Positions 1 to 22,996 of a DNA stretch of 22,996 bases are shown here, in pieces. The notes below the pieces were generated by a model. It was not told where the DNA came from. It was given only the letters and a program-made list of their open reading frames with translations, and searched no databases. Origin of the DNA: a virus; IMG/VR virus record IMGVR_UViG_3300034013_000395, positions 1 to 22,996 of that record; one strand, given 5' to 3'. The position numbers and the translations under genes are program-made. Within the stretch, counting starts at the first letter, position 1; the number at the start of each line of letters is the position of its first letter.

Positions 1-121
1 TGATATACCTAACTATGATGCCTTTCGTAGGCGTGGCGGTTGGTATCATGACCCGAATCAAGATGTAAATTTACCTTATTGCAGGCATATTTGGGTACAA
101 GAATTAATTAAAAGAAAGTAA
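1..121 (+). CDS. Phage structural protein, C-terminal fragment (start lies outside the window)
   Basis: The reading frame is open from base 2 and ends at a TAA that overlaps the next ATG (TAATG), which indicates translational coupling. The last 39 residues are visible and end in PYCRHIWVQELIKRK, a basic tail with one Cys and one His. Its position just before a neck-type protein suggests a head or minor structural protein, but no domain can be assigned from this fragment. That this is a gene end is well supported by the overlap; the function is inferred from position only. Confidence 0.6.
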   Translation, partial: DIPNYDAFRRRGGWYHDPNQDVNLPYCRHIWVQELIKRK

Positions 122-720
122 TGGCAGCACAAGTATTATTTTTAAGCGAGCAAACTTTAAAACAGCGTTCAGTCCTTCAAGAAAATGTAGATATGAAAAT
201 TGTTACACCTACCATTATTGAGGTGCAAGAGTTTTATATCCTTCCAATTTTAGGAACTAGCTTATACAATGAATTAAAAACACAAATTGCAGCAAATACT
301 GTAAGTGTAGCGAATAAGAATTTGATTGATAACTACATTACAAATACAATGATTTGGTACATGCAAGTTGAATTACCTTTATCGATGAATTATAAGTACT
401 TTAATAAATCGGTGGGAGTTCAGAACGCTGATAATATGCAGCCTGCTAACATGAGCGAAATACGTGATTTGATGGAAGAAGCTAGAAACAAAGCCCAAGT
501 ATATGCTGAAAGATTAACTAAATTCTTACTAGCTAATACAACTACATACCCATTATATTTAACTCAAACAGGCGTTGGAATAGATACTATATTCCCACAA
601 AGAACTAATTATAACAGCGGTTTAGTTATCGGTGGCGATGGTTGTTGCATGGGTAACTATAACTTTAGAGGAATAAAAATTGAGCCGAGAGAATTAACAC
701 AACCATGTACTTTTTGCTAA
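121..720 (+). CDS. Probable phage neck / head-tail connector-type structural protein
   Basis: 199 residues. The N-terminus (FLSEQTLKQRSVLQENVDMK, then TPTIIEVQEFYILPILGTSLY) resembles a structural family common in Bacteroidota phages (DUF6712-like, recalled and not searched), usually found among head-tail joining proteins. The middle is helical (about 70-135), and the C-terminus has a Gly/Cys-rich patch (GGDGCCMGNYNF) and a final CTFC. The start overlaps the upstream stop. Next to tail-type genes, a role in the neck or head-tail interface is the likeliest reading. The family assignment is moderately sure; the exact position in the virion is inference. Confidence 0.72.
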   Translation: MAAQVLFLSEQTLKQRSVLQENVDMKIVTPTIIEVQEFYILPILGTSLYNELKTQIAANTVSVANKNLIDNYITNTMIWYMQVELPLSMNYKYFNKSVGVQNADNMQPANMSEIRDLMEEARNKAQVYAERLTKFLLANTTTYPLYLTQTGVGIDTIFPQRTNYNSGLVIGGDGCCMGNYNFRGIKIEPRELTQPCTFC

Positions 721-852
721 ATGAAAACGAAAATAAAAAACGAAATTAAATTACAGAAATTTATCAAAGAAAATGAACTTTTACTCACTAAACCAGATCA
801 TCGATTTATTCCAAACAATAGCAACAAGCCACGCCCAAGTAAACGGATTTAA
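721..852 (+). CDS. Possible 43-residue basic small protein overlapping the next gene
   Basis: The ATG follows the preceding TAA directly, and the frame continues for 43 residues (many Lys, ending in RPSKRI). It overlaps the start of the following gene by 80 bases in another frame. The adjacent stop-start is typical of coupled phage genes here, but the overlap is longer than elsewhere in the window. It may be a real small gene or simply the leader of the next one. No function is recognised. Confidence 0.3.
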   Translation: MKTKIKNEIKLQKFIKENELLLTKPDHRFIPNNSNKPRPSKRI

Positions 853-1216
853 TTTTGGTGAGGAATCGGATATTTCAGCAAGTGAGCAAGAGCAATATCC
901 ATTAGTTTGGATTGATGTAGTAGATAGTTCAATTGATAGTAATATTTTGACTGTAAATATTTTGATGAAAGTAATGGACATTCAAAAGGATAACCAAACA
1001 AATGAACGTGATACTTTAAGCGATTGTTTGAGCATAACTCAAGACATTTATGCAGCCCTTTGCAATCCTTTATATCAAGATAATTTTCAGTTACAATTTA
1101 ACGCACAAATAACACCACTTAGAGAAGCATTAGCAGACAAAGTTAATGGGTGGGAAACTACTCTTTCATTTGATTTAATGCAAGATAGAAACAGATGTCA
1201 AATACCAACAAAATAA
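773..1216 (+). CDS. Probable minor tail / tail-completion protein
   Basis: 147 residues beginning MNFYSLNQIIDLFQTIATSH. An N-terminal helix is followed by alternating strands, including YPLVWIDVVDSS and SNILTVNILMKVMD, and by a helix with RDTLSDCLSITQDI. This layout is seen in tail-terminator and tail-completion proteins that sit after connector proteins. There is no catalytic motif. The structural assignment rests on position and general pattern. The gene is well supported by length and codon use. Confidence 0.62.
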   Translation: MNFYSLNQIIDLFQTIATSHAQVNGFNFGEESDISASEQEQYPLVWIDVVDSSIDSNILTVNILMKVMDIQKDNQTNERDTLSDCLSITQDIYAALCNPLYQDNFQLQFNAQITPLREALADKVNGWETTLSFDLMQDRNRCQIPTK

Positions 1217-1228
1217 AATATAAATAAA

Positions 1229-1495
1229 ATGAGTACAGCATTAGAAAAAATAAGTGGAATGGGTGGGTTCTATGTGAACGCAGGGACAGCAGCAAGAACT
1301 GGAATAGCAGTTGAAAGTTTAGTAGTAATGAGCGATTGCGTGTTTACTGCATTTGCAATTAGTGGGGTGAATCAAATGACTTTAAAAAACCTAACTGGAA
1401 CAACGGTTAAAGCAGGTACATATTTACCAACTAATCCAGGTCAGCAAATAACAGCATATACGTTGTCGAGTGGTTCAGTAATTGAATACCAATAA
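1229..1495 (+). CDS. Small phage structural protein, function unknown
   Basis: 88 residues, rich in Gly, Thr, Ser and Ala and predicted to be mostly beta strand (for example VKAGTYLPTNPGQQ and ITAYTLSSGSVIEY). Such compact beta proteins before a fibre-like gene are often tail or decoration proteins. The stop overlaps the next ATG as TAATG, so it is probably co-translated with the following gene. No named family is recognised. Confidence 0.7.
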   Translation: MSTALEKISGMGGFYVNAGTAARTGIAVESLVVMSDCVFTAFAISGVNQMTLKNLTGTTVKAGTYLPTNPGQQITAYTLSSGSVIEYQ

Positions 1496-2313
1496 TGAGT
1501 ATAAGAATAGGGATTGGAGTTGATGTTTGGGCTAATCGTGGCGATGCTTTAAGCCCCGAAGCACTAGCATGGCAAACTAATATAATTGCTAATGATGGAA
1601 CTATTACGCCAACTCAACTAGCTTTTTTTGATACATGGTTTTTTAAACCTGCAGTAGCAGCTGGAAATATATTAACTGAATTAGATAGATTTAACTTGTA
1701 TTGTGGCTTAGTAGGTAGCGAAGTAGCAGCACGTACAAACATGATTAAATCAGCGCATTTTGTAACGCCTGTTAGTTCGCCAACTTTTGATAATAATGGG
1801 TATCGGTCAAGTGGAACTAGTTACTTAAATTTGAACTACAATCCAAAAACGCAAGGAGTTAAATTAACGCAAAATTCAGCTAGTGTTTTTGCAGTTGTGA
1901 AAAATCCATCATTTGCATCACAATTTAGATTTATAGGGGCTTTTAATTCAACTTTTGCAAATCAATTAGCAATGGTAAGAAATATAGCACCAAATTTATA
2001 TGGTGCGGTCAATACTGGCGGTGGTACTTTGAACACAAACACTACAACATCTGGAAATGTTTTTCTAGCAACAAGAAGAGCAAGTAGTGCAAACCAAGAT
2101 ACAATCATAAATGCAAGTATTGTAAATTCTGCGCAACTAAGTACAGACATTCCAAACTTAAATCAATTTGAATTAGTAATTAACTCAAATGGAACTCCAT
2201 TTGGTCCATACGACACAATGAGCCATTTATGTAGTGGTCATGGTAGTGGTAGTTTAAATATAAGCGGCTTACAAACAATATTAAATAACCTTTTCACAGC
2301 AGCAGGATTATGA
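1495..2313 (+). CDS. Putative tail fibre / receptor-binding or appendage protein
   Basis: 272 residues. The N-terminal 80 residues include a helical segment (ALSPEALAWQTNII, then FDTWFFKPAVAAG). The rest is Asn/Ser/Thr/Gly-rich with many predicted strands, and looks like a jelly-roll or concanavalin-like fold of the kind used in phage adhesins. No enzymatic residues are seen. It lies between small structural genes and the lysis block, where appendage genes often end the late operon. Host-recognition function is inference. Confidence 0.6.
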   Translation: MSIRIGIGVDVWANRGDALSPEALAWQTNIIANDGTITPTQLAFFDTWFFKPAVAAGNILTELDRFNLYCGLVGSEVAARTNMIKSAHFVTPVSSPTFDNNGYRSSGTSYLNLNYNPKTQGVKLTQNSASVFAVVKNPSFASQFRFIGAFNSTFANQLAMVRNIAPNLYGAVNTGGGTLNTNTTTSGNVFLATRRASSANQDTIINASIVNSAQLSTDIPNLNQFELVINSNGTPFGPYDTMSHLCSGHGSGSLNISGLQTILNNLFTAAGL

Positions 2314-2516
2314 TAGTTTTAAAAGCAACAGAAACTCAAAGAAAAGCACTTGAAGGGGTTTATTTGAATGAGTGCGAATTAAAATTTATTCAAGATTTTA
2401 ATAAAAATTGGGTTGTTAATTTAGCAGTTTTAAAAGACCCAAATTTTGCTGAAATCAAAGAACAATTATTAAAGTTAAAACAAATCGAATACGTAGAGAA
2501 TGAACAAGCATATTAA
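2310..2516 (+). CDS. Small protein of the lysis/tail border, unknown function
   Basis: 68 residues starting by ATGA overlap with the upstream stop and overlapping the next gene by 17 bases. It has a short N-terminal helix (ATETQRKALEGVYLN), a strand-like stretch (NWVVNLAVLKD) and a charged C-terminal helix (FAEIKEQLLKLKQIEYVENE). No signal or membrane segment is present. Coupling to the following holin-like genes suggests the same late transcript. Confidence 0.68.
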   Translation: MIVLKATETQRKALEGVYLNECELKFIQDFNKNWVVNLAVLKDPNFAEIKEQLLKLKQIEYVENEQAY

Positions 2517-2691
2517 CCTAACTTTATTAGTTGAAAATATTTTTGTATGGGGTGGCGTAGCTGCTAGTTATGCCTTAGCTTTTTTGCCAATCGTTCAAGT
2601 ATTCGCAGGCATGGCAGCACTTGTATTTTCAGTCCTATCAATAGTTAAATTGATTAAAAATTGGAGCAAAAATGAAAGCAATAATTTATAA
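2500..2691 (+). CDS. Holin-like small membrane protein 1
   Basis: 63 residues with two hydrophobic segments (about 14-31, WGGVAASYALAFLPIVQV, and 33-50, AGMAALVFSVLSIVKL), then a basic, Asn-rich tail (KNWSKNESNNL). Size, topology and position two genes before the endolysin fit a small phage holin. It overlaps both neighbours, and two holin-like genes in tandem could form a holin/antiholin pair. Holin function is inferred from topology and location only. Confidence 0.65.
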   Translation: MNKHINLTLLVENIFVWGGVAASYALAFLPIVQVFAGMAALVFSVLSIVKLIKNWSKNESNNL

Positions 2692-2869
2692 ATATAAAAA
2701 CGAAATAAGCACGTTAGCAGGCTTATTAGTTGCTATTGGAACTGCATGGTCAACAATTGATTTTAGCACGTTTGATTTTACGAATGATTGGCATAAATTA
2801 ATCATTCCGGCAATGATTGCAATTGGTGGGTATGTAACCAAAATTAATGTTGAGCGCAATGATAAGTAA
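2672..2869 (+). CDS. Holin-like small membrane protein 2
   Basis: 65 residues with two hydrophobic stretches (about 14-30, LAGLLVAIGTAWST, and 44-58, LIIPAMIAIGGYVT), a basic start (MKAIIYKYK) and a charged end (KINVERNDK). It overlaps the previous holin-like gene by 20 bases and the endolysin start by 11 bases. It is a candidate holin or antiholin working with the neighbouring membrane protein to release or control the endolysin. Confidence 0.65.
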   Translation: MKAIIYKYKNEISTLAGLLVAIGTAWSTIDFSTFDFTNDWHKLIIPAMIAIGGYVTKINVERNDK

Positions 2870-3263
2870 GCATATAACAATTGAAGAGGCTACATACAGC
2901 GCAAAAGCAGTAGCTAATAAGATTAGTAACGTGCCAAACGAAAGCCAGTTAGAAGCTATGCAATTAGTGGCTGAAAAGCTATTTGAACCTTTGCGAGTTT
3001 GGTATGGCAAACCGATTAAAATTAATTCTTTTTTTAGGAACCTAGAAGTTAATAAATTAGTAGGCGGTTCGGCTACTTCGCAACATTGCAAAGGCGAAGC
3101 AATTGATATAAGCGCAGGCAGTAAAACAGAAAATAAAAAACTGTTTGATTACGTTTGCAAAAATTTACATTTTGACCAATGTATAAATGAATATAATTTT
3201 ACATGGGTTCATATTTCGTATAAACCAAAAGGCAATAGAAAACAAATATTAGTAATAAAATGA
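2859..3263 (+). CDS. Peptidase M15-family endolysin (peptidoglycan peptidase)
   Basis: 134 residues from the chosen ATG. An in-frame ATG 12 bases upstream also exists, but MISKHITIEEATYS is the usual N-terminus of this family. The zinc-site pattern of M15 D,D-carboxypeptidase-like enzymes is visible: SQHCKGEAID (His76, Asp83) and the downstream His in TWVHIS (His118). It cleaves peptide cross-links of the cell wall at lysis. There is no signal peptide, so export probably depends on the adjacent holin-like proteins. The stop overlaps the next small gene by ATGA. Confidence 0.88.
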   Translation: MISKHITIEEATYSAKAVANKISNVPNESQLEAMQLVAEKLFEPLRVWYGKPIKINSFFRNLEVNKLVGGSATSQHCKGEAIDISAGSKTENKKLFDYVCKNLHFDQCINEYNFTWVHISYKPKGNRKQILVIK

Positions 3264-3334
3264 TAGTTTTAATAATTGGAGCAATAGTAATTGCATTGGC
3301 TGAAATGATTTATACATATTTTTTTAAAAAATAA
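3260..3334 (+). CDS. 24-residue single-span membrane peptide in the lysis block
   Basis: The ATG overlaps the endolysin stop (ATGA), and the frame encodes 24 residues, MIVLIIGAIVIALAEMIYTY then FFKK, ending one base before the ATG of the lipoprotein gene. It is almost entirely hydrophobic with a basic end, as expected for one membrane span. The tight fit between two genes and the coupling make it a plausible real mini-gene, perhaps a lysis accessory peptide. Function is not known. Confidence 0.55.
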   Translation: MIVLIIGAIVIALAEMIYTYFFKK

Positions 3335-3335
3335 A

Positions 3336-3737
3336 ATGAAAAAACTAATATTCGCCTTACTATTATTTTCTAGTTGCTACACCAAAAACCAAGCTATAAA
3401 AAAGTTTTGTAACCAAGATACGATCCAAGTCACAACTATTATTTATGATACAATTATTATTGATTCCGTTAAAATTGATACTGTTTTTAATGAAAGTATC
3501 GATTCGGTTTTTATTACTAAAAACAAAATTGAAATTAAATATTTAAAAAAGTTTGGCAAAGTATATTTAGAGGGCAAGTGCAAATCAGATACAATCTATT
3601 ATGAAAAAAAAGTAATGTTTGAAGTACCTTGCACCACGCCAAAACTATCATGGTATAAACAGTTAGCTGCGGACTATTGGTTTATTTTACCTTTGATTTT
3701 AGTTACATTAGTTTTACTTTCGTTTATTCGCAAATAG
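3336..3737 (+). CDS. Probable unimolecular spanin (lipoprotein with C-terminal membrane anchor)
   Basis: 133 residues. The N-terminus MKKLIFALLLFSSC is a lipoprotein signal with a lipobox ending in Cys14. The middle (about 25-100) is strand-rich with repeated DT and DS units (DTIQVTT, YDTIIIDSVKIDTV, SIDSVFITK). Residues about 113-131 (WFILPLILVTLVLLSFIRK) form a terminal membrane span. An outer-membrane lipid anchor plus an inner-membrane span in one chain is the architecture of u-spanins, which fuse the two membranes in the last step of lysis. It directly follows holins and endolysin and is the last gene before a strong terminator. Spanin function is inferred from architecture and context. 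Confidence 0.68.
   Translation: MKKLIFALLLFSSCYTKNQAIKKFCNQDTIQVTTIIYDTIIIDSVKIDTVFNESIDSVFITKNKIEIKYLKKFGKVYLEGKCKSDTIYYEKKVMFEVPCTTPKLSWYKQLAADYWFILPLILVTLVLLSFIRK
3692..3722 (+). promoter_or_regulatory. Possible promoter for the 3728-3880 transcript
   Basis: TTTG (3692-3695) is followed after 19 bases by TACTTTCG (3715-3722), one base off the Bacteroidota -7 consensus TAnnTTTG, with the same spacing as P1-P3. It lies inside the end of the spanin-like gene and would drive the hairpin-rich region below. Confidence 0.3.
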
Positions 3738-3743
3738 TCAGTA

Positions 3744-3850
3744 GTTCGGGAATACCGAACAACTTAAAAAATTACTGCGAAAGGGGTTTATAGCGAATTG
3801 CGCAATAGCTATAATTAACTAAATTGATTTAGCCACAGTAGTTAAAATTC
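3744..3850 (+). ncRNA. Hairpin-rich untranslated region, candidate structured RNA
   Basis: No gene is present between 3738 and 3987. The strand folds into GTTCGG/CCGAAC (3744-3760), an outer helix AATTACTG/CAGTAGTT (3770-3777 with 3836-3843, one G-T), and inside it TTATAGC/GCTATAA (3788-3794 with 3808-3814) and CTAAAT/ATTTAG (3819-3832), giving a three-way junction. GCGAATT (3793-3799) could instead pair with AATTCGC (3846-3852) at the foot of the terminator. It may be the 3' end of the late mRNA or a separate RNA ending at 3880. The pairings are seen in the sequence; the existence of an RNA is inferred. Confidence 0.4.
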
Positions 3851-3880
3851 GCCCTTACTTTGATTAGTGAGGGCTTTTTT
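3851..3880 (+). terminator. Rho-independent terminator after the lysis genes
   Basis: Stem GCCCTTACT (3851-3859) pairs with AGTGAGGGC (3866-3874) over 9 bases with one G-T pair and a 6-base loop TTGATT, followed by six T residues. It separates the late/lysis block from promoter P1. Confidence 0.85.
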
Positions 3881-3895
3881 ATGAAAAATATTTGT

Positions 3896-3906
3896 TTGAT
3901 TTTCAG
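3896..3906 (+). promoter_or_regulatory. Shared upstream element TTGATTTTCAG (P1 copy)
   Basis: The 11-base sequence TTGATTTTCAG occurs here, 27 bases before the P1 -33 box, and again at 7710-7720, 17 bases before the P2 -33 box. The two distances differ by about one helical turn. It may be a bound element or remnant of a duplication of the promoter region. Confidence 0.35.
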
Positions 3907-3933
3907 CTAGTTATAAATTATTTTTATTTTTAT

Positions 3934-3964
3934 TTTGGTATTACTAAAAGTATTACTACATTTG
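3934..3964 (+). promoter_or_regulatory. Promoter P1 with an operator-like repeat in the spacer
   Basis: A Bacteroidota-type promoter: -33 TTTG (3934-3937), 19-base spacer, -7 TACATTTG (3957-3964). The spacer is exactly filled by GTATTACT-AAA-AGTATTAC (3938-3956), an imperfect palindrome closely matching the perfect one in P2. It is expected to drive the small early genes starting at 3988. Occupation of the spacer by a protein would block RNA polymerase. Confidence 0.72.
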
Positions 3965-3987
3965 TACAAGATAAAACGATTAAAAAT

Positions 3988-4167
3988 ATGAAAACTTACA
4001 AACAAAAAAACTTTAAAAGAAATTACGATTGTACTAATATTAAATTTATTCAAGTATTAGACAACAGCGAATTAGACTCAAACATTTGGGAATTATGCAA
4101 TGAAAGCGAAATTGATTGCGGTCAATTATGGTTACAAGATAATAAAAGAATGTTTGGATATTTATAA
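3988..4167 (+). CDS. Small early protein, unknown
   Basis: 59 residues from the ATG at 3988 (MKTYKQKNFKRNYDCTN...). The frame is open upstream to a TTG, but that region contains P1, so the ATG about 20 bases after the predicted transcription start is the real one. It has a basic N-terminus and an acidic middle (DNSELDSNIWELCNESEIDC) with two Cys. It is the first gene of the P1 transcript, a position often held by host-takeover proteins, but no family is recognised. Confidence 0.68.
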   Translation: MKTYKQKNFKRNYDCTNIKFIQVLDNSELDSNIWELCNESEIDCGQLWLQDNKRMFGYL

Positions 4168-4175
4168 TTAAAAAC

Positions 4176-4361
4176 ATGAAAGTACAAATATTTTTAGAAG
4201 ACAAAACAAAAGATTTGTGGCGAGGTGAAAACCTTGCTACAATCGAGGTAAAAGAAATAAAAGGTGTACATAATAGAGAAGTGGTAAATAACGCCATTAA
4301 ACCTATTAAAAACTATCTTATAAACAAATATAATCAATCACTAATAATATCAATAATATGA
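4176..4361 (+). CDS. Small early protein, unknown
   Basis: 61 residues, beginning MKVQIFLEDKTKDLWRGE with an ATG eight bases after the preceding stop and ending by ATGA overlap with the next gene. It contains alternating strands then a helix (NREVVNNAIKPIKNYLINKY). No motif is seen. Confidence 0.66.
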   Translation: MKVQIFLEDKTKDLWRGENLATIEVKEIKGVHNREVVNNAIKPIKNYLINKYNQSLIISII

Positions 4362-4573
4362 ATAATTTACTAGAAAGAATGAAAGCCGAACCATTGGCAA
4401 AATTAAATTCAGAAAAAGAAAAGTATGCATCAACTTTTGAAGATGTTGAGCATGATTTAAAATACAATAAGTTTATAATGGATTTGAGATTTGGAACAAT
4501 AGCCGAACTAAAAATACATGGACTTGTAGATGAAATTACTTACACAACTATTAGAGAACTATTTAACGACTAA
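4358..4573 (+). CDS. Small helical early protein, unknown
   Basis: 71 residues, strongly charged and helical (LLERMKAEPLAKLNSEKEKY, then TFEDVEHDLKYNKFIMDLRF). The start overlaps the previous stop (ATGA). No enzymatic or membrane signature. Confidence 0.68.
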   Translation: MNNLLERMKAEPLAKLNSEKEKYASTFEDVEHDLKYNKFIMDLRFGTIAELKIHGLVDEITYTTIRELFND

Positions 4574-4576
4574 ACT

Positions 4577-4813
4577 ATGAAACTAAACCCAACAATAAAA
4601 CAAAAACTATTGAGCGAAAATGCTCATACTTGCAGAATTGCAATCAAAATGAATTGCACCCAACAAAACATCATTAAGCTAATTAAAACAGATAGTAGCA
4701 AGCTATGTGAGTATAACTATGCGGTTGTAATTAAGGAAACTTTAAAGCTAAATCATTTGAGCAAAATTTATGTGGAAACAAAAAACGCCCCAAAAAAGGA
4801 GCGTTTAAAGTGA
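4577..4813 (+). CDS. Putative helix-turn-helix-like small protein
   Basis: 78 residues. The N-terminal half, KQKLLSENAHTCRIAIKMNC followed by TQQNIIKLIKTDS, reads like an HTH unit (helix, turn, recognition helix at about 27-38) found in phage regulators. The end is basic (KNAPKKERLK) and is encoded by a hairpin-forming stretch (4783-4806). A regulatory role, perhaps at P1/P2, is possible but unproven. Confidence 0.66.
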   Translation: MKLNPTIKQKLLSENAHTCRIAIKMNCTQQNIIKLIKTDSSKLCEYNYAVVIKETLKLNHLSKIYVETKNAPKKERLK

Positions 4814-4830
4814 TAATCAATTAAAAAAAT

Positions 4831-5067
4831 ATGGAAAACATTTTTACAACTGCAAAACTAAAAAAATTTTTAGTAAATGCAAGGGAAATAGAAACGCCAA
4901 AGGTTTCAAGAGTGGACCAACTAAAAACAAGGTTTGAAAAAATAAGCAGACTGCGCAACTATGCTATTGAGCAAAACAATTTGTTTAAGAAAAAACAAGC
5001 CGATTTATTGGTGAACAATATAACAAGTACTTTAAACCTTATAACACAACCTAGAACATGGAATTAA
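4831..5067 (+). CDS. Small basic helical early protein, unknown
   Basis: 78 residues, Lys/Arg-rich and helical (MENIFTTAKLKKFLVNAREI, RVDQLKTRFEKISRLRNYAI). It starts after an A-rich tract and overlaps the next gene by 10 bases. No known domain. Confidence 0.68.
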   Translation: MENIFTTAKLKKFLVNAREIETPKVSRVDQLKTRFEKISRLRNYAIEQNNLFKKKQADLLVNNITSTLNLITQPRTWN

Positions 5068-5270
5068 CAGCAGTAGAATGGCTAATTAAAGAACTTATTT
5101 GTGTAACTGATGAAACAATCAAAAACAAATGTGAGCAAGCCCTAGCAATGGAAAAACAACAGATAATTGATGCTTATAGAGATGGACGAAGCGACCAACA
5201 ATATGATAGACCAAGTAAATTCTATAATAGAATGGCAGAGCAATACTATAACGAAACCTTTAAAAAATAA
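5058..5270 (+). CDS. Small conserved-type phage protein, unknown function
   Basis: 70 residues with the pattern MELTAVEWLIKELI ... AMEKQQIIDAYRDGRSD ... MAEQYYNETFKK, which resembles small proteins commonly present in Bacteroidota phages and prophages (recalled, not searched). It is helical throughout. It overlaps the preceding gene and is followed five bases later by the next ATG. Confidence 0.75.
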   Translation: MELTAVEWLIKELICVTDETIKNKCEQALAMEKQQIIDAYRDGRSDQQYDRPSKFYNRMAEQYYNETFKK

Positions 5271-5275
5271 ATAAC

Positions 5276-5527
5276 ATGGAATTAATAAAAAGAACAGTAA
5301 TCACTCCAATAAGTGAGAATTTAAGCCCTATTACAATTAGCATACAGCGCAATGATATAGGCGAGTTTATGTTAGTAATAAATCAAAATTTAGGCAAAGA
5401 TACTACCGTTACCTATACTAATAGTAGAATGACTGTAAACGAATGGTATGCTGAAAAAATAGCTGAAAATAAGAAGTCGTTAATATTTATGGAACAACCT
5501 TTTTCAGTCAAAGAATATACAAAATAA
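5276..5527 (+). CDS. Small early protein, unknown
   Basis: 83 residues with a strand-rich N-terminal half (TVITPISENLSPITISIQRN, GEFMLVINQN) and a helix (MTVNEWYAEKIAENKKSL). It is the last phage gene before the cassette island; a 9-bp hairpin follows its stop directly. Confidence 0.7.
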   Translation: MELIKRTVITPISENLSPITISIQRNDIGEFMLVINQNLGKDTTVTYTNSRMTVNEWYAEKIAENKKSLIFMEQPFSVKEYTK

Positions 5528-5528
5528 G

Positions 5529-5552
5529 GTCAAATAAAAAACCTTATTTGAC
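5529..5552 (+). terminator. Hairpin after the 5276-5527 gene, possible weak terminator
   Basis: A perfect 9-bp stem GTCAAATAA/TTATTTGAC with a 6-base loop starts two bases after the stop codon. The following bases are A-rich rather than T-rich, so termination would be weak; it may mark the junction between phage backbone and the inserted cassettes. Confidence 0.35.
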
Positions 5553-5660
5553 TAAAAAATAATTATTAAGTACTTTTTTGGTATTTCAAGTTGCTTAAAT
5601 GGTCTTTTTTTTATGTCTGTTGGTATGATGTTTTTTTCGCACTATGTTCGTTACACTTGC

Positions 5661-5753
5661 TGCCAACGGTTTGGGCTATGTGCAGTTGCCCTTGTAGAAA
5701 CTTTAAATATTGCACTAAACCTTGTGGGCAATTGCATATAGCCTGTGTTATGC
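5661..5753 (+). repeat. attC-like recombination site 1 (integron-type)
   Basis: Left core TGCCAAC (5661-5667) and right core G/TTATGC (5747-5753) bracket a long imperfect inverted repeat. Bases 5674-5691 pair with 5726-5743 over 18 positions, 16 Watson-Crick and 2 G-T. The intervening loop is about 34 bases. Total length of 93 bases is within the usual attC range. The next gene starts 19 bases after the right core. The frame at 5591-5782 that crosses this site is not a gene. No integrase or attI is visible in the window. Confidence 0.68.
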
Positions 5754-6090
5754 CCCGTAATTATTATAAATATGGAACGTAAATTAAAATTAATTGAAGT
5801 ACTTAAAGGTGAACGTGAAAGATTTTCTCAACGTGGTCAAAGTACGTTAGAACACGATATTGCAATCGAATATCTTGAAACTGGTAAAACAGATGAAGAC
5901 CCTGACGAATATGAATTGTTGGATGCAGTTATGAATGACTTTGATTGTGTCTGCTCTGATTATGGGGCATAACGTATGGTGCTTTGCGAAGGCGGGGCTT
6001 AGAAGAACAAATGTTGAATTAACCACAAAAGATAATTAGATGCAAAAAGTTGAAAATATAGAAAAAACCCCCGCTTTTGCAAAGCACGTG
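5748..6090 (+). mobile_element. Integron-like gene cassette 1
   Basis: From the G/TT point at 5747/5748 to the next at 6090/6091. The cassette begins with GTTATGCCCCGTAAT (5747-5761), and just before its 3' attC stem carries ATTATGGGGCATAAC (5959-5973), 14 of 15 bases complementary. This is expected because a cassette's own left and right cores join into one attC on circularisation. It contains one small gene whose TAA lies inside the core GCATAAC. Confidence 0.65.
5772..5972 (+). CDS. Cassette-borne small acidic protein, unknown
   Basis: 66 residues from the ATG at 5772 (an upstream in-frame GTG lies inside attC-like site 1 and is rejected). The N-terminal part is basic (MERKLKLIEVLKGERERFSQ), the C-terminal half very acidic (TGKTDEDPDEYELLDAVMND, then FDCVCSDYGA). 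The stop codon overlaps the right core site, typical of integron cassettes. Its base composition is less AT-biased than the phage genes. Function unknown. Confidence 0.7.
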   Translation: MERKLKLIEVLKGERERFSQRGQSTLEHDIAIEYLETGKTDEDPDEYELLDAVMNDFDCVCSDYGA

Positions 6091-6096
6091 TTACAG
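5967..6096 (+). repeat. attC-like recombination site 2 (integron-type)
   Basis: Left core GCATAAC (5967-5973), right core GTTACAG (6090-6096). Between them, GTGCTTTGCGAAGGCGGGG (5979-5997) pairs with bases 6069-6087 over 19 positions, 17 Watson-Crick and 2 G-T. The central section (about 5999-6067) holds TTAACCACAAAAGAT, resembling cassette repeats I recall from Bacteroidota chromosomes. The site is about 130 bases long and contains the apparent ATG of the methyltransferase gene. Confidence 0.7.
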
Positions 6097-6972
6097 GAAG
6101 TACGGTCTATTAACGTGGTTTCTCTTTTCAATGGAATGGGAACTTTAAGACAAGCATTTCACAATTTAGGAATAAAAGTAAATAACTACTATTCAAGTGA
6201 AATTAAAACCTATGCTATTAAATTACAACAGCATCATTTTCCTGATGTGATACAAGTTGGAGATATTAGAAATTGGAGAGAATGGGATATTGATTGGAGT
6301 AGTATTGATTTTATTGGAAGTGGAAGCCCTTGCCAAGATTTAAGTTCATCTGGTAAACGAGGTGGAATAAATGCTGATAATAGTGGGTTGTTTTGGATAT
6401 TTATTGAAATATTAGAACATTGTAAAAAGCTAAACCCAAATGTTAAATTTTTACAAGAAAACGTAGGAAGTGCAAGAAAAAAAGACATTGGGATAATGAG
6501 TAGGGCATTAGGTTTATATCCGTCAAGAATTGATAGTAGTTTAATAACTGCTCAATTACGAGATAGATATTACTGGACAAATATTAGAACAAAGAAAGGT
6601 ATGTTTGATGTTGTTTCGGATATTCCACAACCTAAAGATAAAGGAATAAAACTACAAGACATATTAACTGATGGATTTACAACAAGAGAAAAAAGCAAAA
6701 CTTTATTAGAACGTAGAAGTTTTTGTTATATTGATGAATTTTCAGACAATGCTCAAAGGTTTCTAAAAACAAGAGAAAAGTTTGGAGTTATTGTAATTCA
6801 TTTAGACAATGGATTGATGAGAACAGTAAACAAAATAGAAATGTGCAGGTTACAGGGATTTCCTGATGATTATTGTGATATTTTGAATGAAGATAAAGCA
6901 CAGTCATTATTAGGAGATGGATGGACACTACCAATGATAGAACACATATTGTCGTTTTATGCAGTTCCGTAG
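6040..6972 (+). CDS. C5-cytosine DNA methyltransferase
   Basis: 310 residues. C5-methyltransferase motifs appear in order: motif I VVSLFNGMG (26-34), motif IV GSPCQDLS with catalytic Cys98, motif VI QENVGSA (Glu140), motif VIII AQLRDRYYW (171-179), a short target region (about 190-255), motif IX RLQGFPDD (270-277) and motif X LGDGW (291-295). It transfers methyl from SAM to carbon 5 of cytosine. No restriction partner is adjacent, so it is an orphan enzyme for protection or as the first step of base hypermodification. The ATG at 6040 lies inside the upstream attC-like site; homologues usually begin right at the NVVSLF strand, so the first roughly 24 residues may be a junction-derived extension. 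Confidence 0.93.
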   Translation: MQKVENIEKTPAFAKHVLQEVRSINVVSLFNGMGTLRQAFHNLGIKVNNYYSSEIKTYAIKLQQHHFPDVIQVGDIRNWREWDIDWSSIDFIGSGSPCQDLSSSGKRGGINADNSGLFWIFIEILEHCKKLNPNVKFLQENVGSARKKDIGIMSRALGLYPSRIDSSLITAQLRDRYYWTNIRTKKGMFDVVSDIPQPKDKGIKLQDILTDGFTTREKSKTLLERRSFCYIDEFSDNAQRFLKTREKFGVIVIHLDNGLMRTVNKIEMCRLQGFPDDYCDILNEDKAQSLLGDGWTLPMIEHILSFYAVP

Positions 6973-6988
6973 TATTTCCTGTAACTCG
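6091..6988 (+). mobile_element. Integron-like gene cassette 2 carrying a cytosine methyltransferase
   Basis: It begins at TTACAG (core GTTACAG, 6090-6096) and ends near CTGTAAC (6979-6985). GTTACAGGAAGTAC (6090-6103) is complementary at 13 of 14 positions to GTATTTCCTGTAAC (6972-6985). After the right core only a short stretch (TCGTTTATACACGTAAC) remains instead of a full stem, so the 3' attC appears truncated; the right boundary is therefore approximate. Confidence 0.58.
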
Positions 6989-7019
6989 TTTATACACGTA
7001 ACAATCAGTATAACTAAAT

Positions 7020-7238
7020 ATGATAGTATCAGTTAATTATGTAGTTGTTTGGGAGATACCAAACACACCTTATAAATTTACAAAAGAGGGTATTTGTATC
7101 AATACCCAACGATGCAAAATCTTAAAAAAAGTAAGCAAAAACGGAACTATTGGTTATAATTTTAACTCTAAATTTTATCCACTTAAAAAAGTTAGATTAA
7201 TGCTTAAAAAAATAAAAACAGAAAAATTACCATTCTAA
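7020..7238 (+). CDS. Small basic protein, unknown
   Basis: 72 residues, MIVSVNYVVVWEIPNTPYKF, then TKEGICINTQRCKILKKVSK with NGTIGYNFNSKFYPLKKVR. The pattern of IPNTPY, a central NG-IGY turn and a basic LKKVR end resembles small phage proteins distantly like NUMOD-type DNA-binding modules; this is only a weak impression. It is the first gene after the cassette island. Confidence 0.62.
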   Translation: MIVSVNYVVVWEIPNTPYKFTKEGICINTQRCKILKKVSKNGTIGYNFNSKFYPLKKVRLMLKKIKTEKLPF

Positions 7239-7241
7239 AAT

Positions 7242-7481
7242 ATGCAGATAAAAACAATAATTACACTTACGTACAATATACGTAAGTGTATTGAACAAAT
7301 TACTAGCTTAAATGAGGATATAGCCACTTTAAACCACCACATAACCATCAATAATAGCCTATGGTTTGTAGATTATAACAACGATAATTTAAACGCTAAA
7401 ATCAATCAAAAAGAAAACCAAATTCAACTCCAAAAAGAGCAAATTAAACAACTAATTAGACAACTAAATGAGCAAATATAG
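7242..7481 (+). CDS. Small coiled-coil protein
   Basis: 79 residues with heptad-like helices at about 17-35 (IEQITSLNEDIATLNHHI) and 50-79 (LNAKINQKENQIQLQKEQIK...). The codons for residues 8-17 lie in a perfect 12-bp inverted repeat (7262-7290). It overlaps the next gene by 14 bases. Function unknown; coiled-coil oligomerisation is inferred. Confidence 0.66.
   Translation: MQIKTIITLTYNIRKCIEQITSLNEDIATLNHHITINNSLWFVDYNNDNLNAKINQKENQIQLQKEQIKQLIRQLNEQI
7262..7290 (+). repeat. Perfect 12-bp inverted repeat inside a coding region
   Basis: TACACTTACGTA (7262-7273) and TACGTAAGTGTA (7279-7290) are exact reverse complements around CAATA. It could be a protein-binding palindrome or an mRNA hairpin near the start of the 7242 gene. 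Confidence 0.8.
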
Positions 7482-7695
7482 ACCAACATTAGAAGAGATA
7501 AGCGCAACGAGGTTACAACGTGAAACCTTAGCTGCAAAAGTAGCTAGTAAAAGAGAAATTTACGACAATTTAAAACAGATTTGTAATCTTAAAGATAGTA
7601 CCGAAGATGACTTTGCAGCATTAGGAATTGCACGTATAGAATGGCATGATGCAGGCATAGAAAAAGAGCAATTTATAGCTAATTTATACAAATAA
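7468..7695 (+). CDS. Small helical protein, unknown
   Basis: 75 residues, helical and charged (LEEISATRLQRETLAAKVAS, then STEDDFAALGIARIEWHDAG). It overlaps the previous gene and ends the P1 run of genes; P2 follows. No domain is recognised. Confidence 0.66.
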   Translation: MSKYRPTLEEISATRLQRETLAAKVASKREIYDNLKQICNLKDSTEDDFAALGIARIEWHDAGIEKEQFIANLYK

Positions 7696-7709
7696 ATAAT
7701 TTTAATTGG

Positions 7710-7720
7710 TTGATTTTCAG
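7710..7720 (+). promoter_or_regulatory. Shared upstream element TTGATTTTCAG (P2 copy)
   Basis: Identical to the 11 bases at 3896-3906 and located 17 bases before the P2 -33 box. Confidence 0.35.
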
Positions 7721-7737
7721 TATTGTTAAAAATAATG

Positions 7738-7768
7738 TTTGGTATTACTAAAAGTAATACTATCTTTG
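7738..7768 (+). promoter_or_regulatory. Promoter P2 with a perfect palindromic operator in the spacer
   Basis: -33 TTTG (7738-7741), 19-base spacer, -7 TATCTTTG (7761-7768), matching TAnnTTTG. The spacer is exactly GTATTACT-AAA-AGTAATAC (7742-7760), a perfect 8-bp palindrome with a 3-base centre, suited to a dimeric repressor. It drives the recombination/replication genes from 7792. Confidence 0.78.
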
Positions 7769-7791
7769 TATCACAATAAACGAAAAACATT

Positions 7792-8061
7792 ATGACAACT
7801 CAAGACTTAAAAAACAGAAAATCTTACATTATTGCAAAAGTAAAAAGTTTAGGCTGCGAAGAAAATCTTAAATCATTTATGGATATTATGTTAATGGAAG
7901 CTCCTTTTTTCAAAGGAACAGTTTATGAATTAGTAATGGATGTTTACAATAATCATTATAGAGCAAGAGCAAAAAGAAGCGGTCATAAATTAGCTGAATT
8001 TGCAGGTAATAACGAAAACAGAACTTTTAATCAATTAACTAAAGAATACCAATATAACTAA
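7792..8061 (+). CDS. Small early protein, unknown
   Basis: 89 residues, mostly helical (MTTQDLKNRKSYIIAKVKSL, then NLKSFMDIMLMEAPFFKGTV) with a basic segment (NHYRARAKRSGHKLAEF). First gene after P2, with the ATG about 18 bases beyond the predicted transcription start. No known family is recognised. Confidence 0.7.
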   Translation: MTTQDLKNRKSYIIAKVKSLGCEENLKSFMDIMLMEAPFFKGTVYELVMDVYNNHYRARAKRSGHKLAEFAGNNENRTFNQLTKEYQYN

Positions 8062-8062
8062 T

Positions 8063-8266
8063 ATGAAAACATACATAGTAACAATCACAAAAGCATTAGG
8101 CAAACAAACAAAAGTTCAAATTAGTGCAAGTTCAAAAAAGCAAGTAATAGAAAAATTAAGTTCAGATTTTGGCTTAGGAATTGCACCAATAGGAGCAAAA
8201 CAAATTCAATTAAAAACTGATTTGCCTATTAACCAACAATTATTTTATTACCCAAATTATAATTAA
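8063..8266 (+). CDS. Small protein, unknown
   Basis: 67 residues with alternating strands and one helix (MKTYIVTITKALGKQTKVQI, SSKKQVIEKLSSDF), followed by a Pro/Tyr-rich end. The ATG lies one base after the previous stop. No function assigned. Confidence 0.68.
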   Translation: MKTYIVTITKALGKQTKVQISASSKKQVIEKLSSDFGLGIAPIGAKQIQLKTDLPINQQLFYYPNYN

Positions 8267-8270
8267 AAAT

Positions 8271-8897
8271 ATGGAAAACATCGCAAAGGCTATAATAGCC
8301 GTAATGAAAGAGGTAAAAGGAATGGAGAAAAACTCCAAAGTAGGTGAAGGTAAAATGCAATACAACGGCACAAAAGACCAAGACGTTAAAGAGGTTTTTA
8401 ACGATGCAATGGCTAAAAATGGGTTATGTATTTTACCTATTTCAATTGAGCCAAAAATTCAGATTGATAGATGGACTGAAGAAACTCAATACGGATTGAA
8501 ACCAAAACAAAGCATAACAACCGAAGTAAACACTAAATATTTATTACTACATGAAAGTGGCGAAAGCGTACAATTGGCAGGTTATGGTCAAGGAATAGAT
8601 AGTCAAGATAAGGGAGCAGGCAAAGCGACAACATACGCCCTTAAAAACTGTTTACTTTATACTTTTTTAACTCCAGTAGGTAAAATTGATGACACCGATA
8701 CAACTCATAGTGAGCAAATACAAACGCCACCAATTAAAAAAGAATATCCTTCAAATGACTTACCTTGGATAACCGATAAACAAGTGGAAACAATGGTCGA
8801 AAGAATTAAATTAGGCGAACAAGGTATAATTGAAAAAGCAAAGGCAGCCTTTAAAATTTCAAAAGTAAATATGGAAAAATTAATAAACGCTAAATAA
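8271..8897 (+). CDS. erf: ERF-family single-strand annealing recombinase
   Basis: 208 residues. The core of the ERF superfamily is visible: AGYGQGIDSQDKGAGKATTY at 103-122, then ALKNCLLYTFLTP and an acidic DDTDTT. ERF proteins bind single-stranded DNA and anneal complementary strands, helping circularise phage genomes and recombine. The C-terminal part (about 165-208) is helical and basic. It is followed by recombination/replication companions (DnaA-IV-like and NinG-like), a standard arrangement in phages of this group. Confidence 0.88.
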   Translation: MENIAKAIIAVMKEVKGMEKNSKVGEGKMQYNGTKDQDVKEVFNDAMAKNGLCILPISIEPKIQIDRWTEETQYGLKPKQSITTEVNTKYLLLHESGESVQLAGYGQGIDSQDKGAGKATTYALKNCLLYTFLTPVGKIDDTDTTHSEQIQTPPIKKEYPSNDLPWITDKQVETMVERIKLGEQGIIEKAKAAFKISKVNMEKLINAK

Positions 8898-8898
8898 T

Positions 8899-9366
8899 AT
8901 GGAAACAGCAATATCAACACTAAGTCAACTGCCTGAAACAAAGCAGCAAATAGAAACTTTCGCTTACTCACTTGAGCAAGGTTTAAACAATGGTCAAATA
9001 ATAGCAAGTGACTTGCTTCGATTTCAAAAAGCAATGGAAAAGGTTTTTGAGAAGATCAAACCGACATTAATTGAAAATGCTTTAAACGAAATTTCAAAGT
9101 TTGAAAAAAATGCAGTTATTAAAGGGTCCGAGTTCTCAATAGTTGAAGCAGGAGTTAAATACGATTACAGCGAATGCAACGATGTAGAATATAATTCGCT
9201 TACTATTCAAATTGAAGCCCTTAAAAGCACTTTAAAAGATAGAGAAACCTTTTTAAAAGCAATTAAAGCACCAATGCAAATGATTGATGAGAATAGTGGC
9301 GAGGTTTACACTATTTGCCCACCTAAAAAAACAAGTTCCACAACTTTAAAAGTTACCTTTAAGTAA
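8899..9366 (+). CDS. Recombination-block protein of unknown function
   Basis: 155 residues. A helical N-terminal half (ETKQQIETFAYSLEQGLNNG...) is followed by a segment FSIVEAGVKYDYSECND, a coiled helix and PPKKTSSTTLKVTFK at the end. Proteins of this look often follow ERF/RecT in Bacteroidota phages (recalled), possibly as accessory factors. It starts one base after the ERF gene ends and overlaps the next ATG. Confidence 0.75.
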   Translation: METAISTLSQLPETKQQIETFAYSLEQGLNNGQIIASDLLRFQKAMEKVFEKIKPTLIENALNEISKFEKNAVIKGSEFSIVEAGVKYDYSECNDVEYNSLTIQIEALKSTLKDRETFLKAIKAPMQMIDENSGEVYTICPPKKTSSTTLKVTFK

Positions 9367-9749
9367 TGGAAGCTACATTTAACATTTATAAGGCTGCTGT
9401 GCAATATCAGCAGCCTAAAGTAACCAACGATAATTTAATTATTATCAAAATAAAAGAGGTTATAAAAGAGGTTACTGGCGTTAATTGGGAGAGAATAAAC
9501 CAACCAACAAGACAACGTGAAATAATGTTATCTAGGCAAATATTCCATTTTCTTTGTCGTAAGTTTACAAGTCAATCACTAAAATTTATTGGTGCTTTAA
9601 CAACTCGTAATTATGACCATAGCAGCGTTATAAATTCAATTGAGCAAATTACTTATATTGTGGATCTAAAACATCGTTCGGATAATTGGACTAAAGTTGA
9701 AAGTGCTATATTGCGAATGACTGCTTATACAGGTAAGGTTATTTTATGA
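9366..9749 (+). CDS. Stand-alone DnaA domain IV-like DNA-binding protein
   Basis: 127 residues. Residues about 47-98 match the pattern of DnaA domain IV, which binds DnaA boxes: TRQREIMLSRQIFHFLCRKF then LKFIGALTTRNYDHSSVINS, corresponding to the basic loop and the DHS/T signature helix. The ATPase domain is missing. It may direct replication proteins to the phage origin or compete with host DnaA; that role is inference. It overlaps both neighbours. Confidence 0.78.
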   Translation: MEATFNIYKAAVQYQQPKVTNDNLIIIKIKEVIKEVTGVNWERINQPTRQREIMLSRQIFHFLCRKFTSQSLKFIGALTTRNYDHSSVINSIEQITYIVDLKHRSDNWTKVESAILRMTAYTGKVIL

Positions 9750-10366
9750 AAGTAAAACCTAAAAAATGCAAGCATTGCGCTAAGTTATTTACACCTCAAA
9801 GAAGTAGTTTAGAAGTGGCTTGTTCAAGTAGTTGCGCTATTGAGTTAGGTAAATTGAAACCTACTAAAATAAGTAAGCAATCGCAATTAGAACCATTAAA
9901 AACCATTTCAGATTATCGAAAAGAATTGCAAACTAAAATAAATTTGATTGTTAGATTAATTGATTTAAACCACGTTTGTATTAGTTGTGGCCAAAATCCA
10001 AATAAACCATTTGCAGGCCACTATCATGCAGTAGGTAGTAATGAAAGTTTAAGATATAATCTATTTAATATTTTTATTCAATGTATGCGATGTAATGGAT
10101 TTAATGGCGGTATGCTGTTAAATTATGGAAAAGGATTAAAACAAACATTTGGAGAAGATTTAAAAGAATATTGCGAAAGTACTATTGTAAGTAATTTTAA
10201 GTCTATTAAACTTAACCAAAACGACTTAATTGAAGCAAGTAAAAAAGCAAATCAAATAATAAAATTTTTAAAGCTAGAAAATAAAGAATACAATAGAGTT
10301 GAACGAATTGATTTAAGAAAAAAATTTAACAAAATGATAGGAATTTATGATAACAATAACAAATAA
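9746..10366 (+). CDS. ninG: NinG/Rap-like recombination protein
   Basis: 206 residues. An N-terminal zinc knuckle (Cys8, Cys11, Cys26, Cys30) precedes the NinG core: CISCGQ (Cys78, Cys81), FAGHYHAVGS (His92, His94), RYNLFNIFIQCMRCN (Cys113, Cys116) and LNYGKGL. Lambda NinG/Rap is a structure-specific nuclease acting on branched recombination intermediates. The start overlaps the preceding stop by ATGA. The role agrees with the ERF gene upstream. Confidence 0.88.
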   Translation: MKVKPKKCKHCAKLFTPQRSSLEVACSSSCAIELGKLKPTKISKQSQLEPLKTISDYRKELQTKINLIVRLIDLNHVCISCGQNPNKPFAGHYHAVGSNESLRYNLFNIFIQCMRCNGFNGGMLLNYGKGLKQTFGEDLKEYCESTIVSNFKSIKLNQNDLIEASKKANQIIKFLKLENKEYNRVERIDLRKKFNKMIGIYDNNNK

Positions 10367-10547
10367 TAAACGTTGTGATTGTTTTGAAAAACATATTGCA
10401 AATGATTGTGTGTGGATGGGTTTTAATGATAATGGTCAGACAACTTTAGTTATGCCTCACTATTTAAATTGTAATGATGAAAAAATTAGATATAATTTTT
10501 GCCCTATTTGCGGTGAAAATGTAAGAGATGTTGAAGCTAAACAATAA
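10347..10547 (+). CDS. Small zinc-ribbon protein
   Basis: 66 residues with CDCFEKH near the start and FCPICGENV near the end, two Cys pairs likely to bind one zinc ion, and a conserved-looking VMPHYLNCNDEKIRYN between them. Overlaps the NinG-like gene by 20 bases. Function unknown; such ribbons are common in phage replication blocks. Confidence 0.72.
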   Translation: MITITNNKRCDCFEKHIANDCVWMGFNDNGQTTLVMPHYLNCNDEKIRYNFCPICGENVRDVEAKQ

Positions 10548-10552
10548 TAAAA

Positions 10553-10801
10553 ATGAAATTTAAAAATCAATCAGCAGTAATTTTAGATAGCTTAATAAGT
10601 CAAAAGCACATCAGCGAAAGAGACTTTAACTATAATGGTTTTCGTGCAAGATTAAGCGAATTAAGGCAGCTAATAGACATCAAAGGTGAACAAGTTAATT
10701 ACGTTAATGAGTTCGGACATCCAAGCTATTATAAGCAGTATTCAATCAGTAAAGAAAACAAACCATTAGCAAAAAAATTATTCAAACAAATAAATAAATA
10801 G
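10553..10801 (+). CDS. Winged-helix/HTH DNA-binding protein
   Basis: 82 residues. QSAVILDSLISQKHISERDF, then FRARLSELRQLIDI and a wing-like segment ending YKQYSISKENKPLA, match a helix-turn-helix type (HTH_39-like) frequent in phages. It is the last gene of the P2 run and could regulate P1-P3; this is inference. Confidence 0.74.
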   Translation: MKFKNQSAVILDSLISQKHISERDFNYNGFRARLSELRQLIDIKGEQVNYVNEFGHPSYYKQYSISKENKPLAKKLFKQINK

Positions 10802-10832
10802 TTTGCTTTTATAAAAAAAAGTATTACTATTG
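10802..10832 (+). promoter_or_regulatory. Promoter P3
   Basis: -33 TTTG (10802-10805), 19-base spacer, -7 TACTATTG (10825-10832; one mismatch to TAnnTTTG). It overlaps AAAAGTATTACTA (10817-10829), the half-site also present at P1. Predicted transcription start is near 10838, at the base of hairpin H1 of RNA A. Confidence 0.65.
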
Positions 10833-10836
10833 CACA

Positions 10837-10940
10837 TAATAATTGAGGTAGTAGCCAATTATTAACAAATCGAATTTTCACACAACGAAAATATATTGAT
10901 TAGCCCCACTAGACTACTACTCTTTTGGGGCTTTTCTTTT
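10837..10940 (+). ncRNA. Structured leader / small RNA A with kissing loops
   Basis: About 100 bases, no ATG. H1: TAATAATTG/CAATTATTA (10837-10845 with 10856-10864, 9 bp), loop AGGTAGTAGC. H2: ATTTTC/GAAAAT (10874-10879 with 10887-10892). H3: terminator. GTAGTAG in the H1 loop (10848-10854) is complementary to CTACTAC in the terminator loop (10914-10920), allowing a 7-bp kissing contact. It lies directly after P3 and before the helicase-methyltransferase gene, so it is either a small RNA or an attenuating leader. The same architecture recurs in RNA B. Confidence 0.66.
10902..10940 (+). terminator. Terminator of RNA A
   Basis: AGCCCCA (10902-10908) pairs with TGGGGCT (10926-10932), 17-base loop, then TTTCTTTTT. 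The start codon of the next gene is 17 bases further on, so read-through or conditional termination would control that gene. Confidence 0.75.
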
Positions 10941-10948
10941 TAAAAATT

Positions 10949-13177
10949 ATGGAATACAACGAATTTTTACAACAAAAAACTAAAAAACATCAACTCACTG
11001 GGTTTGATATTGATGAAAATGAATTAAACAAAAACCTATTTCCATTTCAAAAATTCATAGTAAAACGAGCCTTAAAAGCTGGTAAGTATGCTATTTTTGC
11101 TGATTGTGGATTAGGTAAAACATTAATGCAGTTAACATGGGCTTATGAGGTTGCTTTACATACTGAAAAACCAGTATTGATTTTAGCACCTTTAGCAGTT
11201 AAGGGTCAAACTATTCAAGAAGCTAATAAGTTCGGAGTTGATTTAACTTTTATTGACATTCAAAACTATGAGCAATTAGATAATATCGATTGTAGTATTT
11301 ATGGTGGAGTTGTTTTAGACGAAAGTTCAATCCTTAAAAATTTTACTGGAGTTTATAAAAACAAAATTATTGACAATTTTAAATTAACTCAGTATAAATT
11401 AGCTTGCACAGCTACTCCAAGTCCAAACGATTTAAATGAAATTGGTAATCATTCGGAGTTTTTAGACATATTAGATAGTCAAGATATGAGGTCAAAATGG
11501 TTTGTGCGTGACGAGGGTATGAATAACTATCGTTTAAAAGGACATGCTAAATCTGACTTTTACGGTTGGATTTCAAGTTGGGCTACTATGTTATCAAATC
11601 CTTCAGATTTAGGTTTTGATGGTACTGGCTACGTTTTGCCTCCTTTAAATTTTATTGAAACTGAAATAAAAACACAAACTAGAAGCGACTATCAAATGTT
11701 TAATGATATTTCAGTAAATGCGACTAATTTCAATAAAGAACTAAGACTGACGAAAGTTGAAAGATTAAGCGAAGTTGTTGAAATTGTTAATAATTCAAAA
11801 GAGCCTTTTATAATTTGGATTAAGCAAAATGAAGAGGGCGAATATTTGAAAAAATTAATACCTGACGCAAAAGAAGTAAGAGGTGACGATAAACCTGAAG
11901 TAAAAGAAAAACTACTTTTAGGATTTGCAAAAAATGAATTTAGGGTTTTAATCACAAAAAGCAAAATTGCTCAATTTGGTTTAAATTATCAAAATTGCAA
12001 TAATCAAATTTTTGCCTCACTAGATTTTAGTTTTGAGGGACTTTATCAATCAATTAGACGTTCATATAGATTTGGGCAATTAAACACAGTAAACATTTAT
12101 TTAATAACAACTGATACAATGAAAAACGTAGTAAAATCAATTAAACAAAAAGAAGCTCAATTTATAGAAATGCAAAACGAAATGGGCAAACATATTAACG
12201 GTAAAAAATACGGATTACTAGATAAATATGAATATGCTGAATTTAAAAATGAAAATGTATTTTTAATGAAAGGTGACACTAATATTGAAATTAAAAGAAT
12301 TCCTGACAACTCAGTTGATTTAATTGTTTTTAGCCCTCCTTTTAGTTCTTTATTCACATATTCAAACTATATTCATGATATGGGCAATAATGATAGTCAC
12401 GCTGAATTTTTTAAGCAATATGAGTATTTATTAAAAGAGTTGTATAGAATTTTAAAGCCAGGTCGAATTATGGCATGCCACACAAAAGACTTAGGAGTTT
12501 ATAAAAATTCAAGTGGTTATACTGGCATGTATGATTTTACTGGTGAACATAATGAGTCAGTTTTAAATATGATACCTAACGAGTGGGCAAATGATACAAC
12601 AAGAAAAAACCACAAAGAAACTGAAAATGCAGGATTTAAATTTCATTCAAAGATAACTATTTGGTGCGATCCAGTACTTGAAATGCAGAGAACTAAAACA
12701 CAAAGATTGCTTTATAAAACAGTTACTTCAGATAGTACTAAAACTGGAATTGGAATGGCTGAATATATTACTATTTTTAAAAAGTGGGATGGTTCGGACG
12801 AGGAAAATTGGGAGCCAGTAACTAATATTACAAAACAAAATTTTCCTTTAGATACTTGGCAAAGGTGGGCTTCACCAGTTTGGATGGACATAAAGCGAAC
12901 TGATGTTTTAAATGGACATGAAGGGACTGCAATGGGTGACGAAAAACATATAGCACCACTACAACTTGAAGTAATACATAGAATTGTAAACCTTTGGAGC
13001 AATGAGGGCGAAACTGTATTTACACCTTTTTTAGGAATTGGTAGTGAAGCTTATGTAGCAGTAAAAAATAATCGTAAGGCAATCGGATGCGAGCTAAAAG
13101 ATAGTTATTTTGAAGTTGCTGTAAAGAATATTAAAAAAGCAGAAATGGCAAAAACTCAAATTGATTTGTTTGAATAA
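10949..13177 (+). CDS. Superfamily 2 helicase fused to an N4/N6 DNA methyltransferase
   Basis: 742 residues from the ATG at 10949 (an upstream in-frame TTG lies in the terminator stem and is rejected). N-terminal helicase: Walker A DCGLGKT (about 52-58), Walker B-like LDES, motif III CTATPSPND, and C-terminal helicase motifs around QFGLNYQ and SIRRSYRFGQ. C-terminal methyltransferase: motif IV SPPF (from 462) precedes the SAM site PFLGIG (693-698), the beta-class order for N4-cytosine or N6-adenine enzymes. An ATP-driven remodeller joined to a methyltransferase occurs in several phage lineages. It may modify phage DNA during replication. No nuclease motif is seen. Confidence 0.88.
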   Translation: MEYNEFLQQKTKKHQLTGFDIDENELNKNLFPFQKFIVKRALKAGKYAIFADCGLGKTLMQLTWAYEVALHTEKPVLILAPLAVKGQTIQEANKFGVDLTFIDIQNYEQLDNIDCSIYGGVVLDESSILKNFTGVYKNKIIDNFKLTQYKLACTATPSPNDLNEIGNHSEFLDILDSQDMRSKWFVRDEGMNNYRLKGHAKSDFYGWISSWATMLSNPSDLGFDGTGYVLPPLNFIETEIKTQTRSDYQMFNDISVNATNFNKELRLTKVERLSEVVEIVNNSKEPFIIWIKQNEEGEYLKKLIPDAKEVRGDDKPEVKEKLLLGFAKNEFRVLITKSKIAQFGLNYQNCNNQIFASLDFSFEGLYQSIRRSYRFGQLNTVNIYLITTDTMKNVVKSIKQKEAQFIEMQNEMGKHINGKKYGLLDKYEYAEFKNENVFLMKGDTNIEIKRIPDNSVDLIVFSPPFSSLFTYSNYIHDMGNNDSHAEFFKQYEYLLKELYRILKPGRIMACHTKDLGVYKNSSGYTGMYDFTGEHNESVLNMIPNEWANDTTRKNHKETENAGFKFHSKITIWCDPVLEMQRTKTQRLLYKTVTSDSTKTGIGMAEYITIFKKWDGSDEENWEPVTNITKQNFPLDTWQRWASPVWMDIKRTDVLNGHEGTAMGDEKHIAPLQLEVIHRIVNLWSNEGETVFTPFLGIGSEAYVAVKNNRKAIGCELKDSYFEVAVKNIKKAEMAKTQIDLFE

Positions 13178-13184
13178 ATAATTA

Positions 13185-13213
13185 TTGCAATTAAGTAAAA
13201 TAACTTATATTTG
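13185..13213 (+). promoter_or_regulatory. Promoter P4
   Basis: -33 TTG (13185-13187), 18-base spacer, -7 TATATTTG (13206-13213), a perfect TAnnTTTG. The predicted transcription start (about 13219) lies just before hairpin H1 of RNA B. It has no copy of the P1/P2 palindrome. Confidence 0.72.
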
Positions 13214-13218
13214 CACTT

Positions 13219-13324
13219 GTATTAAATAGGTATTGTTGAAGTAAGGCGCATCGATACCTATTACTTAGGATTAATTTAACGATTAATCAAACCCCTGACA
13301 AGCCTTACTGTTGGGGGTTTTTTA
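13219..13324 (+). ncRNA. Structured leader / small RNA B with kissing loops
   Basis: About 105 bases, no ATG. H1: AATAGGTATTG/CGATACCTATT (13225-13235 with 13252-13262, one G-T), 16-base loop. H2: GATTAAT/ATTAATC (13269-13275 with 13282-13288). H3: terminator with 8-base loop AGCCTTAC. GTAAGGC in the H1 loop (13241-13247) pairs exactly with GCCTTAC (13302-13308) of the terminator loop. Order and contacts are those of RNA A, but the sequences are unrelated, so structure rather than sequence seems conserved. Confidence 0.7.
13290..13324 (+). terminator. Terminator of RNA B
   Basis: AACCCCTGACA (13290-13300) pairs with TGTTGGGGGTT (13309-13319), 11 bp including two G-T pairs, followed by TTTT and more T residues. 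The next gene starts 13 bases after the stem. Confidence 0.85.
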
Positions 13325-13332
13325 TTTTAAAA

Positions 13333-14046
13333 ATGGCTAAAAGATTTACAGACTCTACTAAGTGGAGCAATAGCTTTATAAGGTCCTTAAAAGCCCCTTA
13401 TAAGCTCCTATGGTTGTACATTTTAGATGAATGTGACCATGCAGGAATATGGCAAGTTGATTTTGAGGTTGCTCAAATAAAAATTGGTGAAAAAATTAAT
13501 CAAAAAGATGCTTTAATATTTTTTGCAAGTAAAATTATTAATTTAAATGATAAATGGTTTATACCTAATTTTATTGAATTTCAATATACAGAACTAAATC
13601 CACAAAATAGAGCTCATAATTCAGTAATTACTATTTTAAAAAAATATAATTTACTAGACCAATTTTATAAAATTAAGCCCCTTACAAGCCCCTTACAAGG
13701 TGCTATGGATATGGATAAAGATAAAGACATGGTTAAAGTTATGGTTATGGATAAAGAAAAAGAGCAAAATTTTAATTTTCCAAAATCTGAATTAGAACTT
13801 TGTTTTGATAAATTTATTGAAATGCGAAAGAAAATAAAAAAGCCACCTACTCCACACGCAATTGACTTGTTAAAAGAAAAAATAAAAACTTTGTCAAATG
13901 GAAATGAAACTTTAGCAATTGAAATAATAAATCAATCAATTTTAAATAGCTGGCAGGATTTGTTTCCACTTCGAGAAACCAATAAAAAATCAAACACAAC
14001 TGAAAACTTAATCAATTCAAATTTTAAACCAAGATTTACAGAATAA
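13333..14046 (+). CDS. Phage replication initiation / replisome organiser-like protein
   Basis: 237 residues. The N-terminal domain (MAKRFTDSTKWSNSFIRSLK, then LLWLYILDECDHAGIWQVDF) is of the winged-helix, DnaD-like type found in phage replication proteins. A low-complexity linker of Met, Asp and Lys (about 126-144) follows, then a helical C-terminal domain (CFDKFIEMRKKIKKPPTPHA...). Such proteins bind the origin and recruit helicase loaders. The linker comes from GAT/AAA/ATG codon repeats. It ends by TAATG overlap with the next gene, probably its partner. Confidence 0.75.
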   Translation: MAKRFTDSTKWSNSFIRSLKAPYKLLWLYILDECDHAGIWQVDFEVAQIKIGEKINQKDALIFFASKIINLNDKWFIPNFIEFQYTELNPQNRAHNSVITILKKYNLLDQFYKIKPLTSPLQGAMDMDKDKDMVKVMVMDKEKEQNFNFPKSELELCFDKFIEMRKKIKKPPTPHAIDLLKEKIKTLSNGNETLAIEIINQSILNSWQDLFPLRETNKKSNTTENLINSNFKPRFTE

Positions 14047-14798
14047 TGAACTACCATTTATCAGATAAAAAGCAAGCAGAATTAAAAATGCAAGAGTATC
14101 AACTTAGTTTAATTGCCGAAAATTGGCAAAAAAAATATAACGAGTTAGAATTAAAAGCATTTAGTGACTGTTTCCCTAGTGAAGAAAATAAAACGCTCTC
14201 ACAACTCTTTAAAACGACTTTTAAAATAGGTGAGCAAGATATTAAGTATTCGGTGCCTACAAAATATCTACTTTTTAATGCTGTAAAAGATTTTGCAAGT
14301 TATTTTAATTTAACCAATAATTTTAAGGATGAGCAAATTCAGGACTTTGTAAATGATATTTTTGAGTTTTATTCTCATTTAACAGTAAGAGACATTAAAT
14401 TCTTTTTGCGTCAAGTAAAGATGGGTAATTTTGGGCAAATTTATAATCGTTTAGATGGTCCATTGCTTTTTGGTTATTTAAAAATTTACAATGATTTGCG
14501 TATTGGTGAAGCTGAACGACACGAAAGTAATTTAACCAAGGCCAAAGAAATTGAACAGTACGATGAGCGAATTATGCTAAAAAGGTTAGCGCCTTTATTT
14601 CAAAAGAAAACAGAACCAATTGAGCAAAGCAAAAAAGTAATTGAACCAGATGAAACCTATTTAAAAATTCATAAAGATTTTTGTTCATTACATGCCAAAC
14701 AAGGTAGTGAAAGTGGAACTATGTTTGTAAATTATAAAGGCAAAATGATGAATTTTGAGGAGTATTATAATACAATTATTGATGAAACATTTGAGTAA
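14046..14798 (+). CDS. Putative replication accessory protein
   Basis: 250 residues, helical. A central region DIFEFYSHLTVRDIKFFLRQ then KMGNFGQIYNRLDGPLLFGY resembles a DUF6633-type family of Bacteroidota phages and mobile elements (recalled). The C-terminus has a helix and a charged tail. Coupled start with the upstream replication protein suggests joint action, perhaps as a helicase-loading factor; this is inference. Confidence 0.7.
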   Translation: MNYHLSDKKQAELKMQEYQLSLIAENWQKKYNELELKAFSDCFPSEENKTLSQLFKTTFKIGEQDIKYSVPTKYLLFNAVKDFASYFNLTNNFKDEQIQDFVNDIFEFYSHLTVRDIKFFLRQVKMGNFGQIYNRLDGPLLFGYLKIYNDLRIGEAERHESNLTKAKEIEQYDERIMLKRLAPLFQKKTEPIEQSKKVIEPDETYLKIHKDFCSLHAKQGSESGTMFVNYKGKMMNFEEYYNTIIDETFE

Positions 14799-14833
14799 AT
14801 AATAATTTTAATTTTAAATAATTAACAAAAAAA

Positions 14834-15154
14834 ATGATAAAACAGGAAACATACGACACGTACACACAAGCTACATTGAACGCCTATTGGAGTTTTAAAA
14901 TGGGGTGCAATTTTGCTGATTTACCGATTAGCGACAGAAAATTATTTTGTAACCAGGACTTTATGAAACAATTAATTAAGGCACGCAAAGAATGCAGAAT
15001 ATTGATTGGTGAAATTGAAAAGGCTTATAAGGCTGCAGGGATTAACCTAGATGAAATAGAAAAGGAAAACGAGGTTATTTACAATATAATGGAGGTTTTG
15101 GAAAGTGAAACAGATAAAATCAATATTAAACCTCAAATAAAAATAAAATTTTAA
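14834..15154 (+). CDS. Helical protein, unknown
   Basis: 106 residues with a helical body (MKQLIKARKECRILIGEIEK, then INLDEIEKENEVIYNIMEVL) and a basic beta-like end (INIKPQIKIKF). It starts after an A-rich leader. No named domain is seen. Confidence 0.7.
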   Translation: MIKQETYDTYTQATLNAYWSFKMGCNFADLPISDRKLFCNQDFMKQLIKARKECRILIGEIEKAYKAAGINLDEIEKENEVIYNIMEVLESETDKINIKPQIKIKF

Positions 15155-15169
15155 ATCAAAAAATAAATT

Positions 15170-15177
15170 AAATTTGC
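15170..15177 (+). promoter_or_regulatory. Possible -7 promoter box four bases before an ATG
   Basis: TAAATTTG matches TAnnTTTG, and the ATG of the next gene follows four bases later. If used, transcription would begin at about the start codon, giving a leaderless mRNA. No clear -33 TTG is present, so support is weak. Confidence 0.35.
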
Positions 15178-15180
15178 ATT

Positions 15181-15366
15181 ATGGTAATCAAAGGAAAACA
15201 AATATATTGCACGCAAAAGAAACGTTTTTATTTTGTGAGCAGCGATAATAACGACTACGTGAAACTAAGTTCAACTATCAAAGGTGGCATATTTCAGCAT
15301 CTGCAATTTACAAGGTCGTTTTTTTTTAAACTAGTAAAAGAGGGTGATTTAATCATTAGTAAGTAA
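15181..15366 (+). CDS. Small basic protein, unknown
   Basis: 61 residues, strand-rich (MVIKGKQIYCTQKKRFYFVS, DYVKLSSTIKGGIF) with an aromatic FTRSFFFKLV segment. It may be expressed from a leaderless transcript and is coupled (TAATG) to the following mini-gene. Confidence 0.64.
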   Translation: MVIKGKQIYCTQKKRFYFVSSDNNDYVKLSSTIKGGIFQHLQFTRSFFFKLVKEGDLIISK

Positions 15367-15416
15367 TGGAAGATAGAGAAATGGAAATTTTCGCACAATT
15401 GAACCCAGAAGAGTAA
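15366..15416 (+). CDS. 16-residue mini-gene linking two genes
   Basis: The ATG overlaps the previous stop (TAATG), and the stop is directly followed by the ATG of the sigma-like gene. It encodes MEDREMEIFAQLNPEE, an acidic peptide. The exact fit suggests translational coupling, or a leader peptide, rather than a protein with its own function. Confidence 0.4.
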   Translation: MEDREMEIFAQLNPEE

Positions 15417-15914
15417 ATGGAGTTAGTAAGCATAATTTTGAACAACAAAATATATTTTGATACATGCCGAAATATAAACAAAAATTATGCAGAAGACATT
15501 TATCAGGAAGTTATCGAACAGCTACTAACAATGCCTATTGAGCGACTGCCAACAAAAGAGTACTTGCAGTTTTGGTTTTATTGCACAGCTCGGAATATTA
15601 TCTCACAAAATGGCAAACTAGGCAAATTAATCAGTAAAGATTTTGCAACTGATATTCAGTTTGAAATAATTGAAATTGAAAACGAAAACAAAGAAGATAG
15701 TTTTGATATTAAAATTAAACAAATTGAAGGCTTTTTGTTAGGTTTGAACGAGTTTGAGAATAGAATAGTACTTTTGTATGCGCAATATAAATCAATGCGA
15801 AAAATAAGCCAAATGAGTGGAATTAGTTATTCAGCATTAAGGGCAGTAAAAGAAAAGATAAAAAAATTTGCAAATGAAAATACTAATAATAATCCCGAGT
15901 TACCCAAAGATTAG
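15417..15914 (+). CDS. Sigma-70-family-like transcription factor
   Basis: 165 residues. The N-terminal part (YAEDIYQEVIEQLLTMP, then FWFYCTARNIISQ) resembles region 2 of ECF-type sigma factors, and residues about 113-150 (FENRIVLLYAQYKSMRKISQ, MSGISYSALRAVKEKIK) form a region 4-like HTH. It may redirect RNA polymerase to late phage promoters. Region 2 is short and degenerate, so a related HTH regulator is possible. Its last 41 bases overlap the next gene. Confidence 0.68.
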   Translation: MELVSIILNNKIYFDTCRNINKNYAEDIYQEVIEQLLTMPIERLPTKEYLQFWFYCTARNIISQNGKLGKLISKDFATDIQFEIIEIENENKEDSFDIKIKQIEGFLLGLNEFENRIVLLYAQYKSMRKISQMSGISYSALRAVKEKIKKFANENTNNNPELPKD

Positions 15915-16935
15915 TGGAGTTGACTATCATCGACTTTTGCAGCCACATAAACGAATGGCTGAAATGTTCAAAGAAACAGTCGATATGTATCAAATAAACG
16001 AAATTGATACCGCTACTATTGAGTTCCTGCAAGGGTTTCATTTGATAGTTGCAAACCGATTTATAAGTAGAGTAAATGGACCTGCAGTAATTGAAAAACT
16101 AAAGGCTGCAAATGTTCCTTATGTTTTAGATATTGATGATGATTATCGTTTACCCGAATGGCATATACTAGCGCACCAAGCGAAGAGCGAACGACACGCT
16201 GAAAAGATATTACAAGCATTGCATTATGCCAAAGCAATAACAACTACTCATGAATACTTGTCCGGTACATTAAAACACGAAGCTAGTCAACCTAATGCAT
16301 TTGAAATACCAAATGCAATTAATCCAAAAGAAGAACAGTACCAAGTTAAAAAACGAAACCTAGATATTGTAAAGTTCGGGTGGAGCGGATCAATAACTCA
16401 CTTCGAAGATGTTATGCTAATGCATGATGGTTTACTTTCACTATACAATCAGGAGCAATATAACTTTCAAGTTATCTATGGTGGATATTCAAAAGATGAT
16501 GAAATGGCAAAAGCAATCGCAGGCGTTTTAAGTTGCAAGGGCAAAGCATCACCTAACCAATTTGCAACCTATCCAAGCGTATCAATAAACGATTATGCAA
16601 GGTTTTATGATGAAATTGATGTTAGCCTTATACCTTTGCGAGACAATCGATTTAACAAGCTAAAATCAAATTTAAAACTAATTGAAAGTGGATTTAAAAA
16701 GAAAGCAGTAATTGTATCAAATGTTCACCCATACGAGCCTATGTTAAAGCATGGTAAGAATTGTTTGATTGTTAAGCATAAAAACGATTGGTATAAAAAC
16801 ATGGTTAAGTTAATCGAAAACCCAAACATGATTGAGGATTTAAGCGAACAGTTATATTTGGATTGTCAAGTGCAGCACATTGACCGAATAGCTGAATTAA
16901 GATACAAAACCTATAAAAAAATATTAGAATTATGA
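15874..16935 (+). CDS. GT-B fold glycosyltransferase
   Basis: 353 residues from the ATG at 15874. MKILIIIPSYPKISGVDYHR opens the first Rossmann-like domain; VLDIDDDYRLP and FEIPNAINP occur in the middle; the second domain contains FGWSGSITH (168-176), an RDNRFNKLKSNLKLIESGF segment with Glu271, and a VSNVHPYEP loop, typical of GT4-like enzymes. It transfers sugar from a nucleotide-sugar donor. The target may be modified DNA bases, a virion protein or the host surface, and cannot be decided from sequence. Context close to base-modification genes makes DNA a possible target. Confidence 0.78.
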   Translation: MKILIIIPSYPKISGVDYHRLLQPHKRMAEMFKETVDMYQINEIDTATIEFLQGFHLIVANRFISRVNGPAVIEKLKAANVPYVLDIDDDYRLPEWHILAHQAKSERHAEKILQALHYAKAITTTHEYLSGTLKHEASQPNAFEIPNAINPKEEQYQVKKRNLDIVKFGWSGSITHFEDVMLMHDGLLSLYNQEQYNFQVIYGGYSKDDEMAKAIAGVLSCKGKASPNQFATYPSVSINDYARFYDEIDVSLIPLRDNRFNKLKSNLKLIESGFKKKAVIVSNVHPYEPMLKHGKNCLIVKHKNDWYKNMVKLIENPNMIEDLSEQLYLDCQVQHIDRIAELRYKTYKKILEL

Positions 16936-17138
16936 CACCAAAAGAAAAAGCACAAGAGTTAGTTTTAAAATATTTAAGAATAGAAAACACAAATGATTGG
17001 TGGGCTAAAGTACCAGCTAAACAATGCGCATTAATAGCAGTAGATGAATTAATAGATTGCACTACAAATGGATTAGGACTTACAAAATTCTCAAAAGAAT
17101 ATTGGCAACAAGTTAAAACCGAAATTGAAAAACTATGA
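16932..17138 (+). CDS. Small conserved-type phage protein, unknown
   Basis: 68 residues: MTPKEKAQELVLKYLRIENT, then AKVPAKQCALIAVDELIDC and EYWQQVKTEIEKL. The KEKA-EL and AK-CALIAVDE patterns are frequent in Bacteroidota phages (recalled). ATGA overlap at the start and overlap with the next ATG. Confidence 0.76.
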   Translation: MTPKEKAQELVLKYLRIENTNDWWAKVPAKQCALIAVDELIDCTTNGLGLTKFSKEYWQQVKTEIEKL

Positions 17139-17374
17139 TAGATAAAATTTTATACTGCATTGGAATTTCAATGCTTTTTACTGCTTTTTTTAGCTTAACA
17201 CAACTACCAACATGGTTAAATTTTAAGCCATTTAATTGCAACGTGTGTTTAACCTTTTGGATATGTGTAATAACTATTCAATTTGATTTAATTGAGTACT
17301 CACAAACACTAGCCATTGCAGGTTATGCGGCTTATTTTTCAATGATACTTAAAAGATTGATGTATAAAATATGA
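17135..17374 (+). CDS. Small membrane protein with a Cys pair
   Basis: 79 residues with hydrophobic segments at about 5-22 (ILYCIGISMLFTAFFSL) and 55-75 (SQTLAIAGYAAYFSMI) and a central motif FKPFNCNVCLTFWICVI. It is probably embedded in the inner membrane. Function is not known; it is linked by overlaps to neighbours. Confidence 0.7.
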   Translation: MIDKILYCIGISMLFTAFFSLTQLPTWLNFKPFNCNVCLTFWICVITIQFDLIEYSQTLAIAGYAAYFSMILKRLMYKI

Positions 17375-17634
17375 GAACCTTTAAAGACATATTAGCCCAA
17401 ATGCAAGCGAAAGGCGATAACCGATTTAGCTTATATGAGTTACTAGAAATATTCATAAACGAGTGTAGTTGGGTGGGAACTAATCAGCAGTTTTTAGAAC
17501 TTTCTTCAATATGGAATGAAATAAGCGGAACTCGTGTAAATACAGGTTGCGCAGCTTGTTGTTTGGATACGCTGAAAGGGTTAAAAAATTGGTATATTCG
17601 TGAAAGTGAAATACATTTAAAAAAAAGAAAATGA
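17371..17634 (+). CDS. Small Cys-containing protein, unknown
   Basis: 87 residues with helices (MRTFKDILAQMQAK, LYELLEIFINECSW) and a TGCAACCLDTLKGL motif with three Cys that could bind metal. Ends in a basic LKKRK. ATGA overlaps on both sides. Confidence 0.7.
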   Translation: MRTFKDILAQMQAKGDNRFSLYELLEIFINECSWVGTNQQFLELSSIWNEISGTRVNTGCAACCLDTLKGLKNWYIRESEIHLKKRK

Positions 17635-18161
17635 TAACAGACAAAGAATTTTTAAAAACAGAACTTGAAATGGGAATTAGTCCATTTAATCAGGAATTTA
17701 TTAACCTATGCGATGCAACGGTCACCGCAATAGAAAAAGAATTAAAGTTTGAAAGTGTATTGGATTATGGCGCAGGCGTTGGTGCTTATTCCGATGCATT
17801 TCATAAAAAAGGATATAACGTATCTAGTTACGAATATTTTAAGGCACATCGTGATTATATATCTGAAAACTTGCCACATTTAAAGGTTATAACTAAACCG
17901 ATTACAACTGACTTATTGGTATTTATTGAAGTTGCCGAACACATGACTGACAAACAACTAAAAGCTATGTTTAAGGCAATAAAACCAAAGCACATACTTT
18001 TTAGTTCAACACCAAATAAGACCGATGGCGATGCAGACTGGGGACATATAAACATAAAAAGTAAAGACGAATGGAATACTTTATTTGAAAAGTTAGGTTA
18101 CGAATTTGTAAAAAATATCAACTTGCCTACTGAATGGTCAATAATTTATAAATTAATATGA
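17631..18161 (+). CDS. Class I SAM-dependent methyltransferase
   Basis: 176 residues. SAM-binding motif I is VLDYGAGVGAYSDAF (43-57), followed by an acidic strand end (SSYEYF) and LLVFIEVAEHM (motif IV-like, lacking DPPY/NPPF). The absence of an amino-methyltransferase motif argues against a DNA adenine/cytosine enzyme; a small-molecule, sugar or protein substrate is more likely. Its location beside base-modification genes leaves a tailoring role open. Confidence 0.78.
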   Translation: MITDKEFLKTELEMGISPFNQEFINLCDATVTAIEKELKFESVLDYGAGVGAYSDAFHKKGYNVSSYEYFKAHRDYISENLPHLKVITKPITTDLLVFIEVAEHMTDKQLKAMFKAIKPKHILFSSTPNKTDGDADWGHINIKSKDEWNTLFEKLGYEFVKNINLPTEWSIIYKLI

Positions 18162-18736
18162 AAATAGAAACAGTAAAAATTGGACAAATAAAGTCCAATC
18201 CAAATAACCCGAGAATTATTAAAGATGACAAGTTTAAAAAGCTAGTTCAATCGGTTAAAGACTTTCCGCAAATGTTGGATATAAGACCAATAGTGGTTAA
18301 TGATGAAATGATTGTTTTGGGTGGCAATATGAGGTTAAAGGCTTGTATTGAAGCAGGGATAAAGGAAGTTTCAATAATCAAAGCAAGTGAATTGACACCC
18401 GAGCAACAAAACGAATTTATAATAAAAGATAATGTAGGTTTTGGAGAATGGAATTGGGACGATTTGGCGAATGAGTGGGATGCAGAACAACTTACTGATT
18501 GGGGCTTGGATGTTTGGCAACAAGCACCCGAAGTTGATTATTCAATACTTGATGAAGCAGATGTTGAAGACCAATTAAACGATATGACCAACGGAGTTAA
18601 GAAAGCCATACAAATAGAATTTGAAGCAGAACACTACGAAGAGGCATATGAACTTGTAAAGTTTTGGCGTGAACAAAAAGCCTATGTAGGTGGAATGATA
18701 ATGGAATACTTAAAAGCTGAGAAGGAAAAATTATGA
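18158..18736 (+). CDS. ParB-like nuclease domain protein
   Basis: 192 residues. The ParB/Srx fold is indicated by KIGQIKSNPNNPRII (7-21), RPIVVNDEMIVLGGNMRLKA (43-62) and an IIKDNVGFGEWNWDDLANEW segment (88-107) of phage-type ParB-like proteins. Such domains occur near phage DNA-modification genes, including TET/JBP neighbourhoods, and some have nuclease or CTP-binding activity. There is no HTH for parS binding. Whether it cuts DNA is not evident. It overlaps both neighbours (ATGA). Confidence 0.83.
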   Translation: MKIETVKIGQIKSNPNNPRIIKDDKFKKLVQSVKDFPQMLDIRPIVVNDEMIVLGGNMRLKACIEAGIKEVSIIKASELTPEQQNEFIIKDNVGFGEWNWDDLANEWDAEQLTDWGLDVWQQAPEVDYSILDEADVEDQLNDMTNGVKKAIQIEFEAEHYEEAYELVKFWREQKAYVGGMIMEYLKAEKEKL

Positions 18737-19437
18737 AGATTTTTTTAATGTATTACGATAGATTTAACGATGCCACAACTTCAAAGCTATTAAATATAGA
18801 GCATATTGTTCTATGCCATGATAATAAAGATAAATTTACTTGTATTAATGATAAAGCTAATTTAATACAAACGAATAAACCTAAAGGAATACAAAATAAT
18901 TTTAATTACGCATTAGAATTGTTAGAAAAAAACGAATGGGGTATTTTTTTAAGTGACGATTTAATTGAAGGAAAAAAACTTGAAAATAATAAATTTATAA
19001 AATGTGATATTGATTTTGTTTTAAATGAATTAATTAATATTTTACCTAAATGTGATTTAATGGGGGTTAAATTAGTAGGTTTAAACTCAACTGGAAATCC
19101 ATTTTATGCTAAAAATAAATATTCAAAATATGGATTAGTTGACGGAAGATGTTTTGCAATTAAAAAAACTGATTTTAAATTCCATTCAGACATAAATACT
19201 ATACCTGATTATTATGCATCTGCCTATCATCTACAAAAGTACGGAGGTAATTTAATTTTAAACTATTGTTTTTTAGATTTTAAAAGATATGAGAAGGGAG
19301 GTCTTGGAACTGTTAATGAAAGAATTAACGATAAGATAAAAGACGTTAAATTAATGGTAGGTTTATTTCCTAAAAATGTAAAAATAAAAGATAAACCAAA
19401 CGAACCTAAAAATAGCCATATAATTATTAAAAGATGA
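18733..19437 (+). CDS. TET/JBP-associated glycosyltransferase-like protein
   Basis: 234 residues. MKIFLMYYDRFNDATTSKLL begins an alpha/beta domain; KPKGIQNNFNYAL (49-61) and WGIFLSDDL (69-77) resemble the nucleotide-sugar region of the GREB1/TAGT-type glycosyltransferases found next to phage TET/JBP enzymes. The DD pair may be the metal-binding site. GGLGTVNERI occurs late. Tight overlap with the TET/JBP-like gene suggests that it glycosylates the hydroxylated base. The family assignment is by pattern and context, not by search. Confidence 0.62.
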   Translation: MKIFLMYYDRFNDATTSKLLNIEHIVLCHDNKDKFTCINDKANLIQTNKPKGIQNNFNYALELLEKNEWGIFLSDDLIEGKKLENNKFIKCDIDFVLNELINILPKCDLMGVKLVGLNSTGNPFYAKNKYSKYGLVDGRCFAIKKTDFKFHSDINTIPDYYASAYHLQKYGGNLILNYCFLDFKRYEKGGLGTVNERINDKIKDVKLMVGLFPKNVKIKDKPNEPKNSHIIIKR

Positions 19438-20204
19438 AACGAATTGATTTAATACAAGTTGAACACAATAGAAAAATTGGAGAAAAATGCCCTTATATTG
19501 AACCTAATGTAACTGAAGATTGTATTTTTTATGTAGATGGCGAACCGATAGGATTTTACTTAACTAAGATGCCTGATAAGATGTGTAAATTAGCAGACTT
19601 GGCGAATAAGGAATTAAATACAAAAAATGTTCCGAAGCAAGGTAGAGCAAAAGGGTATGGCAGCATAAAGTTACAAGAATACACAACAGGAACGACTTGC
19701 CAAATAGGAAGCATAGCTCCTCAACCAAGATTTGGCAGGGATTACGGAAAGAGAAGTAGTGTTCACGATTCAAAAACAGCACAAACATTTATTAAAGCAA
19801 TGTTGCTACTTGCAAAAGAAAGTGAGCAACTAATAAAAGAAATATTACCGAAACAATACGAACAGCAAATTGAATTGTTTAAAGATGTTCCTAAAAAATG
19901 GAGGTTTGCAAATATATTCACAAGTTCGATTTCAAACTGTAATATTTCAGCTTCATTTCATTTAGACTCTGCTAACATAGTTGGAGCAGTTAACGTAATT
20001 ATTTGTAAAAAGCATAATTCAAAAGGTGGCGATTTACACGTTCCTGATTATAATGCTACGATAGGACAACAAGATAATTCTATTTTAGTTTATCCAGCGT
20101 GGCGAAATATACACGGAGTAACACCCATCATACCAACTCACGAGGGCGGTTACAGAAACTCACTTATATTTTACCCACTTAAAGCATTTAAAGGATTATT
20201 ATAA
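19434..20204 (+). CDS. TET/JBP-like 2-oxoglutarate/iron(II) dioxygenase
   Basis: 256 residues. The C-terminal half has the iron facial triad of 2OG oxygenases: SASFHLDSAN (His176, Asp178) and NIHGVTP (His227), then a 2OG-binding Arg in YRNSLIFYP (Arg241); GGDLHVPDYN (198-207) lies between, as in TET/JBP enzymes. These hydroxylate the 5-methyl group of cytosine or thymine in DNA. The N-terminal half has a motif KYGSIKL-like (residues 73-80, KGYGSIKL). With a glycosyltransferase-like gene upstream and a C5-methyltransferase elsewhere, 5-methylcytosine is the likeliest substrate. Confidence 0.74.
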   Translation: MKRIDLIQVEHNRKIGEKCPYIEPNVTEDCIFYVDGEPIGFYLTKMPDKMCKLADLANKELNTKNVPKQGRAKGYGSIKLQEYTTGTTCQIGSIAPQPRFGRDYGKRSSVHDSKTAQTFIKAMLLLAKESEQLIKEILPKQYEQQIELFKDVPKKWRFANIFTSSISNCNISASFHLDSANIVGAVNVIICKKHNSKGGDLHVPDYNATIGQQDNSILVYPAWRNIHGVTPIIPTHEGGYRNSLIFYPLKAFKGLL

Positions 20205-20581
20205 TGGCATACGACAGAATAAAAATATACGAACAAGCGCAAGAGTTAATTAAAACTAAAAAACTATTCTTTATTGAGGATGTGGTGACTTTATTGCCTA
20301 TTGCAAAGAAAACTTTTTACGAATGGTTTCCAATTGACAGTGACGAATGTAACACTATAAAAGAGCTACTTGACAAAAATAAAATTGATGTTAAGAATGG
20401 ACTGCGCAATAAATGGTACAATGGAAACAATCCACTTACTCAAATGGCATTGTATAAACTGATAGGTACTGAAGAGGAATATCATCGCATTGCAAGTACT
20501 AAAACCGAAAACAAAAACATTAATATTGAAAAACCAATTTTTAACGGATTAGATATAAATGTAAAAGAAGATGCTGATTAA
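20204..20581 (+). CDS. Terminase small subunit
   Basis: 125 residues. YDRIKIYEQAQELIKTKKLF, then VVTLLPIAKKTFYEWFP (an HTH-like DNA-recognition segment) and NPLTQMALYKLIGTEEEYHR resemble terminase small subunits of Bacteroidota phages. It recognises the packaging site and recruits the large subunit, whose gene overlaps its end by 11 bases. Confidence 0.82.
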   Translation: MAYDRIKIYEQAQELIKTKKLFFIEDVVTLLPIAKKTFYEWFPIDSDECNTIKELLDKNKIDVKNGLRNKWYNGNNPLTQMALYKLIGTEEEYHRIASTKTENKNINIEKPIFNGLDINVKEDAD

Positions 20582-21749
20582 AACCACTGCCCAAGATAAA
20601 ATAGCAGCTTTACGAAAACGTATAAGAATTGTAAGGGGTGGAACAAGTGCTTCCAAAACATTTAGTATAATACCTTTTTTAATTGATTACGCTTATAAAA
20701 ATAAGAATAGTGAAATAAGTATAGTTAGCGAAACAATCCCGCATTTAAGGCGTGGCGCAATACGTGACTTTTTAAAGATAATGGATTTAATAGGTTGGTT
20801 TGAGCCTGCTAATTGGAACAAGTCAAGTTTAACCTATAATTTTGACAATGGAAGTTTTATTGAGTTTTTTAGCGCAGATAATCCAAGTAAGTTAAGAGGT
20901 GCAAGACGTGATGTTTTATTTATAAATGAGTGTAATAATGTAAACTTTGAAAGCTATTACCAACTAGCAATTAGAACACGAAAGTTTATTTATTTAGATT
21001 ATAACCCAGTTGCTGAATTTTGGGTAGATACTGAATTGATAAATGATAAGGACGCAGAACGTATTACGTTAACTTATAAAGACAATGAAGCTTTAGATAT
21101 ATCAATCGTTAAAGAAATTGAAAAGGCACGAGATAAAGCAGCTACATCAAGCTATTGGAGAAATTGGTGGACTGTATTTGGATTAGGTCAAATAGGTAGT
21201 TTGCAAGGTGTAGTGTTTGATAATTGGCAGCAAGTGGCGAGCGTTCCAACTGATGCAAAGCTATTAGGTTACGGAATGGATTTTGGATTCACTAACGACC
21301 CTACGACCTTAATAGCAGTTTATAAAACTAACAATCAACTATTTTTTGATGAGGTGTTATACCGAACTAATATGACTAACTTAGACATTGGTAACTTTTT
21401 AAAGTCAGAGGGTATCGGCAGACCTTTAGAAATAGTAGCCGATAGTGCAGAACCTAAATCAATTGAAGAGTTAAGGCGGCAAGGTTTTTTAATTACACCT
21501 GCTAAAAAAGGGGCTGACTCAATCAAAATTGGAATTGATATTTTAAAGCGTGAACCTTTCTTTGTTACCCAAAGTTCAATTAATTTAATCAAAGAGTTAC
21601 GCTCATACGTTTGGGCAACTGACCGAGATGGTAAACTTACTGGCAATCCAATTGACCACTCAAACCACGCAATTGATGCAATGAGGTATTTCGCACTCAA
21701 TAAATTAAATAACCGACCGAGTGGCAAATATGCCACAATTAAAATTTAG
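20571..21749 (+). CDS. terL: Terminase large subunit
   Basis: 392 residues. ATPase: Walker A RGGTSASKT (22-30), Walker B-like DVLFINE (114-120). Nuclease: GMDFGFTNDP with Asp237, VADSAEP with Asp291, and IDHSNHAIDAMRY with Asp369, three acidic residues of the RNase H-like fold. It cuts concatemeric DNA and drives it into the prohead. The start ATG at 20571 overlaps the small subunit gene. Length and motifs look complete. Confidence 0.93.
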   Translation: MLIKTTAQDKIAALRKRIRIVRGGTSASKTFSIIPFLIDYAYKNKNSEISIVSETIPHLRRGAIRDFLKIMDLIGWFEPANWNKSSLTYNFDNGSFIEFFSADNPSKLRGARRDVLFINECNNVNFESYYQLAIRTRKFIYLDYNPVAEFWVDTELINDKDAERITLTYKDNEALDISIVKEIEKARDKAATSSYWRNWWTVFGLGQIGSLQGVVFDNWQQVASVPTDAKLLGYGMDFGFTNDPTTLIAVYKTNNQLFFDEVLYRTNMTNLDIGNFLKSEGIGRPLEIVADSAEPKSIEELRRQGFLITPAKKGADSIKIGIDILKREPFFVTQSSINLIKELRSYVWATDRDGKLTGNPIDHSNHAIDAMRYFALNKLNNRPSGKYATIKI

Positions 21750-21781
21750 CAAAAAAGTAATAAATTTATATATAAAAGAGA

Positions 21782-22387
21782 ATGAAGTATAATAAAATAA
21801 CTATTGGTCAGTTCTTAAAATGCAAAACTATTGCGGATTTAGAACCTGATGTACTGAATAGGAACATTAAATTATTAGCTGAATTGAGCGGCAAAACCTT
21901 TGATGAAATCGAATCAATGCCTATTGAAAAGTTAACCGATGCATTAAAGGACTTTAACAAGTTGGAACTACTTAACCCTAATGCAAAGGTTAAAATGGAT
22001 TTTAAAGTTAAAGGCAGGCGTTTTAAATGCGTATGGCAAACTCAAAAACTAACCGCAGCGCAATACATTGACGTGACTTCATTCTGCAAAGACGAAAAGA
22101 ATATAGTGGCAAATATTCACAATATACTTGCAGCTATTTGTGTTGAGAAAACTTGGTATGGTAAAAGTAAAAAGTACGATGGTGCAAATCATAAAGAGGT
22201 GGCGGATTTGTTTTACAATCATTTAAAGATTGATACTGCATACCCTATCATGCTTTTTTTTTGCAGGTACTTCAAGGAATTAGCCGCCAATATCCTAATT
22301 TATTTGGAGTCGGAAGCGGACAAAGCAATGGAGAAAACGAAACCAATAGCGGACAAAATTTTGAAACAAAATGGGGGTGGATTGTAG
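21782..22387 (+). CDS. Tail assembly chaperone, zero-frame product
   Basis: 201 residues. KYNKITIGQFLKCKTIADLE, a coil region, and KGRRFKCVWQTQKLTAAQYI are followed by a helical FFCRYFKELAANIL and a terminal QNGGGL. It precedes a -1-frame open region that lacks an ATG, as in lambda gpG/gpGT-type chaperones. The product would help tape-measure folding and tail-length control. A run of nine T residues (22254-22262) crosses the frame at residues 158-160. Confidence 0.7.
   Translation: MKYNKITIGQFLKCKTIADLEPDVLNRNIKLLAELSGKTFDEIESMPIEKLTDALKDFNKLELLNPNAKVKMDFKVKGRRFKCVWQTQKLTAAQYIDVTSFCKDEKNIVANIHNILAAICVEKTWYGKSKKYDGANHKEVADLFYNHLKIDTAYPIMLFFCRYFKELAANILIYLESEADKAMEKTKPIADKILKQNGGGL
22254..22262 (+). 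other. Nine-T slippery run, candidate -1 frameshift site
   Basis: The zero frame reads CTT TTT TTT TGC, giving a T TTT TTT heptamer, the only canonical X XXY YYZ site in the overlap of the two frames. Slippage here or transcriptional slippage would join the chaperone to the 22261-22533 frame. A non-canonical site near 22360-22380 remains possible. Confidence 0.5.
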
Positions 22388-22533
22388 CGATTAACAACCT
22401 AGCTAATAACGACCGTAGTAAGTGGAGTTATTACGAGGATATGAATATAATTGAATTTTTAAACACGCTAGTATTTTACAAAGATAAAAGCGAAGATGAT
22501 AAACTAAAATGGCAAGCAGCGCAAAGGACATAG
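22261..22533 (+). CDS. Tail assembly chaperone, frameshift extension
   Basis: Open in the -1 frame to 22533. There is no ATG before residue 61 of this frame, so separate initiation is unlikely. The downstream part WGWIVAINNLANNDRSKWSY, then NIIEFLNTLVFYKDKSED has the look of the second domain (T part) of tail assembly chaperones. The first roughly 34 residues look non-conserved and may not be translated if slippage occurs later. Overlaps the next gene by 25 bases. Confidence 0.6.
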   Translation: MQVLQGISRQYPNLFGVGSGQSNGENETNSGQNFETKWGWIVAINNLANNDRSKWSYYEDMNIIEFLNTLVFYKDKSEDDKLKWQAAQRT

Positions 22534-22996
22534 GTAGTAAGTATGGTAGTTCGGTAGATAACTTTGAGGCGACTGCAAAAAGTGGCGTAAATAAAATTAT
22601 GCTCGATTGGGCTAATGAGTCAATCGGAATAATGCGCAAGATTATAACACGTAAGGCACGAACTAGACAAGCAAGTACACTAGCTTCGGACTTAGTACCT
22701 AAACCAATTGCGAACGGAATACAGATAGTTACCATGCAAGACTATTGGGACTTTGTAAATCAAGGCGTAAAAGGTGTTTATAATAAAAGCAAAGCACCTA
22801 ACAGCGATTATAGTTTTAAAAACTTAGGAGTGTCGCCTGACATGCTAGCTAGTTTTAAAGATTACATAGCACGAACAGGCAGCAAAGGTTTAAGAAAACA
22901 AACTTTAATTCGTAAGAATAAAAAGAAGCAAGCCGACATAATAACAAAGGAAGCAATGAGTATGGCAGTAGCAACTAAAATAGGCGGTATTAAACC
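22509..22996 (+). CDS. Tail-associated structural protein, truncated by the window end
   Basis: The ATG at 22509 opens a frame of at least 162 residues that runs off the end of the window (MASSAKDIGSKYGSSVDNFE...). It is Lys- and Ala-rich with a DYWDFVNQGVKGVYNKSKAP segment, an aromatic part and a basic FKDYIARTGSKGLRKQTLIR stretch. The location after the tail chaperone suggests a tail component, perhaps preceding the tape measure gene. It overlaps the chaperone extension. Confidence 0.68.
   Translation, partial: MASSAKDIGSKYGSSVDNFEATAKSGVNKIMLDWANESIGIMRKIITRKARTRQASTLASDLVPKPIANGIQIVTMQDYWDFVNQGVKGVYNKSKAPNSDYSFKNLGVSPDMLASFKDYIARTGSKGLRKQTLIRKNKKKQADIITKEAMSMAVATKIGGIK

Follow-up and report, generated by a model that had tools for sequence, protein, structure and literature searches.

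The virus record analyzed here, 22,996 bases long and referred to throughout as the window, is AT-rich and carries the tailed-phage genes for terminase, NinG, and an Erf-like protein. At positions 10925 to 13174 it also encodes a 750-aa protein in which a helicase-like region is fused to an N6/N4 DNA methylase. A block at 5528 to 7241 contains two stem-loops, two cassette genes, and one small open reading frame (ORF), all on the plus strand. It opens with a noncoding lead (5528 to 5664, no strand assigned) that is missing at the homologous place in the related phage L184. An attC-like stem of the short-loop type follows (stem 1, AACG...TGTT, 5665 to 5749), an AAC-stem-GTT hairpin that leads into the left core, or R', of cassette 1 (GTTATGCCCCGTAAT, 5747 to 5761). 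The cassette 1 gene (5772 to 5972) encodes a 66-aa protein without a Pfam or PHROG match, and its right core, or R'' (ATTATGGGGCATAAC, 5959 to 5973), is complementary to the left one. Stem 2 (5971 to 6092) holds in its loop the ATG (6040) of the next gene, a C5-cytosine DNA methyltransferase (PF00145, 6040 to 6972) whose first ~20 codons run through the stem-loop and whose cores are GTTACAGGAAGTAC (R', 6090 to 6103) and GTATTTCCTGTAAC (R'', 6972 to 6985). Each gene is flanked by a complementary core pair, GTT... and ...AAC, and the two cassettes, each a stem plus a gene (5665 to 5973 and 5971 to 6985), abut an attI-like landing site (AACTCGTTTATACACG, 6983 to 6998). Behind it is the small ORF (7020 to 7238, 72 aa), which accompanies the landing site in related phages.

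The original prediction, made from the letters of the window, placed integron-type cassettes without an integrase at 5661 to 6988, and much of its description is borne out. The two consecutive units with complementary cores are present (5747 to 5761 with 5959 to 5973, and 6090 to 6103 with 6972 to 6985), as are the attC-like hairpins at 5665 to 5749 and 5971 to 6092, with G.T deviations on the plus strand. The stop codon of the first gene (TAA, 5970 to 5972) lies inside its core site as described, and a search of the record for PF00589 found no tyrosine recombinase (0 of 1). The island is real, with an extent that needs revision: it reaches at least 6998, the end of the attI-like site, and probably 7238. 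In 40 dinucleotide shuffles of the window no stem scores above 39, whereas the two real stems reach 45 and 47. Taken by themselves, the core pairs (30 and 26) fall within chance window-wide (shuffle mean 25.5, maximum 32); it is their position exactly at the stem edges, together with the population statistics of chromosomal cores given below, that makes them significant.

Both cassettes recur elsewhere in other company. Stem 2 and the methyltransferase are common to the window, L006, and L007, with different genes upstream, and L089, on the same contig as L196, has stem 1 and gene 1 as in the window, followed by another stem and gene. In further phage contigs stem 2 stands nearly unchanged ahead of different genes. 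The possibility that the stems are part of the preceding gene is ruled out by L196, L006, and L007 compared with the window. Several viral contigs hold tandem arrays in which each unit's left core is complementary to its own right core. Of the 12 loci picked out by an initial pattern scan of viral contigs, only L089 shows these stems by the stem finder.

The methyltransferase core unit alone also recurs, at 97% identity in viral contig L002, the match spanning window positions 6089 to 6986 from GTT to AAC. Such breaks would suit a transposon-like element in which the cores are terminal inverted repeats around each gene and the mover is an unrecognized transposase or phage recombinase. We find this explanation hardly credible, as the units form tandem arrays with common stems that end at a fixed site, no transposase was recognized among 21 phage cassette proteins scanned, and a cassette found at the fixed site in one isolate lies elsewhere in another. 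At L002:1437-2377 and L003:1803-2651 the methyltransferase core unit of the window is accompanied by wholly different stems, suggesting that stems can be exchanged too, separately from genes; a single-base difference immediately behind the core keeps the frame in these two copies.

The landing site itself is stable. Homologues of the small ORF (window 7020) are found at 11 viral loci, and upstream of these homologues the landing site is conserved and the abutting cassettes vary. L196 matches the window in site, stem 1, and gene 1 and has a different last cassette, and L200 to L205 have one common site behind five different cassette ends. The 72-aa family, which has no Pfam or PHROG match, is found just behind the phage landing site in the window (7020-7238), in L197 (5001-5216), and in L198 to L205, and it may be part of the platform. 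In L184, the backbone genes that flank the block in the window (5276 and 7242) overlap, so that the place is empty there; as the proposed comparison with related phages anticipated, the block is not ancestral backbone. L184 has its own three-stem array with landing site and small ORF at another place, between two genes that are direct neighbors in the window.

To describe the stems as a family, we used a covariance model, R1, built from 29 elements, mostly from phages and including both window stems; stem 1, itself in the training set, matches at an E value of 6.7e-9. In the alignment of the 29 elements TAACG...TGTTA is almost invariant, AACG and TGTT being the exactly invariant columns, and compensatory change is seen in 15 of 17 stem pairs. 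With at most 11 to 13 candidates scored per genome, the model finds matches in 136 of 296 sampled genomes of Bacteroidota (the phylum of L115, a Cytophagales MAG), in 8 of 249 of Bacillota (the phylum of a Virgibacillus), where they are weak, at most 59.6 bits, and in none of 249 of Pseudomonadota (the phylum of a gammaproteobacterium). One Bacillota genome has two weak matches separated by 1.1 kb (G428:C1:425766-426927), which could be a related system. Scanning genome contigs for the exact pattern yielded 13 loci, several of them outside Bacteroidota and without stems by the stem finder. Five of these genomes were searched with the model, and one gave a match, of 5.5e-7, on a short contig of a Pacearchaeota MAG (G304:C53:364-501); this is probably due to a mis-binned contig, with transfer a possibility.

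On chromosomes, 106 elements in 20 stretches are arranged as same-strand arrays. Their cells are paired in 94.1% of cases versus 62.3% when shuffled, with 483 double changes versus 150. Once five stems without an exact AAC or GTT are dropped, the cores of consecutive elements pair at 8.43 of 14 positions (81 pairs), compared to 4.44 in shuffles (standard deviation 0.19, maximum 5.04 of 1000). At core position 10, counted from 0, the complement of R'' is A in 101 of 101 elements, and R' has G in 78, C in 18, T in 5, and never A. A G.U is conserved at one stem pair in 101 of the 106 elements. In attC, extra-helical bases mark one strand, and by analogy the fixed wobbles and bulges of the chromosomal stems may do the same. 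Computed DNA energies favor the stem strand modestly (58 versus 40 for the whole element, p=0.085; 71 versus 28 for the arms only). In the window, the plus strand as single-stranded DNA folds somewhat better than its complement, making the coding strand, rather than the bottom strand first proposed, the favored one.

Whether these are ordinary integron cassettes, with attC sites recognized by an IntI integrase (a classical CALIN), is a natural question given the similar layout. attC clusters have been reported in phages, including a Polaribacter phage, and IntI1 was active on 5 of 6 sites (PMC9892861, as far as the portions drawn on here describe them); moreover, IntI is found above the curated cut-off in 84 of 296 Bacteroidota genomes. 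We nevertheless regard this explanation as highly unlikely. IntI is if anything depleted in genomes with arrays (28/136 versus 56/160, odds ratio 0.48, uncorrected for kinship of the genomes), and none of 34 IntI places typed lies within 15 kb of a listed stem. The R boxes have the form GTTA/G-NNN-G, with ~14-nt complementarity and the invariant G/A asymmetry, and the classical RYYYAAC/GTTRRRY box is present in only 5 of 101. The 249 Pseudomonadota genomes have no stem-model match, IntI occurs in 24 of 120 Pseudomonadota sampled, and the model has no match in Polaribacter phage P12002L, which was rejected as a member of the present family. The IntI count in Bacteroidota is in itself far above what the published complete-genome survey suggests.

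A different tyrosine recombinase gene is found with the chromosomal arrays, at their 3' end and on the opposite strand. Among 82 recombinase places typed and the stems listed, 25 recombinases have a listed stem within 15 kb; 24 of these sit at the 3' array end, and 21 are also antisense. A profile search (E<=1e-60) finds the array-end recombinase in 94 of 296 Bacteroidota genomes, comprising 82 of the 136 with stems and 12 of the 160 without (p=1.3e-23, uncorrected for kinship of the genomes). The other 54 stem-bearing genomes, with no profile match at this threshold, perhaps reflect drafts, decay, or a narrow profile. The enzyme is XerA/IntI-like with an N-terminal extension. All six array-end recombinases examined score below the IntI cut-off of TIGR02249 (204 to 231 bits versus 265), and the IntI insert is lacking, 42 IntI-only alignment columns being absent. 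Five of the six pass the cut-off of NF040815, the L119 protein falling below it (209 bits versus 220). In a tree from which IntI locus L209 was left out (no protein by motif), a clade with 98/99 support unites 15 array-end recombinases and is separate from IntI (100/99) and Xer. The full set of 22 array-side recombinases is held together weakly (54/78), and some of the seven outside the core clade may be unrelated neighbors. By two of the criteria tested, the IntI insert and GTTRRRY, the window system lies outside the classical integron family, and in this respect the integron-type label of the original prediction has to be narrowed.

The 3' end of the recombinase gene faces a putative attI. 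A site like AACTYGTTTATATRTG can be read by eye ~65 to 110 nt from the recombinase stop codon in 14 of 20 loci, and a matching right core ends 66 to 102 nt from that codon in 8 of 15 loci with a last stem, one of the 8 being a second-best match. A matrix was built from 16 of the 20 recombinase loci, L230, L232, L234, and L119 being left out as having no such site; the sites of L235 and L236 fit it weakly. Applied to the window, this chromosome-derived attI matrix gives its top match at 6983, the landing site, with 19.7 bits; the next match has 13.4, and 30 mononucleotide shuffles reach 16.9 at most. Landing sites of the L200 type fit weakly and are not the best matches of their loci, and the landing site of Flavobacterium phages is outside the two best matches listed for L195. 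Plasmids carry the recombinase as well. On NZ_CP041688.1 of Chryseobacterium sp. SNU WT5 it is accompanied by five stems and, as read by eye, a site of attI form ~100 nt behind the recombinase, and on a Chryseobacterium oryzae plasmid (L258) it is present with no stem-model match.

Phage and chromosomal cassettes differ in gene orientation. In 51 of 56 chromosomal cassettes the longest ORF runs from the attI side toward the stem, as is usual in integrons, with 3 of 56 inverted, versus 35 of 35 phage cassette genes inverted relative to that layout (Fisher p=1.2e-21 on 35:0 versus 3:51). The 56 are consecutive pairs left after length and core-match filters, and after exclusion of pairs split over two fetched loci, from the count that gave 81 for core pairing; the phage cassettes have a core match of at least 9 and are not a random set, since their loci were picked by methyltransferase and stem searches. 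The polarity first proposed for the window, with insertion at G/TT and genes in the usual orientation, does not apply to these phages, whose genes point the opposite way with respect to the sites. DNA methyltransferases account for 10 of 20 phage cassette proteins scanned, besides the window's own.

The start codon is inside the stem-loop in 18 of 35 phage cassettes, so proteins of different phages share a leader such as MQKVENIDETPAFAKHVL. The notion that every cassette gene starts within the stem-loop was refuted, an in-frame loop ATG being found in 3 of 27 chromosomal cases. Such start codons, along with G.T pairs that are equally good in RNA, would fit cis-acting RNA leaders or terminators at gene borders, the modules being shuffled by homologous recombination with no dedicated recombinase; stems such as stem 2 are near-identical between phages, and homologous exchange through them is possible. 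We give this account little credence. Chromosomal cassettes read the other strand (51/56), so the stems there are not such leaders; the two cores on either side of a gene pair with each other; attI and the recombinase form a fixed module; and an Rfam scan returned no match. The borders of a cassette that has moved, described next, have only ATAAC in common.

Evidence of movement comes from Flavobacterium phage isolates (Lillamyvirus and Muminvirus), which have 73 stem-model matches in 11 loci. Among 13 isolates compared, the sequence behind ...TAAC|TACAATATTACATG is common to them, and many differ ahead of it. Isolates lillamy9-2 and 9-3 have 0 mismatches over 8,001 nt apart from one relocated 439-bp cassette, which one isolate has in the array interior and the other next to the landing site, with borders ambiguous only within ATAAC. 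The same cassette is array-interior in lillamy9-1 and at the landing site in 9-7. Beyond the 8-kb tract, 164 of 28,869 positions distinguish lillamy9-2 from 9-3, which are therefore not clones. The moving unit in these phages is a stem with the gene that follows it, cut within (A)TAAC, rather than a gene with its following stem. No PF00589 tyrosine recombinase is found in six such phage genomes, pointing to an enzyme of the host. These arrays are exactly those carried by the Baltic Flavobacterium phages whose plating on LMO6 has been tied to methyltransferase content (PMC7077304), in a paper whose text, in the portions drawn on here, contains neither the word "integron" nor "integrase."

The structure of the elements, their distribution, the association with a recombinase, the platform, and the relocation are all read directly from sequence. 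Taken together, they make it most likely that the region in the window is a phage-borne outpost, lacking an integrase, of a Bacteroidota cassette system that resembles integrons. The original reading of cassettes in a phage without an integrase is upheld and extended by the arrays, the landing site, the clean absence in a relative, and the movement between isolates. The region works like an integron, its cassettes very probably having been moved by a recombinase of the array-end kind, and the host's enzyme probably acts in trans on those of the phage. We envision that this XerA/IntI-like recombinase, without the IntI insert, would act on single-stranded, folded cassette sites and also on the landing site in the phage, cutting cassettes out and placing them beside that site. 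Phages would retain cassettes with the gene inverted relative to the site, allowing transcription with the phage operon, and the stem-loop would supply the 5' leader, and often the start codon, of the cassette gene. The cargo, largely DNA methyltransferases, probably shields phage DNA from host restriction.

A wider proposal, which we consider likely though with less assurance than the identity of the region, is that a second kind of integron exists across the whole phylum Bacteroidota, using a non-IntI recombinase, an attI, and a family of sites of its own. Lytic phages would exploit it by means of landing sites and a pool of inverted cassettes, confined to phages, whose start codon is in the recombination site, and shuffling by the host enzyme would let phages change their anti-restriction genes and host range. 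The cassette system would let phages swap small genes such as DNA methyltransferases, the mover apparently being a nonclassical host recombinase, and lytic phages would gain a mechanism for acquiring methyltransferases. A survey of complete genomes with IntegronFinder 2.0 reports one complete Bacteroidetes integron, in Salinibacter ruber M1, and calls the absence of integrons from some clades intriguing (PMC9024848, in the portions drawn on here), and an older survey selected intI by its additional domain (PMC2426708, likewise). If a non-IntI cassette system is present in nearly half of sampled Bacteroidota, the integron gap would be largely one of detection, and the IntI insert would not be the sole way to use folded cassette sites.

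No published description of the present cassette system was found in open-licence PMC literature, and several known systems come close to it. The NCBI family NF040815 (recomb_XerA_Arch, "site-specific tyrosine recombinase/integron integrase"), which takes in five of the six array-end recombinases, is defined by sequence only, and no description of a cassette system was found for it; as its name already puts XerA-like enzymes and integron integrases together, curators may be aware of part of the link. The integron-like subgroup of simple tyrosine recombinases (Smyshlyaev et al. 2021, PMC8138268) has insertion-less members, which are not tied to cassette arrays in the portions of that work drawn on here. 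Classical integrons (IntI, attI, attC) resemble the present system in their arrays of single-gene cassettes, in imperfect palindromes with GTT/AAC cores, which in the present system would likewise fold with a preference for one strand, in an attI beside a tyrosine recombinase, and in a cassette seen moving to or from attI. In both, a tandem cassette consists of one gene and one site in the same orientation, with the phage genes inverted. The present system differs in a recombinase without the IntI insert, with an N-terminal extension and with its 3' end facing attI; in its R boxes, with their form, complementarity, and asymmetry; and in a landing site that in phages stands without a recombinase. 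Also close are the phage CALINs (Qi et al. 2023, PMC9892861), integrase-less clusters in lytic phages that likewise carry methyltransferases. From the portions of that study drawn on here, those clusters were found by classical attC models, whereas the present model misses P12002L, and the phages described here carry, in addition, an attI-like landing site and inverted cassettes.

Follow-up and report, generated by a model that had tools for sequence, protein, structure and literature searches.

We describe an RNA module of Bacteroidota phages that has a fixed position as a leader of replication genes, covarying complementarity between a segment near its 5' end and the loop of its intrinsic terminator, mobility between genes, and a hypervariable pairing sequence, here called the barcode. 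Judging by its placement, the module is probably a promoter-proximal attenuator of replication operons. The window analysed is the whole 22,996-nt IMG/VR virus record IMGVR_UViG_3300034013_000395, with genes mostly on the plus strand. It contains two copies of the element, RNA A (10837-10940) and RNA B (13219-13324); their parts and the genes behind them are listed in Table 1.

Structure of the elements

Both RNAs have a predicted fold of three hairpins, H1, H2 and the terminator. The z-scores are -4.5 for RNA A and -5.3 for RNA B, and in neither case did any of 200 shuffled sequences do as well. Seven nucleotides in the loop of H1 are Watson-Crick complementary to seven nucleotides in the terminator loop, and the bases involved in A and B are unrelated; in all this the preliminary description proved correct. 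It had also placed both RNAs at a TAnnTTTG promoter. This is exact for RNA B, whereas the -7 box of RNA A has one mismatch to this pattern, with the TTTG box 19 nt upstream of it. The reported distance of 13-17 bases between terminator and gene had to be corrected: the end of the terminator stem is followed by the ATG after 16 nt in RNA A (helicase-methyltransferase gene) and after 12 nt in RNA B (O-like replication initiator gene). A mechanical ORF call starts the helicase gene at TTG 10925, inside the terminator, and ATG 10949 is the start backed by homologues.

Table 1. Parts of RNAs A and B and the adjacent genes (positions in the window)
Feature	Position	Strand	Remarks
RNA A promoter	10802..10832	+	TTTG 10802-10805; -7 box TACTATTG 10825-10832; Bacteroidota type, from sequence and homologous positions in relatives
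RNA A hairpin H1	10837..10864	+	loop AG-GTAGTAG-C; kissing 7-mer GTAGTAG 10848-10854
RNA A hairpin H2	10868..10901	+	optional; not conserved across the family; missing from the L032 group
RNA A intrinsic terminator	10902..10942	+	apical 7-nt loop CTACTAC 10914-10920; U tract
SNF2-type helicase fused to N4/N6 DNA methyltransferase, behind RNA A	10949..13177	+	Pfam PF01555, PF00271, PF00176; PHROG helicase
RNA B promoter	13185..13213	+	TTG 13185-13187; -7 box TATATTTG 13206-13213, perfect TAnnTTTG
RNA B hairpin H1	13225..13262	+	AA just before kissing 7-mer GTAAGGC 13241-13247
RNA B hairpin H2	13269..13288	+	optional
RNA B intrinsic terminator	13289..13328	+	GCCTTAC 13302-13308 in loop; U tract; compensated homologues L320, L112
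Replication initiator, O-like, behind RNA B	13333..14046	+	phrog_678, E 1.8e-8; conserved family A1
Next gene of the replication operon	14046..14798	+	phrog_35728, unknown function; predicted helicase loader, from position

In one conserved arrangement, the group-1 scaffold, as well as in A and B, the H1 loop consists of 2 nt, the 7-nt barcode and 1 nt. The apical loop of the terminator is 7 nt long in most elements. The loop 7-mers show a weak GT...AG preference, and beyond this preference and the promoter no sequence is common to the scaffolds. The succession H1-H2-terminator is present in A and B, but H2 is dispensable and is not a family feature. The H1 hairpin is also dispensable: in one variant (L369, L391, L394, L397 and the 13-nt case L380), the sequence that matches the terminator loop is the bare 5' end of the RNA.

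Covariation of the loops

IMG/VR was scanned with patterns derived from the conserved parts of the scaffolds, with the loops left free. The group-1 scaffold was found with six barcodes (AGTCCAG, AGTCGAG, GAGCGAA, GTACGAA, CTGCGAA and CTACGAA), each accompanied by the matching terminator loop, and the match is perfect in 95 of 97 distinct contexts. The two exceptions, L239 and L285, have one mismatch between the barcode halves and appear to be recombinants with the junction in the conserved linker. A further scaffold occurs with barcodes GTTGCAG and GTCGCAT, and there the inner stem of the terminator is altered too. The scaffold of RNA B has homologues with other barcodes and compensated loops, GTAGAGAA/TTCTCTAC in L320 and GTAGTGAG/CTCACTAC in L112. 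In the outer terminator stem of RNA A, a C-G pair is replaced by G-C in L002.

In an alignment of 28 distinct elements, double changes are seen in five of the seven loop pairs, 99% of the cells pair, and one-sided changes are absent. When the partner is slid along the same alignment, pairing falls to 31-47%. The early reading of A and B, that the same architecture with unrelated bases reflects covariation, is thus borne out by the compensated homologues; homologues without loop compensation, named beforehand as the contrary outcome, did not occur. Both loops, the promoter and the U tract are on one strand in all elements, and the stems tolerate G-U pairs on the sense strand. The covariation acts at the RNA level, and the element has the two loops with covarying Watson-Crick complementarity that are characteristic of kissing-loop RNAs.

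Statistical significance and database searches

Related viral contigs were fetched via the proteins encoded behind RNAs A and B. In 1.86 Mb, a descriptor dependent on the kissing interaction gave 27 matches on the gene strand at a score of at least 30; the opposite strand gave 2, and dinucleotide-shuffled sequences gave 1.0 per shuffle. At a score of at least 27, an ORF started no more than 75 nt away from 40 of the 42 plus-strand matches. The strand bias of element matches was 34 versus 7. Because the descriptor itself uses loop pairing, a loop-blind test was run, with the promoter, hairpin, terminator and ORF picked without regard to the loops. Complementarity of at least 6 nt was present in 14 of 23 such arrays, whereas permutation gave 1.29 on average and never more than 6; it was present in 2 of 52 arrays lacking the ORF. 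A generalised scan of 3.07 Mb yielded 41 distinct elements versus 1.5 per shuffled set.

The first descriptor demanded a long H1 and missed both elements with short H1 (L071, L065) and the H1-less variant; it was superseded by kissing-blind tests and gene-anchored ones. Upstream regions of one initiator family, 54 distinct ones, were surveyed blind to the element. A terminator abutting the gene was observed in 42 of these regions, and 12 had none. The group-1 scaffold accounts for 26 of the 42 terminators. Among 11 deduplicated terminators outside group 1, eight have complementarity of at least 7 nt to the upstream transcript, versus 0.59 in permuted data. A chance origin of the complementarity is excluded.

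At the gathering score, the covariance models of Rfam 15, the c4 antisense RNA (RF01695) included, have no match in the window and nine related loci; the best matches below the threshold have E-values of 2.6 and 3. This agrees with the initial impression that the RNAs belong to no known family, and no match implying another structure was seen. No described family was found in the literature, with incomplete coverage of papers. Searches of prophage copies in bacterial genomes, made via the initiator family, gave no clear element except for a candidate in a contig of a Desulfobacterales MAG (L191, 7160-7267). This array resembles the elements: it has 11-nt complementarity (GGCGAAGATCG/CGATCTTCGCC), and the gene after it is preceded by a purine-rich stretch. 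It is possibly a counterpart outside Bacteroidota. No convincing element was observed in phages phiST, phi40:1, phi38:2 and crAss001 (first 50 kb of each) and in a part of Pan5. A GC-rich phage, L006, contains element-like arrays without the Bacteroidota promoter upstream of a DUF1376 gene (7221-7341, GTGCGAG/CTCGCAC) and of a helicase gene (3862-3978).

Genes downstream of the elements

The terminators of the elements lie at most 25 nt before an ATG in 53 of 54 cases (median 10 nt); the corresponding figure for the other strong terminators in these contigs is 20 of 101 (median 98 nt). A promoter followed by a leader and an intrinsic terminator right before the gene is the layout of a transcription attenuator. 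There is no space for a second promoter, and thus the gene is presumably expressed by read-through, either from the promoter of the element or from upstream.

The genes behind the elements encode replication initiators (O-like, Lin1244_N, DUF1376-like and others), helicase-methyltransferases, and HNH, NUMOD4-HNH and GIY-YIG-like proteins. The association with replication genes, suggested originally by the two copies in the window, holds for initiators of several families and for helicase-methyltransferases. A given barcode stands before different genes, and six barcodes occur ahead of one and the same gene; the barcode is independent of the downstream gene.

Endonuclease genes (HNH, NUMOD4-HNH or GIY-YIG-like, several of them called by eye from motifs and not by Pfam) are found directly behind the element in L032, L045, L085, L146, L184, L205 and L121, with the same short spacing from the terminator as the replication initiator in relatives. 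In L223, the gene just upstream of the element (2554-2982) encodes a protein with the DnaA C-terminal helix-turn-helix, hinting at a replication origin nearby. In L025, the initiator gene is preceded by a long array of short tandem repeats of the CTGGCT type (about 3830-3910).

Among isolated phages, elements were found in Flavobacterium phages FCV-3, FCL-2 and 11b and in snusmum6-3. The latter has three elements with mutually non-complementary barcodes. One of them apparently shares its scaffold with the element of FCV-3, the loops being compensated, as judged by eye. According to the paper on snusmum6-3, the phages of its isolate set are virulent except for laban6-1, which is temperate (PMC7077304). 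A total of 18 records, many of which are fragments, yielded no integrase, and this makes lytic co-infection or copy-number control a likelier setting than lysogenic immunity.

Variability of the barcodes

The flanks of the elements in L223 and L281 are 98.0% and 99.3% identical, and the elements themselves differ only by three bases in the H1 loop and one compensating base in the terminator loop. In group-1 contigs with both flanks above identity cut-offs of 90-96%, divergence of the loop 7-mers outpaces that of the flanks about 5- to 8-fold, in an estimate where the scaffold is fixed by the search pattern, the contig pairs are non-independent, the polymorphic clusters are few and the closest pairs differ little; at cut-offs of 97-98%, with few pairs, the excess is only about two-fold. 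Several barcodes occur in one metagenome, for example in 3300043436 (L227, L254, L271). Copies within one genome are mutually non-complementary in the few genomes compared. Since a structural pairing intolerant of single changes should evolve slowly, the fast change of the loops suggests selection for being different, by analogy with plasmid incompatibility RNAs (PMC9458437).

Discussion

The observation of RNAs A and B is confirmed, and was even understated. We suggest the following mechanism. A promoter of the Bacteroidota type would drive a transcript of about 80-110 nt, with the start codon of a replication-module gene about 6-25 nt after the terminator. The 5'-proximal segment, usually a hairpin loop, would pair with the loop of the intrinsic terminator. 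Transcripts from the promoter of the element would stop at this terminator except in cases of read-through by RNA polymerase. Which of the two happens would be set by the pairing, probably by clamping the terminator. In the single-fold predictions for A and B, the pairing involves the terminator loop and not the stem, and thus it would not be a classical switch between mutually exclusive terminator and antiterminator structures. Further, a like-barcoded RNA from another copy of the genome or from a co-infecting phage may swap loop partners with the nascent leader. The expression of the replication gene would thereby follow gene dosage, and the barcodes would be incompatibility or heteroimmunity types.

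We consider the chances that the terminated RNA has a second role, acting in trans on leaders with a like barcode, to be a little short of even; the same is true of the model as a whole, combining the attenuating leader with the trans action of the barcoded RNA. The cis pairing of both loops in one molecule should compete with pairing in trans, and the initiator upstream regions with no abutting terminator argue against the model. More tentatively, the elements may constitute a system of RNA-based incompatibility in virulent Bacteroidota phages. Each replication operon would have a private barcode of 7-13 nt that connects the 5' end of the RNA with its terminator loop, the released RNA would silence genomes with a like barcode, rare barcodes would be favoured, and several barcodes would coexist in a population.

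One alternative is that the interaction is purely cis, the pairing serving to fold the leader or to tune its own terminator, with barcodes that drift since any complementary pair works. Pairing in cis is the simplest use of complementarity inside one transcript, and the barcodes do not depend on the downstream gene. However, loops that are so strictly paired, without one-sided intermediates, should then trail the flanks, yet the loops outpace the flanks and show polymorphism between near-identical phages; the co-resident copies, in the few genomes compared, are always orthogonal. We regard this explanation as rather unlikely. It is improbable that the element is a stand-alone small RNA, that is, a stable molecule of about 100 nt with host or phage targets, protected by the pairing of its 5' and 3' parts and adjacent to genes by virtue of genome compactness. 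Although it is a discrete unit with its own promoter and terminator and with the 5' hairpin locked to the 3' hairpin, its terminator is far nearer to the following start codon than is the case for other terminators in these contigs, leaving no space for a separate promoter, and hypervariable loops provide no conserved seed for a common target.

The endonuclease genes behind some elements could mean that the leader and an HNH or GIY-YIG gene travel together as a mobile homing cassette, in which the leader restrains the endonuclease gene. This is very unlikely, as most elements precede initiators or helicases with no endonuclease (A and B in the window; L112, L177, L223), and the same element is followed by an HNH gene in L032 and immediately by the initiator in L105. 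An origin hairpin or a recombination site, acting at the level of DNA, is hardly credible: the hairpins do adjoin replication initiators, but the strand asymmetry of the promoter and the U tract, the tolerance of G-U pairs on the sense strand and the strand bias of the matches are all against it. The preliminary description had read the RNAs as conditional terminators, perhaps sensing a ligand or a protein. The attenuator-like placement is in line with conditional termination. Ligand or protein sensing was set aside, because there is no conserved aptamer-like sequence and the same element precedes non-homologous genes.

ColE1 RNAI and RNAII interact by loop-loop contact, and the loop sequence sets specificity and compatibility (PMC9458437). 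The element is similar in its kissing loops and in the tie to replication control. Whereas ColE1 has two transcripts from opposite strands, the partners here are in one transcript, and one of them sits in an intrinsic terminator loop; an antisense pair of the ColE1 type, with the complementary loops on transcripts from opposing strands, was not observed. The c4 antisense RNA of P1 and P7 (RF01695) and the CI RNA of satellite P4 are phage leader RNAs linked to heteroimmunity; they contain segments complementary to the transcript they belong to, and the released RNA represses a like transcript in trans. Their pairing partner is not known to lie in the terminator of the small RNA itself. For a comparable action of the element, the barcode polymorphism is indirect evidence. 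The element differs from them in the lack of an Rfam match, in the hosts and in the fold.

The promoter, the structured leader and the intrinsic terminator just before the gene are shared with attenuators and riboswitches. On the other hand, neither a leader peptide nor a conserved aptamer, the ligand-binding sequence of a riboswitch, is seen in the element, the terminator is targeted at its loop and not its stem, and the barcodes are private. The put RNAs of phage HK022 are short promoter-proximal hairpins acting on termination; they are not known to have complementarity to the terminator. The comparison points to an attenuator-like leader of an undescribed kind, for which neither Rfam nor the searchable papers, whose coverage is incomplete, gave a match. 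This putative RNA switch may also tell the RNA of one phage from that of another.

Isolated pairs of phage and host, for example Flavobacterium phage snusmum6-3 and its host strain LMO6, make the model accessible to testing. The elements form an RNA family that is widespread among the phages of a major bacterial phylum; their covariation is unusually clean, and several non-homologous types of initiator stand behind them. If a terminator loop is locked to the 5' end of its own transcript through a barcode that changes fast, this would be a new kind of termination control. If the action in trans is true, it would mean RNA-based incompatibility in virulent phages, and the elements would be a source of orthogonal regulatory parts.
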